Source: Halobaculum halobium (GTDB lineage: Archaea > Halobacteriota > Halobacteria > Halobacteriales > Haloferacaceae). From it: 64,000 nucleotides of DNA. A program made the translations under genes and the position numbers. This document shows positions 1 through 64,000 of this stretch, one piece after another (the first letter of the stretch is position 1; every line of letters starts with the position of its first letter). Location: contig NZ_CP126158.1 of the NCBI RefSeq assembly GCF_030127145.1, positions 1,736,001 to 1,800,000 on the forward strand. The letters are read 5' to 3'. The notes below the pieces were generated by a model, which saw only the letters and a program-made list of their open reading frames with translations, was not told where the DNA came from and did no database searches.

Positions 1-931
1 CCGTGTCGCCGGAGGCGGCCATCTTCTCGCCCAGTACGGCGATCATCCCGGCGTTGTCGCGGAGGAACCGCGGCTCGGGCGCGTGGAAGTCGGCGCCGCG
101 CTCGGCGCACATCTCCGCGAGCATCTCCCGCAGGCGCGCGTTCTGTCCCACGCCGCCGCCCAGCACCAGCTCGTCGGTGCCCGTCAGCGACAGCGCCCGC
201 TCGGCGACCTCGGTGAGCATCGCGAACACGTGCTCCTGCAGCGAGAAGCACACGTCCGCGACGGGGACGCCGTCGTCGTACGCCGCCTTCGCGGCCGACA
301 TGATCCCCGAGAACGAGAAGTCCATCCCCTTCACGACGTAGGGTAACTCGACGAACGACCCGTCCTCCGCGTGCGCTTCGATCTTCGGGCCGCCGGGGTG
401 GCTCCAGCCGACGTGGCGGGTGAACTTGTCGAGGGCGTTGCCGACGCCGGTGTCCATCGTCTCGCCGAGCACGCGGTAGCGGCCGTCGTGAAAGCCCAGC
501 AGGTGGGCGTTCGCCCCCGAGGCGTTCAGACAGACGGGCGAGTCGAAGCCCGCGCGGTGGCGGCCGATCTCCAGGTGTGCGACCATGTGGTTGACGCCGA
601 CCAGCGGCACGTCGAGCGTCTGCGCGAGCGCCCGGGCCGCGGTGGCGACGATCCGCAGGCACGGGCCGAGGCCGGGACCGCGCGAGAACGCGACGGCGTC
701 GACCGGGGGGTCTCCCGCCGCGCGGTCGTCGTACTCGCCTCGGGCGTGCTCCAGCGCCGTCTCGATCACCCGCGGGATCGCCTCGCCCATGTGCTCGGCG
801 GCCTCGCGCGGGTGAATGCCGCCGCTGTCGGGTTCGTACGGGTCGGACTCGATAAAAACGGCGTCGGCTTCGGCGTCGAACACCGCGGCGCTGGCGCACC
901 AGGCCGTGCCCTCGACGCCGAGGACGCGCAT
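1..931 (-). CDS. kae1-bud32: Kae1-Bud32 tRNA threonylcarbamoyladenosine (t6A) synthase/kinase, 3' end outside window
   Basis: About 310 residues are visible, starting MRVLGVEG, and they cover essentially the whole Kae1 (TsaD) domain. Kae1 transfers threonylcarbamoyl to A37 of ANN-decoding tRNAs within the KEOPS complex. The metal-binding motif NHMVAH is at residues 114-119 (His115, His119), and the distal aspartate lies in LRDNAGM near the visible end. Haloarchaeal proteins are usually fused to the Bud32 kinase; that part would lie beyond position 1, so the fusion is inferred from the family. The ATG is 6 bases after the S24e stop, so the two are cotranscribed. It is the last visible gene of the minus-strand operon that begins with aIF2-gamma. 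Confidence 0.95.
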   Translation of the reverse strand, partial: MRVLGVEGTAWCASAAVFDAEADAVFIESDPYEPDSGGIHPREAAEHMGEAIPRVIETALEHARGEYDDRAAGDPPVDAVAFSRGPGLGPCLRIVATAARALAQTLDVPLVGVNHMVAHLEIGRHRAGFDSPVCLNASGANAHLLGFHDGRYRVLGETMDTGVGNALDKFTRHVGWSHPGGPKIEAHAEDGSFVELPYVVKGMDFSFSGIMSAAKAAYDDGVPVADVCFSLQEHVFAMLTEVAERALSLTGTDELVLGGGVGQNARLREMLAEMCAERGADFHAPEPRFLRDNAGMIAVLGEKMAASGDT

Positions 932-937
932 CCGGCG

Positions 938-1246
938 TTAGGCTTCCTCTGCCTCGGCGTCCTCGTCGCCGGCGATGGCGTTCCGCTCGAGGACGTAGTC
1001 CTGCTCCACGTCGGCGGCGTGCTCGGCCGACTCGTACACCTTCGCGTAGCCGACGGTCTTGCGCATGCCGAACTTCGTGTCCAGCTCCTGAATGACGACC
1101 TCGTCGGAGCCCTTGTCGAGCTTCGCGGCGAGCGAGTCCCGGACCTGGAGGCGGGCGGGGGTTGCTTCGTCGTGCTGCACCTCGAACCGGACGTCCGTCC
1201 GGTGGAGCATGGGGTTCTCCTCCTCGGAGATGATGTCGATGTCCAT
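938..1246 (-). CDS. rps24e: Small-subunit ribosomal protein S24e
   Basis: This 102-residue protein matches archaeal S24e in length and sequence: an N-terminal beta strand MDIDIISEEENPML, the EVQHDEATP stretch, and the KLDKGSDEVVIQ / KFGMRKTVGYAKVYES core. The acidic tail GDEDAEAEEA is typical of haloarchaea. It lies in the conserved operon between the dephospho-CoA kinase and kae1. In many haloarchaea a small S27ae gene follows directly; here only 6 bases separate the stop from kae1, so it is absent at this spot. Confidence 0.95.
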   Translation of the reverse strand: MDIDIISEEENPMLHRTDVRFEVQHDEATPARLQVRDSLAAKLDKGSDEVVIQELDTKFGMRKTVGYAKVYESAEHAADVEQDYVLERNAIAGDEDAEAEEA

Positions 1247-1348
1247 GGTTCAGTTGTCAGTGAGTGCGCCCGAGAGGCGGAAAAGGATTTCGAAGGGGCT
1301 GTACCCCGATTCAGCGGCCGCGAGCAGGTCGCCGGCGCGCGCGGCCGG

Positions 1349-1888
1349 CTACCCGTCCACGCCCAGCGCCGCCAACGCCGCCGCGGTGTCGCCGTCGAGT
1401 TTTCCCAACAGTTCCCCCGCCTTGCGCTTCGAGTCCGGGGTCACGTCTACGAGCACCATCCCTTCGTCGGGCTGGCCGTACACGACGCTTGCCCCCTCCG
1501 GGGCCGCGACGATCGCGGGCACGGTCGCGAGATCTTCCTCGCCGGTCACGTAGATCACGACCGGGCCGTCGCTGGCGAGCGCATCGACGAGCGCGTCGAG
1601 CATGGCCGTCGAGAGCGTCGCCGGTTCGTTGTCGACCTCGATCCGGCGGTTCTCCCCGTCGAGGACCGCGGCGATCTCCGCGCCGACGGCCTCGCGCTTC
1701 GTCTTCCCGTCGATCACCGCCACGTCGGGGTCGCGTCCGGCGACGCGGAGGTGGTAGGTGACGACGTCGCCGACGGCGACGATCGGGTCGCCGGCTTCGG
1801 AGAGCAGTCGCTCCGCGTCGGTGTAGACGGGACCCATGGGGTCTTTGAACGCGCCGCGGAGGTCGTCGGGAAGCGTGAGCAGCGACAT
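1349..1888 (-). CDS. GTP-dependent dephospho-CoA kinase (DUF359 family)
   Basis: The 179-residue protein belongs to the archaeal DUF359 family, shown in Thermococcus to phosphorylate dephospho-CoA with GTP as the last step of CoA synthesis. Family features seen are the N-terminal LTLPDDLRGAFKDPMGPVY segment, VGDVVTYHL near residues 41-49, the acidic VIDGKTKRE motif, and the C-terminal GEEDLATVPAIVAAPEGASVVYGQP stretch, split here as GEEDLATVP and VVYGQPDEG. It sits in the transcription/translation operon between spt4 and rps24e, its usual archaeal neighbourhood. The biochemical role is assigned from the family; no test of nucleotide preference is possible here. Confidence 0.9.
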   Translation of the reverse strand: MSLLTLPDDLRGAFKDPMGPVYTDAERLLSEAGDPIVAVGDVVTYHLRVAGRDPDVAVIDGKTKREAVGAEIAAVLDGENRRIEVDNEPATLSTAMLDALVDALASDGPVVIYVTGEEDLATVPAIVAAPEGASVVYGQPDEGMVLVDVTPDSKRKAGELLGKLDGDTAAALAALGVDG

Positions 1889-1919
1889 TCGATGAACGTG
1901 TTGCCTCTGGCTCGCGCAG

Positions 1920-2117
1920 TTACCGGACCTTCAGCGCGTAGCTGCCCGGTTCGCTCACGTTCATCTCCGGAGCGATCTCGGACTCCTCAGGGTGCGTGAT
2001 GATGACGTAGCCGGCCCAGTCTTCCGTCAGGGAGGATGAGCCGCAGTTGTCGCACGTCTGGGCGTCGGGGCCGTTGACGAAGTGGCACTCGCGACAGGCG
2101 AGGCGGTCCTCCGCCAT
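1920..2117 (-). CDS. spt4: Transcription elongation factor Spt4 (RpoE'')
   Basis: A 65-residue zinc-ribbon protein with cysteines 8, 11, 22 and 25 (ACREC and CDNC) followed by the Spt4 core SLTEDWAGYVIITHPEESEIA. Archaeal Spt4 pairs with Spt5 and clamps RNA polymerase for processive elongation. The start codon overlaps the rpo7 stop by one base (TGATG), indicating translational coupling. It is full length for archaeal Spt4. Confidence 0.95.
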   Translation of the reverse strand: MAEDRLACRECHFVNGPDAQTCDNCGSSSLTEDWAGYVIITHPEESEIAPEMNVSEPGSYALKVR

Positions 2118-2695
2118 CAGTTACCCTCCGCGGGCGCCCCCTCGGCGCGGCGCCGAACGTCGGACTCGAGCCAGGCGTGCTTGCCGAGCCCGGGCTGTTT
2201 GGCGGTGAGGCCGATCTTCGAGTCGCGCGGGTTGCGCTCGTCGATCGACTTCGTGACGACGCGCACCCGGACGGGGTCGTCGACGCCGAGCGTCCGGTCG
2301 GACTCCGTCGAGGCGAGCTGCTGGTTCTCGCCGTCGTACGCGAGGTACTCGTCGGAGATCTGCGAGACGTGCAGCAGGCCGTCCACGGGGCCGATGCCGA
2401 CGAAGGCGCCGAACTCGACGACCTCCACGACGTTCCCGTCGACGACCTCCTGCATGTCCGGATCGAAGGTCACGGCGTCGAACTCCGCCTGGTAGTACAC
2501 GCCCGGTCTGTTCGGGAGGACGGCGCCGTCGCCGATATCCTGGACCTCGATGACGCTGACAACGCTGCCCACGTCCTCGTCCATGCGTCCCTCCAACTTG
2601 TCCTGCAAGAGCTTGCGGACGCGGTCGCGGCTCACGTCCGCCAGATGCTCCGGCGGGACCTCGACCGTGTCCTTGAGTCGTACCCGTTTGTACAT
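2117..2695 (-). CDS. rpoE1: DNA-directed RNA polymerase subunit Rpo7 (RpoE')
   Basis: The 192-residue protein has the two-domain layout of archaeal Rpo7. An N-terminal domain (about residues 1-78, starting MYKRVRLKDTVEVPP) is followed by an S1-type OB fold (about 80-165) containing GAFVGIGPVDGLLHVSQIS. It forms the stalk of RNA polymerase with Rpo4 and binds emerging RNA. It overlaps spt4 by one base and starts one base after the PIN gene stop, so the genes are tightly packed. Residues 165-192 form a charged tail ending in PAEGN. Confidence 0.95.
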   Translation of the reverse strand: MYKRVRLKDTVEVPPEHLADVSRDRVRKLLQDKLEGRMDEDVGSVVSVIEVQDIGDGAVLPNRPGVYYQAEFDAVTFDPDMQEVVDGNVVEVVEFGAFVGIGPVDGLLHVSQISDEYLAYDGENQQLASTESDRTLGVDDPVRVRVVTKSIDERNPRDSKIGLTAKQPGLGKHAWLESDVRRRAEGAPAEGN

Positions 2696-2696
2696 G

Positions 2697-3101
2697 CTAT
2701 GGTTCTGTTATCGCGAGTGTGTTCGCGCCCCTTAAACCGATTACGCGTACGCCCCGAGCGAGGAGGCGCTCGCGCAGGGGACGATCGTTCGTGACGACGT
2801 AGCCGTCGAATCCCTCGTCCCCGTCGGCGCCGGAACCGGCGCCGGCGGAGGCGAGTTCGACGACCGCGTCGTCGGCGTACTCCTCTGTCGTCTCGACGAC
2901 CCGACACCGTTCGGCGAGGTCGCGGCCGACCGACGCGGCGGTGGCCTCCTCGCCGGCGCCCGTCGCGAGCGTCTCCAGCTCGGCGACGACCGCCTCCGGA
3001 GTGACGAGGTCGGAGTCGTCGACCAGACGGTCGAGTTCCTCGAAGACGCGAACGCCGCACTCGACTGGCATCATGAGCGCGTTCGTGTCGAGGACGACCA
3101 T
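2697..3101 (-). CDS. PIN-domain ribonuclease (Fcf1/VapC-like)
   Basis: A 134-residue single PIN domain starting MVVLDTNALMMP. The conserved acidic residues are visible: the first Asp in LDTN (Asp5), Glu in VVAELETLA, and the late Asp pair region GYVVTNDRPLRERL. Located between aIF2-gamma and rpo7, it matches the archaeal PIN protein often annotated as Fcf1/Utp24-like and presumed to act in rRNA processing; substrate is inferred. The in-frame region upstream of this ATG overlaps the 3' end of aIF2-gamma and reads as low-complexity Arg/Pro sequence, so the start at 3101 is preferred. Confidence 0.85.
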   Translation of the reverse strand: MVVLDTNALMMPVECGVRVFEELDRLVDDSDLVTPEAVVAELETLATGAGEEATAASVGRDLAERCRVVETTEEYADDAVVELASAGAGSGADGDEGFDGYVVTNDRPLRERLLARGVRVIGLRGANTLAITEP

Positions 3102-3115
3102 CGTCACCGGCTCTG

Positions 3116-4345
3116 TTACTCCGTGAGGGTCCCGACGCCGATGAGACGCCAGCGGGCGCCCATCCGGCGGTTGATCGCGATCTTCGCGCCCTCCTCCGCA
3201 CAGATCGGTCGCTTGAGGTTGACCTCGCACTCGCCGGTCCGTGCGCTCGTCACCGCGCCCACGGTGGTCGCGGTGCCGACGGTGAGCATCAGCGGCTCGC
3301 CGGTGGAGATCTCCTCGACGGCGCCCTCGCCGACGACGCGGTCGAGCAGTTCGACCTCCATCTCGAACCCGTTCCGGGTCGGCGGGAGCGTCCCGGGCTC
3401 GCCGGCGACCTGCCCCGCGAGCGCGTCACCCTTGGTCAGGCTCGGGTCCAGTCCGGTGCCGACGCCGAGCAGGCCGCCCGGCCCGACCTCCGACTGGGAC
3501 TGGCCGCCCGCCTGCAGCGAGCGCACGGAGGTCTCGATCGAGTGGTACTCCGAGGAGCCGCCCTCCTCGACCTCGCGGCCGGGGCGGAGCTCGATCTCGT
3601 CGTCGACCTCCAGGGTCCCTTGCGCGAGCGACCCGCCGATGACGCCGCCGAGCAGGTCCGCGGCTGTCGTGCCCGGTCGGTTGATGTCGAACGAGCGGGC
3701 GGTGTACATCCGTGCCGGGAGCGACTCGTCGCGCTCCGGGGTCGGAATCTCCGTCTCCAGCGCCTGGATCATGAGGTCGATATTGACCTCCTGCTGGGCA
3801 CTGACAGGGACGATCGGCGCGTCCTCGGCGACGGTTCCCTCGACGAACTCCCTGATCTGCTCGTAGTTCTCGCGGGCGCGCTCGTCGTCGACGAGGTCCA
3901 CCTTGTTCTGGGCGATGACGATGTTCTCGATGCCGATGATGTCCAGCGCCATCAGGTGCTCCTCCGTCTGCGCCTGCGGCACGTCCTCGGTGGCGCTCAC
4001 CACCAGCACCGCGCCGTCCATAATCGACGCTCCGGAGAGCATCGTCGCCATCAGCGTCTCGTGGCCCGGGGCGTCGACGAACGAGACCGTCCGCAGGGTC
4101 TCGGTGTCGACGTCGTGCTCCGGGCACGTCTCCTCGACGGTGTAACACTCGGGCTCGGCACAGTCCGGGCACCGACGCAGCGTTGCGTCGGCGTAGCCCA
4201 GACGGATGGAGATCCCGCGCTTCATCTCCTCGCTGTGCTGGTCGGTCCAGTCGCCCGACAACGCTTGCACTAGCGTCGTCTTTCCGTGGTCGACGTGACC
4301 GACGAGTCCGATGTTCACCTCCGGTTGTGTTTGCTCCGTCACCAT
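3116..4345 (-). CDS. eif2g: Translation initiation factor 2 subunit gamma
   Basis: The 409-residue GTPase delivers initiator Met-tRNA to the small ribosomal subunit as part of aIF2. G1 is GHVDHGKT at residues 16-23, G3 is DAPGH at 91-95, and G4 is NKVD at 147-150. A zinc knuckle typical of aIF2-gamma inserts after switch 1, with cysteines 59, 62, 67 and 74. Domains II and III follow to the C-terminal [10 protein letters not shown]. The upstream sequence has a TATA-like CTTTAT (4396-4391) and a GGAGG four bases before the ATG. It is the first gene of the minus-strand operon reaching to position 1. Confidence 0.97.
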
Positions 4346-4390
4346 GGGCCTCCGAGAGTAATCTCGTTGGAACTTCGCTTCGTGCGCCTG

Positions 4391-4599
4391 ATAAAGGTGC
4401 TGTTACGGCGATGCCGGTGTCGGGTACGTGTCGCTCTGTTTCAGGCCCGTCGCGCGGGTGCCATTTCGGGTGGAGTCACCGCCACCGACCGCGGCGCCGT
4501 CGTCGCCGAGCACGCACGCAGTCTCGCCCGCCTTCGGCGACTCTCTCGACACCGAGAAAACACACGAGAGGTGCCGAGAACCGAACGAACGGGCTTATA
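4391..4599. promoter_or_regulatory. Divergent promoters of the eif2g operon and nog1
   Basis: On the minus strand CTTTAT at 4396-4391 lies about 50 bases before the eif2g ATG, leaving a short leader that ends in a Shine-Dalgarno-like GGAGG. On the plus strand CTTATA at 4594-4599 lies 37 bases before the nog1 ATG at 4631. The roughly 190 bases between these boxes hold no convincing gene. Confidence 0.5.
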
Positions 4600-4630
4600 C
4601 GCCGCCGTCGTCAACTCCCGCCAACTGACT

Positions 4631-5599
4631 ATGACATTCGAAGACCTCCCCACCACTCCCCGCGCGGAGGAACTCCTCGACAAGGCGTTCTCCCGCGCGT
4701 CCCGGACCGGCCGCGCGAAAGACGGGTGGGACGCCCAGGAGTCGATGCTGATCACCGCCGCGAACATCCTCTCGGACAACCTCGCCAACGTCTCCACCTC
4801 CTGGCCCGACTTCGAGTTCGAGGTCGAGCCGTTCTACTACGAACTCGCCGACGCGGTCGTGGACGTGGACGAGTTGCGTCAGGCGCTCTCGGAGGTGAAC
4901 TGGGCCTCCCGCCGGATCGACGAGCTCCGCTCGGAGTACCAGGCGAAGATGCGCAAGTCGGGCGTCGAGACCGCCCGCAAGCACCGCAAGCAGGCGTTCG
5001 CCCGCATGGCCGACATCATGGACGAGATCGAAGCCGATCTCTTGACGGTCGGCGAGGCCCGCGACGCGCTGAAGACGCTCCCCGACATTCGCCCCGACGA
5101 GCCCGCGATCGTCGTCGCCGGCTATCCCAACGTCGGTAAGTCGTCGTTCGTCAACCACGTGACCCGCGCGTCCAACGAGATCGCCTCCTACCCGTTCACG
5201 ACGAAGGCGATCCAGATCGGGCACTTCGAGCGCGACCGCATCCGCTATCAGATCATCGACACGCCGGGACTGCTCGACCGCCCCGAGGAGGACCGCAACG
5301 GCATCGAGCGCCAGGCCGTCTCGGCGCTCACTCACCTCGCCGACGCCGTCGTGTTCGTCCTCGACGCCTCCGGTGACTGCGGTTATCCGCTGGAGTCGCA
5401 GTTGGAACTGCTCGCGGAGGTCGAGGACCGGTTCGACGCGCCCGTACTTACCGTCTGCAACAAGAGCGACCGCTCGACTGACGTGGAGGCGGACGCGTAC
5501 ATGAGCGTCGCCGAGGGAGACAACGTCGACGCCGTCCTCGATATGGCGGTCGAGGCCGTCGGTTTCGAGCCCGACCTCCCCTCGCGCGGAGAGAACTGA
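4631..5599 (+). CDS. nog1: Nog1-like GTPase (ribosome biogenesis)
   Basis: The 322-residue protein starts MTFEDLPTTPRAEELLDKAF and matches archaeal Nog1, an Obg-related GTPase of large-subunit assembly. An N-terminal helical domain of about 155 residues, including RKHRKQAFARMADIM, precedes the G domain: GYPNVGKSS near 163-171, DTPGLLDRP near 210, and NKSD near 277. It is shorter than eukaryotic Nog1 and lacks the C-terminal extension, as expected in archaea. An in-frame extension upstream of 4631 exists but reads as non-conserved sequence and includes the TATA box, so the ATG at 4631 is chosen. Confidence 0.93.
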   Translation: MTFEDLPTTPRAEELLDKAFSRASRTGRAKDGWDAQESMLITAANILSDNLANVSTSWPDFEFEVEPFYYELADAVVDVDELRQALSEVNWASRRIDELRSEYQAKMRKSGVETARKHRKQAFARMADIMDEIEADLLTVGEARDALKTLPDIRPDEPAIVVAGYPNVGKSSFVNHVTRASNEIASYPFTTKAIQIGHFERDRIRYQIIDTPGLLDRPEEDRNGIERQAVSALTHLADAVVFVLDASGDCGYPLESQLELLAEVEDRFDAPVLTVCNKSDRSTDVEADAYMSVAEGDNVDAVLDMAVEAVGFEPDLPSRGEN

Positions 5600-5604
5600 C
5601 CCCG

Positions 5605-6015
5605 TTATTCCGTCTCCCGCTCCCGCTCGCGGGGGTCGTCCTCGCGGAGAGCGCCCGCTTCGATCCGGCTGTCGGCGTCGAGCAGTCGGTCGATCCGGCG
5701 CTCGAACTCCTCGTCGGAGATCTCGCCGTCGGCGTAGCGGCGCTTCAGTCGCTCGATCGGTTCGTCCTCGGCGTCCGGTTTCGGTCCGGCGTTCACCGTG
5801 GCGCCGGTCCCGCGCGTCCGGCGCAGCCGATCCCACCGGACGGCGATCCACAGCAGGAAGACCGACAGGATCGCGATTGAGACCCCGGTGGCCGTCGAAG
5901 CGGGGACCGCGCCGACGTACCACAGCGCGGCGACGATCAGGATCGTGTCCACGCCGAACGCGAGGAACGTCCCGAGCATGAGTCCGGTGACGACGCGGTC
6001 ATCGGAGTCGCTCAC
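5605..6015 (-). CDS. Membrane protein with C-terminal SHOCT domain
   Basis: The 136-residue protein has two predicted membrane helices (about residues 10-32 and 41-60) and a short basic linker RWDRLRRTRG. A SHOCT motif follows at about 88-110, IERLKRRYADGEISDEEFERRIDRL. SHOCT segments are short helical modules often at protein C-termini in haloarchaea; the cellular function is unknown. The tail RERERETE is highly charged. Its stop lies 5 bases from the convergent nog1 stop. Confidence 0.8.
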   Translation of the reverse strand: MSDSDDRVVTGLMLGTFLAFGVDTILIVAALWYVGAVPASTATGVSIAILSVFLLWIAVRWDRLRRTRGTGATVNAGPKPDAEDEPIERLKRRYADGEISDEEFERRIDRLLDADSRIEAGALREDDPRERERETE

Positions 6016-6058
6016 GCGAAGGCATCGATACGGCGTCGACTTTGCGGTTCCGGTCGGT

Positions 6059-6799
6059 CTACTCCAGCTCGTAGGTCACCGTCACCGATGCGGACACCGT
6101 CACCGGACCGGGCTCGAACGAGGTGGACGCGCCGGCGTCGGCGGCCGTCTCGTAGACGACCCGCGAGTCGTACGGCGAGACGCCCGCCGAGCCAACCCGC
6201 ATCGACAGCTCCGTTCCGACCGAGCGGTCGGCCGCGCCGGCGGCCGTTTCGGCGGTCCCGCGGGCGTCGCCCACGGCGGCCGCGAGCGCCTCCTCGCGGA
6301 GTTCGGCGCGGCGCTCGTCGCTCAGCGTGAAGCGGACGTTCTGGACGGCGGTCGCGCCGTTGTCGACCGCGAGGTCCACGGCGCTGCCGGCGGCGTCGGG
6401 CGACGTCTCGAACGCGAGCGCGTGGTACGCGCGGTAGCCGACTAACTCGCGAGTGTCTCGAGAGTGGTCGTACTCCGGCGACAGTCGGAAGTCGACCGTG
6501 CGCACCTCGTAGCCGGCGTCGGTCAGCGCCTCGCGGAGCCGCTCGACGTCGGCGGCGACCTGCGAGCGGGCCGCGCTGGCGTTGTCTGCCGTCGCCTCGA
6601 CGGCGACGGTGATCTCGGCGAGATCGGGCGAGGCGCTTACGGTCGCCGTGCCGTCGGCGGTGACGGTGTTCACGTCGGAGGCGTTCGCGCCCGTCGCGCC
6701 GGCCGCGTTCGCCGCGGTCGATCCGGTCGTCCCGGCACAGCCCGCGAACACGAGCATGGCCGCGACGAGCAGTGCTGGGAGGGTTTTCGTTCGGTTCAC
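6059..6799 (-). CDS. SIMPL-domain (DUF541) lipoprotein
   Basis: With the GTG at 6799 the protein is 246 residues and begins with a textbook lipoprotein signal: a positive start NRTK, a hydrophobic core, and the lipobox LVFAGC placing the lipid cysteine at residue 21. The mature part contains the SIMPL/DUF541 fold: VTADGTATVSASPDLAEITV, the YEVRTVDFRLSPEYD segment, and VSASVTVTYELE at the end. SIMPL proteins are secreted or periplasmic in bacteria and poorly characterised. A TTG codon at 6829 would add ten residues in front of the signal and is less likely. The protein is probably anchored on the outer face of the membrane. Confidence 0.85.
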   Translation of the reverse strand: MNRTKTLPALLVAAMLVFAGCAGTTGSTAANAAGATGANASDVNTVTADGTATVSASPDLAEITVAVEATADNASAARSQVAADVERLREALTDAGYEVRTVDFRLSPEYDHSRDTRELVGYRAYHALAFETSPDAAGSAVDLAVDNGATAVQNVRFTLSDERRAELREEALAAAVGDARGTAETAAGAADRSVGTELSMRVGSAGVSPYDSRVVYETAADAGASTSFEPGPVTVSASVTVTYELE

Positions 6800-6858
6800 G
6801 TACGAAGAGACGCGTGCGTGGACCGTCAAGCTATCTTACACACAAACGCCCGTTTGTG

Positions 6859-8190
6859 TCACGCTGTCGCCGCACCGGTGCGCGACTCCTCGACGGGAAC
6901 GTACCGCACCGACACGTCGACGGCCGCGGGCTCGCCGATCCCGAACGGCGGGTCGGCGTCGTCCGCGAGGCGTGTCGCGAGCGCGTCGCCGATCCGCGGC
7001 GTCGTCGTCTCGGGGGGATACCCGACCGTCACCGTCACCGCAGTCGGTTGCCGGAATGGGAACCCACCGTAGGTCACTTCGACGTCGAGTACCCGCGCGT
7101 CGCTGTCGAGCAGGGCGTTCGCCTCCTCTTGGGCGGCCGTCTCGAACTGCGCGCTCTGGTAGGAGGCGACCGTCACGCCCGTGAGCACGGCCGTCGACAG
7201 CAGAATTGCGACGCCGAGCACACCGATCCGACGGATTGTCGTCGTCCGCGTCTCGTCGAGCCGCCAGAACGACTCCGGGCGGTACCCCTTGTACCACAGC
7301 GTCGCGATCGCGGCGAAGTTGATCGCGGCGAAGTTGACGACGACCAACAGCGCCGCCCCGGCGACGGTCCCGGGGCGACCCCATGCGATGCCGATGCCGA
7401 CGACGGCCGTCGGCGGCACCAGCGCCGCCGCGATCATGACGCCCACGAGCGCCGAGGAGACGCCCGACGCGAGCGACAGCGCGCCCGCGACGCCCGACCC
7501 TAACGCGATCGGCAGCGAGAGCACGTCCGGCGCGAGCCGCTCGCGCACCTCCGCGATCGAGAACACCTCCTCGACGCCGAACGGGACGACTCGGCCGTAT
7601 CTGAGCAGCGCCGCGAACGCGGCTGCGCTCGTCACAGCGAGAACCCCGCCGAGCACCTGTAGCTTCACACCGCGCGCGAACAGGTCCTCGTCGTCGAGCA
7701 CGGTGCCGACGCTGGCGGCCATTGCGGGCCCGATCAGCGGCGCGATCACCATCGACCCGACGACGACCGCCGCCGAGTCGAGCAGCAGCCCGGCGGTGGC
7801 GACGACGGCGCTGATCACGGTCATCGTCACGAACGCGCCGAACCGGGGGGACATCTCCGTCGCCCGCGCGTCCAGTTCCTCGCGAGCGATCCGGTCGCCG
7901 TTCCCGTCCTCGTCGTTCTCGGCGTACCGCTCCTCCAGTTCTTCGAAGCGCTTCGAGACGACCGTCTCGGCGTCCATGACGACCGTGTACGCGTCGCGCT
8001 CGAGGCCGGCGTCGCGCAGTTCCTCGAGCACCGGCTCGACGGCCTCTGTCGGGAGCGGGAACGAGACGATCGCCGTGTACTCCCGACCGCTCGTCTCGTC
8101 GGAGAGGACGTAGTCAATCTCCTCCTCGTCGAGCACGGAGAGAACCGTCTCGCGCTTGCCCGCCGGCACCATCACCTGAACGAGTCGCAC
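6859..8190 (-). CDS. TIGR00341/DUF389 family membrane protein
   Basis: The 443-residue protein opens with a soluble ferredoxin-like domain starting RLVQVMVPAGKRETVLSVLD and carrying TAIVSFPLPTEAVEPVLEEL. A DUF389 membrane domain of several helices follows, with the signature GSMVIAPLIGPAMAASVGTVLDD near residues 150-175. A final soluble segment begins around residue 355. The family is widespread but functionally unassigned. The start is a GTG at 8190, supported by a TATA-like TATAAC box whose first base is 29 bases upstream (8219), fitting a leaderless message. Confidence 0.85.
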   Translation of the reverse strand: MRLVQVMVPAGKRETVLSVLDEEEIDYVLSDETSGREYTAIVSFPLPTEAVEPVLEELRDAGLERDAYTVVMDAETVVSKRFEELEERYAENDEDGNGDRIAREELDARATEMSPRFGAFVTMTVISAVVATAGLLLDSAAVVVGSMVIAPLIGPAMAASVGTVLDDEDLFARGVKLQVLGGVLAVTSAAAFAALLRYGRVVPFGVEEVFSIAEVRERLAPDVLSLPIALGSGVAGALSLASGVSSALVGVMIAAALVPPTAVVGIGIAWGRPGTVAGAALLVVVNFAAINFAAIATLWYKGYRPESFWRLDETRTTTIRRIGVLGVAILLSTAVLTGVTVASYQSAQFETAAQEEANALLDSDARVLDVEVTYGGFPFRQPTAVTVTVGYPPETTTPRIGDALATRLADDADPPFGIGEPAAVDVSVRYVPVEESRTGAATA

Positions 8191-8297
8191 GGAGGCACCT
8201 CACGGAGCGGACAGTTATACCCGACGGGCCGGCGATCCGGCGGGGTGATAGAGCGGCGAGTCCATCCGTTGTCCTCTGTCGTCTCGCCGTCCGTCGC

Positions 8298-9020
8298 TCA
8301 TTTCGGTCGCAGACGCCGCAACACGGGAATCGACTCCAGTTTCTCGTCTGCCAGCACGTCCCAGTGGACGCCGTCCGGGCGCGCCGGCGCGCCCCCGCCA
8401 CGTGTCTCCGCGGTCCGGATCGTCCGTTTGGGGGTACAGATCAGGTCCAGCGGCACGTCGTGGGCGGCCAACTCGACCGCGCGGTCGACGACCTGCATCG
8501 GGTGGACCGTCGTCGCGACGGTTGTCTCCTCGTCGACCGCGCCCAACTCCGACAGCACCGCGAACTCCAGATCCGCAAACCCTTCTCCCTTCCCCACGCG
8601 GCTGCCTGATTCGGTGACCGCGACGCTGCCGGAGACGATCAGGTCGACGTGTGGCACCTCGTCGGGGCCGACCGGAACGCCGTGGTCTGAGGAGCCAGAC
8701 ACCGTGGTCGCCTCGTCGATATCGGACACCTCGTCGGGCGCGAGCCGGAGGAACGGCTGCTCCGCTCGGAGCCGCGGAACGGCCATGTACACCGTCTTCC
8801 CGGCGCGCAACGCGGCGCGTCGGACCGGGAGCTGCGGGGCGTCGGGGTTCGCCTTGATCGCCTCGGCCGCCTCCCACTCCGGGGTATCGGTCAGTCGTTC
8901 GCAGGCGGCGTCCGCGCCCGCGAAGTTCGGGATCCGGCCGTGGGGCGGGAACGGGAATCGGGCCTCGCCCGACGCCTCCAGCGCGTCCCAGATCCGATCG
9001 CGGAGGAGCTGTTTGTCCAC
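8298..9020 (-). CDS. 5-formyltetrahydrofolate cyclo-ligase
   Basis: The 240-residue protein starts at a GTG ([15 protein letters not shown]) and matches the ATP-dependent enzyme converting 5-formyl-THF to 5,10-methenyl-THF. Family signatures are the N-terminal basic helix, [20 protein letters not shown] near 67-86, and the glycine-rich [14 protein letters not shown] motif near 140 that binds ATP and folate. The end reads [18 protein letters not shown]. It is a little longer than bacterial homologues, as is usual in haloarchaea. It is transcribed away from engB; the TIGR00341 gene follows after 107 bases and has its own promoter. Confidence 0.88.
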
Positions 9021-9101
9021 GCTTCAGGTGTCGGTGCCCGTCAACTTTGGCGCGTCGCTCGACCCGCGTCGCTTATGCGCCGCCGCGGCCCATCACCGGG
9101 C

Positions 9102-9734
9102 ATGACTTTCGAGGGACGACCCGACCGGGACGCAGAAGTCGTCCTCGTCGGGCGATCGAATGTCGGCAAGTCGACGCTGATGCGCGAGTTGACCGGGCAC
9201 AACGTGGCGACCGGCAAGAAGCCCGGCGTCACCCGAAAGCCGAACCACTTCGACTGGACCGGCCAGTCGTTCATGTTCACCGACCTCCCGGGCTTCGGAT
9301 TCATGTCCGGCGTCGAGGAGGACGCGCGCGAGGCGATCAAGACCGACGTGGTTCGCTACGTCGAGGAGCACGCCGACTCGATCATCGCGGGCGTGCTCGT
9401 CGTCGACGGCAAGTCCGTCATCGACATCATCGACCGCCACAGCGACGCCGGCGAGATCCCCCACGACGTGGAGCTGTTCCAGTTTCTTCAAGACGTGGAC
9501 GTGGCCCCGGTCGTCGCGGTGAACAAGATGGACAAAGTTGACGACCGTGACGAGCGCCTGAACGAGCTGTGCGACCGACTGGGGTTGTATCCGCCGTGGC
9601 AGCAGTGGTCGGGCGAGGGCGGGACGATCGCGCCGATCACGGCGAAGAACGGGTCGATCGAGCCGCTGAACGAGGCGTTGCGCGGGCACTTTCGGGAGGC
9701 GAAACGCGACGACCTGCTGCAGTTCGTGAAATAG
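9102..9734 (+). CDS. engB: EngB-type GTPase
   Basis: The 210-residue protein is a TRAFAC GTPase of the EngB/YihA group, implicated in large-subunit ribosome assembly. G1 is GRSNVGKST at residues 17-25. The switch region [11 protein letters not shown] is followed by G3 in TDLPGFGFM near 60-68, and G4 is NKMDK near 141. The C-terminal [15 protein letters not shown] is typical of the archaeal branch. The ATG at 9102 starts [14 protein letters not shown]; longer in-frame extensions run into the divergent cyclo-ligase gene and are rejected. Confidence 0.92.
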
Positions 9735-9819
9735 CTCGACCGGTCGACCCAGGTGGTCTCGTGGATCCGACTGTCCTGGTCGTTCGTCCCGGGTTGCCCT
9801 CGTCGCGCCCGACGGACCC

Positions 9820-9872
9820 CGTCGCTGTCGGCGGCTGCGGATCGCCGTGCCCCCCGCCCGCCGACAGCGACG
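9820..9872. repeat. 15-bp perfect inverted repeat in the engB-DHH gap
   Basis: Arms CGTCGCTGTCGGCGG (9820-9834) and its exact reverse complement (9858-9872) flank a 23-base loop. This sits in the 343-base gap 9735-10077 between engB and the DHH nuclease gene, about 90 bases after the engB stop. It could fold into a stable RNA hairpin, possibly a transcript 3' end, but no T-run follows. The rest of the gap holds only the promoter of the next gene, with CGTTTATG at 10042-10049. Confidence 0.6.
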
Positions 9873-10077
9873 ACCCCGTTCAGTCCCAGCCGCACAGCGC
9901 GGCGCCTCGTCCTCCCCAGCCGGTTCGCTCGCTCCACCTCGGTCGCCTCGCTCGTCTCTCGCGCGGTCGACGGGCACGGAGCCCCGTTGACGTGCGCGCT
10001 CCGCCGACGATCCCCGCCCGTCGACGCCGATCGAGTACGAGCGTTTATGCCGCAGAACGCCCCACCCTCGCACAGTA

Positions 10078-11538
10078 ATGGCGAGCGCGGACGCGACCAC
10101 CGACCACGACGGCGCGGCGTTCCCGGTCCCGGAGCTCCGCGAGCGCGCCGAGGCGTGCGCCGCCCGGCTGTGTGAGGCCGGCGAGTTCCTCTTGTGCTCG
10201 CACATCGACGCCGACGGTCTCACCAGCGCCGCGGTCGCGACGGCGGCGTTCGAGCGGGCGGGATTCGACTTCGAGACGGCGTTCTTCAAGCAACTCGACG
10301 CCGACGCGGTCGCGAGCATCGCCGCCACGGACTACGACGTGGTCTGTTTCACCGACTTCGGGAGCGGTCAACTCGACGTGATCGCCCCGCGCGAGGAAGC
10401 GGGCGAGTTCGTCCCGGTGATCGCCGACCACCACCAGCCGGCCGAGGCGGAAACTGAGTTCCACCTCAATCCGCTCCTCGAAGGACTCGACGGCGCGAGC
10501 GAGTTATCGGGAGCGGGGGCAGCGTACCTGCTCGCGCGCGCACTGGGCGACGCGACCGAGACCGACAACCGCGATCTCGCGGCGCTGGCGGTCGTCGGCG
10601 CCGTCGGCGACATGCAGGACAACGAGGGCGGGCTCTCGGGCGCCAACGAGGCGCTCGTCGCCGACGCGGTCGCCGCCGGGGCGCTGGCGGAAGTGACGGA
10701 TCTAGCCCTATACGGACGCCAGACCCGTCCGCTCCCGAAGCTGCTGGAGTACGCCAGCGAGGCGCGGATCCCGGGCATCTCGAACGACCAGGCCGGCGCG
10801 ATCGAGTTCCTCACGGACCTGGACGTTCCGATGAAAGACGCCGACGGCGAGTGGCGTCGGTGGGTCGACCTCGACGGCGACGAGCGCCGAACGGTCGCGA
10901 GCGCGCTCATCCGTCGGGCCGTCTCCTCGGGCGTCCCCAGCGAGCGCGTCGACGCGCTCGTGGACACCACCTACGTGCTCGCCGACGAGGAACCCGGCAC
11001 CGAGTTGCGAGACGTGAGCGAATTCTCGACACTGCTGAACGCGACCGCGCGTTACGAGCGCGCCGACGTGGGGCTCGCGGTCTGTCTCGGGGACCGCGGC
11101 GCCGCGCTCGACCGCGCCCGCACCCTCCTGCGGAACCACCGTCGGAACCTCTCCGAGGGGCTCCAATGGATCACGAACGAGGGGGTCGAACGCGAGGAAC
11201 ACGTCCAGTGGTTCGACGCCGGCACTAGGATCCGCGAGACCATCGTCGGCATCGTCGCGGGAATGGCCGTCGGCGCGAACGGCGTCTCCGCCCGCAAGCC
11301 GATCGTCGCCTTTGCGGACAAGGGAGCGGGGGAGACGAAAGTCTCGGCCAGAGGGAGCGGATTCCTCGTCCGCGAGGGGCTCGACCTCTCGGCGGTGCTG
11401 CGCGAGGCGAGCCGGGCGGTCGGTGGCGACGGCGGCGGACACGACGTGGCTGCCGGCGCGACGATCCCCGCCGACGAGCGCGAGGCGTTCCTCGAGGCGG
11501 TCGACGAGTTAGTCGGCGAGCAGTTGGCCGACGAATAG
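10078..11538 (+). CDS. DHH/DHHA1 phosphoesterase, RecJ-like single-strand nuclease
   Basis: The 486-residue protein has a DHH domain with SHIDADG at residues 41-47, TDFGSG near 92-97 and the DHH triad itself near 117-119, all manganese-binding. The C-terminal DHHA1 domain carries GDGGGHDVAAG near residues 449-459. This is the layout of archaeal RecJ-like exonucleases, including the GINS-associated nuclease, and several paralogues usually occur per haloarchaeal genome; which one this is cannot be told here. A TATA-like CGTTTATG 34-36 bases before the ATG supports the start. Confidence 0.88.
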   Translation: MASADATTDHDGAAFPVPELRERAEACAARLCEAGEFLLCSHIDADGLTSAAVATAAFERAGFDFETAFFKQLDADAVASIAATDYDVVCFTDFGSGQLDVIAPREEAGEFVPVIADHHQPAEAETEFHLNPLLEGLDGASELSGAGAAYLLARALGDATETDNRDLAALAVVGAVGDMQDNEGGLSGANEALVADAVAAGALAEVTDLALYGRQTRPLPKLLEYASEARIPGISNDQAGAIEFLTDLDVPMKDADGEWRRWVDLDGDERRTVASALIRRAVSSGVPSERVDALVDTTYVLADEEPGTELRDVSEFSTLLNATARYERADVGLAVCLGDRGAALDRARTLLRNHRRNLSEGLQWITNEGVEREEHVQWFDAGTRIRETIVGIVAGMAVGANGVSARKPIVAFADKGAGETKVSARGSGFLVREGLDLSAVLREASRAVGGDGGGHDVAAGATIPADEREAFLEAVDELVGEQLADE

Positions 11539-11546
11539 ACCGCCGC

Positions 11547-12125
11547 TCAGGCCGACTCGGACGTGGACGACGTGCCGATGTCGCGGAACAACATCCGATA
11601 GTCGTTCGGCGAGAACGCGGACGTGAGGTCTTCCATCTCCGACTGCAGCGACTCGATGCGGTCGAGGAGGTCCTCGTACTCCGGAGAGGATCGAAGTTCG
11701 GCGGGGGTTCGCTCGGCCTCCAGCACCGCTCGCTTCGTCACGAGCGATGCCGTCCGCTGGAGGGTGTCGTCGTACTGTGCGCGCGTTCCCAGCCGCTCGA
11801 CCGCCGACTGGATATCGTCGCGGGTGGCGGGCTTCACGAGGTACAGGTCGAACCCCATCTTGACGATGTCGACGTCTGGCTCCACCGCGGTCACCATCGC
11901 AACCCGGCAGTCGAGACCGCGCTCGCGGATCGCCGCGAGCACGTCGGCCCCGGAGGTGTCCGGAAGCCGCCGGTCGAGGAGGACCGCGTCGGTCGTGTCG
12001 TCGACGGCCTCGAGCGCCTCTGCGCCCGTGTTGGCGACTGTGACGTCGTAGGTCCCCGAGAGATACCCGCGGTACAGGTCGGCTACTTCGGGTTCGTCTT
12101 CGACGATGAGCACGCGCCGTGTCAC
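11547..12125 (-). CDS. HalX-domain response regulator
   Basis: The 192-residue protein has a receiver domain (about residues 1-110) with the acidic pocket at Glu9-Asp10, phospho-acceptor Asp51 in LLDRRLPD, Thr79 and Lys98. A HalX domain follows (about 120-175), including TKRAVLEAERTPAELRSSPEYEDLLDRI in outline. HalX is a haloarchaeal output domain of unknown target. The start is GTG, overlapped by the stop of a 14-residue upstream ORF. The gene lies next to a KaiC-like ATPase and the archaellum region, so a signalling role there is plausible but not shown. Confidence 0.9.
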   Translation of the reverse strand: MTRRVLIVEDEPEVADLYRGYLSGTYDVTVANTGAEALEAVDDTTDAVLLDRRLPDTSGADVLAAIRERGLDCRVAMVTAVEPDVDIVKMGFDLYLVKPATRDDIQSAVERLGTRAQYDDTLQRTASLVTKRAVLEAERTPAELRSSPEYEDLLDRIESLQSEMEDLTSAFSPNDYRMLFRDIGTSSTSESA

Positions 12126-12166
12126 CGCGACCGACCCCCGACGTGCTCGACCCCGCCGTCAGTCAT
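12122..12166 (-). CDS. Candidate leaderless mini-ORF coupled to the HalX gene
   Basis: A 14-codon ORF, MTDGGVEHVGGRSR, starts at an ATG 30 bases after a TTTAAG box (12196-12191), the spacing of a leaderless haloarchaeal transcript. Its TGA overlaps the GTG start of the response regulator as GTGA. The predicted transcript would begin at this ATG, so ribosomes would reach the regulator only after translating or bypassing it. The peptide has no recognisable function; coupling is inferred from position. Confidence 0.4.
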   Translation of the reverse strand: MTDGGVEHVGGRSR

Positions 12167-12342
12167 GTTCGTTTACCCGATGTGTTTGTGCTTAAAGCTA
12201 TCGCACGCAAATTCGGCCGTAGAAAGCTGTTGATCAGCTAATATGAGGTTTTCAATACTTCTGCTCGATCGAGGTCCGACCGCCGTCGATCTGCCGGAGC
12301 ACGGCGGAACCGTTTTCATTTGTGAGGACGGCGGATACCAAT

Positions 12343-13074
12343 ATGGTAGCCACTGTTCCAACCGGGGTCGACGGACTCGACTCTGTCCTCAACGGCGGTC
12401 TCGTCGAGAACGCGACGGTGCTCGTGAGCGGAAACCCCGGGACGGGGAAGTCCCTCTTCGGGATCCAATACCTCTATGACGGGGTCACTGACCACGACGA
12501 ACACGGGATCTACATCTCCTTCGAGGAAAATGAGGAGGATATCCGTCAGGCGGCCGAGTCGATCGGCTTCGACCGATGGGGCGATCTCGTCGACGAGGGG
12601 TCGATCAAGGTGTACGACAAACAGCACATGCTCCGCGAGGGCGACTTCTCGTCGGCGCTCGACACGCTGTTGGAGGACTTCGCGAACGCCTCCTACGACC
12701 GGCTGGTACTCGACTCGCTGACGATGTTCTCGCTGTTCTTCGAGAACGAGAAGGAAAAGCGAACGTACCTCCTGAAGTTCTCGGACATCCTCAAACAGAA
12801 CGGGCTCACGTCGCTGCTCATCAACGAGCAGGGCGCGGTGTTCCCGGAGACGGAGATCGGCCTGGAGAACTTCCTTACCGATGGGAACATCTACTTCATT
12901 CAGACGCCGACCGACTCCGGTGTCAACCGCTACGTCTGGGTGGCCAAGATGCGCAAGCAGGACATCGACACAGACATCTTCCCGATGGAGATCGACGAGG
13001 GCGGGATCAAGGTGTACGAGCGCGCTGGCGGGTTCTCGATGATGGGCCGGGACGGCCCGGACGACGGGTTCTGA
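12343..13074 (+). CDS. KaiC-like RecA-superfamily ATPase
   Basis: The 243-residue single-domain ATPase has Walker A GNPGTGKS at residues 30-37, the acidic SFEENEED pair expected for KaiC-type catalytic glutamates near 62, and a Walker B strand LVLDSLTMF near 120. The C-terminal VWVAKMRKQDIDTDIFPMEI resembles KaiC/RadA-like proteins. Start ATG 12343 is preferred over a GTG 21 bases upstream because a GTTTTCAT box lies 31 bases before it. It sits divergently from the HalX regulator at the edge of the archaellum region; related single-domain ATPases recur at 20122, 59186 and 60563. Its partner is unknown. Confidence 0.88.
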   Translation: MVATVPTGVDGLDSVLNGGLVENATVLVSGNPGTGKSLFGIQYLYDGVTDHDEHGIYISFEENEEDIRQAAESIGFDRWGDLVDEGSIKVYDKQHMLREGDFSSALDTLLEDFANASYDRLVLDSLTMFSLFFENEKEKRTYLLKFSDILKQNGLTSLLINEQGAVFPETEIGLENFLTDGNIYFIQTPTDSGVNRYVWVAKMRKQDIDTDIFPMEIDEGGIKVYERAGGFSMMGRDGPDDGF

Positions 13075-13110
13075 CGCCTCACGCTCCTGCCGGGACCGGG
13101 GACCTCAGCC

Positions 13111-13452
13111 TCACCCGTCGGTCATCGTCCGCCACACGTCGTCGAGCTTGTTCTTCACCTCCGACCGCTCTTCCAACTCGACGGTTAACCCGTCTTGGAA
13201 CGTCACGTTCACACCGTCGACACACCGACGGTACACCTTGATGCGACGGTGCTCGTCGGAGAGCGGACGATCGTGGAGCTCCAACAGTTCGGTGTCCTCA
13301 AGCTCGTTGATCCGCCGGTAACAGGTGGCGATCGGTACGTCGAGCTGGTCCGACAGTTCCTGTGCAGACTTCGCCTCACCCGCCGCATCGAGAATCTCGG
13401 GGTTGTATTTCGTCCCCAGCACCTCGATGATCTCCTCATCGTCTGCAGGCAT
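13111..13452 (-). CDS. Winged-helix transcriptional regulator beside the archaellin
   Basis: The 113-residue protein contains a winged-helix domain (about residues 5-75): DEEIIEVLGTKYNPEILDAAGEAKSAQ in part, then the recognition region LDVPIATCYRRINELEDTEL and the wing SDEHRRIKVYRR. The C-terminal third looks like a dimerising segment ending VKNKLDDVW. The ATG at 13452 is chosen because CTTATC lies 31 bases upstream; a more distant in-frame start would overlap that box. It is divergent from the archaellin gene, and two copies of the dyad described at 13539-13599 lie between them, so it is the best local candidate for controlling the taxis regulon. That link is inference. Confidence 0.85.
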   Translation of the reverse strand: MPADDEEIIEVLGTKYNPEILDAAGEAKSAQELSDQLDVPIATCYRRINELEDTELLELHDRPLSDEHRRIKVYRRCVDGVNVTFQDGLTVELEERSEVKNKLDDVWRTMTDG

Positions 13453-13538
13453 AACTCTCAATACTGATTGTGCGTGTGATAAGCGTACCGCCTTCATTCC
13501 AGCTCCCTCGCCTGAATTTGGTACTGTTGACCTACCGG

Positions 13539-13599
13539 TATCTGTACCGATATTCGCCGTTCAGATATCTTTTCTGATAGGCGGCAGCGTAGGTTTAAA
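13539..13599 (+). promoter_or_regulatory. Archaellin promoter with two TATC-N6-GATA dyads
   Basis: Two perfect dyads occur: TATCTGTACCGATA at 13539-13552 and TATCTTTTCTGATA at 13566-13579, 27 bases apart. The nearer one starts exactly 28 bases before the TATA box TTTAAA (13594-13599). The predicted transcription start is about 13620, leaving a leader of roughly 45 bases, unlike the leaderless taxis promoters elsewhere in the window. Confidence 0.65.
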
Positions 13600-13667
13600 A
13601 ATCGATCCCGAGTCGTCGCCGCCAGTGCCCGGCCTACGGCAGGGATCGGGACCAAGAGAATCATACA

Positions 13668-14261
13668 ATGTTCGAATTCATCACTGAGGAGGAAGAGCGC
13701 GGGCAGGTGGGCATCGGGACGCTCATCGTGTTCATCGCGATGGTACTCGTGGCGGCGATCGCCGCGGGTGTCCTGATCAACACCGCCGGCTTCCTCCAGA
13801 GCAAATCACAGGAGACCGGACAACAGTCGACCAAGCAGGTCAGCGATCGGCTCCAAGAAGTTGTCACCACCGGGAACGTCACTGACGGAACGGTGGATAA
13901 AGTGAACGTGACCGTCACACAGGCACCGGGTTCTGGCGAGATCGATCTCGAGAACGTGACCATCACCTGGGTCGGTCCTGAGGGGACGTTTATCCTGAAC
14001 CACGAGAATGCGTCGACCGATGTCGACAGCAAGTTCTACACGTCCTTCGTGAAGAACGCGGGTGGATCCCCTACGGTGCTGAACGATCCGGACGACCGTT
14101 TCAACATCGAATTCAGGCTGGACAACGGCGACGGGAAGCCGGACAAGCTCAATGAGGGCGACGAGGTGACGATCAAGATCAACACGATGGCCGGTGCGAC
14201 GACGACGATTCGATTCACCGTTCCTGAATCGCTCGACGGGCAAGGCGGCGTCGAGCTGTAA
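13668..14261 (+). CDS. arlA: Archaellin (archaellum filament subunit)
   Basis: The 197-residue preprotein has a short charged leader MFEFITEEEERG cleaved after Gly12 by the ArlK/FlaK peptidase. The class III signal helix follows, QVGIGTLIVFIAMVLVAAIA, and later AGVLINTAGFLQ, which forms the filament core. The outer beta domain carries four N-glycosylation sequons (Asn70, Asn80, Asn96, Asn114), fitting the N-glycosylated filaments known from Haloferax and Halobacterium. Only one archaellin is present here, whereas several haloarchaea carry two or more in tandem. It begins the archaellum region and has its own strong promoter. Confidence 0.96.
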   Translation: MFEFITEEEERGQVGIGTLIVFIAMVLVAAIAAGVLINTAGFLQSKSQETGQQSTKQVSDRLQEVVTTGNVTDGTVDKVNVTVTQAPGSGEIDLENVTITWVGPEGTFILNHENASTDVDSKFYTSFVKNAGGSPTVLNDPDDRFNIEFRLDNGDGKPDKLNEGDEVTIKINTMAGATTTIRFTVPESLDGQGGVEL

Positions 14262-14317
14262 TCCGGCCGCAACGAACGCGACTACACTTTTTATCATACG
14301 CCACTGAACAGCGAGTC

Positions 14318-15253
14318 ATGAGCGACGACGCGCCGCGCGGGAACCCCGGCGTCGATCCGGACGACCTCGATATCTCGAAAAGCGAGTACGTCCGCGAGTT
14401 GGGCGACGACCGGTACGTCGTCTCGCCCGGCCGTCGTCAGCCGCAGCAGCCGGCGGCGGCGAACCGATCCGACGGCGCGGAGACGGAACACCCGGGGGAG
14501 GGCACGTCCGAGGCCGCGGCGACGGACGCCGACACGGACGCGCCGGGGGATCTCGACGTCGCCTCGACCGCCGAGTCGGTCCGAGAGGGGCTCTCACCGA
14601 CGGACGCTCCCGGAGCCGCCGGTCCGGAGACGGACGCGTCGTCGTCGCCGGCGCCGTCAACCTCGCAGACCTCGTCGACGGATCGGACGACCGCGACCGC
14701 AGGCGATCCCAGCGACGATATCGACGATCCGTCCCGACCATCGCAGCCGCCCGCCGCGGGCACCGACGACAGGCTTCCGGGTGGGTCGACGGGCGGCGAC
14801 GAGTCTGGCGCCGACGGCGGAGCGACCGCGTCCGAACGACCCGCCTCGCACGCCCGACGGGGCGCCCCGCGTGGCGAGTCGACCGCGTCGCCGTCGGATC
14901 TCGACGCCGGCGCGGTCGGCGAGTGGCTCGCCGCCTCGCTCGCGGACACCGAGTTCGCGTACGGCTTCGACGCGACGCTGCTGCTCGACGGCCGCACGGC
15001 GCGCCACCGAATGGCGTCCGACGACGTGGGCGAGACGTTCGAGACGCTCGTCACCTGGTTTGCAGACGCCGCCGGCGGCGACACGCCGACAGAGGACGCC
15101 ATCGGCATCCTCCTTGCCGGGATGGACACCAGCCCGCGACTCCCGCCGAACGCCGTCCGATCGGCCCTCGCCGAACTTGGCGTCTCTCGCGACGACTCCG
15201 TCGAGGACGTGTTGGCAGCGCTCGAGGAGGCGGGCGGGCTCAGGTTGGAGTGA
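14318..15253 (+). CDS. Haloarchaeal low-complexity taxis-region protein (DUF7500-like)
   Basis: The 311-residue protein has two ordered ends and a disordered middle. Residues 10-37 include DPDDLDISKSEYVRELGDDR, which resembles the short haloarchaeal segment I recall as DUF7500 (not verified). Residues 40-190 are Ser/Thr/Pro/Asp-rich and probably unfolded. Residues 195-311 form a predicted folded domain with AGAVGEWLAASLADTEFAYG and two final helical blocks, SPRLPPNAVRSALAELG and SVEDVLAALEEAGGL. No enzyme motif or membrane helix is seen. Placed between the archaellin and cheY, it probably serves motility or taxis. A TTTTTATC box 30 bases before the ATG gives it its own promoter. Confidence 0.8.
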   Translation: MSDDAPRGNPGVDPDDLDISKSEYVRELGDDRYVVSPGRRQPQQPAAANRSDGAETEHPGEGTSEAAATDADTDAPGDLDVASTAESVREGLSPTDAPGAAGPETDASSSPAPSTSQTSSTDRTTATAGDPSDDIDDPSRPSQPPAAGTDDRLPGGSTGGDESGADGGATASERPASHARRGAPRGESTASPSDLDAGAVGEWLAASLADTEFAYGFDATLLLDGRTARHRMASDDVGETFETLVTWFADAAGGDTPTEDAIGILLAGMDTSPRLPPNAVRSALAELGVSRDDSVEDVLAALEEAGGLRLE

Positions 15254-15309
15254 GCGCTGCGACGGATCGGAACCGCCGGCACCGCGGGGCCCGCGCTCAG
15301 GCGCTCGGT

Positions 15310-15343
15310 TTTCACAGCTGATAGTCGCGGGGGTGCGTTTATC
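15310..15343 (+). promoter_or_regulatory. cheY promoter with taxis dyad
   Basis: TTTCACAGCTGATA (15310-15323) starts exactly 28 bases before the TATA box TTTATC (15338-15343), and the cheY ATG follows 32 bases after the box. The 14-mer differs at one base from the one between cheB and cheW. A GGGAGGAT sequence lies just before the start codon as well. Confidence 0.6.
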
Positions 15344-15369
15344 ATCGCCGCCGGGAGGATATCGGCTAT

Positions 15370-15732
15370 ATGCCGACCAGCGTTCTGATCGCGGACGACT
15401 CGGAGTTCATGCGGAACCTCCTGCGGGAGATCCTCGAGGGGGAGTTCGAGATCGTCGGAGAGGCCGAAAACGGCGTGGAGGCGGTCGACCTCTACGGCGA
15501 GCACGCCCCCGACATTGTGATGATGGACATCGTCATGCCGATCCGCAACGGGATCGAGGCGACCACCGAGATCACCGACGAACATCCCGACGCGAGCGTC
15601 ATCATGTGTACGAGCGTCGGGCAGGAGGAGAAGATGAAAGCCGCGATCAAGGCGGGCGCGGAGGGGTACATCACGAAACCGTTCCAGAAGCCGAACGTGC
15701 TCGAAGCCATCAACGACGCCGTCCCCGCGTAG
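15370..15732 (+). CDS. cheY: Chemotaxis response regulator CheY
   Basis: A 120-residue stand-alone receiver domain with Asp9-Asp10, phospho-acceptor Asp53 in IVMMDIVMP, Thr81 in MCTSVGQ and Lys103 in ITKPFQKP. Phosphorylated archaeal CheY acts on the archaellum switch through CheF and ArlCDE. It starts the cheY-cheC-cheD operon, with cheC beginning 3 bases after its stop. It carries the taxis dyad promoter. Confidence 0.96.
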   Translation: MPTSVLIADDSEFMRNLLREILEGEFEIVGEAENGVEAVDLYGEHAPDIVMMDIVMPIRNGIEATTEITDEHPDASVIMCTSVGQEEKMKAAIKAGAEGYITKPFQKPNVLEAINDAVPA

Positions 15733-15734
15733 GG

Positions 15735-16934
15735 ATGTACGTCGACATCCAGTCGCTGGGGGAGTTTTCCGATCTCGCGAGCCAGGGCGCCGACCGGGCG
15801 GCGGACGCACTCGGACAGCTCGCCGGCGCGAACGTCTACGTCGACGTGACCGACGTGACGCTGATGGCCGCCGGTGACCTGCGGGAATCGTTCGCGGGCC
15901 GGGAGTTCGTGGGGGTCGAGATCGGACTGCAGGGCGGGATCAGCGGCCAGACCGTGATGGCGTTCGAGTTGGACGCCGCAGAGAGCCTCGTCGAGCGGCT
16001 GATGCCCGGCGCCGGCGACGGCGAGTTCGTTCGCAGCGGCGTCACCGAGGCGGGCAACATCATGACCTCGGGGTTCATCGACGGCTGGGCGGACCACCTC
16101 GGCGTCGCCATCGACATGACGCCGCCCGCGTACGTCCGCGCCTCTGGGACCGACATCCTCCCCGACGGCGCGTTCGACGACGACAGACAGGGCGTGTTCA
16201 TGTTCGAGTCGCAGGTCTCTTCGATGGACGAGGACCTCGAGTTCGCGATCTACATGCTGCCCGAGTACGCCGGGTTCACCGATATGCTCGGCCACGACGG
16301 CCCCGTCGGCGAGGCGGGCGACGCCGTTCCGGTGAACAAGCTGCCGACGTTCAACCGGATGACCGAGCGGGGCGCCAGCTCCGCCGCCGACAACATCACC
16401 ATGATGACGGGCACGGAGACGGACGTCGACGTCTCGCGGCTTCGGTTCGTTCCGGTACAGGACGTACCCGCCGAGTTGGGCAAAGAGACCGTCGCGGGAA
16501 CGGTGTTCGAGCTCCACGGCGACCCGAGCGGCTACCTCGCGATCCTCTTCGACGAGGCGTCGGCTGAGGAGGTCGCCGGCGGCATGATTCCCACCGAGAC
16601 CGAGCCGGGGATCGGCGACATGGAGAAAGGCGCGCTGCGAGAGCTGGGCAACATCATGACCTCGGGGTTCATCGACGGCTGGGCGAACGTGCTCGGCACG
16701 AGCATCGAACACACCCCGCCGCAGTTCGTCCACGACATGGGCTCGGCGGTGATGAGCCCCCTCGTGACCCGACTCGGCAAGACACAGGACCACGCGTTCA
16801 TCATCGACTCGACGGTCCGCACGCCCGACGGCAACGTGCGGTGCGACATCTACGCGCTCCCCGACCAGCGAGAGCTGGCGGCGGCGCTGGATCGCATCGA
16901 ACCGGCGGCGACCGACGGCGGTCTCCCTCGGTGA
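15735..16934 (+). CDS. cheC: CheC, two-domain CheY-P phosphatase
   Basis: The 399-residue protein contains two tandem CheC units. Each has the phosphatase helix with the Glu-x-x-Asn pair: TEAGNIMTSGFIDGWADHLG (Glu105, Asn108) and RELGNIMTSGFIDGWANVLG (Glu303, Asn306). Most bacterial CheC proteins are about half this length with both sites within one pseudo-symmetric domain. CheC removes phosphate from CheY and is stimulated by CheD, which is encoded next. Start is the ATG MYVDIQSLGEF three bases after the cheY stop. Confidence 0.93.
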   Translation: MYVDIQSLGEFSDLASQGADRAADALGQLAGANVYVDVTDVTLMAAGDLRESFAGREFVGVEIGLQGGISGQTVMAFELDAAESLVERLMPGAGDGEFVRSGVTEAGNIMTSGFIDGWADHLGVAIDMTPPAYVRASGTDILPDGAFDDDRQGVFMFESQVSSMDEDLEFAIYMLPEYAGFTDMLGHDGPVGEAGDAVPVNKLPTFNRMTERGASSAADNITMMTGTETDVDVSRLRFVPVQDVPAELGKETVAGTVFELHGDPSGYLAILFDEASAEEVAGGMIPTETEPGIGDMEKGALRELGNIMTSGFIDGWANVLGTSIEHTPPQFVHDMGSAVMSPLVTRLGKTQDHAFIIDSTVRTPDGNVRCDIYALPDQRELAAALDRIEPAATDGGLPR

Positions 16935-16941
16935 GACCGTC

Positions 16942-17496
16942 GTGAGCCCGATCGACTCGCCGAACGCGAGTCCGCCGTCCGCACCGCAGGCGTCAGCGCA
17001 GTCGAACTCGGAGCAGTCCGCTCCGCGACTGAAGGTCGGACTCTCGGACGCGGCGGTCGCCGACGACGGTGCGGTACTCGTCACCAGCGGCCTCGGGTCG
17101 TGTCTCGGCGTCGCGCTGTACGACTCGAACGCGGGCGTCGGGGGGCTGCTGCACGCGATGCTCCCCGTCGCCGAGGGCCGCCCGGGCGACCCCGAGAAGT
17201 TCGTCGTCGACGGCATCGACGCGACGATCGACGCGATGGTCGACGCCGCCGCCGACCCCGCGGCGCTCCGAGCCAAGATCGCCGGCGCCGCGGAGATGAT
17301 CGCGTTCGACACCGTCGCCGACGACGGCTCGGTCGGCGACCGAAACGTCGCCGCCGCGGAGAGCGCTCTGCGCGAACGCGGCATCCCCGTCGACGCGGCC
17401 GACACCGGCGGTGACCGCGGCCGTTCGCTCCGGTTCCACACGGACTCGGGCGCGCTCACCGTCTCGTATGCGGGCGGCGAGACGGTCGTACTGTGA
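16942..17496 (+). CDS. cheD: CheD, chemoreceptor glutamine deamidase
   Basis: The 184-residue protein starts at a GTG 7 bases after cheC. After a 28-residue low-complexity N-terminus, the CheD fold shows the catalytic triad spacing of the family: Thr48, Cys54 (TSGLGSC) and His71 (LLHAMLP). The later segment AAEMIAFDTVADDGSVGDRN corresponds to the family's substrate region. CheD deamidates receptor glutamines and partners with CheC. Confidence 0.93.
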   Translation: MSPIDSPNASPPSAPQASAQSNSEQSAPRLKVGLSDAAVADDGAVLVTSGLGSCLGVALYDSNAGVGGLLHAMLPVAEGRPGDPEKFVVDGIDATIDAMVDAAADPAALRAKIAGAAEMIAFDTVADDGSVGDRNVAAAESALRERGIPVDAADTGGDRGRSLRFHTDSGALTVSYAGGETVVL

Positions 17497-17613
17497 CTGT
17501 GCGACCGTGACGGTCACCGCGCGTCCGGTTCGGGCGGGGTCCGCTCCGTCTCGTTGTCACACTCTTCGGACTCTGTATCCCTAACGAGACGAAAAATCAG
17601 CCGCATGAACCGT

Positions 17614-17647
17614 TATCGGGCACGATAATCCGCGGGATGGGTTTAAG
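17614..17647 (+). promoter_or_regulatory. arlCE promoter with taxis dyad
   Basis: TATCGGGCACGATA (17614-17627), within a longer palindrome TTATCG-GGCA-CGATAA, starts 28 bases before TTTAAG (17642-17647). The ATG at 17673 is 31 bases after the box, so the message is probably leaderless. The stretch from the dyad to the start codon closely resembles that of the arlI promoter, sharing GGTTTAAG, TCGGGGGTGT and GTAATG at identical spacing. Confidence 0.7.
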
Positions 17648-17672
17648 TTTTGCTCGGGGGTGTTCAGGTGTA

Positions 17673-19154
17673 ATGGGTCTCCTCACCGCGCTACCGGGAG
17701 CAGGAGTCGGCGGGATCCCGGGGGCGGACGCGACACTCCTCGTCTCGTTCGGCCTCTTGGGAGCCAGCCTGCTCGATCGCTTCCGCGACGGCGACGACGG
17801 GCCCGGGGACGTCGACGACGGTGGCGACGATCTGCTCGGCGGCGACGACGGCGCCTTCGGCGGCGCCGACGGCGGCGGCGACGGCGACGACGACCTCGGT
17901 GACCTCGGCGGCATGGACGACTGGGACGACGACGACCCCTTCGGGGGCGAGGACGGCGGCGGAGACGACGGCGTCGCCGAGCTCGAGAAACGCGTCGACG
18001 ACTTGGAAAACGAAGTCGCGAGCCTGTCTTCGACCGTCAACACGGTCCGCTCGGAGAATGAGGAGATCTCCGGGAAAGTCGAGGACATGGGGGAGGACGT
18101 CCGCAGCCTGCTCGACATCTACGAGATGGTGACGCGGGGGATCAACCCCTTCGTCGACGACGTGCAGGGCGGCGGCGGCGGCGACTTCGGCGGCGAGGGC
18201 GGGTTCGGGCTGTTCGACGAAGCCGGCGGCGAGGAGGAGGACGAGGAAGACCTCGACGAGGACCTCGCGAGCGCCGACGCGGAGGGGTTCTTCGATGAGG
18301 ACCTCGCCGACGACGGGATGGACGACCTTGACGACCTGGAGGAAGACGACGAACTCGATGAGGACGGGTTCGACGACGACCTCGACGAGATGGACGAGGA
18401 GGACAGCTTCGACGACGACCTCGACGGCTTCGGGGACGACGACGCGGATGACACCGATTCAGATACCATGGGGACCGACAACGGCGGCGGAAAGAGTTTC
18501 AGCGAACTGAAAGACGAGTACGAGTCGGGCGACGCCGACTGGGACGAGGGCGAGGACGGAGACGAGGCCTCGGCCGACGGGGCCGATCCGCTCGACGCGC
18601 TCGACGCCGAGCCGGAGTCCAACGGCCACGACGAGGCCGGGGACCTCGGAATGAGCGGTGAGACGGAGCCGGACCCCGACCCGGACCCGACGCCTGAGTC
18701 GACGGCCGGACCCACAGATCCGAGCCGACGCGGGGAGGGAGTCGACAAGAACGGCGGCTTCGAGTTCGTCGAGGACGACGATCTCTCCGACGAGCCGGCG
18801 AAGCCGTACCTCACGAGTCTGCCCGGGGATTACGTGGGCGACCTGATGGTGATGGAGTGGCTGGAGTTCCTCGTCGAGGAGTCCACTACGACCGACGCGG
18901 TGCGCGCGGTCAACTACTACGAACGCGTCGAGTGGATCGACGAGGAGGTCGCAGACCAACTCAAGGGATTCCTCTCGGGGTTCGGCGACATCGATCGGAA
19001 CCTCATGGACCGCCCCGGAACCGACCACCTCGATCTAGACCACCACACCCGTAGCCTCAAGTACATCATGCAGCTGACCGACGCCACGGCCGAGTCGGTC
19101 GTCATCGACCGGTGGCCGCAGCTCTCTGGGGGCATGCATGGGCCTCAGCGTTAG
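17673..19154 (+). CDS. arlCE: Archaellum motor accessory protein ArlCE (FlaC-FlaD/E fusion)
   Basis: The 493-residue protein starts MGLLTALPGAGVGGIPG. After an acidic Asp/Gly-rich stretch, a coiled coil (about residues 105-155, VAELEKRVDDLENEVASLS and following) corresponds to FlaC. A very acidic linker (about 165-365) leads to the conserved FlaD/E domain (about 370-485), with KPYLTSLPGDYVGDLMVMEW and the end segment LKYIMQLTDATAE. ArlC/D/E form the cytosolic ring receiving the CheY/CheF signal. Haloarchaea usually also have a separate arlD, which is not seen here. The C-terminus overlaps arlF by 17 bases. Confidence 0.92.
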   Translation: MGLLTALPGAGVGGIPGADATLLVSFGLLGASLLDRFRDGDDGPGDVDDGGDDLLGGDDGAFGGADGGGDGDDDLGDLGGMDDWDDDDPFGGEDGGGDDGVAELEKRVDDLENEVASLSSTVNTVRSENEEISGKVEDMGEDVRSLLDIYEMVTRGINPFVDDVQGGGGGDFGGEGGFGLFDEAGGEEEDEEDLDEDLASADAEGFFDEDLADDGMDDLDDLEEDDELDEDGFDDDLDEMDEEDSFDDDLDGFGDDDADDTDSDTMGTDNGGGKSFSELKDEYESGDADWDEGEDGDEASADGADPLDALDAEPESNGHDEAGDLGMSGETEPDPDPDPTPESTAGPTDPSRRGEGVDKNGGFEFVEDDDLSDEPAKPYLTSLPGDYVGDLMVMEWLEFLVEESTTTDAVRAVNYYERVEWIDEEVADQLKGFLSGFGDIDRNLMDRPGTDHLDLDHHTRSLKYIMQLTDATAESVVIDRWPQLSGGMHGPQR

Positions 19155-19581
19155 CGCCTCCGCCGGCGTCGTCTTCCTCGGCGTGTTCCTCGCGATCGGC
19201 ATCGTCTATCCCGCCGCGGCCAACGGGTTCGAGCAGGTCACCGACGCGCGCCACGACGCCACAGACCGTGCGCTCGAACAGGCGAACACCGGCGTCGATG
19301 TGACGAACGCGACGTACGACACGACCACCGAGACGCTCGTCGTGAACGCCACTAACGACGGGACCACGACCGTAGACGTGAGCGACGCGACGCTGCTCGT
19401 CGACAACGAGATCCCCGCGTCCGCGGACACGACGGTCACCGTCGCGGGCGACGCCGACACCGACGTGTGGCTGCCCGGCGAGACCGCGCGCTTCGAGGTC
19501 GACCTCGGGAGCGCGCCGAACCGCACGCAGGTCGTCGTCGACCACGGCGTCCGCGACGCGACCGGGGTCGAGGTGAACTGA
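19138..19581 (+). CDS. arlF: Archaellum stator protein ArlF
   Basis: The 147-residue protein has an N-terminal membrane helix (about residues 8-27, SAGVVFLGVFLAIGIVYPAA) followed by an extracellular beta domain, as in ArlF, which binds the S-layer and anchors the motor. Several potential N-glycosylation sites are present (for example NAT and NRT). It overlaps arlCE and is followed by arlG after one base. It may start two codons apart from the ATG chosen, but overlap conservation favours this one. Confidence 0.92.
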   Translation: MGLSVSASAGVVFLGVFLAIGIVYPAAANGFEQVTDARHDATDRALEQANTGVDVTNATYDTTTETLVVNATNDGTTTVDVSDATLLVDNEIPASADTTVTVAGDADTDVWLPGETARFEVDLGSAPNRTQVVVDHGVRDATGVEVN

Positions 19582-19582
19582 G

Positions 19583-20035
19583 ATGGCGGGTGGGAGCGCC
19601 GCCGAACTCATCTTGTTCATCGCGGCCATCGTCATCGCGGCGTCGGTCGCCGGCACCCTCACGAGCGAGGTCGACCGCGTCAGCGACGCTATCTCGGCGA
19701 AGTCGCTGGACGTGGCCGGCGAGATCCGCGCCGACGCGGAGATCGTCTCCGACGCCGGTGCGCAGGTGTACAACCGCTCGGGCAACGAGAACGTCACCGT
19801 CCACGTCCGTAACACGGGTGCATCGGATCTCCCGGCGGAGCCGGGGACGTTCGACGTCCTCCTCGACGGCGAGTACAAGACCGCCGTGAACGTCTCCGTC
19901 GTCGGCGGGGGCGACACTTGGCACCGAGGCGACGTGGTTCGCCTCGAGCTCTCGGCGCCTGATCTCCCCACCGGCGACCACCGGCTGAAGCTGGTCGTCA
20001 GCGGCGACGAGGAAGTGTTCCGCTTCAGAACCTGA
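19583..20035 (+). CDS. arlG: Archaellum stator protein ArlG
   Basis: The 150-residue protein has an N-terminal type IV pilin-like helix AAELILFIAAIVIAASVAG and an external beta-sandwich domain with NRSGNENVTVHVRNTGASD, including sequons. ArlG forms a filament capped by ArlF between motor and S-layer. It begins right after arlF. The 86 bases after it hold an octamer repeat before arlH. Confidence 0.92.
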   Translation: MAGGSAAELILFIAAIVIAASVAGTLTSEVDRVSDAISAKSLDVAGEIRADAEIVSDAGAQVYNRSGNENVTVHVRNTGASDLPAEPGTFDVLLDGEYKTAVNVSVVGGGDTWHRGDVVRLELSAPDLPTGDHRLKLVVSGDEEVFRFRT

Positions 20036-20053
20036 CCGTCCCACCAGCTGATT

Positions 20054-20107
20054 CACCGACTCACCGACCTACAGATATCGACTCATCGACCCACTGACCC
20101 ACCGACC
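20054..20107 (+). repeat. Degenerate 8-bp repeat before arlH
   Basis: Five copies of CAYYGACY occur: CACCGACT (20054), CACCGACC (20062), CATCGACC (20084), CACTGACC (20092) and CACCGACC (20100). They fill most of the 86-base arlG-arlH gap. There is no Shine-Dalgarno sequence and almost no run of G, so the RNA would be poorly structured up to the arlH ATG. Confidence 0.6.
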
Positions 20108-20121
20108 ATCCACCCACTACG

Positions 20122-20880
20122 ATGTCACGAGCACAACAGAACACGCTGTTATCGATCGGCTTGCCCGAGCGGGACCAACTGAACAAAGAGCTCGGCGGCG
20201 GGATCCCCCGTGGCTCCATCGTCCTCATGGAGGGCGACTACGGCGCCGGGAAGTCCGCGCTGTCGCAACGGTTCGCGTACGGCCTCGTCGACGAGGGCGC
20301 GTCCGTCACGATGCTGTCGACGGAGCTGACGGTCTCGGGGTTCATCGACCAGATGTACTCGCTTCGCTACGACGTGACGAAGCCGCTGCTCAACGAGGAA
20401 TTGCTCTTCCTGGCGGCGGACTTCGACTCCGGCGGTAACTTCTCCGACAGCGACGCCGACCGCAAGGAACTGCTCAAGCTCCTGATGGAGGCGGAGGCGA
20501 TGTGGAACTCCGACGTGATCATCCTCGACACGTTCGACTCCATCCTCCGCAACGATCCGACGTTCGAAGCGCTCGTCCGCAACAACGACGAGCGACAGGC
20601 CGCCCTCGAGATCATCTCGTTCTTCCGCGACATGATCTCCAGCGGGAAGGTGATCGTGCTCACCGTCGACCCCTCCGCGGTCGGCGACGACGCGATCGGT
20701 CCGTTCCGTTCCATCGCCGACGTGTTCTTCGAACTGCAGATGGTGGAGGTCGGCTCCGACGTGCGCCGGAACATCGCGGTGAAGCGCTTCGCCGGGATGG
20801 GCAGTCAGGTCGGCGACTCGATCGGCTTTTCGGTCCGCTCGGGCACCGGCATCGTCATCGAGTCCCGCAGCGTCGCCTGA
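20122..20880 (+). CDS. arlH: Archaellum RecA-like regulatory ATPase ArlH
   Basis: The 252-residue protein is a KaiC/RecA-fold ATPase with Walker A GDYGAGKS at residues 38-45 and a Walker B strand VIILDTFDS near 134. ArlH binds ATP, docks on ArlI at the base of the motor and is thought to control assembly and rotation. The C-terminal part reads VRRNIAVKRFAGMGSQVGDSI in outline. It lies between arlG and arlI, with no separate TATA box seen before it. Confidence 0.94.
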   Translation: MSRAQQNTLLSIGLPERDQLNKELGGGIPRGSIVLMEGDYGAGKSALSQRFAYGLVDEGASVTMLSTELTVSGFIDQMYSLRYDVTKPLLNEELLFLAADFDSGGNFSDSDADRKELLKLLMEAEAMWNSDVIILDTFDSILRNDPTFEALVRNNDERQAALEIISFFRDMISSGKVIVLTVDPSAVGDDAIGPFRSIADVFFELQMVEVGSDVRRNIAVKRFAGMGSQVGDSIGFSVRSGTGIVIESRSVA

Positions 20881-20924
20881 GCGGGCCGCGGGCGCGGTCA
20901 GGCCGTCGTTTCCTCGCCGAGTGT

Positions 20925-20958
20925 TATCGTCGATGATAGCTCGCGGGGAGGGTTTAAG
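20925..20958 (+). promoter_or_regulatory. arlI promoter with taxis dyad
   Basis: TATCGTCGATGATA (20925-20938) starts 28 bases before TTTAAG (20953-20958). An ATG lies 31 bases after the box at 20984, but it opens a short ORF rather than arlI. Compared base for base with the arlCE promoter, the 36 bases ending at TTTAAG match at 27 positions without gaps. Confidence 0.68.
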
Positions 20959-20983
20959 CCTCGTTCGGGGGTGTATCGTCGTA

Positions 20984-21076
20984 ATGAGTACCACCCTCGT
21001 CGGGAGCCGGGGGCGCGGTGCCGTCACGCCCGACGACGGACGCTGGTCGTCGCCGGCACGGAGGTGTCTCCGATGA
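20984..21076 (+). CDS. Candidate leaderless mini-ORF coupled to arlI
   Basis: A 30-codon ORF starts MSTTLVGSRGRG at the exact point where the arlI transcript should begin and ends with TGA overlapping the arlI start as ATGA. A GGAGGTG ribosome site lies inside it at 21060-21066, 6 bases before the arlI ATG. The product is basic (many Arg) and has no recognised domain. It may be a leader peptide for translational coupling, or a remnant of a longer N-terminus. Confidence 0.45.
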   Translation: MSTTLVGSRGRGAVTPDDGRWSSPARRCLR

Positions 21077-22740
21077 CAGACCAAGGACAGGCGAATCCCT
21101 CGAGCGAGCTGAAGCAGTTGGCCATGAAGCGGCCGCATCTGCGCGAGCACCTGCAGAAGTTCAAGCAGATCACCGGCGAGTTCCCGATGTTCGTCGACGA
21201 GATCGAAGGCGACCACGAGACCAGGCGGCCGAACGTGCTGTACCCGGTTGGCGGTCCGATATTCTGTCACGTGTACGGCGACTTCGGACAAGACACGAAG
21301 TACTACACCGTCGAGCCGACGCTGTCGGGCGCCGAAGAGCAAGTGCTCGACACCGTGAAGTCGAAGCTGCTGCGCCAGAGCGGGCACAGGCCCGCCCCCG
21401 AGGGCGAATCGGGGTACGACGACCTCATCGAAGAGCTGCTGGAGGACGTCACAGCCGTCACCGAAGAACAGGGCAAGCGCAACGTCCTCTCGAAGGTGCG
21501 CAACTTCGGCCGGGTCGAAGTGTCGAAGCAGACGTACGACAACATCCGCTACCGGCTCAACCGCGACATCGTCGGTTTCGGACCCCTGGAGCCGGTGATG
21601 CGTGACCCGGAGAACGAGGACATCCACGTCATCGGTCCCAAGGAGTGCCACGTCGACCACGGCGTCTTCGGAATGTTGGAGACGACCGTCGACTTCGGGA
21701 CGCCGACGGAGTTCGACAACTGGCTGCGCAACATGGGCGAGCGGATGGGGGACCCGGTGTCCGACTCCAACCCCATCATCGACTCGACGCTGCCCGACGG
21801 CTCGCGTATCAACATCATCTACTCCGACGACGTGTCGATCAAGGGCTCCTCGCTCACCATCCGCCAGGGCGAGGAGACGCCCCTCTCGATCAACCAGATC
21901 ACGAAGTGGGGAACGCTCAGTCCCGAACTCGCGGCGTACCTCTGGCTGTGCCTAGAGAACGAACAGACGGTCTTCGTCGTCGGAGAGACGGCGTCCGGGA
22001 AGACGACGACGCTCAACGCCATCTTGAGCTACATCCCCCGGGACTCGAAGATCTACACCGCGGAGGACACCGCCGAGGTCGTCCCGCCCCACAGCACGTG
22101 GCAGCAGCTGCTCACCCGCGAGGGCGACGGCGGCGACTCCAACGACGTGGACATGTTCGACCTCGTCGCGGCCGCGCTGCGTTCCCGGCCCGACTACATC
22201 ATCGTGGGGGAGGTCCGCGGAGCCGAGGGACGCATGGCGTTCCAGGCGGCCCAGACGGGCCACCCGGTGATGCTGACGTTCCACGCCTCCGATATCGTCT
22301 CCATGATCCAGCGGTTCACGTCCGAGCCGATCAACGTCCCGGAGACGTTCATGGACGTGGCCGACGTGGCGCTGTTCCAGAACCGGGTCAAACAAGGGGA
22401 CGACGTCCTTCGCCGGGTCACCTCGGTCCAGGAGATCGAGGGGTACTCCAAGGAGATGGACGGCGTCGTCACCCGGCAGGTGTTCGACTGGGACCCCGTC
22501 GAAGACGAGATCGTCTTCCGCGGGCGCAACAACTCCTACGTGCTCGAAGAGCAGATCGCGACGTTGCTGGGGTACGCCGACACCCGCGACATCTACGACG
22601 ACCTGAGCTTCCGCGCGGAGCTCATCGAGCGGATGATCCAGGAAGGGATCCTCGGCTACCACGAGGTGAACGAGGCGATCACCTCCTTCCAGCGCGACGG
22701 CGTCGACGGGCTCCCCTTCGACATGCACCGCACGACCTGA
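21073..22740 (+). CDS. arlI: Archaellum motor and assembly ATPase ArlI
   Basis: The 555-residue type II/IV secretion ATPase powers both archaellin export and rotation. It starts MTDQGQANPSSELKQLAM; the ATG is fixed by the GGAGGTG 6 bases upstream. Walker A GETASGKTT is near residues 304-312, followed by the Asp-box region IYTAEDTAEV, Walker B IIVGEVRGAEGR and the His-box GHPVMLTFHASD. The N-terminal third (to about 230) is the variable crown domain. arlJ follows after 9 bases. Confidence 0.96.
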   Translation: MTDQGQANPSSELKQLAMKRPHLREHLQKFKQITGEFPMFVDEIEGDHETRRPNVLYPVGGPIFCHVYGDFGQDTKYYTVEPTLSGAEEQVLDTVKSKLLRQSGHRPAPEGESGYDDLIEELLEDVTAVTEEQGKRNVLSKVRNFGRVEVSKQTYDNIRYRLNRDIVGFGPLEPVMRDPENEDIHVIGPKECHVDHGVFGMLETTVDFGTPTEFDNWLRNMGERMGDPVSDSNPIIDSTLPDGSRINIIYSDDVSIKGSSLTIRQGEETPLSINQITKWGTLSPELAAYLWLCLENEQTVFVVGETASGKTTTLNAILSYIPRDSKIYTAEDTAEVVPPHSTWQQLLTREGDGGDSNDVDMFDLVAAALRSRPDYIIVGEVRGAEGRMAFQAAQTGHPVMLTFHASDIVSMIQRFTSEPINVPETFMDVADVALFQNRVKQGDDVLRRVTSVQEIEGYSKEMDGVVTRQVFDWDPVEDEIVFRGRNNSYVLEEQIATLLGYADTRDIYDDLSFRAELIERMIQEGILGYHEVNEAITSFQRDGVDGLPFDMHRTT

Positions 22741-22749
22741 GCGCCGCGC

Positions 22750-24498
22750 ATGAGCACGAACAGCGCATCCGCGTCCGACTTCTTCCCCGACTCCGCAGCG
22801 GAGCTCGCCGCCGATCTGGTCGCGTCGTACGACGCGCTGGACATGTCCAAGCGGAAGTACGTCGGCTACATCCTCGCGCCCTCGGCGGCGTTCTTCCTGC
22901 TCACGATCGTCGGGGCGTTCCTGCTCCCGCTGCCGCTGACGGTCCGGCTGCCGATCCCCGCGCTCGGGATCTTGATACTCGTCGCGGCGGTGTTCTACCC
23001 GAAACTGTACCTCAACGGACGACAGGTTGCCATCGAGAACCAGCTCCACCTGGTGATGACGCACATGACCGTGCTGTCGACGACGAACATCGACCGGATG
23101 GAGGTGTTTCGGACCCTCGCGACCGAGGAGGAGTACGGCGCCGCCGCCGACGAACTCGCGCGCGTCGTTCACCTCGTCGACACGTGGAACCAGTCGCTCG
23201 ACGACGCGCTGCGTCGCCGAGCGAAGGAGGTTCCCTCGGACGTGTTCTCGGACTTCTTCGACCGCCTCGGCTACACGATCGGCGCCGGGCAGACCCTCGA
23301 CGACTTCCTGCTGTCCGAGCAGGACGCGGTCATCCAGAACTACATCACGGTGTACGAGGGCGCACTGGCGAATCTGGAGGTGATGAAGGATCTGTACATG
23401 TCGATGATCCTCTCGATGACGTTCGCGCTGGTGTTCGCTATCGTCCTGCCGATCCTCACCGGCGACAACCCCACGCTCACCGTCTCTGCGGTCATCGTTC
23501 TGTTCATGCTGGTCCAGTTGGGCTTCTACGTCGTCATCCGGGCGATGTCGCCCCACGACCCCGTCTGGTTCCACTCCGAGGAGGGCGCCCCCTCCGACTT
23601 CCGTCTGTGGGCCAGTTTCGCGGTCGGCGTGTTCGGGACGGCCGCACTCGTCGTCTTCGTCGGTGCGGGGCTGTTCAACGTCGGGCCGGGACTGCGAGGG
23701 CTCCTCTTTTTCCTCGAAGACATCCCGCTCGCGCTGTACATCTGCGTCCCGATCTCGCCGATGGCTATCACCGGCGTGATGCTCCGGTTCGAGGAGCGCA
23801 ACATCGAGGAGCGCGACGGGGAGTTCCCCTCGTTCATCCGCGCGCTCGGCGCCGCCGAATCCGCCAAGCAGTCGACGACCGGCGACGTGCTCGCGACGCT
23901 CCACCAGAAGGACTTCGGCGCGCTCACGCCCGCTATCGTTCGGCTGTACCGACGACTTAACATCCGGATCAGCTCCGAGCAGGCGTGGTACACCTTCGCG
24001 ACCGACACCCGGTCGTACCTGATCCAGAAGTTCTCCGACATGTACCTCGAGGGGCGGTCGATGGGCGGTCGGCCGAAGCTGCTCGGGGAGCTCATCTCTC
24101 AGAACATGAACACCGTCATGCAATTGCGCGAGCAGCGCCGGCAGGCGACGGTGACGATGATCGGGCTGCTGTACGGGATCACCTCCGCGTCCGCGTTCGC
24201 GTTCTTCATCGGTCTGCAGGTCGTGAGCATTCTCGCGGACCTGTCTCAACAGTTCAACATCACCAACGCCGGCGGCGTCGGGAAGATCATCTACGCAGGG
24301 GTGTACGACATCGCGCTCATCGAGTTCCTGCTCTTGCTCGTCATCCTGTTCAACGCCGTCCTCTCGTCGGTGATGATCCGCACCATCGACGGCGGCAACA
24401 AGGCGAACGCGTACCTCCACTTCGTGCTCATGACGTGGCTCGGCTCGGGCGTCGCCATCTTCACCAAGCACCTCGTCAGCGCGATCCTCACGATCTGA
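22750..24498 (+). CDS. arlJ: Archaellum membrane platform protein ArlJ
   Basis: The 582-residue protein is a polytopic membrane protein of the TadC/GspF type. It has membrane segments near residues 37-80, 215-255, 285-345, and at the C-terminus (about 470-580), with cytoplasmic helical domains between them, for example ATEEEYGAAADELARVVHLV. ArlJ forms the membrane core on which ArlI acts. It is the last archaellum gene; the next gene on this strand is far away. Confidence 0.95.
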   Translation: MSTNSASASDFFPDSAAELAADLVASYDALDMSKRKYVGYILAPSAAFFLLTIVGAFLLPLPLTVRLPIPALGILILVAAVFYPKLYLNGRQVAIENQLHLVMTHMTVLSTTNIDRMEVFRTLATEEEYGAAADELARVVHLVDTWNQSLDDALRRRAKEVPSDVFSDFFDRLGYTIGAGQTLDDFLLSEQDAVIQNYITVYEGALANLEVMKDLYMSMILSMTFALVFAIVLPILTGDNPTLTVSAVIVLFMLVQLGFYVVIRAMSPHDPVWFHSEEGAPSDFRLWASFAVGVFGTAALVVFVGAGLFNVGPGLRGLLFFLEDIPLALYICVPISPMAITGVMLRFEERNIEERDGEFPSFIRALGAAESAKQSTTGDVLATLHQKDFGALTPAIVRLYRRLNIRISSEQAWYTFATDTRSYLIQKFSDMYLEGRSMGGRPKLLGELISQNMNTVMQLREQRRQATVTMIGLLYGITSASAFAFFIGLQVVSILADLSQQFNITNAGGVGKIIYAGVYDIALIEFLLLLVILFNAVLSSVMIRTIDGGNKANAYLHFVLMTWLGSGVAIFTKHLVSAILTI

Positions 24499-24558
24499 GT
24501 TCGCCCGAGTCGACGGCCATCCGACTCCGGTGTCACCTGCGGCATCCGTCGCCGTGGG

Positions 24559-24592
24559 TCTCCCAGCTGATACCGCGCACGAAACGGTTATG
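24559..24592 (+). promoter_or_regulatory. Orphan taxis-type promoter after arlJ
   Basis: In the 433-base gap 24499-24931, TCTCCCAGCTGATA (24559-24572) lies 28 bases before GTTATG (24587-24592), the same layout as the taxis promoters. No ATG or GTG is found at the expected 29-32 bases downstream. The first ATG (24670) opens a 124-codon ORF of non-conserved, Arg/Ser-rich sequence that runs into the cstA 3' end. I see no recognisable gene in this gap, so an untranslated RNA or gene remnant is possible. Confidence 0.4.
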
Positions 24593-24931
24593 CCGCCCTG
24601 CAGTCGACGTACAGACAGCGGCGGTCACGAGGCTACGGGAGTCGACCGCCGTCGGGTCGCGGCGAAGCCATGGGTAGGGACCTGGCGTTCGACGCGTCGA
24701 TCCGGCCGGGCGCCTCGGGTTCGAGGCGCTCGGGACGTTCTGTATCCGAGTCCTCGACGAGCGTGTGCCGTCCGAGCGGTCGGCGCCGCCCCGTAGACCG
24801 GCGAGATTCGACGGCGCAATCGCTGTCCGGCGAGCGCATCGAAAAAGTGGAACCGGACGCCCCGGCAGTCGACCGCTCAGTCGCCGACCTGGCCTCCGTC
24901 GGAACGGGTCCCGACGAGTTCGAGAATCGCG

Positions 24932-26770
24932 TTAGGACTTCTCACCGCCGTCGGTGGCGACCGCACCGCCCGTGCCTTCGCGGGCATTCTGGATGTTCTC
25001 GTACCCGATTTTCACCAGCGACAGCCCCAGGTACAGCAGGGTGAACGCGAGCACGATCTGGACGACCGCCGACAGCATCGCGAACGCTCCCGCATCGGCC
25101 ATCCACGCGTCGTTGAGGAACTTCGCGTAGATGTTGTCGTGGAGCGCGAGCCACAGCAGGGCCAGAGTCGTGATCGTCACCATGACCACCATCGGGCCGC
25201 CCGTGGAGATGAGCTGCTTCGAGTCGCTCCAGTTGGCGAGCCACACCGTCGCGGTGAGCAGCGCCAGCGCCGCGAGCAGCTGGTTCGCGCTGCCGAACAG
25301 CTGCCACAGCGTCAACCACGAGCCGCTCGTGATGAGGACGTACGCCGGAAGCGCCTGGACCACGGCGTTGCCGTAGCGGTCGGCCGCGAACGACTCGACC
25401 GACGACTCGGGCGTGCCGACGATCTCCTCCATCATGTACCGGCCCAGGCGGACGGCGGTGTCGGTCGACGTGAGCAGGAAGCTCACGAGCACCAGCGCCA
25501 TGAACGGGCCGCCGAAGGACGTCGGGATGCCGAAGCTCGTCAGGATGATCCCGCCGCCGGTCGCGAACGTCGGCAGCGCGAGGCCGATGCCGCCGCCGAC
25601 TTCGGGCGCGACGAGCGCGACGGTGATCAGCGCGACGGTGGCCAGCAGACCCTCGCCGAGCATCCCGCCGTAGCCGATGGCGCGGGCGTCGCTCTCCTTG
25701 TTTAGTTGCTTCGAGGTCGTCCCCGACGACACCAGCGAGTGGAACCCGGAGATGGTCCCGCACGCGATGGTGATGAACAGCAGCGGGAACAGCGGCGCGC
25801 CGGATCGACCGATGAACCCGTAGAACGGTTCGAGTTGCGTGGTGAGCGGCTGGCTCGGCGTGATCGCACCGATGCCGAGCGCGCCGCCGAGCGTGCCGAC
25901 GATGATCGCCAGCAGCGCCCCGCCGACCCCCGAGTACAGGAGGAACGACGAGAGGTAGTCACGCGGCTGCAGCAGCACCCACACCGGGAGCGCGCTCGCG
26001 AGCGCACCGTACACGAGGATGAGCGGCACCCACGCCGCGGTGTTGGCGCCGAGGGCCCCCGCGCCGGGGAGCCACGAGCCGCCGCTTCCGAGCAGCACGA
26101 ACGTCTCGGCGGGCGCGCGCGCGGCCGGCTCGAACAGCGCGACCGGGAACAGCGTTCCGACGTACACGCCAACGAACATCGCGGCGACGAACGCGATCGT
26201 CCCCGGGATGAACGAGAGGTTCAGTTGGTACAGGTACACGCCGAACAGCACCGCGAGCCCGATGTAGATCAGGCTCGCCGTCGCTGCCTCGGGGTACGCG
26301 TTGAACACGATCGCCACGACGAGCGCGAACACCGCGACGACCAGGATGATCGTCAGGAACGCGAACCACAGCAGCATGTTCTTGCCGCGCTCGCCCACGT
26401 ACTCCCCGATGATGTACCCGATCGACTTCCCCTCGTGTCGGAGACTCGCCGACAGCGAGACGAAGTCGTGGACCGACCCCATCAGCGGGTTGCCGATGGC
26501 GATCCACAACAACGCGGGCACCCAGCCCCACACCACACCCGCGGTGATGGGGCCCACGATGGGCGCGCCGCCAGCGATACTCGAATAGTGATGCCCCAAG
26601 AGCACCGGCTTTTTCGCCGGAACGTACTCCTGTCCGTCCTCGTATTTGTGTGCCGGCGTCTCGCGGTCATCGTCCAGTTCGACGAACTGAGCGAGATACC
26701 GTGAGTAGCCGAGGTAGCCCGCACTGAACAGTACGAGTACCCCGATCACCAGCCACATTGCTGCCACCAT
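24932..26770 (-). CDS. cstA: Carbon starvation protein A family transporter
   Basis: The 612-residue protein is a polytopic membrane transporter with roughly 15-17 predicted helices. CstA family landmarks include HHYSSIAGGAPIVGPI near residue 60, NPLMGSVHDF near 93, and SGFHSLVSSGTTSKQL near 345. Bacterial relatives (CstA, BtsT) take up peptides or pyruvate; the substrate here is unknown. It may start at MVAAMWL (26770) or MWL four codons later. It has an A/T-rich promoter. Confidence 0.93.
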   Translation of the reverse strand: MVAAMWLVIGVLVLFSAGYLGYSRYLAQFVELDDDRETPAHKYEDGQEYVPAKKPVLLGHHYSSIAGGAPIVGPITAGVVWGWVPALLWIAIGNPLMGSVHDFVSLSASLRHEGKSIGYIIGEYVGERGKNMLLWFAFLTIILVVAVFALVVAIVFNAYPEAATASLIYIGLAVLFGVYLYQLNLSFIPGTIAFVAAMFVGVYVGTLFPVALFEPAARAPAETFVLLGSGGSWLPGAGALGANTAAWVPLILVYGALASALPVWVLLQPRDYLSSFLLYSGVGGALLAIIVGTLGGALGIGAITPSQPLTTQLEPFYGFIGRSGAPLFPLLFITIACGTISGFHSLVSSGTTSKQLNKESDARAIGYGGMLGEGLLATVALITVALVAPEVGGGIGLALPTFATGGGIILTSFGIPTSFGGPFMALVLVSFLLTSTDTAVRLGRYMMEEIVGTPESSVESFAADRYGNAVVQALPAYVLITSGSWLTLWQLFGSANQLLAALALLTATVWLANWSDSKQLISTGGPMVVMVTITTLALLWLALHDNIYAKFLNDAWMADAGAFAMLSAVVQIVLAFTLLYLGLSLVKIGYENIQNAREGTGGAVATDGGEKS

Positions 26771-26805
26771 GCTTGTTACCTCGTCACAGTCGTGTGTAGA
26801 ATGAA

Positions 26806-26877
26806 TATAAAAACATTAACCTTCGGCGGTGGACCGCGGACGCTCAAACGACCGGTTCATCGGCCTGAACGGTCGTT
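26806..26877 (-). promoter_or_regulatory. cstA promoter and upstream inverted repeat
   Basis: TTTTTATA (26813-26806, minus strand) lies about 40 bases before the cstA ATG. Farther upstream, AACGACCGGTTCA (26847-26859) and TGAACGGTCGTT (26866-26877) form an inverted repeat with one unpaired G and a 6-base spacer. Its place about 35 bases upstream of the TATA box suits an activator site. Confidence 0.5.
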
Positions 26878-26946
26878 CTATGTTCGTTTCTTATCTTTTT
26901 TCACTGAATTTTACTGATGGGATCTCGTTGAATACTTTGTGGTCGT

Positions 26947-26969
26947 GGGTGCGCGCCTCGCGCGCACCC
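26947..26969. repeat. 10-bp perfect hairpin between arsA and cstA
   Basis: GGGTGCGCGC (26947-26956) and GCGCGCACCC (26960-26969) pair around a 3-base loop. The hairpin is 37 bases beyond the arsA stop, so it may mark the end of that transcript, although the following minus-strand sequence is A-rich rather than T-rich. The T-rich stretch 26884-26900 beyond it would suit a plus-strand terminator instead. Confidence 0.5.
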
Positions 26970-27005
26970 GGACCGTCGCGCGGTCGACCCGACTGCCGGA
27001 GCGGC

Positions 27006-28007
27006 TCACGTCGACTCACTCGAAGGCGTCGCGGGCGCGGCGGTGTCGATGTCGAGCTCGGCGGCAACCTCGGTGAGGAAGTCGCCTTTCACCTCCTCGA
27101 CGCGGGTTTCGATCTCGGCGACGACGGGCTGGTCGAACTCCTCGCGTAGCGTGCGGAGGTGGGCGCGTTCGGTCGCGACCCGGTCGCGGAGGTAGCGCGC
27201 CCCGCGTCCGTTCTCGTCGTCGTCGGGTCCGGGCGTGAGGCGGTTCACCGCCAACCCGCGCACCGAGAGACCCCGGTCCGACAGCCCCTCGGCCGCGCGA
27301 CGCGTCTCTCGAACCGAGAGCTCGTCGGGGTTGACGACGAGGAAGAACGCGGCGTGCTCACGCAGCGTCTCGCCGGCGTACTCGAAGAACTCCTTGCGCT
27401 CGCGCAAGCGCGCGAGGATCGGGTCCCCGTCCATCACCCGCCGGGGTTCGTTGTTGCCGATGGCGGCCTTCTCGAACAGGTCGATCGACTGCTCGCGCTT
27501 GCGCAGCAGGCGGTCGATCCACCCTTCCAAGAACTCCGGCAAGCCGAGCAGTCGGAGGGTTCCGCCGGTGGGCGAGGTGTCGAAGACGACGCGGTCGTAC
27601 GCCTCGCTCGAGCGCATCACGTCGACGAACCGGTCGAACAGCGCAGCCTCGTAGGCGCCGGGGGTCTGGTGGGCCATCTCGATCTGGCGGTCGATCTCGT
27701 TGACAAGCGCCGCGCTCACCTGGTCTCCGAGCGCGCGCTTCGTCTCCATCAGGTGGTGTTCGACCTCCTCGTCCGGGTCGATCTCCATCGCCCACAGCCT
27801 GTCGCGACCGTCGACCGCCTGCGGCTCGTCGCCCAGTTGCTGGTCGAACACGTCCGACGTCGAGTGGGCCGGGTCCGTCGAGACGACGAGCGTGTCGAGC
27901 CCGGCGTCGGCGCACTTGACGGCGTACGCCGCCGACATCGTCGTCTTGCCGACGCCGCCCTTGCCGCCGAAGAACACGAACTTCTCCATGCGTGTGTTCT
28001 CGGCCAT
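27006..28007 (-). CDS. ArsA/Get3 family ATPase
   Basis: The 333-residue protein has the deviant Walker A GGKGGVGKTT (residues 14-23), DPAHS switch 1 and the DTSPTGGTLRLLGLPEFLEGW switch/adenine loop in outline. These place it with ArsA and Get3, dimeric ATPases that move metalloids or tail-anchored proteins. The arsenite-binding cysteines of ArsA and the CxxC of eukaryotic Get3 are missing (only one Cys is present). It therefore looks like a Get3-type or chaperone ATPase, not an arsenite pump. Its ATG overlaps the stop of the small upstream gene as ATGA. Confidence 0.9.
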   Translation of the reverse strand: MAENTRMEKFVFFGGKGGVGKTTMSAAYAVKCADAGLDTLVVSTDPAHSTSDVFDQQLGDEPQAVDGRDRLWAMEIDPDEEVEHHLMETKRALGDQVSAALVNEIDRQIEMAHQTPGAYEAALFDRFVDVMRSSEAYDRVVFDTSPTGGTLRLLGLPEFLEGWIDRLLRKREQSIDLFEKAAIGNNEPRRVMDGDPILARLRERKEFFEYAGETLREHAAFFLVVNPDELSVRETRRAAEGLSDRGLSVRGLAVNRLTPGPDDDENGRGARYLRDRVATERAHLRTLREEFDQPVVAEIETRVEEVKGDFLTEVAAELDIDTAAPATPSSEST

Positions 28008-28330
28008 CAGAAGTGGTACTGCTGTCCTTTGCGTTCGAGCATCGAGCCGCGGTCCCACATCCGCCGCTCCCACGCCTCGAACTCCGATTCGAGATACGGG
28101 AGCAGCTCGGCGGTGTAGTAGGAGACGGGGGAGGGGATGCCGAAGGCGTCGGGGAAGCACGCCAGCATGAACGTGTCCTCCAGGTCCTCGGCCTCCTTCT
28201 CGATCTTCTCGTACGCCGGGTGGGTCACCAGCCCGTGATACAGGCCGGTGGCCCACTCGCGCAGCGCGTCGAGGTACCGGTCGATCCGGTCCGCGATGGC
28301 GCCCTCGCCGTCGTCCGTGGCGTCGCTCAT
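28007..28330 (-). CDS. Conserved small helical protein coupled to the ArsA/Get3 ATPase
   Basis: A 107-residue acidic, mainly helical protein starting MSDATDDGEGAIADRIDRYLD, with a core REWATGLYHGLVTHPAYEKI and a Trp/Tyr-rich end. No catalytic motif or membrane helix is seen. The four-base ATGA overlap with the ATPase gene indicates coupled translation and probably a shared complex. I do not recognise a named family. Confidence 0.75.
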   Translation of the reverse strand: MSDATDDGEGAIADRIDRYLDALREWATGLYHGLVTHPAYEKIEKEAEDLEDTFMLACFPDAFGIPSPVSYYTAELLPYLESEFEAWERRMWDRGSMLERKGQQYHF

Positions 28331-28460
28331 CAGCCGGTTGTGTGATGCTCCCGTGGTTAAGGGTATCGCGATCGTGCGCCGGCGCTGTTCGTCGCCTCCG
28401 ATCGGCGGAGACGCGCCGCGATCAACGGGCACAAGTACCACACGCGCGGATCGTCCGTCG

Positions 28461-29813
28461 ATGACGCCCGGACGCGGACTCGGCGGCGGTCCCGGACCGA
28501 GCGGCGACGACGCGATCCCCGTGACGGTGCTCTCGGGGAGCCTCGGCGCTGGCAAGACGACCCTCGTGAACCACATCCTCTCGAACGCCGGCGACCGCGA
28601 CATTGCGGTCCTGGTCAACGACGTGGGGTCGGTGAACGTCGATTACGACCTCCTGTCCTCGGCGGACCTCCCCGCCGTCGGCGTCGCGGAACTGTCGAAC
28701 GGCTGCATCTGCTGTGAACTGCGCGACGACCTCGAACGCGCGGTCGTCCAACTCGCCGACGGCAAGGAGTTCGACCACCTCGTCGTCGAGCCCTCGGGGA
28801 TCAGCGAACCCGGCCCGGTCGCCCGACAGTTCACGAACGGTCCGGCCGCCGCGCGCTACCGGATGGACGCCGTCGTCACGGTGCTGGACACCCCGCAGTT
28901 CCTCGACGCATTCGCGGGCGAGGGAACGCCCCGGCGACGGGGAACGCCGGCGCCCGACGACGAGAACGGCGACAGCGAGGACACCGCTGCCGCCGACGCG
29001 CCCCGACCGCTCTCGGATCTGCTGGTCGAACAGGTGGAAGGCGCGGACGTGGTCCTGCTCAACAAGGCAGACCTGTGCGACGACGCCGACCTCGCCGAGG
29101 CCGAGGAGTTGGTCCGCGCGCTCCGCCCCGGCGCCGAGATCGTCCTCACCGAACACTCGGCGGCGCCGTTGGACCGGATCCTCGACGTCGACCTGTACGA
29201 ACACCGCGGCGAGGGCGATCCAGGCCACCTCGACGGGCAGGGTGACCACGACCACGGCCACGCCGACGGCGACGAGCACGAACGGACCGACAGCGACGGT
29301 CGCGGGAACACCCATGGCGGCGACGGCCACGACCACGCGCACCCGGACGAGGTGTACGGCGTCACGTCGTTCGTGTACCGTGCCCGTCGACCGTTCCACC
29401 CCGAACGGCTCTCCGGCCTCCTCTCGGACCTCCCCGAGTCGGTCGTGCGCTCGAAGGGGACCCTCCACGTCGCGGGCAGCGATCAGCGGCTGAACTACAG
29501 CCAGGCCGGCCCCTCGGTTCGGGTGGAGGCGGTCGGGCGATGGGTGGCGGCGATGGACGAGGCCGACCGGGAGCTGTACCGCGCGAACCGCCGCGGCGGC
29601 GCCGACTGGGACGACGAGTGGGGCGACCGACACACCGAGCTGGTCGTCATCGGCGTCGACCTCGACGAGCCGGCGGTTCGCGCGCGGCTGGACGACTGTC
29701 GGGTCACGGACGCGGAACTGGAGAACGGAACCGGCGTCGACCCCGCCGAGTGGTTCCCGACCGCGCCCGCAGAGGGCGACGGGGACGCCGAGGCGGTCGT
29801 CTCGCTGTCGTAA
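28461..29813 (+). CDS. COG0523 (CobW/ZNG1-type) GTPase metallochaperone
   Basis: The 450-residue protein has Walker A GSLGAGKTT (residues 26-34), the metal-binding motif CICC (Cys82, Cys84, Cys85), Walker B VVEPSGISEP near 107, and the guanine motif NKAD near 195. Between the GTPase and the CobW C-terminal domain lies a His/Asp-rich loop (about residues 255-300, including HDHGHADGDEH and HDHAHPDE), a likely zinc store. Proteins of this group deliver metal to client enzymes with GTP hydrolysis. The ATG at 28461 is chosen because upstream in-frame sequence overlaps the divergent gene. Confidence 0.9.
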   Translation: MTPGRGLGGGPGPSGDDAIPVTVLSGSLGAGKTTLVNHILSNAGDRDIAVLVNDVGSVNVDYDLLSSADLPAVGVAELSNGCICCELRDDLERAVVQLADGKEFDHLVVEPSGISEPGPVARQFTNGPAAARYRMDAVVTVLDTPQFLDAFAGEGTPRRRGTPAPDDENGDSEDTAAADAPRPLSDLLVEQVEGADVVLLNKADLCDDADLAEAEELVRALRPGAEIVLTEHSAAPLDRILDVDLYEHRGEGDPGHLDGQGDHDHGHADGDEHERTDSDGRGNTHGGDGHDHAHPDEVYGVTSFVYRARRPFHPERLSGLLSDLPESVVRSKGTLHVAGSDQRLNYSQAGPSVRVEAVGRWVAAMDEADRELYRANRRGGADWDDEWGDRHTELVVIGVDLDEPAVRARLDDCRVTDAELENGTGVDPAEWFPTAPAEGDGDAEAVVSLS

Positions 29814-29816
29814 GGA

Positions 29817-30038
29817 TCAGCAGGCGCAACCGGTCGAGCCGGGCGAGCGCTCGAACTCCATCTCGTCGCCGCACGCCGGACACGACGGCGCGCCGTCGCC
29901 GTCCACGTCGAGATCGAGCAGGCGCTCGTCGCAGTCGTGACACCAGTACGCGCCCGCCGACTCCTCGCGGCCGCCCCCGCGGTTCGGCGATTCCGTCGAG
30001 GCCTTCAGCGTCTCCGTGAGCGTGCCGATCAGTCCCAT
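29817..30038 (-). CDS. Small zinc-ribbon protein
   Basis: The 73-residue protein starts MGLIGTLTETLKAS and contains two CxxC pairs, CHDC and CPAC, spaced like a zinc ribbon, and ends with CAC. Such small haloarchaeal zinc-finger proteins are common and uncharacterised. It lies three bases from the stop of the convergent COG0523 gene. Confidence 0.8.
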   Translation of the reverse strand: MGLIGTLTETLKASTESPNRGGGREESAGAYWCHDCDERLLDLDVDGDGAPSCPACGDEMEFERSPGSTGCAC

Positions 30039-30124
30039 GGGTGTAATCCTCTCTGTCCCGCGCATAAACTGCGGCGCGGATCCGCGGTCGCGACACACAA
30101 CCGCCGTGTCAGCGATCGCGCGCC

Positions 30125-30586
30125 TCAGCGGTCGTCGGCGACGTTATCGAGCAGCCGTCGAAGCTCCCCCCGGCGCTTCCACCCGGCGATCCGGTCGGTC
30201 AGGGGAAGCGGTAGTCCGAGCGAGACGCGGGAGACTGCCCGTACCCGGCTGCCCTCGTTGGCCGCCTCGACGGTCACCTCCGTCTCCATCGCGTCGAACG
30301 GGCCCCGTTCGCCGACCTGCTCGTAGCGCCAGCCGCCGTCGGTCTCGGTCACCCGGAGGTCGAACTCCAGGCCGCCGCCGGCGACGGTGACGACGGTGGC
30401 GTCGCGCTCGCGGGCCCCGTGGCTCCCCGCCCGCTCCGCGGCCTCGCTCTGTTCGCCCGCGCGCTCAGGTCTGGTTCCGCGGACGACGAAGCTCCCCTCG
30501 TACTCGACCAGCGCCGCCGGCGAGATCTGTCGCCGAAGCGCGTCGGGCGGCGCCCCGACGAACCGTTCGGCCTCGACTTCGCGCAT
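30125..30586 (-). CDS. SRPBCC-fold lipid/ligand-binding protein
   Basis: The 153-residue protein begins MREVEAERFVGAPPDALRR, the first strand and helix of a START/SRPBCC fold, and has alternating strands to about residue 120 (EYEGSFVVRG, VVTVAGGGLEFDLRV, WRYEQVGERGPFDAMETEV in outline). A C-terminal helix follows, DRIAGWKRRGELRRLLDNV. Such proteins usually bind small hydrophobic ligands; the ligand is unknown. Longer in-frame starts read as Arg-rich non-conserved sequence. Confidence 0.75.
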   Translation of the reverse strand: MREVEAERFVGAPPDALRRQISPAALVEYEGSFVVRGTRPERAGEQSEAAERAGSHGARERDATVVTVAGGGLEFDLRVTETDGGWRYEQVGERGPFDAMETEVTVEAANEGSRVRAVSRVSLGLPLPLTDRIAGWKRRGELRRLLDNVADDR

Positions 30587-30680
30587 GCCGAGCGGTGGGC
30601 GACCCCCGCACAAAAGCCCGCGGGGAACCGGCCTCGCCCCCCTCGTCCGCGTCGCTCCCCCGCCGCGGCGCCGGCCGCGC

Positions 30681-31004
30681 TCACCAGTCGACAAGCGGGA
30701 GGGTCAACAGCACGAGCAGCAGCCCGAAGGCGACGGCGGCGTACCACAGCCGGCGGAATCGCCACGACGCGGGGAGCTCCTCGCGGAGGTCGGGTCGAAC
30801 CGACCGAACGAGCCGGTGGTACGCGAGGGCCGCCGTCGGAACGAACGCGGCGGCGGAGCCGCCCAGCGCGAGCGACAGATCGACGCCGAACAGCGCCATC
30901 AGGTAGATCGGGCCGGCGGAGAAGACGATCATGAACGCCATCCCGGCGACGACGAGGAAGGGGACCGGATCGACGGGGTCGCCCTCGCGGTTCCGGAGGC
31001 GCAT
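30681..31004 (-). CDS. Small membrane protein, three predicted helices
   Basis: The 107-residue protein starts MRLRNREGDPVDPVPF and has membrane segments near residues 16-36, 42-62 and 87-105, the last ending LTLPLVDW. There is a basic loop RLVRSVRPDLREELPASWRF. No family is recognised. It lies between two other envelope-related genes of unknown role. Confidence 0.7.
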   Translation of the reverse strand: MRLRNREGDPVDPVPFLVVAGMAFMIVFSAGPIYLMALFGVDLSLALGGSAAAFVPTAALAYHRLVRSVRPDLREELPASWRFRRLWYAAVAFGLLLVLLTLPLVDW

Positions 31005-31056
31005 ACCCCCACCTACGACCGCGAGAGCCAAGTAGGTGGTACCCGCACGGCGAGGC

Positions 31057-31236
31057 ATGGCAAGCGACGGCGACCCGCGCGTGCTGCTCGCGATGAACAT
31101 CGTCCTCTCGACTCTGTTCTCGACCGTCGTCGTGTGGGGGCTGTCGTACCTCGATCTCGCCGCCCTGACGCTGGAGAACGTCGCCGGCCTCGCGATCGTC
31201 ATCTTCGCGGCGACGTATCTGGTCGTCCTCCGATAG
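31057..31236 (+). CDS. Small membrane protein, two predicted helices
   Basis: The 59-residue protein has a short polar start MASDGDPRV and two hydrophobic stretches (about 10-30 and 38-57) ending LVVLR. It is divergent from the 107-residue membrane protein, with starts 52 bases apart. Haloarchaea have many such conserved small membrane proteins without known function. Confidence 0.65.
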   Translation: MASDGDPRVLLAMNIVLSTLFSTVVVWGLSYLDLAALTLENVAGLAIVIFAATYLVVLR

Positions 31237-31274
31237 CCGCGCTTCTTCTCACTGGGCCGCCGCGCGCAACCGAC

Positions 31275-31907
31275 TCAGGCCGCCAGCAGGAACACCGCCG
31301 TCATCGCCGCCCCCGCGGCCGGCGGGATCGTGAGGTTGTCGTCGACCACGTAGCCGCGGATCACCGGCTTCACCCCGTCGGCGATGGTCGCCCCGAGCGC
31401 GCCAGCGACCGCGGCGGCGACGCCGACGACCGCTCCCGCGTGCATGACGGTGATCGGCGCCGCGAGCGCGAAGCAGACGAGAAACATCACCGCGAGCACG
31501 CCGACCTCCTTGGCGGTCGTCGCGTCGTTGCTGCCGAGATACCCCGAGATGGGGTCGCCGACGGAGAGCATCAGTATCGCCGACACCGCAATTGGCGGTT
31601 CGACCGCGACGGCGTCGGGGCCGTACGGGGGCGCGAACGCCAGCGCCGCCAGCGTCGCCCCGACCATGAACAGCGCGTAGCCGGCGACGTTGTCGGCCTC
31701 GTACTCCCGCGTCAGTTCGTCGTACACGCGGTTCAGCGGCCACCACTCCACGTCGACGACGAGCCGGAGGAACTCCAGCACGAACACGCCGGCGGTCGCG
31801 AGGAGAAGCAGTCCCTGCAGCTGTCGCCACGTGACGAGGCCGAGCAGGTAGATCGCCGGAAAGCCCGTCCCCGAGGCGTGGACAGCCCGCCGCTTCAGCT
31901 CCCCCAT
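31275..31907 (-). CDS. Dolichol kinase/CTP-transferase-like membrane protein
   Basis: The 210-residue protein has about six membrane helices and matches the archaeal branch of the SEC59/dolichol kinase and phosphatidate cytidylyltransferase superfamily. Landmarks are ELKRRAVHASGTGFPAIYLL at the start, LMLSVGDPISGYLG near residue 115, and the late GATIADGVKPVIRGYVVDDN. A role in phosphorylating polyprenol lipid carriers for N-glycosylation is plausible but inferred. Eight bases separate it from glyS upstream. Confidence 0.8.
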   Translation of the reverse strand: MGELKRRAVHASGTGFPAIYLLGLVTWRQLQGLLLLATAGVFVLEFLRLVVDVEWWPLNRVYDELTREYEADNVAGYALFMVGATLAALAFAPPYGPDAVAVEPPIAVSAILMLSVGDPISGYLGSNDATTAKEVGVLAVMFLVCFALAAPITVMHAGAVVGVAAAVAGALGATIADGVKPVIRGYVVDDNLTIPPAAGAAMTAVFLLAA

Positions 31908-31914
31908 CGGCGCC

Positions 31915-33711
31915 TCAGGCCGTCTGGACGTCGGTCTCGATCTCGTCGTGCGACGCCGCCAGCGCGTCGAACGCGCGGTCGTCCTCCGGATCCAGCAGCG
32001 CGGCGATCTCGGCGCCGACCTCGTCCACCGGGACGCGGACCTGTCGGGCCGAGTCGCGCTCGCGGACGGTGACGGTGTCTTGGCCGTCGCCCTCGATGCC
32101 GTCGCGGTCGACCGTGACGCAGAACGGCGTGCCGACCTCGTCTTGTCTGCGGTAGCGCCGGCCGATCGAGCCGGAGTCGTCGTACTCGACCGAGAGGCCT
32201 GCCGCGCGGAGGTCGCCGGTCACGTCGTCGGCCAACTCCAACAGGCGGTCGTCGTTGGAGACGAGCGGGAATACGGCGGCGTCGGTCGCGGCCATCTCCG
32301 GGTCCAAGGCGAGGTAGGTGCGCTCCTCGCCGTCGACCTCGTCGGTTCGGTAGGCGTGCTCGATCACGGTGTAGACGATGCGGTCGACGCCGAACGACGG
32401 CTCGACGACGTGCGGGGTGATGTGCTCGCCGTTCTCGGTCACCGTCTCGACCGAGAAGTCCGCCACGTCGCTGTCGACGGTGTAGGTCTCGCCGTCGACC
32501 TCGACGGTCACCGCGTCGGCGTCGAAGGCGTCGGGGTCGCGCTCGGCCAGCGTCTGGAGCGCGTCGGCGACCGCGCCGGCGTCGCCGCCGAACTCGGGAC
32601 CGAGCGTCGCCATGTCCGGGTCGACGGTCGCGCGCTCGACGGTTTTGGGCTCGTCGTACTGCTTGAACACGGTGAACGACTCGCCGGAGTGCTCGGCGTG
32701 CTTGCGCAGGTCGTAGTCCGAGCGGTACGCGAAGCCGGTGATCTCGATCCAGTCGCCGCTCACTTCCGACTCGGCGTCCCAGCAGTCTGCCGCGTAGTGG
32801 GCCAACTCGCCGGGGAGGTGCTGGCGGAAGCGGAAGCGGTCCATGTCGACGCCGACGCGCTCGTACCACTCCTGGGCGACGCCGAGGTAGTAGCCGACCC
32901 ACTCGGAGCCGATCACGCCCTCGTCGACCGCCTCGCCGACGGTCGCGGTGTACGCCGAGCCCTCCTCGTCCTCCTGTTCGTCGGCCGGATAGAGGGTGAC
33001 TTCCACGTCCGCGACCTCGTCCAGCGGCGGCTCGTCCTCCTCCGGATCGATGAACGTCTCCAGCTCGGCCTGCGTGAACTCGCGCACGCGGATGATGCCC
33101 TTGCGAGGGCTGATCTCGTTGCGGTAGGCGGGACCGATCTGGGTGACGCCGAACGGGAGGCGGTTGCGGGCGTACTCCTTGAGCCGCGGGAACTCCACGA
33201 AGATGCCCTGCGCCGTCTCCGGACGCATGTAGCCGGGCTGGCCCGAGCCGGGGCCGATGCTCGTCTCGAACATGAGGTTGAAGTCTTCGACGGGCTCGCC
33301 CGCGAGTTCGGCGTCACACGAGGGGCAGCAGAGCGCATGTTCGCGAATGAGCGCTTCGACTTCCGAGATCGGAAGCGACTCGGCCTCCTCGATGTCGGTG
33401 TTGTCCTCGATCAGGTGGTCGGCGCGGTGGGACTCGCCGCACTCGGGGCAACTGACGAGCATGTCGTCGAAGCCGTCGAGGTGGCCGGACGCCTCGAAGA
33501 CGGCCTCGGGCATGATCGTCGGCGCCTCGATCTCCATGTTGCCCTGGCGGACGGTGAAGCGGTCGCGCCACGCGGACTCGAGGTTGTCCTTCACGGCCGC
33601 GCCGTTCGGGCCGTACGTGTAGAAGCCGGCGACGCCGCCGTAGGCGCCGTTCGCGCCGAAGAAGAAGCCCCGGCGCTTCGCCAGCTCGATCACGTCCTCC
33701 TGTGCGACCAT
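31915..33711 (-). CDS. glyS: Glycyl-tRNA synthetase
   Basis: The 598-residue class II synthetase has the archaeal/eukaryotic dimeric form. Motif 1 and the zinc site of the insertion are visible (CPECGESH and CCPSC), motif 2 is IGPAYRNEISPRKGIIRVREF in outline, and motif 3 lies in VVEPSFGVDRIVYTVIEHAY. The anticodon-binding domain covers about residues 485-590. It probably forms an operon with the CBS-domain gene ending one base upstream and the lipid kinase gene downstream. Confidence 0.97.
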   Translation of the reverse strand: MVAQEDVIELAKRRGFFFGANGAYGGVAGFYTYGPNGAAVKDNLESAWRDRFTVRQGNMEIEAPTIMPEAVFEASGHLDGFDDMLVSCPECGESHRADHLIEDNTDIEEAESLPISEVEALIREHALCCPSCDAELAGEPVEDFNLMFETSIGPGSGQPGYMRPETAQGIFVEFPRLKEYARNRLPFGVTQIGPAYRNEISPRKGIIRVREFTQAELETFIDPEEDEPPLDEVADVEVTLYPADEQEDEEGSAYTATVGEAVDEGVIGSEWVGYYLGVAQEWYERVGVDMDRFRFRQHLPGELAHYAADCWDAESEVSGDWIEITGFAYRSDYDLRKHAEHSGESFTVFKQYDEPKTVERATVDPDMATLGPEFGGDAGAVADALQTLAERDPDAFDADAVTVEVDGETYTVDSDVADFSVETVTENGEHITPHVVEPSFGVDRIVYTVIEHAYRTDEVDGEERTYLALDPEMAATDAAVFPLVSNDDRLLELADDVTGDLRAAGLSVEYDDSGSIGRRYRRQDEVGTPFCVTVDRDGIEGDGQDTVTVRERDSARQVRVPVDEVGAEIAALLDPEDDRAFDALAASHDEIETDVQTA

Positions 33712-33712
33712 C

Positions 33713-34567
33713 CTACAGCGCCTCCAGGAGGTTCACGTCCCGGACGATGCCGACGAGTTCACCGCCGGCCTGCAGCGGGAGCTGTTCGATGTCCTCGGTG
33801 ATCATCTCCTGTGCGGCCTCCTTGACCGAGCGGGTTCGCGAGACCGTCGTCACGTCCTCGGTCATGAACCCCGTCACCGGCTCGGCCGGGATCTCGACGT
33901 TCCGCGTGGGCACGTACGCCGCGCCGATGGCCTTGATGCCCTCCCACTTCCAGTCGTCGTCCTGATCGGCGATGGAGTCGCCGGTATCGTCCTCGCCCTC
34001 GACGACGCGAGCGACATCGAGGATGTCGACCTCGGTGAGCATCCCGTCCATGTCGCCGTCGTCGCCCAGCACGACCGCATACGGGACGTTCGCGAAGAAC
34101 AGCTGTCGCTCGGCGACCGTCAGCGGCGTGCCGGTGTACACCGTGTTCACGTCGGTGCCGGTCACGTCGGCGCAGACGGCGGCGGTGTCGACCTTGCCAC
34201 GAGCGATCGCAGCGACGATGTCGGTGACGGTGATGATGCCCGCCAGCGCGTCGCCGTTGTGTTCGTGGACGACGGGAATCCGGCGACTGCCGCTGAGCAT
34301 CACCTGCGCGGCGTCGCGGAGATTCGTGTCGGGGGTGACCGTCGGGGTCTCGCGCATCAACAGCGCGAGCTGGTCCTCGTCCGGCTTGTCGATGAGATCG
34401 TCGCGGGAAACGAGCCCCCGGTACACTTCCTCGTCGCCCTCGCCTTTCACGACCGGAACCGACGAGAAGCGGTACTCCTGGAGATACGTGAGGACGTCGT
34501 CGCGAGTACCGGGGAGCGACACCGTGACGAGGTCGGTCCGCGGCGTCATCGCGTCTGCTACGTTCAT
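33713..34567 (-). CDS. Four-CBS-domain protein
   Basis: The 284-residue protein consists of four CBS repeats (about residues 5-65, 70-130, 135-200, 215-280), starting MNVADAMTPRTDLVTVSLPG and ending GELVGIVRDVNLLEAL. CBS pairs usually bind adenosine nucleotides and act as energy or ionic-strength sensors. No effector domain is attached. It lies one base upstream of glyS, so it is cotranscribed. Confidence 0.9.
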   Translation of the reverse strand: MNVADAMTPRTDLVTVSLPGTRDDVLTYLQEYRFSSVPVVKGEGDEEVYRGLVSRDDLIDKPDEDQLALLMRETPTVTPDTNLRDAAQVMLSGSRRIPVVHEHNGDALAGIITVTDIVAAIARGKVDTAAVCADVTGTDVNTVYTGTPLTVAERQLFFANVPYAVVLGDDGDMDGMLTEVDILDVARVVEGEDDTGDSIADQDDDWKWEGIKAIGAAYVPTRNVEIPAEPVTGFMTEDVTTVSRTRSVKEAAQEMITEDIEQLPLQAGGELVGIVRDVNLLEAL

Positions 34568-34727
34568 ACCCCGCAGTGCGCCCCCACGCCTCTTGTATCA
34601 TGCGAAGGTGTTTCCGGCGGCTGTCCCGGGAACGCACCCGATCAATCGGACGCCGACACCGGCTCTGGCCCCTGTGAGTCGCTGTCAATCCGATGAGTTT
34701 ATCAGTGCGTATGTGAGAGGTATGCAT

Positions 34728-34880
34728 ATGACAACGAGGCACACGGGGCGCGAGCCCGGTGAGGTGATGGCGTCGGTGGACGAGAGCTCCGCGGAGTTCG
34801 TCATCGCGGACCTCGCATGCGACGACGCGTGGCTCGCCGTCGGCGAGGCGGACGCCCCGGTGCTTGAGAACTGGTGTTGA
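34728..34880 (+). CDS. Conserved 50-residue haloarchaeal protein (DUF7556-like)
   Basis: The protein starts MTTRHTGREPGEVMASVDESS and continues with the conserved AEFVIADLACDDAWLAV and DAPVLENW. I recall this as a very conserved haloarchaeal small family (DUF7556, not verified). A TTTATC box 30 bases before the ATG fits a leaderless start; an ATG six bases upstream and another at MASVDESS are alternatives. Function is unknown. Confidence 0.75.
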   Translation: MTTRHTGREPGEVMASVDESSAEFVIADLACDDAWLAVGEADAPVLENWC

Positions 34881-35003
34881 GAGGGTATCTCCCCCGCTGC
34901 GGCTGATCCGGTCGATTCTGTTCGGCTACCGAGAGACCAGGCGACGGGCAGCGTGCGGATTACCGATAGCTACGCGAGCGACCGACGGCGTCGTCGCCGC
35001 TTC

Positions 35004-35255
35004 TCAGATCTCGTCGTCGGGGTCATGGTCCCCGGCCATTCGCTCTGCCTCCGCAGCGTAGCGCTCGCGCCGCTCAACGTCGTCGATGCGTTCCGTGTCG
35101 CTCTCGTCGCGGTCGATCGCGGCGGTGATCGGCTTTCGCTGGAGCAACTCGATCGACGCCTGTCGGGTGTAGACGCGTCGACCGTCGACGCTCGCGTAGG
35201 TGAGCGTCACCGTCTGTCGGGTGTCGTACTCGCGGGAGACGAGCCAGAGGCGCAT
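35004..35255 (-). CDS. Conserved hypothetical protein
   Basis: An 83-residue protein starting MRLWLVSREYDTRQTVTLTYASVDGRRVYTRQ in outline: a predicted beta-rich first half followed by a charged helical tail ERRERYAAEAERMAGDHD. No family is recognised. It lies alone between the 50-residue gene and the transducer gene. Confidence 0.65.
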   Translation of the reverse strand: MRLWLVSREYDTRQTVTLTYASVDGRRVYTRQASIELLQRKPITAAIDRDESDTERIDDVERRERYAAEAERMAGDHDPDDEI

Positions 35256-35374
35256 GACACCCGATTCAAGCGCCGGCGAGAAAGGCTACCGGGGTCCGAA
35301 ACGGGCGGCTGTGTGGGTCCGAGTCCCGGGGCGTCGTTCGACGAGGCGAACCGAACCGTCCGCGTCGATGCAGA

Positions 35375-37180
35375 TCAGACGCCGAAGTTGAACCCGCCGT
35401 ACTCGTCTTCGTCCTCGGTCCCGTTCGGTTCCTCGGCCGGCTCAGTCGCCGCTTCGGTCCGCTCGTCCGGTTCCTCGACCGATTCGATGGTGACGCCGTC
35501 GCCCTCGTCGCCATCGTCGTTCTCCTTGCGAACCGCGGACGCGTCGATGGTGATCCCGCCGTCGGTTCGGAACTCGTGGTCCGACTCGGCGTCCGATCCG
35601 TCGGTCGTGGCAGCGCTGAACCCGGCGCTTTCGGCGTTCTTCCCGCGAAGATCGGCCACGCGATCGGACAGCTCGGCGATGGCCTCGCTCTGATCGTCGG
35701 TCGCGGCGACGATGCGGTCGGCGGCGTGTTCGGTCTCGGTCGACCGCTCGCGGACCTCTTCGATAGTCGCAGTGAGCTCCTCGACGGTGGCCGCCTGATC
35801 GTCGGTCGCACGCGATACCTCGGTGATGCCGTCGGCGGCCTGATCGATCGACGACGCGATGTCCTCGAACGCCTCCAACACGTCGTCGATCTGGTCGGCC
35901 GCGTGGTCGATCTGCTGGTGGCTCTGCTCGGCGGCGACGACCGTCGAGTCGGTCTGGCTCTGGAGCTCCTCGATGTTCCCCGTGATCTGCTCGGTGTGCT
36001 GGCGGGTCTCGTCAGCGAGGGTCTTCACCTCCTCGGCGACGACGGCGAACCCGTCGCCGTCCTTGCCCGCGCGGGCGGCCTCGATGTTCGCGTTGAGCGC
36101 GAGCAGGTTCGTCTGCTCGGCCACGTCGGAGATGACCTCCACGACCGCCTCGATGTCGTCCATCCGGTCGCCGAGATCGGTAACTGAATCGACGAGCTCC
36201 TCGCCGATATCGGTCACCTCCTCGGTCGCCTCGCGTGCGTCTTCGCTGGCATCGAGCCCGTCGGTAGCTGCCTCGCGCGCCTGTCCGGCGGCTGTGTCGA
36301 CCTCTTCGGCGGTGGCGGCGACCTCCTCCATCGACGCGGAGAACGTCTGCATCTCCGAAACGCCCTCCGAGAGGAGGTCGTTCTGTTCACCGACGTTCTC
36401 GGCGATCTCCTCGGCGGCGTCGACCGCCTCCTCGACGGAGTCCTCCAGCCGCACGGTCCCCTCGTCGACGCCGGCGGCCGTCTCTTGGAAGGCGGCAGCC
36501 ATCTCGTTCAGGTCGTCCACCACCGACAGGAGCCGTTCGTCGAGACAGTCGTCCTCGAACTGGGCGCGCTCGCTGAGATCCCCGGCCATCAACGAGGCCA
36601 TCGTCGCGCTGAGTTCGTTCACCAGCGCTTCGGCGGCCTCCTGGCGCTGTCTCTCCTCGGTCCTGTCCTGGACCGTCTCGACGACCGCGATCAACTCGTC
36701 GTCTTCGTACAGCGGCATCGCGCTGAAGTAGATGTGGCGCTCGTCGCCGTACTGATCGGTCATCACGCTGGTGTCGGCGTAGAGCCACGTCGACTCGTCT
36801 TTCAGGTCGACACCGAACTCCTCGTGGACCGACTTCGGGTGCTCCAGCACCTTGTCCGCGAGCGTCTGCGCACGACGGCCGTCAGGGTAGAACATCTCGC
36901 TGGCGTGTTCGTGCCCGATCGCCTCCTCCGCGGTCGCCCCGGTCAGCTCCTCGATCGCCGAGTTCCAGGCGATGATCTCGCCGTCGCTGTCCACCATGAA
37001 CACGGCGGAGCCGACGCCGTCGAGCAGCAGGTCGTCGTCGATGTTCAGTTCGTCGTCCGAGTCCGCCTCCTGTGTCGGGATCGGTTCGCCGTTCGCCTCG
37101 ACAGTTACCCCACCGTCGGCCAGTGGCTCTTCTTGAGCCGTCCCGGCGACCCACGCGCGGAGGCGGGTAAGTAATGACAT
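35375..37180 (-). CDS. Soluble PAS-domain chemotaxis transducer (MCP)
   Basis: The 601-residue receptor has no membrane helix. A PAS domain (about residues 52-175, with AVFMVDSDGEIIAWNSAIEELTG in outline) precedes a HAMP-like/helical segment and a methyl-accepting coiled coil (about 225-500). The conserved signalling tip is VAEQTNLLALNANIEAARAG. It is followed by an acidic, disordered tail of about 90 residues. It likely senses an internal redox or metabolic cue and signals to CheA-CheW. The ATG at 37180 is fixed by an ATTAAA box 30 bases upstream; an ATG at 37213 would overlap that box. The promoter carries the taxis dyad. Confidence 0.93.
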   Translation of the reverse strand: MSLLTRLRAWVAGTAQEEPLADGGVTVEANGEPIPTQEADSDDELNIDDDLLLDGVGSAVFMVDSDGEIIAWNSAIEELTGATAEEAIGHEHASEMFYPDGRRAQTLADKVLEHPKSVHEEFGVDLKDESTWLYADTSVMTDQYGDERHIYFSAMPLYEDDELIAVVETVQDRTEERQRQEAAEALVNELSATMASLMAGDLSERAQFEDDCLDERLLSVVDDLNEMAAAFQETAAGVDEGTVRLEDSVEEAVDAAEEIAENVGEQNDLLSEGVSEMQTFSASMEEVAATAEEVDTAAGQAREAATDGLDASEDAREATEEVTDIGEELVDSVTDLGDRMDDIEAVVEVISDVAEQTNLLALNANIEAARAGKDGDGFAVVAEEVKTLADETRQHTEQITGNIEELQSQTDSTVVAAEQSHQQIDHAADQIDDVLEAFEDIASSIDQAADGITEVSRATDDQAATVEELTATIEEVRERSTETEHAADRIVAATDDQSEAIAELSDRVADLRGKNAESAGFSAATTDGSDAESDHEFRTDGGITIDASAVRKENDDGDEGDGVTIESVEEPDERTEAATEPAEEPNGTEDEDEYGGFNFGV

Positions 37181-37204
37181 ACTCCTACGGCTCTGCGAAT
37201 CCTG

Positions 37205-37238
37205 TTTAATCATTACCGTCTAAGAATCACTCCCGATA
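37205..37238 (-). promoter_or_regulatory. Transducer promoter with taxis dyad
   Basis: On the minus strand TATCGGGAGTGATT (37238-37225) starts 28 bases before ATTAAA (37210-37205), and the transducer ATG lies 30 bases after that box. The right half has one mismatch (GATT for GATA). Confidence 0.55.
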
Positions 37239-37358
37239 GCTGGTGCGATCCCCGTTCACGGGGCCGCCGTCCGACCGTCGCCCGACGACTGTCCGGGGAC
37301 GGTCTGTCGCTCCTTCGACGCGTCAGCCTCAAGCGCGCGGAACTCTCATCTCCCCGCG

Positions 37359-39092
37359 ATGGACGCGAGCGCGGTTCGCGAGCGTGCGGCAGACCTCCCG
37401 CGCGAGCCGGGGATCTACCAGTTCCTCGATGGTGATACCGTCCTCTACGTCGGGAAGGCGGTGGATCTCCGCGATCGGGTGCCGTCGTACGCCGACCCGC
37501 GGTCGGCCCGGGTCCGACAGATGGTCGACCGTGCCGACGCGCTCGATTTCGCGGTCACCGACACGGAGACGCAGGCGCTGTTGTTGGAGGCGAACCTGAT
37601 CAAGCGGCTCAACCCTCGATTCAACGTCCGACTCAAGGACGACAAGTCGTACCCGCTGGTGCAGCTGACCGACCACCCGGTAGCGCGGATCGAAGCGACG
37701 CGCGACCCCGACGAGGCCGCGACCGTCTTCGGCCCGTTCACCGACAAGGGGCGCGTCGACACCGTGATCAAGGCGATCCGCGAGACGTACGGGCTGCGTG
37801 GCTGTTCGGACCACAAGTACGAGGACCGCGCGCGCCCCTGCCTCGACTACGAAATGGGGCTCTGCTCGGCACCCTGTACGGGCGAGATAACCGAGGCCGC
37901 CTACCGGGAGGACGTCGAGGCGGCGACCCGATTCTTCGAGGGGGAGACCGGCGCCCTCGCCGACCCGCTGCGCCGGGAGATGGAGGCGGCCGCGCAGGCG
38001 CAGGAGTTCGAGCGCGCCGCGAACCTCCGCGATCGCCTTGACGCCGTCGAGTCGTTCCACGGCGAGGGCGAAGAAGCGGTCTCTGACCGGTCCGACGAGC
38101 GCGCGGTCGACGTGCTCGGCGCGGCCGTCGAGGGCGACTCGGCGGTCGTCGCTCGCCTCCACAGCGAACGTGGCCAACTCGTCGACCGTTCTCGACACTC
38201 GCTGGACGCCCCCGACGCCGAGGATCGGGTCGCCGAGGTGCTGTCGGCGTTCCTCGTGCAGTACTACGCCGAACGCGAGCTTCCGGAGGCGATCTTGCTC
38301 TCGGAGCGACCGCCCGACGAGGACGTGCTCGCGTGGCTGGAGGCCGAAGGCGTCGCCGTCCGCGTCCCCGGAGCGGGACGGGAAGCGAAGCTCGTCGACC
38401 TCGCGCTCAAGAACGCCCGCAGCGGTCCGACCAGACGCGACGAGCTGTCGGCGCTGGCCGACGCGCTCGGCGTCGACCGCCCCGAGCGTATCGAAGCGTT
38501 CGACGTGAGCCACGCGCAGGGCAAGCAGGTCGTCGGCTCGGACGTGTGCTTCGTCGACGGGAGCGCCGTGACTGGTGACTACCGGCGGAAGAAGCTCACC
38601 GACCGCAACGACGACTACGCGAACATGCGCGAACTGATGAAGTGGCGCGCCGAACGCGCTGTCGAGGGGCGCGACGACCGGCCGGACCCGGACCTGCTGC
38701 TGATCGACGGTGGCGACGGACAGCTCGGCGCCGCCCGCGACGCGCTCAGCGAGGTCGGCTGGGACGTTCCCGCGGTGGCGCTCGCCAAGGAGGAGGAGCT
38801 GGTGATCGCTCCCGATCGGGTGCACCGCTGGGACGACGATGCGCCCCACCTCCACCTGCTGCAGCGCGCACGTGATGAGGCCCACCGGTTCGCCGTTCAG
38901 TACCACCAGACGCTGCGCGACGACGTGTCGACGGTGCTCGACGAGGTGCCGGGCGTCGGCGCCGAGACGCGCCGGCGACTCCTGCGGCGCTTCGGCTCCG
39001 TCGAGAACGTCCGTGCGGCCAGCGAGGACGACCTCCTCGACGTTCCCGGTGTCGGCGAGAAGACCGCCCAAGCGCTCCATTCACGGCTGTAG
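37359..39092 (+). CDS. uvrC: UvrABC excinuclease subunit C
   Basis: The 577-residue protein has the GIY-YIG nuclease domain ([18 protein letters not shown] from about residue 17), a UvrB-binding UVR motif near 205-235 ([24 protein letters not shown] in outline), the RNase H-like 5' nuclease domain with [18 protein letters not shown], and C-terminal helix-hairpin-helix motifs [13 protein letters not shown] and [12 protein letters not shown]. It makes both incisions in nucleotide excision repair with UvrA and UvrB. Haloarchaea acquired this bacterial system. It is slightly shorter than E. coli UvrC. Confidence 0.96.
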
Positions 39093-39325
39093 GACCCAGT
39101 CCCAGGCTATCGATTCCTCGCCGTTACAGGGGGTTCGGCTCGTAGGCTAACTGGCGATCATTCGTCGGCTCGCCCCCGGATACGGGCGCTCGCGGCGTCG
39201 GGGATGGATCGCGCACCCGCCGTGTTCCCCGACGGCCGTAACTACGTCACGCGAGCGTATGGGCTCGTATTCACGGAAGAAGGCTCGGATCGAACAAGCC
39301 GTCGGCCACAGCAGGCGCGGGACCG

Positions 39326-40003
39326 CTACTGCGTCCGGAACGCGCGGTCGCCGGCGTCGCCGAGGCCGGGGACGATGAACCCCTCGTCGTTGAGTTCGTC
39401 GTCGATGGCGACGGTGAGCAGGTCGGCCTCGGGCGTCGCTTCGGCCACGCGCGTGAGTCCGTCGGGAGCGGAGACGGCCGAGAGCACGAACAGGTCCTCC
39501 GGCTCGGGGTTCTCCGCGAGCACGTGGTCGAGCACGGCGCACATCGTCGATCCCGTCGCGAGCATCGGATCGGCGACGATGACGGTGTCTTCCCCGGTTA
39601 TCTCGGGCAGCTTCGTGTAATCGATCTCGATCGGGAAGGTGCCGTCCTCGTCCATCCCGGCCTCCTCGTTGCGACCGGCGGAGATGACGCCCTGCTTGGC
39701 CCGCGGGAACGCCTTCAACAGTCCCTCGACGAACGGCGTCGCCGCGCGAAGGACGTTGATGATGACGACGTTGTCGAGCCCCTTCACGCGCTCGCCGGTC
39801 GTCTCCGCCAGCGGCGTCTCGATGGAGACGAACTCAGTCTCCATCGCGCCGTCGATGATCTCGTAGCCACAAATGCGGCCCAACTTCACCAGCCCCTTTC
39901 GGAACGCCACCTGCTCCGTCTCCACGTCGCGCAGGCGAGACAGCGTGTCCTTCGCCAGCGCGTGCGTGATGAGGTGTGCGTCCCCTCGGTCCTCGATAGC
40001 CAT
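39326..40003 (-). CDS. upp: Uracil phosphoribosyltransferase
   Basis: The 225-residue enzyme makes UMP from uracil and PRPP. The PRPP-binding loop [19 protein letters not shown] is near residues 137-155, and the C-terminal uracil site ends [16 protein letters not shown]. The N-terminal [15 protein letters not shown] is typical. A GATTATG box about 30 bases upstream supports a short-leader or leaderless transcript. The 230 bases between it and uvrC hold no recognised gene. Confidence 0.95.
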
Positions 40004-40223
40004 CGTTGTTCAGACGTTGCTCCGTGGGCGGTCATAATCCCGTTGGCTCGCGCGCCCCCTGCGTGAGTGTCGCGCGCGGGCGTTCGACCGCGACTGATCG
40101 CTCGTGTTCGAGCGCCCGATACACTGTGATTTCGTCGATCGTCGATCGACGCTACGTCGTTTACCGCCCGAGATCGTCGGTTTCGAAACGTTTACCGGAG
40201 GCTCGGTCGGCTAGATACGTGAT

Positions 40224-41138
40224 ATGACGAAAGTCAGCGTGATCGGCGCGGCTGGAACGGTCGGCGCCGCGGCCGGCTACAACATCGCGCTCCGGGACAT
40301 CGCGGACGAACTCGTGTTCGTCGACATCCCGGACATGGAGGAGACGACGATCGGCCAGGCGGCCGACACCAACCACGGCGTCGCGTACGACTCCAACACG
40401 CGAATCCGACAGGGCGGCTACGAGGCCACCGAGGGCTCCGACGTCGTCGTGATCACGGCGGGTATCCCACGCAAGGAGGGACAGACTCGGATCGATCTCG
40501 CGGGCGACAACGCGCCGATCATGGAGGACATCGGCGAGTCGCTTCGCGAGTACAACGACGACTTCGTCTCGATCACCACGTCGAACCCCGTGGACCTGCT
40601 CAATCGCCACCTGTACGAGAGCGGCGAGCGCGCCCGCGAGAAGGTGATCGGCTTCGGCGGTCGCCTCGACTCCGCGCGCTTCCGGTACGTCCTCTCCGAG
40701 CGCTTCGACGCACCGGTGAAGAACGTCGAGGCGACGATCCTCGGCGAGCACGGCGACGCGCAGGTCCCCGTGTTCTCGAAGGTCCGCGTCGACGGTGCGG
40801 ATCCGGAGTTCACCGCCGACGAGAAAGAGGAGATCCTCGGCGATCTCCAGGAGTCGGCGATGGACGTCATCTCCCGAAAGGGCGCGACTGAGTGGGGCCC
40901 GGCGACCGGCGTCGCCCACATGGTCGAGGCGGTCGTCCGCGACACCGGCGAGGTGCTCCCCGGCTCGATCGCCCTGGAGGGCGAGTTTGGCCACGACGAC
41001 ACCGCCTTCGGCGTCCCGGTGAAGCTCGGATCGACCGGCGTCGAGGAGGTCGTCGAGTGGGACCTCGACGACTACGAGGTCGACCTCATGGACGAGGCGG
41101 CCGGGAAGCTCGCCGACCAGTACGACAAGATCGCGTAA
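40224..41138 (+). CDS. mdh: Malate dehydrogenase (LDH-like)
   Basis: The 304-residue protein starts with the NAD-binding [18 protein letters not shown] glycine loop. The substrate loop [13 protein letters not shown] holds the arginine that selects malate over lactate, and the catalytic His is in [13 protein letters not shown]. It matches the tetrameric halophilic malate dehydrogenase. It interconverts malate and oxaloacetate in the TCA cycle. Confidence 0.95.
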
Positions 41139-41222
41139 GCGGGTACTGCGCCCGGACTCCGGCGCGCGATCTGTTCCGAGTGACCGCCCTCGTTTTTGAC
41201 GCCGCCGTCCCACCGGGAACGT

Positions 41223-42107
41223 ATGGACTCGACAGTCATCGTCACCGGCGGTCTCGGGCGTTCGGGCCGTTGGATCGTCGATCGGCTCGCTGACGATCAC
41301 GAGGTCGTCTGCGTCGATCTCGACCATCCCGGCTACGAAGTGACCCCGCGCGAGAACCTCGACTTCCGCGCCGCCGACCTCACCGACGCGGGCGAGACGT
41401 TCGACCTCGTCGGCGACCTCGACCCGGACGCGGTCGTCCACTGGGGCTCACACCCGTCGCCGACGCGGCACGCGGGGAGCCGCGTCTTCCAGGACAACGT
41501 CGCCGGCGCGTACAACGTCCTTGTCGCCGCCGGCCGCGCGGACGCGACCGTCGTGCAGGCGTCGAGCGAGAGCGCCTACGGCCTCGCGTTCGCCGAGGAG
41601 ACCCCACTCCCGGCGGAACTCCCGATCACCGAGGAGCATCCGATGCGGCCCGAGGACCCGTACGGCACCGGGAAGGTCGTCGCCGAGGAGGTCGCCGACA
41701 TGGTGCACCGTCGCCACGGCGTCTCGGCCACTTCCGTCCGCCCGTCGTGGATCCAGTACCCGGGGGAGTACGCCTGCAGCGACGTCGACGACCTCGCCGA
41801 CGGCGCCGGCAACTGTTGGTCGTACGTCGACGTGCGCGACGTGGCCACCCTCGTTGCCCGCGCGGTCGCCGATCCGCCCGCAGGCCACGAGGCGGTCCAC
41901 GTCGCCGCTGCCGACAACTACCTCGGCCGCCCGACGGCGACGGCGGTCGAAGAGCGGTTCGGCCGGCTTCCGGACGACTGCGACCTCGACGGCGAGCAGT
42001 CGGCGCTGTCGACGGCGAAGGCGGCCGAGCTGTTCGACTGGAGTCCCGAGCACGAGTGGCGAACCGCGCGCGACGCGGACGTGCCGGCGCCCGAACTGTG
42101 GAGGTAG
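41223..42107 (+). CDS. NAD-dependent epimerase/dehydratase (extended SDR)
   Basis: The 294-residue protein has the Rossmann loop TGGLGRSGRWIVD (residues 8-20) and an extended-SDR active site: Ser in QASSESAYG near 103 and the Tyr-x-x-x-Lys motif in DPYGTGKVVAEE near 138. The C-terminal half carries a substrate-binding domain with WSYVDVRDVATLVARAV. Substrate is probably a nucleotide sugar but cannot be told. A GTTTTTG box 30 bases before the ATG gives it its own promoter. Confidence 0.85.
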   Translation: MDSTVIVTGGLGRSGRWIVDRLADDHEVVCVDLDHPGYEVTPRENLDFRAADLTDAGETFDLVGDLDPDAVVHWGSHPSPTRHAGSRVFQDNVAGAYNVLVAAGRADATVVQASSESAYGLAFAEETPLPAELPITEEHPMRPEDPYGTGKVVAEEVADMVHRRHGVSATSVRPSWIQYPGEYACSDVDDLADGAGNCWSYVDVRDVATLVARAVADPPAGHEAVHVAAADNYLGRPTATAVEERFGRLPDDCDLDGEQSALSTAKAAELFDWSPEHEWRTARDADVPAPELWR

Positions 42108-42296
42108 CGCGCGAAGGTTCATACCCGATGCCGGGGCCAGCCACCGCGTGCGCTGACGCGTGCCGCGACCGGTTCGCGGGTGTGCGGCATCCCGGTCGCG
42201 GGTCGACTGTGCCGCCTATTCGCCATCTCGCGGGGTCGCCGTCTCTCCGCGGCCACCGAGGCAACGACTAAATCGCTGGCTCGCACAGCCGAAGGT

Positions 42297-42500
42297 ATGG
42301 CCGACTCCTGTGACGCGTGCGGATCGTCGGTGGAGGACGCGCTCGCTCGAACGATCCGGCTGTCGGTCGATCGCTCGACCGTCGACGAGCAGCGACTGTG
42401 CCCGGGCTGTTTCGCCGACTGGATCGACCGCTACGAGCAGCAGATGCAGTCGGAGCCGGACGTGACGATCGACGAGGAGAACGACATCATCGTCGACTGA
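42297..42500 (+). CDS. Small CxxC zinc-binding protein
   Basis: The 67-residue protein starts MADSCDACGSSVEDALARTI and has two CxxC pairs (CDAC and CPGC) around VDEQRLCPGCFADWIDRYE. The acidic tail ends DENDIIVD or similar. I recall this as a conserved haloarchaeal family (DUF7569, not verified). An ACTAAATC box about 30 bases upstream supports the ATG. It converges with another small zinc protein. Confidence 0.78.
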   Translation: MADSCDACGSSVEDALARTIRLSVDRSTVDEQRLCPGCFADWIDRYEQQMQSEPDVTIDEENDIIVD

Positions 42501-42501
42501 G

Positions 42502-42684
42502 TCAGAACTCGACCGAACAGGTCGTCTCGACCGCGAGCCCCTCTTCATCGATGTGTGCCGCCAGACAGCCGTAGTTGCAGAACGGCGTCTCGGTGTCGTC
42601 CCCGCCGTCGCGGACGTACACCGGATCGTGGACGGTCACGTCACAGCCGCAGTACGCACAGTCGTCGTGCTCGGCGTCGCTCAT
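42502..42684 (-). CDS. Small zinc-binding protein (DUF7576-like)
   Basis: The 60-residue protein carries CAYCGCDV, then TPFCNYGCLAAHI, giving two CxxC-like metal pairs, and ends with a further Cys (TTCSVEF). It resembles treble-clef haloarchaeal proteins I recall as DUF7576 (not verified). Its stop is one base from the stop of the convergent small zinc protein. Confidence 0.75.
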   Translation of the reverse strand: MSDAEHDDCAYCGCDVTVHDPVYVRDGGDDTETPFCNYGCLAAHIDEEGLAVETTCSVEF

Positions 42685-42748
42685 TGCCGAGCGAAACCGC
42701 CGCGAACGGAAAAGTCGGTCGCCGACCCGGGCGGTCGATCGCCGTCGC

Positions 42749-44782
42749 CTACGCCTCGTCTTCCTCGTCCGATCCGGCGCTCAGCCCGTCGCCGTCCGGC
42801 CGATCGAGCGCGCGCGCTGCGTCGTGGTACTCGGAGTAGCCGTCGAACCAGCGGACGATGCGTTCGATGCGGTCGACGATGTGTGCCGGCTCCCCCGAGC
42901 GCGACAGTTCGTGCCCCTCGCGCGGGTAGCGCACCAACCGCGTGTCGACGCCCGCCTTCCGGAGGATACGGTGGTACAGTTCCGCCGTGTTGTCCGGTGT
43001 CCGGTAGTCTCGGTCCGAGTGGATCAGCAGCGTCGGCGTCGTCACGCCGTCGGCGTGCGCGACCGGCGAGTGCTCCCACAGGAACTCCGGTTCCTCCCAC
43101 GGCGTCGTATCGTAGTCGCCCTCGACGAGCTTGTACGCCCCGTCGGTCGACCCGTAGAACCCGGTGAAGTCGTACACGCCGCGCTGGGAGACGGCTGCCC
43201 GGAAGTAATCGGTCTGTCCGACCGCCCACGAGGTCATGTAGCCGCCGAAGGAGCCGCCGGTGAGGAAGACGTTCGTCTCGTCGACGTACTCGCGCGCGGC
43301 GACCGTCTCGACGCCGGCCAGCACGTCGGTGAGGGTCACGTCGCCCCAGTCGCGCTCGATGGCCTGCATGAACTCCTCGCCGAAGCCGGTGGAGCCGCGC
43401 GGGTTCGACCAGAATACGACGTAGCCGCGGGCCGCGAGCGTCTGGAACTCGTGCCACATCGTCCCGCTGGTCGTCCACATCGCGTGCGGACCGCCGTGGA
43501 CCTCCACGGCGAGCGGATAGGTCTCGTCCTCGCTGAACTCCGGCGGCGTCAGCACCCACCCCTCGACGGGCCCCTGCTCGGACTCGAACGCGAGGGGTTC
43601 GGGCTCCGAGACTGTGACCGAATCGAGGTACTCGCCGTTCAGGCGGGTAACCCGGCGCTCTTCGGACCCGTCGAGCACAAACAGCTCGCCGGGATGGTCC
43701 CACTCGCTTTTCGTGATCGCGGTGACGTCGGCGGCGACGTGACCGCCGTTGACGGCGCCGCCGCGGTACTCGCGCTCGGGGGCAGCGCCGGCGTCGCCGG
43801 GCGCCGACCAGACGCTCGTCGCGCCCTCGTCGGGCGTCGCGAAGTACACGCGATCCTCCTCGGGGCCCCACTGCGGCGGAATCTCGTAGCCCACGGTTCG
43901 GTCGAGGTCCGCGGTGAGATCGGACGTCTCGTCGGCCGCGCGGTCGTACACGTGGAGTTCGGTGGGCTGGATGCTCGCCTGCTCCGGTTCCGTGTACGTG
44001 TAGGCGATCCGGTGGTCCTCGGTTACGTCGAGCGCCGCGCCCCAGCCGGTCGTCCGCACCACGTCCTCCGTGTCGCCCGACTCGGTGTCGTAGGCGACGA
44101 TATCGATCTCGTAGTTGTCGTCCGGATCGTCGCCGGCCTTCTGCGCCGTGAAGTAGAGCGTCTCGTCGTCGCCCCACGTGGGAGCCGCGTGGTCGTGGTC
44201 GCCGTCGGTGACCCGGATGAGGCCGCCCGATTCTACGTCGAGGACGTACACCTGCGGGCGCTTGCCGTCGAAGTACTCCGTGCCGGTTCGATAGACGGTC
44301 CGGTCGACGACTCGGGGGTCCGGATCCTCAGGCTCGTACTCCTCTGGAATCTCCAGGTCCCGCTCTTCTTCGCGGTCCTCGTCGGTAACGGACTGGAGGA
44401 ACGCGATCCGGCTCCCGTCGGGACTCCACGCGATCGAGGCGACGCCGCCGACCACGTCGGTCACCTGCTCGGCCTCGCCGCCGACGCCGTCGAGCGGGAG
44501 CAGCCACAGCTGTTGGGTGTCGTCGTCCTTCCCGCGTGTGGAGGTGAACGCAAGTCGGTCCCCGGACGGAGAGAACCGCGGCTCGGCGTCGCTTCCCTCC
44601 GTCAACGTCAGTCGTCGGTGGTCGCCGTCGCCGTCCGTCGGCGCGAGAGACACCGTCGACTCGTACGATTCCTCGTCGTCCGGCACGCTCCGCACGAACG
44701 CCACGTGCTCGCCGCCCGGCGCGACCCTCGGGTCGCTCGGCTTTGCGATGTCGTGGAAGTCGCTCGCCTGAATACGGTCCAT
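42749..44782 (-). CDS. S9 family serine peptidase (acylaminoacyl-peptidase-like)
   Basis: The 677-residue protein has an N-terminal beta-propeller (about residues 10-410) with WD40/TolB-type repeats such as EPRFSPSGDRLAFTS and SIAWSPDGSRIAFL. A C-terminal alpha/beta hydrolase follows. Catalytic residues are Ser in TGGSFGGYMTSW near 513, Asp in IHSDRDYRTP near 597 and His in YPREGHELSR near 629. The oxyanion region is EVHGGPHAMW. It cleaves short peptides; no signal peptide is seen, so it is cytoplasmic. The ATG at 44782 gives the conserved N-terminus MDRIQASDFHDIAKPSDPR. Confidence 0.92.
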   Translation of the reverse strand: MDRIQASDFHDIAKPSDPRVAPGGEHVAFVRSVPDDEESYESTVSLAPTDGDGDHRRLTLTEGSDAEPRFSPSGDRLAFTSTRGKDDDTQQLWLLPLDGVGGEAEQVTDVVGGVASIAWSPDGSRIAFLQSVTDEDREEERDLEIPEEYEPEDPDPRVVDRTVYRTGTEYFDGKRPQVYVLDVESGGLIRVTDGDHDHAAPTWGDDETLYFTAQKAGDDPDDNYEIDIVAYDTESGDTEDVVRTTGWGAALDVTEDHRIAYTYTEPEQASIQPTELHVYDRAADETSDLTADLDRTVGYEIPPQWGPEEDRVYFATPDEGATSVWSAPGDAGAAPEREYRGGAVNGGHVAADVTAITKSEWDHPGELFVLDGSEERRVTRLNGEYLDSVTVSEPEPLAFESEQGPVEGWVLTPPEFSEDETYPLAVEVHGGPHAMWTTSGTMWHEFQTLAARGYVVFWSNPRGSTGFGEEFMQAIERDWGDVTLTDVLAGVETVAAREYVDETNVFLTGGSFGGYMTSWAVGQTDYFRAAVSQRGVYDFTGFYGSTDGAYKLVEGDYDTTPWEEPEFLWEHSPVAHADGVTTPTLLIHSDRDYRTPDNTAELYHRILRKAGVDTRLVRYPREGHELSRSGEPAHIVDRIERIVRWFDGYSEYHDAARALDRPDGDGLSAGSDEEDEA

Positions 44783-44886
44783 ACCGCGGCGTCGGAGTCG
44801 CGCGCCAAGTACGTTCGGAACCCGGAACGTGGCGGCGGCGCCGAGGGTCGCCGTCGCTGGCTTCCAGCGGCGCGAACGCCGGACGA

Positions 44887-45519
44887 CTACCGAATCTCGA
44901 CGCGACCGCTCGTCGCCGAGCGCAGCCGATCCCGAAGCTCGGGGGCGGCGGCGACGGGCACGCGCGCCTCGAACGTCACCTCGGCGTCGTAGTCGGCGTC
45001 GAACTCGACGCCGGTCGACTCGAGGACGCTCCTGACGGTGCCGGAGTCGTCGTACGCGACCGTGAGCGACAGTCGCTCGTGAGGCGACTCCTCGACCACG
45101 CCGGCGGCGTCGAGCCCCGCTTTCACCCCGTGCGAGTAGGCCCGCGCGAGGCCCCCGACGCCGAGGTTCGTCCCGCCGTAGTAGCGCGTGACCACGGCCG
45201 CGACGTTTCGGATCTCCTGTTGCTGGAGGACGTTCAGCGCCGGCTTGCCGGCCGAGCCGGTCGGCTCGCCGTCGTCGCTGGAATACTCTCGGAGCAGCAC
45301 CGATCCGGTGGAGGCGGACGCGCCGTCGTCCGCGGGGACGCGGTACGCGGGGACGTTGTGCGTCGCGTCGTCGTACTCCGCGCACACCTCATCGACGAAC
45401 GCCTCCGCCGCCCCCACGGTGTCTACGGGCGCGAGATGACCGATGAATCGCGACCCTTGAACCGTGAACTCCGCGGACGCTCGGTCGCCGACGGTGCGGT
45501 ACGGTTCGGGGTTCGCCAT
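44887..45519 (-). CDS. IMPACT/YigZ family protein
   Basis: The 210-residue protein has the UPF0029 domain with SRFIGHLAPVDTVGAAEAFV near residues 23-42, the DDGEPTGSAGKPALNVLQ motif near 86-103, and VVTRYYGGTNLGVGGLARAY near 110-129. A C-terminal ferredoxin-like DUF1949 domain covers about 140-205. The family is linked to translation control (IMPACT) and Pro dipeptide handling in bacteria, but its role in archaea is unknown. Confidence 0.9.
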   Translation of the reverse strand: MANPEPYRTVGDRASAEFTVQGSRFIGHLAPVDTVGAAEAFVDEVCAEYDDATHNVPAYRVPADDGASASTGSVLLREYSSDDGEPTGSAGKPALNVLQQQEIRNVAAVVTRYYGGTNLGVGGLARAYSHGVKAGLDAAGVVEESPHERLSLTVAYDDSGTVRSVLESTGVEFDADYDAEVTFEARVPVAAAPELRDRLRSATSGRVEIR

Positions 45520-45623
45520 GACGGGGCTTGTCGATGACGCGGTAAAGCGGTATCCGTCGGGGGACGGTCGCTCCGCGGTTCGGTGCCGGACCTCGGTCAG
45601 TCGGCGTGGTCGATCGGGTCCGG

Positions 45624-46076
45624 TTAGTCGGCGGTTCCGACCGCTCGCGGGTCGGCGGCGAACAGCGCGAGGAAGGCGACCGCCCCGATCACCTGCGCGG
45701 CGAACGACACCAACGCGATCGGATCCGCCGCGAGGTGTGCGGCGATCTCGCCCACCGGGTTGGTCACGTCGTGGGTCGGGAGGAGCCCGCCGTGGTCGGT
45801 GAGGTGCCACCAGGCGTATCCGACGGTGTACGTGAGCAGGACCCCCGCGCTCAGCGAGTAGAGCCGTCGGTCGTGCGACCCGCGGACGATGGCCGTCGCG
45901 AGTCCGACGAGCAACAGCGCCGACGGGACGAACAGGTACGGTCGAGGGTCACGAACCGATAGTATCGGGAGGTAGATGAACAGCCGCGGGAGCCCCTCGA
46001 TCAGGTGGATCGCCGCCGAGACGAGCGCGGTCTGCACGCCGAGCACGCGCAGGAGGCTCGCGGTTCGGTCGTCCAT
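45624..46076 (-). CDS. Polytopic membrane protein of unknown function
   Basis: The 150-residue protein has four predicted helices (about residues 10-38, 46-66, 72-92, 117-142) and starts MDDRTASLLRVLGVQTALV. A His/Asp-containing loop WWHLTDHGGLLPTHDV follows helix 3. I do not recognise a family with confidence. It lies between the IMPACT gene and an ACT-domain regulator on the same strand. Confidence 0.75.
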   Translation of the reverse strand: MDDRTASLLRVLGVQTALVSAAIHLIEGLPRLFIYLPILSVRDPRPYLFVPSALLLVGLATAIVRGSHDRRLYSLSAGVLLTYTVGYAWWHLTDHGGLLPTHDVTNPVGEIAAHLAADPIALVSFAAQVIGAVAFLALFAADPRAVGTAD

Positions 46077-46157
46077 ACCTCGCCCTCGGCGGGTCGCGCT
46101 GAAAGCGCCGTCGGTTCGAGCGTTTGGCCGCGCCGACGGCGACCGCCGCGGCTCCCG

Positions 46158-46658
46158 TTAGAACTCGACGCTGCGGACGTACGACAGATCGCGGATCGAC
46201 ACGAGCAGGTCGCCCGGCAACTCCTCGTCGGCGATCAGGTACAGCTTCGGCTCGTCAGCGAATTCGGGGTCGTCCGACAGCACCTGCCGGAGCGAGATGC
46301 CGGCGTCCGCCAGCATTCCGGTGATCTCGGCGACGATCCCCGAGGCGTCGGGGTCGCCGACCTCGACGGTCAGAACGGTGAGATCCAGCACCGGTGCCAG
46401 GTCCATCAGGCTCGGGACGGCGGTGATGTTGGCGAAGATCCGGCGCAGTTCCTCGTCCTTCAGGACGGCCGTCGTCGTCGCGTCGACGACCCGGCGGTCG
46501 ACCCCCGCCTCGCGGGCGATCCCCGTGTCGGGGATCTCGATGCCGCCGGAGACGACCCGCCCGTCCTCGTTCACGGAGAAGCCGCGCTCGAGCAGGAGCC
46601 TGACCACCGCCTGCTGGCCGGGCGAGCCCTCGAACTTCCCCATGATCTCGTCGAACAT
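46158..46658 (-). CDS. HTH-ACT amino-acid regulatory protein
   Basis: The 166-residue protein has an N-terminal winged-helix-like part (EGSPGQQAVVRLLLERGFSV, then IPDTGIAREAGVDRRVVDAT) and a C-terminal ACT domain (about 90-160) with LTVEVGDPDASGIVAEITGMLADAGI in outline. ACT domains bind amino acids, so this is probably a regulator of amino-acid metabolism, as many haloarchaeal homologues are named. The ATG at 46658 gives MFDEIMGKFEGSPGQ; longer starts are non-conserved. Confidence 0.85.
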   Translation of the reverse strand: MFDEIMGKFEGSPGQQAVVRLLLERGFSVNEDGRVVSGGIEIPDTGIAREAGVDRRVVDATTTAVLKDEELRRIFANITAVPSLMDLAPVLDLTVLTVEVGDPDASGIVAEITGMLADAGISLRQVLSDDPEFADEPKLYLIADEELPGDLLVSIRDLSYVRSVEF

Positions 46659-46776
46659 TCGTGTCCGTCGTCGTCCACGTGCAGGCATAACTGTTCGGAG
46701 TCGTCCCCTTGTCGGCCGGCCGGCACCCGCCCGCGCTTCCCGTTCGCTTTTGTCGGTTCACGCCGAGGCGCCGGGT

Positions 46777-47418
46777 ATGCGCGAACTCGACTGCGACTTC
46801 TGTGGGGGGATTGCCGCGGGCGCGTACGAGGTCATCCCCGCTGATCTCGACCCCGCGCCGGATGAACAGGCCCGCGTCGTCCTCTGTGACTCCTGTCGGG
46901 AGACGCTCGACGGCGTGCTCTCGCCGCTGCTCGACCGCCTCGGCGCGGACGGCGCGAGCGACGCGCCTCCCTCGCTCGCGACCGACGACGCCGGCCACGC
47001 CTCGCCGTCGGCCGCGACCGGCGGCGACGACGGCATCGACGAGACTGACGACGACCCGGCGCTCGCGATCGACACGGCGGGACACGCCTCGCCGCCCCCG
47101 GCGGAGAGAGAGTCGGACTCGGGAGGGACCGACGCGGACGCGACGGAGTCGGCAGACACGGACACGACGGAACCGACAGACGCGGACGCGACGGAGTCGG
47201 TCGACCCAGCGGGATCAACTACCGGCGAGGAGCCCGCGAACTTTCGGAAGGTGATGCGCTTCCTCAACAACCGCGAGTTCCCCGTCGCGCGCGCCGAGGT
47301 CGCGGAGTTCGCGGCCGGCGCGTACGATCTCGAAGACGAGGAGGTGCGGGAGATCTTCGAGTACGCGATCGAACGCGGGGTCCTCGCGGAGGAGGACGGT
47401 CAGTTGATGAAAGGCTGA
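46777..47418 (+). CDS. Zinc-finger protein with disordered middle and C-terminal helical domain
   Basis: The 213-residue protein starts MRELDCDFCGGIAAGAYEV with a CxxC zinc pair, and the second pair is CDSC near residue 37. A Thr/Asp/Ala-rich stretch (about 60-150) has imperfect short repeats such as DADATESADT and DADATESVDP. A folded end (about 155-213) reads NFRKVMRFLNNREFPVARAEV and DEEVREIFEYAIERGVL. No named function is recognised. It is divergent from the HTH-ACT gene. Confidence 0.78.
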   Translation: MRELDCDFCGGIAAGAYEVIPADLDPAPDEQARVVLCDSCRETLDGVLSPLLDRLGADGASDAPPSLATDDAGHASPSAATGGDDGIDETDDDPALAIDTAGHASPPPAERESDSGGTDADATESADTDTTEPTDADATESVDPAGSTTGEEPANFRKVMRFLNNREFPVARAEVAEFAAGAYDLEDEEVREIFEYAIERGVLAEEDGQLMKG

Positions 47419-47457
47419 GCGGGGGATCGGGCCGCGGGAAGATGTGAACCCGCCGAC

Positions 47458-48048
47458 CTACAGGTCGCCCTTCGTGCTCGGGGTGTCGCTGCGACGCTCG
47501 TCGAGGCGGGTCGCATCGTCCAGCGCCCGCGCGAGCGACTTGAACAGCGCCTCGACTTCGTGGTGGGCGTTGACGCCGCGCTCGACCTCCGCGTGGAGCG
47601 TCAGGCCGGCGTTCATCGCCAGCGAGTACGCGAAGTGGCGCGCCATGTCGCTTGTCAGCTCACCGACTTCGTCCTGTGAGAATTCGCCCGCGAACTCGAA
47701 GTACGGCCGGCCGCTCACGTCGACGACGACGCCGGCGACCGCCTCGTCGAGGGGGACGCGCCGGTCGGCGTAGCGGCGGATCCCACGCTTGTCACCCAGC
47801 GCTTCAGCGAACGCATCCCCGAGTGCGATTCCCACGTCCTCGACGGTGTGATGGTCGTCGATGTGGGTGTCCCCGTCGCAGCGGACCGTCAGGTCGAACA
47901 GCCCGTGCTTGGCGAAGGCGGTCAGCATGTGGTCGAAGAACCCGACGCCGGTGTCGACCTCGCTGTCGCCGTCGCCGTCGATCGCGAGCGTGAGTTCGAT
48001 GTCCGTCTCGGCCGTCTCCCGACTGACAGCCGCCGTGCGGTCACTCAT
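47458..48048 (-). CDS. hisB: Imidazoleglycerol-phosphate dehydratase
   Basis: The 196-residue enzyme performs the dehydration step of histidine synthesis. The two manganese-binding motifs are present: [13 protein letters not shown] near residue 62 and [13 protein letters not shown] near 160, along with [11 protein letters not shown]. There is no phosphatase domain. The ATG at 48048 is preferred; an upstream in-frame ATG (48075) would add nine residues. hisA lies about 420 bases away on the same strand. Confidence 0.95.
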
Positions 48049-48174
48049 GGCCGAGGCGTCGGCGCCGCCGGTCAAGACGGTTCCGGCTTCGTCGGTCGCC
48101 GTGCCGGACGTACTCCCTCCCGGCTCCGCTGCCTGCCGTTCCGTCTCGCGGCCGTCCGCCGGTCGCCTGCTGCC

Positions 48175-48240
48175 CGCGTGCTGTCCGCCCGGCGTCCGCG
48201 TGCTGTCCGCCCGGCGTCCGCATGCTGCTCGCCCAGCATC
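48175..48240. repeat. Three tandem 22-bp repeats upstream of hisB
   Basis: The unit begins CGCGTGCTGTCC and is repeated at 48175-48196, 48197-48218 and 48219-48240. The first two copies are identical, and the third differs at several bases (CGCATGCTGCTC at its start). It lies in the 259-base gap between hisB and a small membrane protein gene; no regulatory role can be shown. Confidence 0.75.
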
Positions 48241-48307
48241 CGATTTCCGGCCGTCTGACGGCCGTTCGACAGGGATTCAAGTCGATCCGCGTGCACTACC
48301 AACGCAC

Positions 48308-48460
48308 ATGGACGAGGCACTTCCGGCAGCGCTCGTGTTCGCCGGGGGCTCCGTCTCGCTCTCGTCGGCGACGAACGCGGGGCTCGTGATCGGGCTGGTG
48401 CTGATGGCGGCCGCGACGGTTCTGGCGGTCGCGTACGTGTCGCGACGACTCGGGGACTGA
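48308..48460 (+). CDS. Small single-helix membrane protein
   Basis: The 50-residue protein starts MDEALPAALVFAGGSVSL and has a single hydrophobic segment near residues 25-44, ending in the basic YVSRRLGD, which suggests the C-terminus is inside. It lies between hisB and hisA on the opposite strand. No family is recognised. Confidence 0.6.
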   Translation: MDEALPAALVFAGGSVSLSSATNAGLVIGLVLMAAATVLAVAYVSRRLGD

Positions 48461-48469
48461 GCTGCTGCC

Positions 48470-49192
48470 TCAGGCCGACTGCGCCTCGGCGAGAGTGAAC
48501 CGGCCCTCGTACAGCGCGGTGCCGACGACGACGGCGGCGGCGCCGGCCTCGCGCAGCGCCCGCACGTCGTCGAGCGTCGTCACGCCGCCGGAGGCGACGA
48601 CCGGGACGTCGACCGCGTCGACGACGCGTTCGACCGACTCGCGGTTGATCCCCTCCAGCTGTCCCTCCACGTCCACGTCGGTGAACAGGATCGCGCCCGC
48701 GCCGAGGGCTTCGTAGCGTTCGGCGGCTTCGGCCGGATCGAGGCCGGTCCCCTCCGTCCACCCGGAGACGACGACCTCCCCGTTTTTCGCGTCGAGGCTG
48801 ACCATCACGCTCCCGGGGTGCGCATCGGATATCTCCGCGACGATCTCGGGGGTCTCGACGGCGGCGGTGCCCAGGATGACGCGGTCGACGCCCCGATCCA
48901 ACAGGTCGATCGCGTCCGCGGCGGTTCGGATCCCCCCGCCGAGTTGGACCGGCACGTCCACCGCGTCGAGGACGGCGTCGACGGCGGCGGCGTTGGCGCG
49001 CTCGCCCTCGAACGCCCCGTCGAGGTCGACGAGGTGCAGCGTCTCGGCCCCCTCGTCGACCCACCGACGGGCCGCCTCGACGGGATCGCCGTAGCGCGTG
49101 GCGGTGCCGCGCTCGCCCTGCACGAGCTGGACGACCTCGCCGTCCTGCATATCGACGGCCGGGACGACCTCGAACGCCGGAAAGTGGCTCAT
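48470..49192 (-). CDS. hisA: ProFAR isomerase
   Basis: The 240-residue TIM-barrel enzyme catalyses the Amadori rearrangement of the histidine pathway. It starts MSHFPAFEVVPAVDMQDG, carrying the first catalytic aspartate, and has HLVDLDGAFEG, VQLGGGIRTA and VDVPVVASGGVTTLDDV, the last two being phosphate-binding loops. The second catalytic aspartate lies near 128 (VSGWTEGTGLD region). It is transcribed toward hisB but separated by a small gene on the other strand. Confidence 0.95.
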   Translation of the reverse strand: MSHFPAFEVVPAVDMQDGEVVQLVQGERGTATRYGDPVEAARRWVDEGAETLHLVDLDGAFEGERANAAAVDAVLDAVDVPVQLGGGIRTAADAIDLLDRGVDRVILGTAAVETPEIVAEISDAHPGSVMVSLDAKNGEVVVSGWTEGTGLDPAEAAERYEALGAGAILFTDVDVEGQLEGINRESVERVVDAVDVPVVASGGVTTLDDVRALREAGAAAVVVGTALYEGRFTLAEAQSA

Positions 49193-49322
49193 GGGCGCCG
49201 GTGGGTCGCGGTCCGGGGTAAGTGGTTCGCGATCGGTTCGCCCCGGTCCCGCCGCGGTCGACGCCGCCGCCGATCCCCGCCCGTCGCCGTACTTATGCTC
49301 CGACCGACCGGACCACCCACGT

Positions 49323-49877
49323 ATGACGGTTTACGAGTCGGACCTTCCCGGGGTCGGGAAGAAACACGAGATCGAACTCCACGGCGACGAGCGGCTCGTC
49401 GTCGTCACGCACAACACCGGAAAGCGCGAGGTGTACCGGCGGGCCGACGCCGACAGCGACGCCGAGAAGCTGTTCGAACTGTCCGACGGGCTCGCGCGAA
49501 CCGTGGGCACGGTACTGGAGGGGGCGTACTTCCAGCCGGTCGCCACGGAGAACATCGAGACCGTCCTCGGCGGCGACGCGCTCATTGAGTGGTACGAGGT
49601 GCCCGATCACTCCGAGCTCGCGGGCGAGACGATCGAGGCGGCCGACGTGCGCCAGCGCACCGGCGTGTCGATCATCGCGGTCGAACACGGCGACGAGGTG
49701 ACGCCCAATCCGGACCCCGGCGCCGGGGTCGGTGCCGGCGACACGGTCGTCGTCATCGGCTCGCGCGAGGAGGTCGACGCGTTCCACGCGATGTTCATCG
49801 ACGTGGGCGACGGTGGCGATGACGCCGGTGGTACCGACGCCGGAGGCGACGACGGCGACGGGACCGTGCTCGACTGA
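49323..49877 (+). CDS. TrkA-C regulatory subunit of a K+/cation antiporter (KhtT-like)
   Basis: The 184-residue protein has an N-terminal beta domain (MTVYESDLPGVGKKHEIEL) and a TrkA-C domain (about residues 95-165) with ELAGETIEAADVRQRTGVSI and DTVVVIGSREEVDAF. This arrangement matches KhtT-type regulators of CPA2 antiporters. The stop overlaps the start of the antiporter gene (TGATG), so they are coupled. A Gly/Asp-rich tail of about 20 residues ends the protein. Confidence 0.88.
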   Translation: MTVYESDLPGVGKKHEIELHGDERLVVVTHNTGKREVYRRADADSDAEKLFELSDGLARTVGTVLEGAYFQPVATENIETVLGGDALIEWYEVPDHSELAGETIEAADVRQRTGVSIIAVEHGDEVTPNPDPGAGVGAGDTVVVIGSREEVDAFHAMFIDVGDGGDDAGGTDAGGDDGDGTVLD

Positions 49878-51076
49878 TGGCGGCGGGACCGACAGCCGCT
49901 GGCGACCTCCACGGCCTGCTCGCGCTGGGAATCCTGATCGCGGCCGCCACGGCCGTCGCCGCCGTCGGCCGGCGGATCGGCATCCCGACCGTCCCCCTGT
50001 ACGTCCTCGGCGGCGTGTTCGTCGGTCCGCACGTCGCCGGCGCCGTCGGCCTCCCCTCGATCGCCCCCGCGGAGGTGCTCACGCTCGCCGAGGTCGGCGT
50101 CGTCCTCCTGCTGTTCTTCCTCGGCCTGGAGTTCAGTCTCGACCGGCTGATCGCCGCCCGGCGGAAGCTCTCGGCGGCCGCCGCCGTCGACCTGTTCGTG
50201 AACTTCCCCGTCGGCGTCGCAGTCGGCCTGCTGTTCGGACTCGGCCCGCTCGGGGCGTTCCTCGTCGGCGGCATCGTCTACATCTCCTCGTCGGCGGTGA
50301 TCACCAAGTCGCTCGTCGACCTGGGCTGGATCGCCGACCCCGAGGCCGAGCCGGTGCTCGGGACGCTCGTCGCCGAGGACCTCGTCATCGCCGTCTATCT
50401 CGCGCTCGCGGTCGCGCTCGTCGCCGGCGGCTCGCCGGTCGACGCCCTCCCGCGGATCGCCGTCGCGCTCGGCTTCCTGATCGCGCTGGCGGTCGCCGCG
50501 CAGGTGCTCGCGCCGCGGCTCGCTCCCTACCTGGGCACGAGTGACGAGGACCTCGTCGTCCGGACGCTCGCGGTCGCGCTCGTGATCTCCGGGCTCGCGC
50601 TGTCTGTCGGCGCCAGCGAGGCGGTCGCGGGCTTCTTTGTCGGCGTCGGGATCGGCGCGACGCCGCTACACGACCGCGTCGCCGACCGGATCGCGCCGCT
50701 GCGGGACGCCTTCGCGGTCGTGTTCTTCGCGTGGGTCGGCCTCAACACCGACCCCGTTGCGGTCGCGGGCGTGGCCGTTCCCGTCGTCGTGGCGGCCGCG
50801 CTGTCGGGGCCGGCGAAGGTACTCAGCGGCGGGATCGGCGGGCAGATCTACGGTCTTTCCCGGCGGCGGTCGCTGCGGACGGGACTCGCGCTTGTCCCGC
50901 GCGGGGAGTTCTCGCTCATCATCGCGGCGCTGGCGGCCACTTCACCGAACCCGACGATCGCCCGGGTGATCCCGGCGTTCGCGGTCGGCTACGTACTCGT
51001 GATGGCGTTCGCGGGGACGCTCGCAATGAGCGAGGCCTCGCGGATCGAGCGATGGGCGGGCGTCGCCGACGAGTGA
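49877..51076 (+). CDS. CPA2 family cation/proton antiporter (KhtU/Kef-like)
   Basis: The 399-residue membrane protein has about 12-13 helices, beginning near residue 10. Family landmarks are YVLGGVFVGPHVAG near 42, LFFLGLEFSLDRL near 80, the ion-binding pair region GTLVAEDLVIAVYLALA near 165, and VPRGEFSLIIAALA near 340. It probably exports K+ or Na+ in exchange for protons under control of the coupled TrkA-C subunit. It lacks a fused RCK domain. Confidence 0.9.
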   Translation: MAAGPTAAGDLHGLLALGILIAAATAVAAVGRRIGIPTVPLYVLGGVFVGPHVAGAVGLPSIAPAEVLTLAEVGVVLLLFFLGLEFSLDRLIAARRKLSAAAAVDLFVNFPVGVAVGLLFGLGPLGAFLVGGIVYISSSAVITKSLVDLGWIADPEAEPVLGTLVAEDLVIAVYLALAVALVAGGSPVDALPRIAVALGFLIALAVAAQVLAPRLAPYLGTSDEDLVVRTLAVALVISGLALSVGASEAVAGFFVGVGIGATPLHDRVADRIAPLRDAFAVVFFAWVGLNTDPVAVAGVAVPVVVAAALSGPAKVLSGGIGGQIYGLSRRRSLRTGLALVPRGEFSLIIAALAATSPNPTIARVIPAFAVGYVLVMAFAGTLAMSEASRIERWAGVADE

Positions 51077-51088
51077 CCGACCGCTCGG

Positions 51089-51122
51089 TTTCATCGCTGA
51101 GCATCGGTGCGAAACCGTCAAG
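51089..51122 (+). promoter_or_regulatory. cheF promoter with half-conserved taxis dyad
   Basis: TTTCATCGCTGAGC (51089-51102) starts 28 bases before GTCAAG (51117-51122), and the cheF ATG follows 30 bases after the box. The left half is intact and the right half matches only GA. Note its similarity to the cheY and cheW sites across TTTCA--GCTGA. Confidence 0.5.
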
Positions 51123-51146
51123 TCGGCCGCCTCACTGTCGACTGCT

Positions 51147-52013
51147 ATGAGCGAGACGGTCGTCGCCGACTTCGTCGGTCGGTTCTTCGCGCCCGGCGTC
51201 GAGGGCGAACCCCCGACGGGGCGGATCATCCTGAGTCAGCGGCGGCTCGTGCTCGCGGCCGATGGCTCCAAGGAGACGATCCCGCTGTCGTCGGTGTTCG
51301 ACGTGAAGGTGGGACAGGTGCCGCCGGAGATGGCGGGCTATTTCAACGACACCGTCACCGTCGCGTATCGAGCCGACGACCGCCGCGGCGTCGCCGCCAT
51401 CGAGGGCAACGACACAAACATCGACCGGTTCGCGACGGTGCTGTTCAAAGTACTTCTCAACGGAACGACTGCGCTGGTCCGTCACCCGGCGAAGATCGGC
51501 GGACGCGTCGTCGAGACGGACGCGCACAAGGCTCGGCTCGACGTAACCCAGGGAGCGCTCTCGTTCGAGGGCTGCCCGGAGCCGTTCACCGTCGACCTGC
51601 GCAGCGTCATCTCCGTCGAGCGCGCTCAGCGCGACCTGGACAACGGCACCCACCCCGTCATCTCGTTTCGGCACATCGAGGACGGCACCGCTGTCACCTC
51701 CCAAGTCGGCCTGGACTCCGGGCGGCTCACGAACGTCCTCGGCCGGTACATCCGGCTGCGCTACGCGGACGTGCAGGAGGAGTTGGCGGACGTCGAACTC
51801 GGCGAGGCGGAGACGGAGGTGCTCGTGGCCGCCTACTCGGCTGGCTCGGGCGTCTCGTTGAACAAGGTGGTCGACATCGAGCCTCAGCGGCTCACCATGC
51901 TACTGAACGGTCTCATCGACGACGGACTACTCGTCGACAGCGGCGAGGGAACCGAACTCACCGCCAAGGGACGCGTGATCGTCGGTCAGCGGATCGAGTC
52001 GGTCAACACCTGA
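51147..52013 (+). CDS. cheF: CheF, archaeal taxis-to-archaellum adaptor (copy 1)
   Basis: The 288-residue protein matches CheF (DUF439), which in Halobacterium links CheY to the archaellum accessory proteins and is essential for switching. Two tandem N-terminal beta domains are seen: GRIILSQRRLVLAADGSKETIPLSSV and ARLDVTQGALSFEG. The C-terminal winged-helix part has EAETEVLVAAYSAGSGVSLNKV. It converges with a second CheF gene. It starts at an ATG 30 bases after its TATA box. Confidence 0.92.
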   Translation: MSETVVADFVGRFFAPGVEGEPPTGRIILSQRRLVLAADGSKETIPLSSVFDVKVGQVPPEMAGYFNDTVTVAYRADDRRGVAAIEGNDTNIDRFATVLFKVLLNGTTALVRHPAKIGGRVVETDAHKARLDVTQGALSFEGCPEPFTVDLRSVISVERAQRDLDNGTHPVISFRHIEDGTAVTSQVGLDSGRLTNVLGRYIRLRYADVQEELADVELGEAETEVLVAAYSAGSGVSLNKVVDIEPQRLTMLLNGLIDDGLLVDSGEGTELTAKGRVIVGQRIESVNT

Positions 52014-52113
52014 TATCGGCGTCGACGCGACTCCCGAAGTCGGGATAGCTGTCGGCGGAGTGTCGCCGCCCGCCGATTCGCTGCCGTTCATCGTCTCTCT
52101 GCTCATTCGCGTC

Positions 52114-53019
52114 TCACTGCTCGTTCATCGCCTCGCTGGCGATGTTTCGCCCGCGGGGTTCCAGCGCGACCTCGCGGCGGGTCCGCACCTCCTCGAGCAC
52201 CTCCGCCTCGATGAGCCGCTCGAAGATCTCCTCGACACGGTCGACGCTCATCCCGAGGAAGTTCGGCACCTCGAACGAGGAGACCCCCGAGTACAGCGCC
52301 ATCAGGACCTCGCGCTCTGACTCGGACAGCTCGACGGCGCCGCGGTTGCGATCGTGGCCCTGTCCGAGATACGACTTGATCACCGCGACCAGCCACGGCT
52401 TGCCCGAGAGGTACGTCTGGACGCTCGTGCCCTCGTCGTCGGTGTGCTCGGCCTCGATAACGGCGGCTTTCTCGTCCATCACCGTGCGTTCCGTCTCCTC
52501 GAGGGTGCCGATGTCGTCGAGTTCGAGGCGGACGAACGCGCCGCTTTGCTGGGCGACGGAGATTCCGCCGGCCTCCACCTTCACCCGGGCCTGCTCCCAC
52601 TCGGTGTCCTGCACGACGCCGCCCTTGATCGCCGGGTGGCGCGCCTTGATCACCTTGCGGTCGAGGAACGCTCGGTAGAGATCTGTGCGGAATTCGTCGT
52701 GCTCCTCGGCGGCGATGAGAAACACGTCGTCGCCGATGCGGAGGCTGACGTAGTTCGAAACGCGCTGGATCTCCTGGTTGGCGTCGTAGCGCCCGCCGAT
52801 CCCGTCGACTGACGACAGCGCGATCGTCCGCTTTCCGCCGTTGCCGACGAGGACGACCCGCTTGTTCGAGAGGACGACCCGGCCGTTGGTCCACCCGACG
52901 TCGTTGAGCTTTCGTCCGCCCTTCATCGCTTGCGCGAACTTGCCGCGGGTGTCCGCGACCTTGTACTCCTCGCCGGACTGCTGTCCGCCACCGTCGGTTC
53001 GCTGACTACTGTCGCTCAC
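52114..53019 (-). CDS. cheF: CheF, archaeal taxis-to-archaellum adaptor (copy 2)
   Basis: The 301-residue paralogue shares the CheF plan: a Gln/Gly-rich start, beta domains NGRVVLSNKRVVLVGNGGKRT and ARVKVEAGGISVAQQ, and a winged-helix end with SESEREVLMALYSGVSSFEV. The start is a GTG overlapping the stop of the HEAT-repeat gene (GTGA), so it is the last gene of the cheB-A-R-HEAT-cheF operon. Two CheF proteins near each other also occur in Halobacterium. Confidence 0.92.
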   Translation of the reverse strand: MSDSSQRTDGGGQQSGEEYKVADTRGKFAQAMKGGRKLNDVGWTNGRVVLSNKRVVLVGNGGKRTIALSSVDGIGGRYDANQEIQRVSNYVSLRIGDDVFLIAAEEHDEFRTDLYRAFLDRKVIKARHPAIKGGVVQDTEWEQARVKVEAGGISVAQQSGAFVRLELDDIGTLEETERTVMDEKAAVIEAEHTDDEGTSVQTYLSGKPWLVAVIKSYLGQGHDRNRGAVELSESEREVLMALYSGVSSFEVPNFLGMSVDRVEEIFERLIEAEVLEEVRTRREVALEPRGRNIASEAMNEQ

Positions 53020-54242
53020 TGTCTAACACCTCCGAGCTTCGACAGCGACGCGAACGCCCGCTTGCGTATCTGCTTGTCCACGTCGCTGTCGGTGATCGCA
53101 TCCAGCGTCTCCTTCGCGCGGTCGCCGCCCACGTCGCCGAGGGCGTACGCCGCCTTCGCCCGCGCGTCGATCGTCGCGTCGTCGTCGTCCACCAGATCGA
53201 TGAGCGTCGACTCCACGGCGAGCCCGTCCAAGTTGGTGATGCTCGTCGCCGCGAACTGCGCGGTCATCTTGTCGTCGTCGTCGAGCGCGTCCACCAGTGC
53301 GTCGAGCACGTGTTCTGGCGGTTCCGCGCTCGTCACTCGCCCGAGGAACCAGACGGCGTTGCGCCGCTGGCGCGCCTGCGTCGCGTCCTCCAGGATCTCC
53401 ACGAGCGGCCCGGTCACCGTCTCGTCGTCGGCGTCTTGGAGTTCGGAGACGACCGCGTCGCGCACGGCGTGACTCTGCTTGGTCGGCGCGTTCGCGAGCA
53501 GTTCGATGATCGAGAACACCGCCGCCCTGCGCACCGTGTCGTGCTCGTCCGCGAGCGCCCCCGCGAGCTCCGGCACCGGTTTCGCCGAACTGGCGTTGCC
53601 GAGCGCCGAGGCCGCGAGCCGCCGAAGGCTCGGGTTCTCGTCGTCCAGCAGACCCAACAGCGCCGCGAGCGCCTCGCCGCTGGCGATGGTGCCGAGCGCG
53701 TCCGCGGCGGCCGACTTCACGGCGGGATGGTCGTCCTCCAGTCGCGTCTTCAGGCGCCCGACAGCGCGCGCGTCACCGATTCGGCCGAGCGCGAGACAGG
53801 CGCGCTCGCGCACTCGCGGGTCCGGATCGTCGAGGCGCTTCGCCAGGGGGCCGACCGCGTCCGAGTCGCCCATCCGACCGAGCGCGTTGGCGGCGGCCAT
53901 CCGGTACTCGGGAATACTGGCGCCGCCGAGTACCTTCGCGAACGCGCGGACGGCCGCCCAGTCGGCGGCGTTCGGGTCGACGCCTGTCTCCTTGGCGATG
54001 AGCCGTTCGAGCCCGTTGCCGCCCAGTTCGTCGAGGCCGTCGACCGCCGCCGCGCGGACAGCGTCCTCGTCGTCGTTTCGCGCCAGGTGGATGAGTACGT
54101 CGACGGTTCGGTCGTCCTCGGGGTCGCCCACGTCGCCGAGCATCTCCGCGGCCCGCCGGCGCACCGCGGCGCTGTCGCTGTTCTTCGCGGTGTCGGTGAG
54201 CTGCTCCATGTCCCCGTCGCGGGCGAGCGTGTACAGCGACAT
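53016..54242 (-). CDS. HEAT-repeat taxis protein
   Basis: The 408-residue protein consists almost entirely of about 12 HEAT/PBS-lyase-type repeats, for example VRRRAAEMLGDVGDPED, YRMAAANALGRMGDSDAV and VRERACLALGRIGDARAV. Such alpha-solenoids bind protein partners. The Halobacterium homologue in the same neighbourhood interacts with CheF and CheY. The start ATG overlaps the cheR stop by one base, and the stop overlaps cheF, so all are coupled. Confidence 0.9.
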   Translation of the reverse strand: MSLYTLARDGDMEQLTDTAKNSDSAAVRRRAAEMLGDVGDPEDDRTVDVLIHLARNDDEDAVRAAAVDGLDELGGNGLERLIAKETGVDPNAADWAAVRAFAKVLGGASIPEYRMAAANALGRMGDSDAVGPLAKRLDDPDPRVRERACLALGRIGDARAVGRLKTRLEDDHPAVKSAAADALGTIASGEALAALLGLLDDENPSLRRLAASALGNASSAKPVPELAGALADEHDTVRRAAVFSIIELLANAPTKQSHAVRDAVVSELQDADDETVTGPLVEILEDATQARQRRNAVWFLGRVTSAEPPEHVLDALVDALDDDDKMTAQFAATSITNLDGLAVESTLIDLVDDDDATIDARAKAAYALGDVGGDRAKETLDAITDSDVDKQIRKRAFASLSKLGGVRQ

Positions 54243-55066
54243 TATCCCGTATACTGGTAGATGCGACTGCGTTTCGCCACCGGCTCGAACTCCTCGCGCA
54301 TGTCGGGGGGCACCGTCTCGGTCTTCCCGAGCACGAGGTAGCCGCCCGGGCGCAGCGAGTCGCGCAGCGTCTCGAACAGCCGGCCCTTGTACTCGGTGTC
54401 GATGTAGATCAGGAGGTTGCGACAGAACACCAGGTCCATGTCCGACTTCGGCCCGTCGCGGATGAGGTCGTACGGCTCGAAGGTGACTCGCGACTTCACC
54501 GACTCGCGCACCCGAAACAGGTTCTCCTCTTGGTCGACGTACGCCTCCGGGTCCGACAGCGGCGACAGTTCCTCGCCGATGTCCGTCGTCCGCGTCGTCT
54601 CGTACACGCCCGCCCGAGCGGCGTCGAGCGCCTCCTCGCTGATGTCGACGGCCGTGATCCGGAGTCGCCGCTCGCTCACCTCGGGGTCGTCTGCCGCGAG
54701 CATCGACAGCGAGTACGGTTCGCGGCCGTCCGCACACGGGGCGCTCCACGCGTCAACGCCGGCGCGGCCGTTCTCCTCTGAGAGGTCTCGCAACACCGGC
54801 CGGAGGTCCGCCCACATGTCGGGGTCGCGGAAGAATCCGGTCACGTTGATGGTCAGCGCGTCCAGCAGCGCCTCGCGCTCCCCCTCGTCGTCCTCGAGGA
54901 TGGCGCGATACTCGGCGTGGTCGTCGGCGTCGCGTCGCTGCATCCGCGCGGCGATTCGCCGCCCGAGGTACGCCTCGTTGTAGTACCCCGGCTCGAACGG
55001 CACCCGGTCCTCCACGAACTCGATGACGCCTTGGAGGTCGCCGGCGTCGCCGCGGGCGCTGCTCAT
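54242..55066 (-). CDS. cheR: Chemoreceptor glutamate methyltransferase CheR
   Basis: The 274-residue protein has the CheR N-terminal helical domain (GVIEFVEDRVPFEPGYYNEAY and then RRIAARMQRRD), with FFRDPDMW near 83. The SAM-binding domain follows: WSAPCADGREPYSLSMLA, RITAVDISEEALDAARAG and LVFCRNLLIYID. It methylates receptor glutamates using S-adenosylmethionine. The ATG overlaps the cheA stop (ATGA). Confidence 0.96.
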   Translation of the reverse strand: MSSARGDAGDLQGVIEFVEDRVPFEPGYYNEAYLGRRIAARMQRRDADDHAEYRAILEDDEGEREALLDALTINVTGFFRDPDMWADLRPVLRDLSEENGRAGVDAWSAPCADGREPYSLSMLAADDPEVSERRLRITAVDISEEALDAARAGVYETTRTTDIGEELSPLSDPEAYVDQEENLFRVRESVKSRVTFEPYDLIRDGPKSDMDLVFCRNLLIYIDTEYKGRLFETLRDSLRPGGYLVLGKTETVPPDMREEFEPVAKRSRIYQYTG

Positions 55067-57321
55067 CTGCGCCCTCCGAGCGTCTCGACGTCGAGGATGC
55101 TCACCACGTCCCCGTCGCCGAGGACGGCCGTCCCCGACAGCCCGGGGATGCCCGAGAGGATGCCCTCCAGCGGCTTCACGACGACCTCCTCCTGATGGAG
55201 CACGTCGTCGCAGTGGAGCGCGATCGGGCGCTTCTCCTCGTGGATCCGCAGGAGCATGCCGTCCTCGTCGCCGGCGGCGCGGTCGTGCGAGCCGGCATCG
55301 TGATCGCGAGACTCGGCGCCGTGGTCGCGCCCGCCGTCGGCGACGGCGCCGCCGGGCGTGCCGGCGTGGGTGTCTGTCCCGAGCACCTCTCGCAGCCGGA
55401 CCACCGGGTAGATGTCGCCGTCGTGGCGGACGACCTCGTCGCCGTGGGCCACGTCGACGCCGTCGGCGCGGCTCACCTCCGCGATGTTCTTGATAGGGAC
55501 GCCGTACTCGACGCCGTCGACCTCGATGAACATCACGCGGACGATGGCGACCGTGACGGGCAGCTTGATCTCGAAGCGCGTCCCCTCGCCGGGGGTCGAA
55601 TCGAGCGTGACGCTCCCGTCGAGGTCCTTCACCGTCGTCCGGACCACGTCCATCCCGACCCCGCGGCCGGAGACGTCGGTCACCTCGTCGTTCGTCGAGA
55701 AGCCGGGGTGGAAGACGAGCTCGCGCGCGTCGGCGTCGGACATCGCCTCGACTTCGGCGCGGGATTTCACGCCCTTTTCGACGGCCTTCTCCCGGAGCGC
55801 GTCGGCCTCGATGCCGCCGCCGTCGTCCTCGACGACGATGGTGACGTGATCGCGCTCGCGGTCGGCCCGGAGTTCGATGGTTCCCGCCGGGTCCTTTCCG
55901 GCGGCCTCGCGTTCCTCGGGCGGTTCGATGCCGTGGTCGACGGCGTTGCGGAGGATGTGGACGAGCGGGTCGCGGATCTCCGTGAGGATCGTGCGGTCCA
56001 GCTCGATGTCGCGGCCGTCGATGTCGAAGTTCACGTCCTTCGACTGGTCGCGCGCCAGATCCCGCACGAGCCGGGGGAACGTGTCGACGACCGCCGACAG
56101 CGGGATGAGCCGCATGTCCATCACCGTGTCTTGGAGGTTCGTCGAGATCTTGTCCAGCTCGTCGAGGTTGTCGGAGTCGATGTCGGCCTCCTCCATCTCC
56201 CGGCGGAGTTTGATCCGGCTGGTCACGAGCTGCTCGACCAGTCCGTACAGGTCGTCGAGCTGCTCCACGTCGACTCGGACCGAGGAGATATTGTCCGACG
56301 ACGACGTGCTCGATCCGCCACCGCCGGCGGAGCCTGACGACCCGTCGCCGCTCCCGCCGTCGGCGCCGTCGCCGTCTGCGTCTGGGTCTGGGTCTGCGGA
56401 ATCGGTCGCCCCGTCGTCGGTCTCCTCGCCCGCGCCGCCGGCGTCTCCGGGCTCGGACCGGCCGGTCGCGTCGGACTCGGCCTCGGTCGCGTCGACCGTG
56501 CCGTCCCCAGGCGCCGGCTCGACCGTGGCCACGTCGACCGCGTCGACCTGGCTCACCGCGTCGATACCGGCCTCGACGGTCGCGCCCGCGTCGGCGGCGA
56601 CGTACAGGTCGAACGTCCCCCCGAACTCGCCCTCCTCGATCGCCTCGCGGTCGGGGTCGCAGGCCATCTCCCCGAAGCCGCCTTCGACGGCCTCGAGGAC
56701 GAACATCGCGTCGATCCCGGGCATGTCGGCGTCGCCGAGGTCGACGCGAGCGCGGTAGAGGCCCTCGTCGTCCGCCGAGGAGAGGCCGGGGTCGAAGTCG
56801 GGATCGACGGCGTCGGTGTCGTCGCCGTCGGGGGTGTCGGCCGATCCGCTCGCGTCGGCGTCTCCGTCGGTCGAGTCTCCGGTCTCGGCATTCGCGCCTG
56901 CTCCGGCAGCGTCAGTCGCGCCGTCACCGTCGAGCGCGTCGACGCCCTCCTCGGCCATCGTCCGCAGGTCCTCCTCCACGCCGGCGGGGTCGATGCTCGT
57001 GCCGCCCGAGTCGTCGATCTCCCCGAGCATCGCGTCGAGCAGGTCGACCGCCTCGAACAGCCGGTCCATCAGGTCGCCCGACACCGCCATGTCGCCGTCG
57101 CGGACCTCGTCGAGAAGGTCCTCCATCGCGTGTGCGAGCCCGGAAAAGTCACCGAAGCCCATGGCCGCTGCGTTCCCCTTCAGGGTGTGGGCGGTCCGGA
57201 AGATGGCGTCCATCGCTTCGGGGTCGTCCGGGTCCGATTCCAGTGCGAGCAGGGAGTTGTTCAGTTCGGTGATCCCCTCCTCGGACTCGCGGACGAACGC
57301 GCGGATGTGCGCTTCGCTCAC
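55063..57321 (-). CDS. cheA: Chemotaxis histidine kinase CheA
   Basis: The 752-residue kinase contains a P1 Hpt domain with phospho-His45 in RTAHTLKGNAAAMGF. A P2-like CheY-binding region (about 190-275) lies between long acidic linkers. Next come the P3 dimerisation helices and the P4 ATPase with HILRNAVDHGIEPP, DDGGGIEAD and GRGVGMDVV. A CheW-like P5 carries an extra Gly/Asp/His-rich loop (about residues 670-705). The GTG at 57321 is chosen because GGAGGTG ends 6 bases upstream; a GTG at 57330 lies inside that ribosome site. cheB ends 49 bases upstream of the start. Confidence 0.96.
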   Translation of the reverse strand: MSEAHIRAFVRESEEGITELNNSLLALESDPDDPEAMDAIFRTAHTLKGNAAAMGFGDFSGLAHAMEDLLDEVRDGDMAVSGDLMDRLFEAVDLLDAMLGEIDDSGGTSIDPAGVEEDLRTMAEEGVDALDGDGATDAAGAGANAETGDSTDGDADASGSADTPDGDDTDAVDPDFDPGLSSADDEGLYRARVDLGDADMPGIDAMFVLEAVEGGFGEMACDPDREAIEEGEFGGTFDLYVAADAGATVEAGIDAVSQVDAVDVATVEPAPGDGTVDATEAESDATGRSEPGDAGGAGEETDDGATDSADPDPDADGDGADGGSGDGSSGSAGGGGSSTSSSDNISSVRVDVEQLDDLYGLVEQLVTSRIKLRREMEEADIDSDNLDELDKISTNLQDTVMDMRLIPLSAVVDTFPRLVRDLARDQSKDVNFDIDGRDIELDRTILTEIRDPLVHILRNAVDHGIEPPEEREAAGKDPAGTIELRADRERDHVTIVVEDDGGGIEADALREKAVEKGVKSRAEVEAMSDADARELVFHPGFSTNDEVTDVSGRGVGMDVVRTTVKDLDGSVTLDSTPGEGTRFEIKLPVTVAIVRVMFIEVDGVEYGVPIKNIAEVSRADGVDVAHGDEVVRHDGDIYPVVRLREVLGTDTHAGTPGGAVADGGRDHGAESRDHDAGSHDRAAGDEDGMLLRIHEEKRPIALHCDDVLHQEEVVVKPLEGILSGIPGLSGTAVLGDGDVVSILDVETLGGRR

Positions 57322-57370
57322 GCGGACCACCTCCGGTGGACCGCGTGCGCCCGACGTGAATCATCGTCGC

Positions 57371-58465
57371 TCACGCGCGCTCACCCGTGATTCCCGCGGC
57401 GATATCGTCCAGCGGAAGCACCGTGTCGACCGCGCCGGTCGCGGCCGCGCGCTTCGGCATCCCGTACACCACACAGGAGTCCTCGTCTTGCGCGAGCACG
57501 CGGGCGCCGACACGCGAGAGCGCCTGCACCCCGTCGCTCCCGTCGCCGCCCATCCCCGTGAGAATCACTCCGATCAGCGGGTCGTCAACGACGTCGGCGG
57601 CCGACTCCATCGTCACGTTCACCGACGGGCGCACGCCCTCGCCGCGCTCCTCGTCGATGACTGACAGGCGAAGCCGGCCGTCCCGCGCGTTCGTTATCTC
57701 CAGGTGGTGGCCGCCCTTGGCGACCGCCAGTTCGCCCCGGCCGAGGCGCATCCCGTCTTCGGCCTCACGGACCGAGAGTTCGCAGGCGTCGTCGAGGCGG
57801 TTCGCGAACCGCCCGGTGAAGGCCTCGGGCATGTGCTGGACGACGACGCCGCGGAGGTCGGCGTCGCCAGGCAGCGCCGAGACGACTCGCTCGACGGCGT
57901 CGGGACCGCCGGTCGACGAGCCGATGACCAGCGTCGTGTTCGGTTCGACGGCGGCGCCGGCGGACCCGCCCGCGGTCGACGCGCTCGGCGACGCCTGCGT
58001 CGCCCCGGCCGTCGCGGCCGTCGCGGCCTCGCTGCGACGGCGCCGTCCCGCTCGCGAGACATCCGCACTGGCGACCGACCGGACCGTCTCGACGAGCTGC
58101 TCCTCCATTCGGGAGACGCCCATCGACACCTCGCCGCCGGGCTTGGCAAAGAAGTCGACGGCGCCCGCGTCAAGGGCCGCGAATGTTTCTTCGGCGCCCT
58201 CGGCGGTGTACGCCGACAGCATCAGCGTCGGTGTCGGGTTCTCGGCCATCAGTCGCTCCACCGCCTCGATCCCGTTCATCTCCGGCATCTCGACGTCCAT
58301 CGTCACCACGTCGGGGTCGGTGTCGGCGACGACCGACAGCGCCTCGCGGCCGTCCGCGGCCTCGCCGACGACTTCGACTCCGTCGGACTCCAAGATGTCC
58401 GCGATGAGTCCGCGCATGAACCGCGAATCGTCCACCACGACCGTCCGCGGCGCCCGCGCGCTCAC
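57371..58465 (-). CDS. cheB: Chemoreceptor methylesterase/deamidase CheB
   Basis: The 364-residue protein has a receiver domain (Asp12-Asp13, phospho-acceptor Asp57 in VVTMDVEMPEMNG) and a C-terminal methylesterase with the catalytic Ser in IGSSTGGPDAVE near 183, His in VVQHMPEAFTGRFA near 212 and Asp in GMGGDGSDG near 308. An Ala/Thr-rich linker joins them. The start is a GTG overlapped by the stop of a 13-residue upstream ORF. It is the first full gene of the cheB-A-R-HEAT-cheF operon. Confidence 0.96.
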   Translation of the reverse strand: MSARAPRTVVVDDSRFMRGLIADILESDGVEVVGEAADGREALSVVADTDPDVVTMDVEMPEMNGIEAVERLMAENPTPTLMLSAYTAEGAEETFAALDAGAVDFFAKPGGEVSMGVSRMEEQLVETVRSVASADVSRAGRRRRSEAATAATAGATQASPSASTAGGSAGAAVEPNTTLVIGSSTGGPDAVERVVSALPGDADLRGVVVQHMPEAFTGRFANRLDDACELSVREAEDGMRLGRGELAVAKGGHHLEITNARDGRLRLSVIDEERGEGVRPSVNVTMESAADVVDDPLIGVILTGMGGDGSDGVQALSRVGARVLAQDEDSCVVYGMPKRAAATGAVDTVLPLDDIAAGITGERA

Positions 58466-58503
58466 GGCACACCCCCAGCCGGCCGTGCGGCGTCTCGAAT
58501 CAT
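58462..58503 (-). CDS. Candidate leaderless mini-ORF coupled to cheB
   Basis: The ORF MIRDAARPAGGVP starts at an ATG 30 bases after a TTCAAT box (58533-58528) and ends in a TGA overlapping the cheB GTG as GTGA. A GGGGGTG stretch inside it, 4 bases before the cheB start, may act as a ribosome site. The upstream operator spacing supports transcription starting at this ATG. The peptide itself has no recognisable feature. Confidence 0.45.
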   Translation of the reverse strand: MIRDAARPAGGVP

Positions 58504-58527
58504 GTCCTCGGCTACCGATACGCCGTT

Positions 58528-58581
58528 ATTGAAGACACCGCCCCGAATTTCACGGCTGATACCTCGTGCGCTACCGTTAAG
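58528..58581. promoter_or_regulatory. Shared divergent operator of cheB and cheW
   Basis: TTTCACGGCTGATA (58548-58561) starts 28 bases before the cheW box GTTAAG (58576-58581). Read on the other strand it is TATC-N6-GAAA, starting 28 bases before the cheB box TTCAAT (58533-58528). Start codons lie 30 bases after each box (cheW at 58606, the cheB mini-ORF at 58503). One dyad therefore has the same geometry toward both promoters. Confidence 0.7.
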
Positions 58582-58605
58582 CGATTCGCTCGGGCGATCG
58601 GTGAT

Positions 58606-59058
58606 ATGGCAAGCAGCGAGCGAGCGGCCGACGCGGACGCCGTCTCGACCGAGGAGACGACGCAGGTGTTGGAGTTCGGACTCGGCGACGAGACGTACTG
58701 TCTCGACATCGCCTACATCGACGAGATCGTCGATGCGGGCGACCTCACCGCGATCCCGAATTCGCCGCGCCACGTTGAGGGCGTGATGGACCTGCGGGGC
58801 AAGACGACGACGATCATCGACCCCAAGACGCTGCTGGGCGTCACTGGGACGGGGACGCGTGAGCGCATCATCGTGTTCGATCCCGACGAGGTCGACGACG
58901 GCGGCACCGTCGGCTGGGTCGTCGACGAGGTGTTCCAGGTCCGCGACGTGCCCGCCGACCAGGTCGACGAGGCGACGACCGCCGGCGACGACTCCGTCCG
59001 CGGCATCGTGAAGGGCGACGACCGGTTCGTCGTCTGGGTCGAACCGCGCACGGAGTGA
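58606..59058 (+). CDS. cheW: Chemotaxis coupling protein CheW
   Basis: The 150-residue adaptor joins receptors to CheA. After a 20-residue acidic start, the two SH3-like subdomains are seen: VLEFGLGDETYCLDIAYIDEIV, then IPNSPRHVEGVMDLRGKTTTIID with the conserved NxP/GxxxLRG motif, and ERIIVFDPDEV toward the end. Divergent from cheB and leaderless by promoter spacing. Confidence 0.95.
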   Translation: MASSERAADADAVSTEETTQVLEFGLGDETYCLDIAYIDEIVDAGDLTAIPNSPRHVEGVMDLRGKTTTIIDPKTLLGVTGTGTRERIIVFDPDEVDDGGTVGWVVDEVFQVRDVPADQVDEATTAGDDSVRGIVKGDDRFVVWVEPRTE

Positions 59059-59128
59059 GCTCGGTTTCGCGTATCTCCCCGGTTCGCGCCTCGATTTCCG
59101 CGCAGCTCCCCGATTCACGCCCCGCCAA

Positions 59129-59162
59129 TATCACTGCTGAGTCTCAGGGAGCAGTCCTTATC
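59129..59162 (+). promoter_or_regulatory. Promoter of the RAD55-like gene with half-conserved taxis dyad
   Basis: TATCACTGCTGAGT (59129-59142) starts 28 bases before CTTATC (59157-59162), and the ATG at 59186 is 29 bases after the box. The left half is intact and the right half is GAGT instead of GATA. Confidence 0.5.
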
Positions 59163-59185
59163 TGCCCCCTCATACCGTAGTGACC

Positions 59186-59881
59186 ATGCGCGTTTCGAGC
59201 GGCGTTTCGGGATTCGACGACCTCGTCGGCGGGGGGCTCCCAGCCGAACGGCTCTACGTTGTCTGCGGTCCCCCCGGTAGCGGGAAGACGACGTTCTCAG
59301 CACAGTTCATCGCCGACGGCGCCGCCAACGGCGATCGCTGTCTGTTCATCAGCATGCACGAAAGCCGGGCCGACCTCGAACGGGACATGGCGGCCTACGA
59401 CTTCGGCTTCGAGGGGGCGCTCGACTCCGGGGCGGTGACGTTCCTCGATGCCTTCTCTTCGGATGGAAAGCGCTTTTTCGGCATGCCGGGGGACCGACGC
59501 GACGTCAACAGCGTCACCAACCGGATCAGTTCGTTCGTCGAGTCGCGCGACATCGACCGCGTCGTCATCGACTCGACGATGCTGCTGCGGTATCTCCTCG
59601 ACGACGAGGAGAACACGACGATGCGGGTCCTCTCCGCGCTCAAGCGAACCAGCGCGACGACGTATCTCATCTCCGAGATGACCGACCCGTCCGCGTACGC
59701 GGACGAGCACTTCCTCGCCCACGGCGTGGTCTTCTTCCACAACTACATGGAAGACGACGGGATGCGCCGCGGGTTGCAGGTCGTGAAGATGCGCGGCGCC
59801 GACGTCGACACTGACATCCAAGAGCTTCGGTTCACCGACGACGGCCTCGTCGTCGGCGACGACGGGACGGTCACTCACTGA
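59186..59881 (+). CDS. RAD55/KaiC-like single-domain ATPase
   Basis: The 231-residue RecA-fold protein has an intact Walker A GPPGSGKTT near residues 28-36, acidic SMHESRADLERD in the KaiC catalytic position near 60, and Walker B VVIDSTMLLRYL near 125. The C-terminal strand pair is GLQVVKMRGADVDTDI. It is close to haloarchaeal RAD55-type ATPases and unlike RadA lacks a helix-hairpin-helix. The ATG at 59186 is chosen by promoter spacing. It overlaps the next gene (TGATG). Its position beside cheW and the taxis dyad suggest a taxis role. Confidence 0.88.
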   Translation: MRVSSGVSGFDDLVGGGLPAERLYVVCGPPGSGKTTFSAQFIADGAANGDRCLFISMHESRADLERDMAAYDFGFEGALDSGAVTFLDAFSSDGKRFFGMPGDRRDVNSVTNRISSFVESRDIDRVVIDSTMLLRYLLDDEENTTMRVLSALKRTSATTYLISEMTDPSAYADEHFLAHGVVFFHNYMEDDGMRRGLQVVKMRGADVDTDIQELRFTDDGLVVGDDGTVTH

Positions 59882-60345
59882 TGTACGAAACACGACTCGG
59901 AACCGACTGGGAGGAGCTCTCCGGGACCGAGGCGATTCGCCGGGCGTACGCGCTCGGCGTCGCGGCTGCCTTCGGCTACGAGAACCGCGAGGAGTTCGAC
60001 CGCCTCCGAGGGGCACTCGATACGTCTTACGACCGAAGCATCATCGACCTCGCGTATCAAGAAGGCAAACACGAGGCGGAGGAGGTCCACGCCGACAGCG
60101 AGGGGGCCGACGGCGACGACGTCTGGGAGCAGTTGATCGAGGGGACCACTCCACCCGCAGACCTGTCGGACTCTGGCGGCCCCGACGCAGGAAGCCCCGC
60201 GGGGCGGCCGATCACCGCCACCGATTTACCGTCGGCGCTCGGCCGAGTGGACCTGCTCGAAGGGGGACAAGATCTCGACTCGCTCGGCTTCCCCGCGCTG
60301 TTTGGCTCGACACCGGGATCGGAACCGTCAGACGAGGACCCGTGA
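59881..60345 (+). CDS. Conserved hypothetical protein of the RAD55 module
   Basis: The 154-residue protein has a helical N-terminal domain (about residues 1-65: TRLGTDWEELSGTEAIRRAYAL, then SIIDLAYQEGKHEAEEV) and a disordered Ser/Pro/Gly/Asp-rich rest with a short LGRVDLLEGGQDLDSLGFPAL patch. No catalytic motif is seen. Start and stop overlap its neighbours (TGATG and GTGA), so it is translated with the ATPase and probably forms part of the same complex. I do not recognise a named family. Confidence 0.78.
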   Translation: MYETRLGTDWEELSGTEAIRRAYALGVAAAFGYENREEFDRLRGALDTSYDRSIIDLAYQEGKHEAEEVHADSEGADGDDVWEQLIEGTTPPADLSDSGGPDAGSPAGRPITATDLPSALGRVDLLEGGQDLDSLGFPALFGSTPGSEPSDEDP

Positions 60346-60488
60346 CCGTGCACCGAACGGCACGGCCGGCCGAATTCGGCCTCGAACGAGCGCGACACGC
60401 CTCGGTGATCGAAGCGGCCACGGGCCGCCCGCTCGACCGGGTCGACGACCAGGGTCGTTCGGCCGCCCTGGACGGGGGAAACGCGTGA
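60342..60488 (+). CDS. Possible 48-residue protein in the RAD55 module
   Basis: An ORF starting at a GTG overlaps the previous stop (GTGA) and encodes a basic protein beginning MTVHRTARPAEFGLERARH. Its own TGA overlaps another GTG at 60485 that is in frame with the next ATPase. The overlaps suggest real translation, but GC-rich DNA makes such ORFs easily by chance and no homology is recognised. Confidence 0.4.
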   Translation: MTVHRTARPAEFGLERARHASVIEAATGRPLDRVDDQGRSAALDGGNA

Positions 60489-60562
60489 GCCTCTATCGAT
60501 CAGAGCTGTCGCTTCCGTCGGTTTGGACAAAGGTTTTAGCTGTCCGACGCATGCTGATGCGT

Positions 60563-61189
60563 ATGCTGGAGGACGCCCCGCTGTCGCTTGACGGCAGCGG
60601 GGGAGGCGAGAGCCTCCTCATCGCCGGTCCGCCCATGACCGGTAAATACGCGCTCATGCTGCGCCTGTTGGTGGAGGCCGGCGAGCGCGGCGTCCTCATC
60701 ACCACCGGCGACCCCGCAGAGCAGGTCCGCGCGGACTACGCGGACATCGCGAAGGTCGCTCCGGAATCGGTCGGCGTCGTCGACTGCGTCTCCAAACAGC
60801 GCGGCGGCGATCTCATCGAAGACGACCTCGTCAGGTACGCCTCCTCCCCGAAGAACATCACCGACATCGGGATGAAGTTCACCGACCTGTATGAGGCGTT
60901 TCGCGAGACCGACGAGTCGGTCGCCGTCGGCATCAACTCGCTGTCGGAACTGTTGATGTACCTCGACCCGCAGGACGTCTACCAGTTCGTCCGCGTACTC
61001 ACCCGCCAGACGCAAAACGAGGGGTGGACAACTATCGCGGTGATCAACTCCACGATGCACGACGAGCAGACGCTGCACACGATGTACGAGCCGTTCGACA
61101 CCGTGATCAACACGCGCGAAGAGAACGGCGCCCGCGAACTGCGCGTCCGAAACCGGACGCAGGCGGCGACCGCCTGGACGACATTCTGA
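60563..61189 (+). CDS. Degenerate RecA-like protein (DUF7504-like)
   Basis: The 208-residue protein has the RecA core but a damaged P-loop: GPPMTGKYAL near residues 24-33, where the Ser/Thr after Lys is Tyr. The rest includes VGVVDCVSKQRGGDLIEDD near 75, GINSLSELLMYLDP near 120 and IAVINSTMHDEQTLHTMYEP near 160. I recall similar haloarchaeal proteins as DUF7504 (not verified). Nucleotide hydrolysis is doubtful, so a regulatory partner of the intact ATPase is more likely. The ATG at 60563 fits a GTTTTAG box 30 bases upstream; ATGs at 60551 and 60557 and a GTG at 60485 are in frame. Confidence 0.8.
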   Translation: MLEDAPLSLDGSGGGESLLIAGPPMTGKYALMLRLLVEAGERGVLITTGDPAEQVRADYADIAKVAPESVGVVDCVSKQRGGDLIEDDLVRYASSPKNITDIGMKFTDLYEAFRETDESVAVGINSLSELLMYLDPQDVYQFVRVLTRQTQNEGWTTIAVINSTMHDEQTLHTMYEPFDTVINTREENGARELRVRNRTQAATAWTTF

Positions 61190-61467
61190 CGGCCACACGC
61201 TGCCTCTTCTCTCGAAACGACATTCCGCGCCGGCGCGCCGACTCGATTTCCGCCGAAGCACCTCTCGCCCGCTCAGGCCTCGATTCCGTTCCATAGAGCG
61301 GTCTCCGGCGATCGGTCGAGGCTTCCAGCGGGACGACTGCCGTCCCGTCTCGCTGTGACCGCACCGAAGGTGCGTCGCAGGCGACCACCACCGCATTCGA
61401 TATCGCGCAATTTGGTGTATACGCCTGGACCGTCGCGCTTACCTCGGTCCCCACGGATCGTCCGATA

Positions 61468-61803
61468 ATGGCCGAGTTCGACCCCGAGCAGTTCGAGGAC
61501 AAGTACGCGAACTACTTCCCGGAGCTCCAGCGGGCGTACAAGAACGCCTTCGAGATCATGAACGACCGGTATGACTCGGAGCTGATCCACGCCATCGACC
61601 AGCAGATCCTCAACGAGTCGGAGCCGTTCTACGACGAGGAGTCGGGCGCGTTCACCGTCGAACTCCCCGAGAACTCGACCCAGCGGCTCACCGCGACCGT
61701 CGTGGACGACGAGAAACTGAGTGAGACGCTCGACCGGTATGTCGCGGAGATCGAATCCCAGTTGTACCGCGTGTTCGACCTCGAACCGCCGGAATCGGCG
61801 TGA
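61468..61803 (+). CDS. Conserved haloarchaeal protein (DUF5783-like)
   Basis: The 111-residue acidic protein starts MAEFDPEQFEDKYANYFPEL and includes YKNAFEIMNDRYDSELIHAI and STQRLTATVVDDEKLSETL. It matches a widely conserved haloarchaeal family I recall as DUF5783. No motif suggests an activity. GCTTACC about 30 bases upstream may be its promoter. Confidence 0.82.
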   Translation: MAEFDPEQFEDKYANYFPELQRAYKNAFEIMNDRYDSELIHAIDQQILNESEPFYDEESGAFTVELPENSTQRLTATVVDDEKLSETLDRYVAEIESQLYRVFDLEPPESA

Positions 61804-61867
61804 CCGGACGGCTGCGCTGACCCCCCGAGCACAAGGTTGAAACCCTCGTACTGCCAAACAGTCAGTA

Positions 61868-62254
61868 ATGAGCGCCGACTCTCAAGACGACGGCGGCGAG
61901 GACGAACTGCGCGAGCGCGTCACGAACTTCCTGCGCCGCAACTTCCCGCAGATCCAGATGCACGGCGGCAGCGCGGCCATTCAGCACCTCGACCGCGAGA
62001 CCGGTGAGGTCCACATCTCGCTGGGTGGCGCCTGTTCCGGCTGCGGCATCTCACCGATGACGATCCAGGCGATCAAATCCCGGATGACCAAGGAAATCCC
62101 CGAGATCAAGGAGGTCGTCGCCGACACCGGCATGGGCGCAGGCGCCGACGGCGACCTCGGCGGTATGGGTCACTCCGACGACGGCATGTCTCCCTCGTTC
62201 CCCGGCGAGTCCTCGGACGGCGAGGAGGACGAGGGACCGCAGGCGCCGTTCTGA
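61868..62254 (+). CDS. NifU C-terminal domain Fe-S scaffold protein
   Basis: The 128-residue protein has a NifU-type domain with the CxxC motif ACSGCGIS (Cys56, Cys59) and the segments RNFPQIQMHGGSAAIQHL and MTIQAIKSRMTKEIPEIKEV. Such proteins assemble and pass on Fe-S clusters. An acidic Gly/Met/Ser-rich tail of about 40 residues follows. A T5 run (62283-62287) after the gene may end the transcript. Confidence 0.92.
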   Translation: MSADSQDDGGEDELRERVTNFLRRNFPQIQMHGGSAAIQHLDRETGEVHISLGGACSGCGISPMTIQAIKSRMTKEIPEIKEVVADTGMGAGADGDLGGMGHSDDGMSPSFPGESSDGEEDEGPQAPF

Positions 62255-62323
62255 ACGCGCGATAGTTCCCTCGCACGTCTCGTTTTTCCGGCTTCGATCG
62301 CTTCCACTGAGCGGCCGTGCCGT

Positions 62324-62391
62324 CGTCACGGTCGACTCCGCGGATCGTGACTGTCGAATCTGGTACTCCGCAGGTCATGACCGTCGAATCC
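62324..62391. repeat. Three degenerate 16-mers in the nifU-sulfatase gap
   Basis: CGTCACGGTCGACTCC (62324), CGTGACTGTCGAATCT (62346) and CATGACCGTCGAATCC (62376) are related direct repeats spaced 22 and 30 bases apart. They lie in the 304-base gap 62255-62558, which otherwise holds a T5 run after nifU and a GATTACC box 28 bases before the sulfatase-family start. No gene is seen in the gap. Confidence 0.5.
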
Positions 62392-62558
62392 GCTAACTCG
62401 GCTGTAGACGCGTTCTGGACCCGGAACCTGCGTTGAACACGATCTGCTGCGGTCAGCGATAAACCGTATAGCGCCCTATCGAACGTCGGATCGCACTCAT
62501 TCACACCCCGTTCGGGGAGACCAGAAGAGGGATTACCGGCGAGCGGGATTCGGGAGAC

Positions 62559-64000
62559 ATGAGCGACGATTCGCCCGAGAACGTGCTGTTCGTCGTGCTC
62601 GACACGGTCCGCAAGGACCGCCTCGGGCCGTACGGCTACGACGGGGGGACGACGCCGGGGCTGGACGCGTTCTGCGAGGAGGCGACCGTCTTCGAGAACG
62701 CGGTCGCGCCCGCGCCGTGGACGCTCCCGGTACACGCGTCGCTGTTCACCGGGATGTACCCGCACCGTCACGGCGCCGACCAAGAGAACCCGTACCTCGA
62801 GGGGGCGACGACGCTCGCGGAGACGCTGTCCGCGGCGGGCTACCGAACCGCCTGCTACTCCTCGAACGCTTGGATCACGCCGTACACGCACCTCACCGAC
62901 GGCTTCGACGACCAGGACAACTTCTTCGAAGTGATGCCCGGCGACCTGCTGTCGGGCCCACTCGCGAAGGCGTGGAAGGCGATGAACGACAACGACGCGC
63001 TGCGCACCGTCGCGGACAAACTCGTCTCGCTTGGCAACGTCGCCCACGAGTATCTCGCCTCGGGGGAGGGCGCCGACTCGAAGACGCCGGCGGTGATCGA
63101 CCGCACGAAGTCGTTCATCGACGACAGCGAGTCGGCCGACGACGACTGGTTCGCGTTCATCAATCTGATGGACGCCCACCTCCCGTACCACCCGCCGCAG
63201 GAGTACGTCGACGAGTACGCTCCCGGCGTCGACTCGACCGAGGTGTGCCAGAACTCCAAGGAGTACAACGCGGGCGCCCGCGACATCGACGACGAGGAGT
63301 GGGAGGCCATCCGGGGGCTGTACGACGCCGAGATCGCGCACATCGACGACCAACTCACCCGCCTGTTCGACTGGCTGAAGGAGACGGATCGCTGGGACGA
63401 CACCGCGGTCGTCGTCTGCGCGGACCACGGCGAACTCCACGGCGAACACGACCTCTACGGCCACGAGTTCTGCCTATACGATCAGCTGATCAACGTCCCG
63501 CTCATGGTCAAGCACCCGTCTCTCGACGGCGACCGACGCGAGGACACCGTCGAACTCCTCGACACCTACCACACGGTGCTCGACACGCTCGACGTCGAAG
63601 GCGGCGACCCGGCCGCCGCGGGCGAGGAGGCGGTCGCGCTCGATCGCACGCGCTCGCTGCTGTCGGCCGACTATCGCGAGTTCGCCGGGCTCGACGACGC
63701 CGCTCGGGACCCCGGGCAGCGCGCGTCGCCCGAGGGCGAGTTCGGATTCGTCGAGTACTCGCGGCCCGTGGTCGAGCTGAAACAGCTGGAGGAGAAGGCG
63801 TCGAGCGCGGGCATCGAACTGCCCGAGGACTCCAGGTTCTACTCGCGGATGCGCGCCGCCCGGAGCACCGACGCGAAGTACGTCCGCATCGACCGGATCC
63901 CCGACGAGGCGTTCCGCCTCGACGAAGACCCTGCCGAGGAGACTGACATCGCCGCCGGCGACGACGACCGCATCGCCGAGGCCGAAGCCAACCTGGGCGA
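62559..64000 (+). CDS. Sulfatase-fold (alkaline phosphatase superfamily) enzyme, 3' end outside window
   Basis: At least 480 residues are visible with no stop. The N-terminal NVLFVVLDTVRKDRLGPYGY carries the first metal aspartate, and the later metal site is VVVCADHGELHGEHDLYGHE. The family motif C/S-x-P-x-R is replaced by TLPVH within APWTLPVHASLFTGMYPHRHG. The usual formylglycine precursor is therefore a Thr near residue 53, as in phosphoglycerol/phosphoethanolamine transferase-like members. A sulfatase activity is unlikely; phosphodiester or lipid head-group chemistry is more plausible. Confidence 0.88.
   Translation, partial: MSDDSPENVLFVVLDTVRKDRLGPYGYDGGTTPGLDAFCEEATVFENAVAPAPWTLPVHASLFTGMYPHRHGADQENPYLEGATTLAETLSAAGYRTACYSSNAWITPYTHLTDGFDDQDNFFEVMPGDLLSGPLAKAWKAMNDNDALRTVADKLVSLGNVAHEYLASGEGADSKTPAVIDRTKSFIDDSESADDDWFAFINLMDAHLPYHPPQEYVDEYAPGVDSTEVCQNSKEYNAGARDIDDEEWEAIRGLYDAEIAHIDDQLTRLFDWLKETDRWDDTAVVVCADHGELHGEHDLYGHEFCLYDQLINVPLMVKHPSLDGDRREDTVELLDTYHTVLDTLDVEGGDPAAAGEEAVALDRTRSLLSADYREFAGLDDAARDPGQRASPEGEFGFVEYSRPVVELKQLEEKASSAGIELPEDSRFYSRMRAARSTDAKYVRIDRIPDEAFRLDEDPAEETDIAAGDDDRIAEAEANLG

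Follow-up and report, generated by a model that had tools for sequence, protein, structure and literature searches.

The site under study is the gap between arlJ (22750-24498) and cstA (24932-26770, minus strand) of Halobaculum halobium. Positions given without a genome handle refer to the window, that is, the whole stretch of 64,000 nucleotides that was analysed. The gap contains a dyad with a TATA-like box, a conserved block of about 80 nt and, on the opposite strand, a terminator-like hairpin behind cstA. Its features are listed here.

24559-24572, plus strand: dyad, very probably CsmR-type (TATC-N6-GATA class), TCTCCCAGCTGATA, found with 0 mismatches.
24580-24592, plus strand: BRE-like CGAAAC and TATA-like GGTTATG (24586-24592), 13 nt past the dyad, from sequence.
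24616-24618, plus strand: predicted transcription start, 26-28 nt past the A of the TATA-like box, placed by analogy with leaderless genes that have the same promoter.
24616-24696, plus strand: conserved block, predicted small RNA; mean pairwise identity 0.82 over 9 genomes, covariance model R1.
24618-24652, plus strand: predicted hairpin 1 (GCGGCGGUC / GACCGCCGU) with an invariant GGGAG in the loop, from fold and alignment.
24654-24703, plus strand: predicted hairpin 2, with basal stem GGGUC/GAUCC, inner stem CGAAGCCA/UGGCGUUCG and the 7-nt loop GUAGGGA at 24674-24680, from the fold.
24710-24729, plus strand: possible 3'-end hairpin in this species, GCGCCTC-loop-GAGGCGC, suggested by sequence and fold.
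24849-24866, minus strand: terminator-like hairpin followed by TTTTT, behind cstA, from sequence.

The initial annotation had described a taxis-type promoter at this position, and its layout was recovered exactly: TCTCCCAGCTGATA occupies 24559-24572 and GTTATG occupies 24587-24592. The reported match to the cheY site was also confirmed, as CAGCTGATA is present exactly twice in the window, at this site and at 15315 before cheY. Taken alone, GTTATG occurs in the window at chance level (3 found vs. 3.8 expected), while CAGCTGATA with at most one mismatch is mildly enriched (9 found vs. 2.5 expected). The part that is not due to chance is the arrangement, in which the dyad is followed after 13 nt by a GNTTA box; in the cluster regions examined, the archaellin, cheY, arlCE-like and arlI genes have the same dyad-to-box spacing. 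We further scored the site with a promoter matrix trained only on protein-gene promoters from the window and the relatives' clusters, with the RNA-gene sites held out. The held-out score of the site at 24559 is 22.1, which places it 8th in the window when the positions of both strands are ranked together, and this value was reached by none of 9,999,690 random positions (first-order Markov), the random maximum being 19.1. This test is clean for the 24559 site and not for the motif as such, because the pattern that supplied the training sites was drawn up after the first sites had been seen. One carrier genome, G002, has a weak promoter, with a matrix score of 14.7. No bacterial sigma-70 promoters were found, a class that we judged irrelevant here.

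In Haloferax volcanii, the winged-helix protein CsmR regulates genes of the archaellum and of chemotaxis, and ChIP-seq of this regulator was reported in a June 2026 paper (PMC13286277). The CsmR motif obtained there, TATCA(N4)TGATA, adjoins the TATA box before arl and che genes, and the paper leaves undecided whether CsmR is an activator only or has a dual role (PMC13286277). The dyad at 24559 agrees with 8 of the 10 defined letters of this published consensus (each of the 9 genomes with the site has 8-9 of the 10), and a csmR-like gene lies in the archaellum/chemotaxis cluster of the window; the promoter called a taxis promoter before is therefore very probably of the CsmR type. The csmR-like gene, assigned by Pfam and by position, sits between a KaiC-like gene and the archaellin gene, as described for hvo_1209. 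The candidate regulator gene and the other CsmR-type promoters, recognised by pattern and matrix, are the following.

13111-13497, minus strand: candidate csmR homologue, a small winged-helix protein gene divergent from the archaellin gene (Pfam HTH_20, E 2e-8).
13566-13597, plus strand: CsmR-type promoter of the archaellin gene.
15310-15341, plus strand: CsmR-type promoter of cheY.
17614-17645, plus strand: CsmR-type promoter of the arlCE-like gene.
20925-20956, plus strand: CsmR-type promoter of arlI (arlI-arlJ).
37207-37238, minus strand: CsmR-type promoter of the chemoreceptor gene at 35375-37213 (minus strand).
58548-58579, plus strand: CsmR-type promoter of cheW.

This promoter class is a genuine one. 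A loose dyad-box pattern was matched 44 times in 11 cluster regions, each 19 kb long (that of the window and those of ten relatives), where random sequence would give 0.1 matches. Every match lies on the coding strand and, judged by its position, precedes an arl or che gene or the Halobaculum RNA; the cluster region of G010 gave no match.

Several further sites were observed. The matrix picks out weaker CsmR-like sites at 51089-51120, before cheF (51147), at 59129-59160, before a gene starting near 59180, and near 12224 on the minus strand, before a response-regulator/HalX gene. The cheW dyad (58548-58561) scores on the opposite strand too (58561 minus, 22.15), so that it may serve two divergent promoters. 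Elsewhere in the genome, one CsmR-type site (G000:C1:1164458-1164489, minus strand) lies before a tubulin-like gene, judged from its sequence to be of the CetZ type, which would tie archaellum control to cell shape; another (G000:C1:1914357-1914388) lies before a frame starting MLLVVTYSRGARTTLRNVCRSHGDTVVRRFGRAALF. Additionally, about 5 kb left of the window (G000:C1:1731029-1731175), a CsmR-type promoter precedes a leaderless 30-aa single-span peptide, MNMKQMSALSVGMLCVLALGAAALVAVQVI. This peptide was found in 10 of 11 Halobaculum genomes, in all 10 with the dyad upstream, and a search of 9 other genomes did not recover it; the one Halobaculum genome without it is G010, which also lacks a whole arlJ. 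It is possibly a small motility protein.

Behind the promoter at 24559, the sequence is conserved. When the gap was compared by blastn with 60 genomes (Halobaculum halobium and 59 related genomes), 23 of them gave matches, including short chance matches elsewhere, that of G005 among them; the strong matches cover about 24614-24704 in 8 of the 10 other Halobaculum genomes and always lie just past arlJ. Relatives were inspected for a gene at this position, as the initial annotation had proposed. Of the 10 Halobaculum genomes in which arlJ is complete, Halobaculum halobium among them, 9 have dyad, box and block together. Mean pairwise identity over these 9 genomes is 0.66 for the promoter and 0.82 for the block, compared with 0.32 for the 23-nt spacer from box to start, 0.23 before the promoter and 0.34 after the block. 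For arlJ the corresponding value is 0.91 overall and 0.725 at 4-fold sites, and the block is thus better conserved than the 4-fold sites of its neighbour. The spacing is fixed as well: the GCTGATA half-site lies anywhere from 67 to 205 nt past the arlJ stop across genomes, yet the distances from dyad to box to block are rigid, and the block starts 23-27 nt past the TATA-like box in all 9 carriers. Since leaderless genes behind CsmR-type promoters start at about the same distance past the box, the block begins where transcription would be expected to start. Two conserved footprints that are separated and flanked by drifted DNA therefore point to a promoter plus an RNA gene.

There is no conserved reading frame in this block. 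In Halobaculum halobium, ATG, GTG and TTG are absent 18-40 nt past the box, in agreement with the earlier statement that no start codon follows at leaderless distance; such a codon is absent in 6 of the 9 carriers, and the frames in the other three comprise 2, 16 and 21 codons. The gap was also correctly described as having no recognised gene, as none of the 4 ORFs tested has a Pfam match and no Rfam family was matched (none at gathering level over the whole window, none at E<=1 over 24490-24950). In the 9-genome alignment, indels disrupt the frame in the loop of hairpin 1. An ATG inside the block encodes MGRDL and is followed by unrelated sequence, with MGRD changed to VGRG in G002. A coding reading of the block was rejected on the basis of the start-codon, frame and indel checks. 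The locus combines its own promoter with conserved non-coding sequence, as a haloarchaeal intergenic small RNA gene would. The earlier suggestion of a small RNA is well supported by this comparison, as 9 of 11 Halobaculum genomes keep promoter and block together as a single conserved unit. We consider it very likely that the site serves as promoter for a small RNA gene in Halobaculum, and, to judge from the promoter sequence, there is a strong probability, slightly below that, that the RNA is controlled by CsmR or its equivalent.

The putative RNA likely folds into two hairpins, the fold predicted for the Halobaculum halobium sequence. The GGGAG of loop 1 is found in all 9 genomes and the AGGGA of loop 2 in 8; CCATGGGTAGGGACCTGG, which surrounds loop 2, is identical in 8 of the 9, and G002 differs at three letters. 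The basal stem of hairpin 2 in G001, misaligned in one alignment, is kept as GGATC/GATCC when read by eye. The consensus fold has 26 pairs, 2 of them with changes on both sides and both in hairpin 1, and 93.6% of the cells in the alignment are paired, a share that does not exceed 52.9% in controls with shifted partners. Covariation is weak, as the percentage paired, the number of double-changed cells and the covariation score are each equalled or exceeded in 29-30 of 500 shuffles, and the count of further pair types is no higher than in any shuffle. The folding energies (z = -1.8 for the window sequence, +0.8 to -1.5 for 8 genomes) are ordinary for such GC-rich DNA, and among 8 of the 9 genomes folded singly at RNA length the two-hairpin fold is not the best one in G002 and G008. 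As for the 3' end, a T4-T5 run is seen by eye 42-45 nt past the core start in 4 of the 9 genomes; the hairpin at 24710-24729 of Halobaculum halobium is followed by no T4 run.

The distribution of the block was examined at several depths. Across 170 genomes of the family, model R1 gave E values of 5.5e-11 or better in 9 of the 11 from Halobaculum and no convincing match in the other 159. Weak R1 matches (E 0.011-0.084) occur in six other genomes and at second places in G001 and G003, and the core is present within 4 substitutions at none of these 8 loci. A search for the 16-nt core with at most one mismatch over 391 genomes of the class gave 8 exact matches, all in Halobaculum, and 3 single-mismatch matches elsewhere, no more than the reversed control. 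A scan of genome contigs for the core returned 26 stretches, among them three records from Halobaculum; the remaining matches were scattered and for the most part bacterial. Within the genus, the RNA is absent from G010, which has only a 61-residue match to arlJ, and from G005, which has a whole arlJ. Since G005 is nested among carriers in a tree of arlI-arlJ (13 rows), it has probably lost the RNA; its cheY, arlCE and arlI promoters are intact nonetheless. Because the cluster is present there without the RNA, G005 offers a natural control, and the locus is a precise, small and deletable target.

We weighed other explanations against the RNA gene. The initial annotation had suggested that the site might be the remnant of a lost gene, and by this account the promoter belonged to a former gene after arlJ, with a transcript that is now functionless. 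As for which gene, cheF lies directly past arlJ in four other genera (G031, G064, G015 and G035), behind a TTATC-N6-GATA site in G031 and G064; Haloferax volcanii has an ArlC...J/CheF2 unit (PMC13286277), and cheF of Halobaculum halobium is now found at 51147-52007, 27 kb from the RNA site. Because cheF follows arlJ elsewhere, in two genera behind a like site, the promoter may have descended from an arlJ-cheF arrangement, although the genera nearest by arlJ (g16, g19 and g9) have neither cheF nor a CsmR-type site past arlJ in the stretches read. Such a history could account for the origin of the promoter but not for its upkeep: the promoter is kept where its surroundings have drifted, and the block exceeds the 4-fold-site identity of arlJ. 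The suggestion may thus hold for where the promoter came from and fails for what the locus now contains, because the RNA block itself is conserved; as a full explanation we regard it as improbable. We likewise see little chance that a small protein is translated from the short frame at the ATG at 24670 (MGRDLAF...). Eight of the 9 genomes keep this ATG and the remaining one has GTG, which can likewise serve as a start, and at the other CsmR-type promoter, 5 kb to the left of the window, the product is indeed a conserved leaderless 30-aa peptide. However, after five to seven codons the frames become dissimilar and are of unequal length, save in the near-identical G006 and G009; indels of 1-3 nt follow the block, there is no Pfam match, and the conservation already lies ahead of the ATG and on either side of it agrees with strands of the hairpins.

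The gap could also act at the DNA level, with the block as a protein-binding element such as a transcription roadblock or an insulator between arlJ and cstA. Its richness in inverted repeats and its place between converging operons would suit this role, to which we nevertheless give very little weight, as its orientation is constant, it keeps a constant distance to a promoter aimed at it, and its first conserved base is the expected transcription start. Highly improbable is a transcript that reads into the 3' end of cstA and regulates it as an antisense RNA, an option raised in the initial annotation that the comparison does not support. It is true that cstA converges on the RNA in all 9 carriers, and Haloferax volcanii offers a precedent in hvo_1211s, which overlaps the 3' half of cirA (PMC13286277). 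Conservation stops near 24696, however, and cstA is followed by a terminator-like hairpin of its own (24866-24849), so that the two transcripts should converge without overlap; the gap between RNA and cstA drifts in length and sequence, and G005 keeps cstA-like sequence past arlJ without the RNA.

The reading we prefer, with a probability of about 0.78, is that the CsmR-type promoter at 24559-24592 drives a two-hairpin RNA, made together with the archaellum and chemotaxis proteins and most likely acting in trans. Specifically, the CsmR-type site and the BRE/TATA box would start a transcript at about 24616-24618, which would fold into two hairpins presenting GGGAG in loop 1 and GUAGGGA in loop 2, and would end about 80-130 nt on, ahead of the converging cstA transcript. 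The G-rich loops may then act in trans on mRNAs inside or outside the cluster and so tune the motility programme. That this would happen by base pairing has, in our assessment, an even chance. Searches with 7-nt seeds gave no conserved complementary site specific to carriers in the cluster regions, pairing either loop with six start regions gave duplex energies no better than shuffled loops did, and the 11-mer GGTCCCTACCC matched only the RNA itself across the Halobaculum halobium genome.

The RNA could instead be a decoy that titrates a putative archaeal RNA-binding protein recognising GGGA-type sites on motility mRNAs, a logic that would here be tied to the archaellum regulon and whose counterpart is the bacterial CsrB system; we hold this to be unlikely. 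At the junction of the cheY stop and the cheC start (15725-15745), all 9 RNA carriers have GTAGGGATG and G005 has GTAGGAATG; the loop 2 heptamer GUAGGGA spans this junction in 9 of 9 carriers, with GUAGGAA in G005. For the decoy this is a weak hint, against which stand the change of the RNA loop to GGAGGGG in G002 and our estimate that about one 7-mer in common over 19 kb is to be expected by chance.

Several described RNAs can be set beside the predicted Halobaculum RNA, for which we found no description in the open-licence literature, judged by title or abstract start among the matches listed. One of them is hvo_1211s, a RosR-linked regulatory RNA in the archaellum network of Haloferax volcanii, whose partial deletion leads to hypermotility (PMC13286277). 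It is about 420 nt long, complementary to cirA and proposed there to be repressed by RosR (PMC13286277), whereas the Halobaculum RNA, of a predicted 80-130 nt, lies past arlJ, overlaps no gene and has a CsmR-type site. An antisense RNA to a cirA-type gene was also considered and rejected, the KaiC-like (cirA-type) gene of the window being located at 12322-13074, more than 11 kb away. Swarming phenotypes are described for sRNA63 and other intergenic sRNAs of Haloferax volcanii, and a negative regulatory role in motility and chemotaxis has been proposed for sRNA63 (PMC3956466); sRNA132 is described as found only in Haloferax (PMC6560208). By these partial descriptions, sRNA63 and sRNA132 resemble the Halobaculum RNA in being intergenic, haloarchaeal and genus-restricted or poorly conserved, but the accessible texts describe no link of the Haloferax intergenic sRNAs to a CsmR promoter (PMC3956466, PMC6560208). 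For the CsmR regulon of Haloferax volcanii itself, the targets named in the accessible text are protein genes, and no RNA gene with a dyad is described there (PMC13286277). On the control of archaeal motility after transcription, the CsmR paper has, in its accessible part, one RNA that is tied to another regulator (PMC13286277). In bacteria, Escherichia coli has the sigma28-dependent flagellar sRNAs UhpU, MotR, FliX and FlgO, which differ in deriving from mRNA untranslated regions and in involving a sigma factor and, to judge by the paper's keywords, Hfq (PMC10578931). Homology to these is not expected. The likeness is functional only, in that an sRNA is placed under a motility regulator along with the flagellar genes (PMC10578931). 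If the Halobaculum RNA is made, the archaeal swimming programme would have an RNA output of its own master switch, like bacterial flagellar regulons.

Follow-up and report, generated by a model that had tools for sequence, protein, structure and literature searches.

The window, i.e. the whole stretch of 64,000 nucleotides of the Halobaculum halobium genome analysed here, contains a divergent cheB/cheW gene pair. cheB is the first full-size gene of a minus-strand run composed of cheB, cheA, cheR, a HEAT-repeat gene and cheF. The 14-mer TTTCACGGCTGATA is located between cheB and cheW. The features of the region are:

57371-58465, minus strand: cheB, true start GTG 58465 (PF01339 and PF00072, Response_reg)
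58462-58503, minus strand: 13-codon mini-ORF MIRDAARPAGGVP; its ATG is 58 nt from the dyad edge and its TGA overlaps the cheB GTG (GTGA)
58470-58476, minus strand: Shine-Dalgarno-like GGGGGTG that precedes the cheB GTG and lies within the mini-ORF (identified by eye in Halobaculum)
58528-58533, minus strand: TATA-like box of cheB, TTCAAT, degenerate; most relatives have TTTAT at the same offset
58548-58561, no strand: dyad TTTCA-CGGC-TGATA, predicted CsmR-type operator common to both divergent promoters (from sequence, conservation, matrix and the motif of PMC13286277)
58576-58581, plus strand: TATA-like box of cheW, GTTAAG, with TTA at +29 from the dyad start
58606-59058, plus strand: cheW (PF01584), ATG 58 nt from the dyad start, predicted leaderless

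The two halves of the dyad match at 5/7 pairs, with TCA-N4-TGA as the core. Counting 28 bases from 58548 leads to 58576, the first base of GTTAAG on the cheW side. Counting 28 bases back from 58561 leads to 58533, where TTCAATAA begins on the minus strand, on the cheB side. The centre of the dyad, 58554.5, is the exact midpoint of both boxes and also of ATG 58606(+) and ATG 58503(-). As a TATA element, the cheB box is poor in Halobaculum, and a sister genus has an even poorer one.

The first-pass annotation had described this 14-mer as a single dyad centred between the two promoters, with each box at 28 bases and each start codon 30 bases beyond its box. The site is real, the distances to the boxes are arithmetically correct and the centring is exact. 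The start codon distance holds for cheW. For cheB, ATG 58503(-) had been misassigned: it opens an out-of-frame 13-codon ORF, and CheB starts at GTG 58465, 68 bases from the box. The 5' end predicted at about 58503-58506 would therefore belong to a message beginning with the mini-ORF. The dyad is single within the cheB/cheW intergenic region, but the element recurs at other motility promoters of the window. The earlier observation is thus partly confirmed; it was largely right, with the cheB start as the one correction.

Conservation of the dyad and its boxes

The set of cheB/cheW intergenic regions comprises 82 loci, 75 without duplicates, and represents 19 genera of the family together with a few other haloarchaea. 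cheB and cheW are divergent in all of them. In an ungapped alignment of the 75 loci, anchored on the dyad and the boxes, T-C-A is kept at 0.95-0.97, G-A-T-A at 1.0, and the central N4 is variable. TTA is found at +29 on the cheW side in 73/75 loci, and T at -18, A at -16 and C at -12 on the cheB side are invariant (75/75), counts that do not represent independent events because the loci are kin and the alignment is anchored on the dyad and the boxes. Two separate searches, one starting from cheW and one from cheB and neither using the far half-site, arrive at the same 14-mer in 75/75 loci. Dyad and boxes keep a near-fixed spacing throughout these 75 divergent loci.

A 33-nt matrix covering dyad, spacer and TATA box was trained on the cheB/cheW regions of other genera, Halobaculum being left out. 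Halobaculum excepted, the training loci are those of the conservation counts, and they share descent.

That the dyad is a chance palindrome in an AT-rich intergenic stretch would be in keeping with a match at just 5/7 pairs. However, TATCANNNNTGATA with at most one mismatch is found 4 times in the window, compared with 0.10 expected from dinucleotide shuffles. Genome-wide, a pattern search yields 22 sites of this type in 3.46 Mb, 4 of them in the 64-kb window and 1 lying 5 kb to its left. Conservation of the dyad across genera also argues against chance, as do paired scores that shuffled sequences never neared. With the matrix trained without Halobaculum, the paired two-way element scores 58.1 here and at most 11.2 in 300 block shuffles; the ten Halobaculum regions reach two-way scores of 54-60, whereas 300 shuffles of each never exceed 11.2. 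The probability left to a chance palindrome is negligible, and the comparative data have already refuted it. A scan for sigma-70 promoters found nothing, as expected for an archaeon.

Three Halonotius-like loci (L032, L034 and L035) have lost the far half-site. Their cheB and cheW genes are still divergent and csmR homologs, discussed below, are present. These loci offer a natural test case.

The element at other motility promoters

At the cheB/cheW site, the 33-nt matrix scores 31.4 in the cheB direction and 26.7 in the cheW direction, the third and fifth highest values of the window. The maximum in random sequence of the same dinucleotide make-up is 15.2 (6 x 64 kb). Nearly all other high-scoring sites of the window correspond to archaellum or chemotaxis promoters. 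The following copies of the dyad and TATA element were found:

13566-13598, plus strand: before the archaellin gene arlA (13668-14261); matrix 22.9; PF01917
15310-15342, plus strand: before cheY (15370-15732); matrix 35.8
17614-17646, plus strand: before the arlC/arlD-E-like gene 17673-19154; matrix 32.3
20925-20957, plus strand: before arlI (ATG 21073); matrix 30.3; NCBIfam archaellum motor ATPase
24559-24591, plus strand: weaker copy, without a recognisable gene behind it; matrix 21.5
37206-37238, minus strand: before a PAS-MCP transducer gene (Htr, 35375-37180); matrix 26.2
59129-59161, plus strand: weaker copy before the KaiC-like gene 59180/59186-59881; matrix 24.1; PF06745

cheY carries the element in 30/30 family loci examined. 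At arlI, the element and its mini-ORF are seen only in Halobaculum and are absent from other genera. The presence of the same element at arlA, cheY, arlC/E, arlI, the Htr gene and the KaiC-like gene points to a role wider than a private coupler of cheB and cheW. Judged from its sequence, the dyad is a general motility element that here would be used both ways.

In the rest of the genome, matrix sites of 19-28 precede a cetZ gene, an Htr gene, a 7TM histidine kinase gene and a short ORF. Before the CetZ tubulin gene, a CsmR-type element is followed by a 6-codon mini-ORF (ATGAGGAGGGGAGACGTATGA; L132:1990, minus strand; G000:C1, about 1164489). This element is strong in 3/4 Halobaculum and in a few other genera and weak or absent elsewhere; the mini-ORF is conserved in several genera, the element less so. 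Membership of cetZ is tentative since the element is weak or absent in most other genera. If cetZ belongs to the set, cell shape, through the CetZ tubulin, would be linked to motility. Another strong CsmR-type element is followed by a 30-codon hydrophobic mini-ORF (MNMKQMSALSVGMLCVLALGAAALVAVQVI; L129:1030, plus strand; G000:C1, about 1731029). This mini-ORF lies upstream of an apparent metallo-beta-lactamase-fold gene.

CsmR and its probable control of the two promoters

CsmR (HVO_1209) was described in 2026 as an archaellum and chemotaxis regulator of Haloferax volcanii (PMC13286277). In that report, CsmR is an Lrp/AsnC-like protein of 13 kDa whose gene neighbours those of the archaellins, and its ChIP-seq motif, TATCA(N4)TGATA with a TATA box alongside, is found in 50/65 peaks. 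A strain lacking csmR is non-motile and has higher levels of the CheB/A/R/F1, CheY/C/D and archaellum transcripts, a response that the authors explain in part by effects on the network. The dyad at 58548-58561 matches 9/10 specified bases of this motif. The one mismatch is at dyad position 2, which is T and not A.

A candidate gene is present in the window:

13111-13452, minus strand: csmR ortholog candidate encoding a 113-residue winged-helix protein (HTH_20, alignment, start choice); adjoins arlA (at 13668), divergent

The start that is common to the orthologs gives 113 residues, consistent with 13 kDa. HTH_20 is detected above the cut-off and HTH_24 just below it. The AlphaFold model, with a mean pLDDT of 45.8, is too poor for fold comparison. 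The gene is conserved in motile relatives. Close homologs are found in 84/86 family genomes carrying this cheW and in 24/33 genomes without it (Fisher p ~1e-4). On the basis of position, size (~13 kDa) and winged-helix family, we consider the 13111-13452 gene as a candidate positional ortholog of CsmR. Three dyad-like sites, at 13456, 13539 and 13566, are located between the csmR-like gene and arlA, one of them directly at the csmR start. Autoregulation of the csmR-like gene via these sites near its own start is possible.

The proposal in the first-pass annotation that one bound factor could set both directions is supported by the comparison, as the same dyad is retrieved from either side throughout the 75 loci. 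One factor for both directions is well supported at the sequence level, with CsmR as the candidate regulator. The 14-mer is probably the CsmR operator for both directions of a two-way promoter. We infer that Halobaculum CsmR binds 58548-58561 and acts on both promoters. For cheW, this regulation is extrapolated, and so is the first-pass idea that CheW is kept in step with CheB, CheA and CheR, since the main text of PMC13286277 does not mention cheW and ascribes the deletion effect in part to the network.

A dimer of CsmR, as a Lrp/AsnC-like winged-helix protein, would occupy TCA-N4-TGA. Its centre would be separated by 21.5 bp from the base at which either TATA box begins. This distance corresponds to about two helical turns, and the geometry thus suggests that the dimer is on the same helix face as TBP/TFB at both promoters. 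Bound just upstream of each TFB/TBP site, the dimer would face two nearly identical half-promoters, and would set cheW one way and the cheB-cheA-cheR-cheF run the other way. The same regulator would act at arlA, cheY and other archaellum or chemotaxis promoters with a one-way element. A position upstream of TATA/BRE would suit an activator, working by recruitment rather than by blocking. This conflicts with the Haloferax data, as PMC13286277 reports raised transcripts upon csmR deletion. In H. volcanii, cheB and cheW1 are also divergent, and transposon insertions between them, at three positions assigned to hvo_1224/25, gave motility and/or adhesion mutants (PMC5198076). These mutants independently support a function of the intergenic stretch, but do not single out the dyad because the insertions may just cut a promoter or a gene end.

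We also considered that the two promoters might be independent, the dyad serving one direction and its symmetry being a by-product of the divergent layout. The degenerate cheB box of Halobaculum would fit such an arrangement. So would the far half-site TCA, which is equally conserved at the one-way cheY promoter; conservation of both halves is thus, alone, no proof of two-way use. However, the box and spacer on the cheB side keep a fixed offset, with the invariant T, A and C described above, and in Haloferax the loss of csmR affects CheB/A/R/F1 (PMC13286277). Independent promoters are therefore unlikely. The identity of the binder raises a further alternative, in which another regulator, or several competing ones, would recognise the same half-site. 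The genome indeed encodes more weak csmR-like paralogs (E ~1e-9), and the Halobaculum site as well as the cheY sites prefer TTTCA/TCTCA over TATCA. Nevertheless, the motif, the TATA distance and the target genes all agree with the Haloferax CsmR set, and the csmR ortholog candidate sits in the same cluster, so that we regard binding by a different protein as improbable. CsmR acting in both directions from one dyad is the reading retained below.

An argument from polarity, according to which the far half-site decays at one-way promoters and persists only at the shared one, was dropped. Mixed one-way sites of the Halobaculum genome had seemed to show such a decay, but the cheY orthologs keep TCA in 24/24 cases.

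Mini-ORFs and the start of cheB

In 72/75 loci, there is an ATG on the cheB side at a distance of 54-68 nt from the edge of the dyad. In 59/75 loci, it opens a 13-53-codon ORF ending on the cheB start, this start being taken in each genome as the in-frame start closest to the mini-ORF stop, with no independent fixing. The overlap is 4 nt in 43 of the 75 loci, 8 nt in 13 and 11 or 14 nt in 3; a 4-nt overlap is likely once the frame is right, because the start codon is followed by A, and the genomes are also related. The ATG is in frame with cheB in 12 loci (one genus and one other genome), and the ORF ends early in 1 locus. As a frame control, the other two frames from the same place give such an overlap in 16/72 and 17/72 loci. 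The length and the peptide of the mini-ORF vary among genera; what is kept is where it begins, close to the predicted 5' end of the transcript, and where it stops, on the cheB start. In the cheW direction, the corresponding ATG is that of cheW itself in 44/75 loci. In one genus, a 17-19-codon ORF ends on cheW with ATGA.

The arlI gene of the window is preceded by a 30-codon mini-ORF (MSTTLVGSRGRGAVTPDDGRWSSPARRCLR; 20984-21076, plus strand) whose stop forms a 4-nt overlap with the arlI ATG, preceded by GGAGGTG. In Halobaculum, cetZ and arlI show the same mini-ORF arrangement as cheB.

A mini-ORF ending on the cheB start suggests translational coupling. In H. volcanii, most transcripts (72%) are leaderless (PMC4983044). 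This organism does not use Shine-Dalgarno motifs on 5'-UTRs (PMC3986360), but reinitiation at overlapping genes does make use of them (PMC6728339). Several relatives have GGAGGTG before the cheB start. Together with GGGGGTG in Halobaculum, this motif would fit reinitiation from the mini-ORF.

A somewhat better than even case can be made for the following model. In CsmR-type promoters, both the dyad-TATA distance and the position of an ATG, about 58 nt away from the edge of the dyad, would be fixed. If the gene starts further downstream, as for cheB in most sampled haloarchaea, arlI and cetZ in Halobaculum and cheW in one genus, a leaderless mini-ORF opened by that ATG would end on the gene start and feed ribosomes to it by termination-reinitiation. 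The start and stop positions of the mini-ORF would be conserved, but its peptide would not. If this is true, CsmR and mini-ORF coupling would together determine the output of CheB.

Known termination-reinitiation pairs (PMC6728339) share with this arrangement the 4-nt ATGA/GTGA overlap and the SD-like motif before the downstream start. Here, the upstream cistron is a mini-ORF of 13-53 codons with a drifting peptide, predicted to be leaderless. As for the dyad, the CsmR sites of Haloferax volcanii, as presented in PMC13286277, have the same TCA-N4-TGATA core, the same short fixed TATA distance and archaellum and chemotaxis targets, and csmR is located by the archaellins in both cases. The Halobaculum site differs in that one site faces two promoters and in its left half, TTTCA. 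Neither a common cheB/cheW site nor the dyad-to-ATG geometry is described in the main text of that report. EarA sites at euryarchaeal arl promoters are similar in that a winged-helix regulator is positioned upstream of a motility promoter; EarA is missing from haloarchaea and unrelated to CsmR, according to PMC13286277.

Taken from its sequence and conservation, 58548-58561 belongs to the family of CsmR sites, is well conserved and is apparently used in both directions. One operator would thereby join the adaptor CheW to CheA-CheB-CheR, and the same element is found at the promoters of archaellin, CheY and archaellum motor genes. The regulator, known from a single species, would be extended across the family, with a testable geometry. 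With one site and two outputs, the locus offers a clean setting for the activator/repressor paradox raised by CsmR in Haloferax, and the conserved cheB mini-ORF a simple test of coupling through leaderless mini-cistrons.
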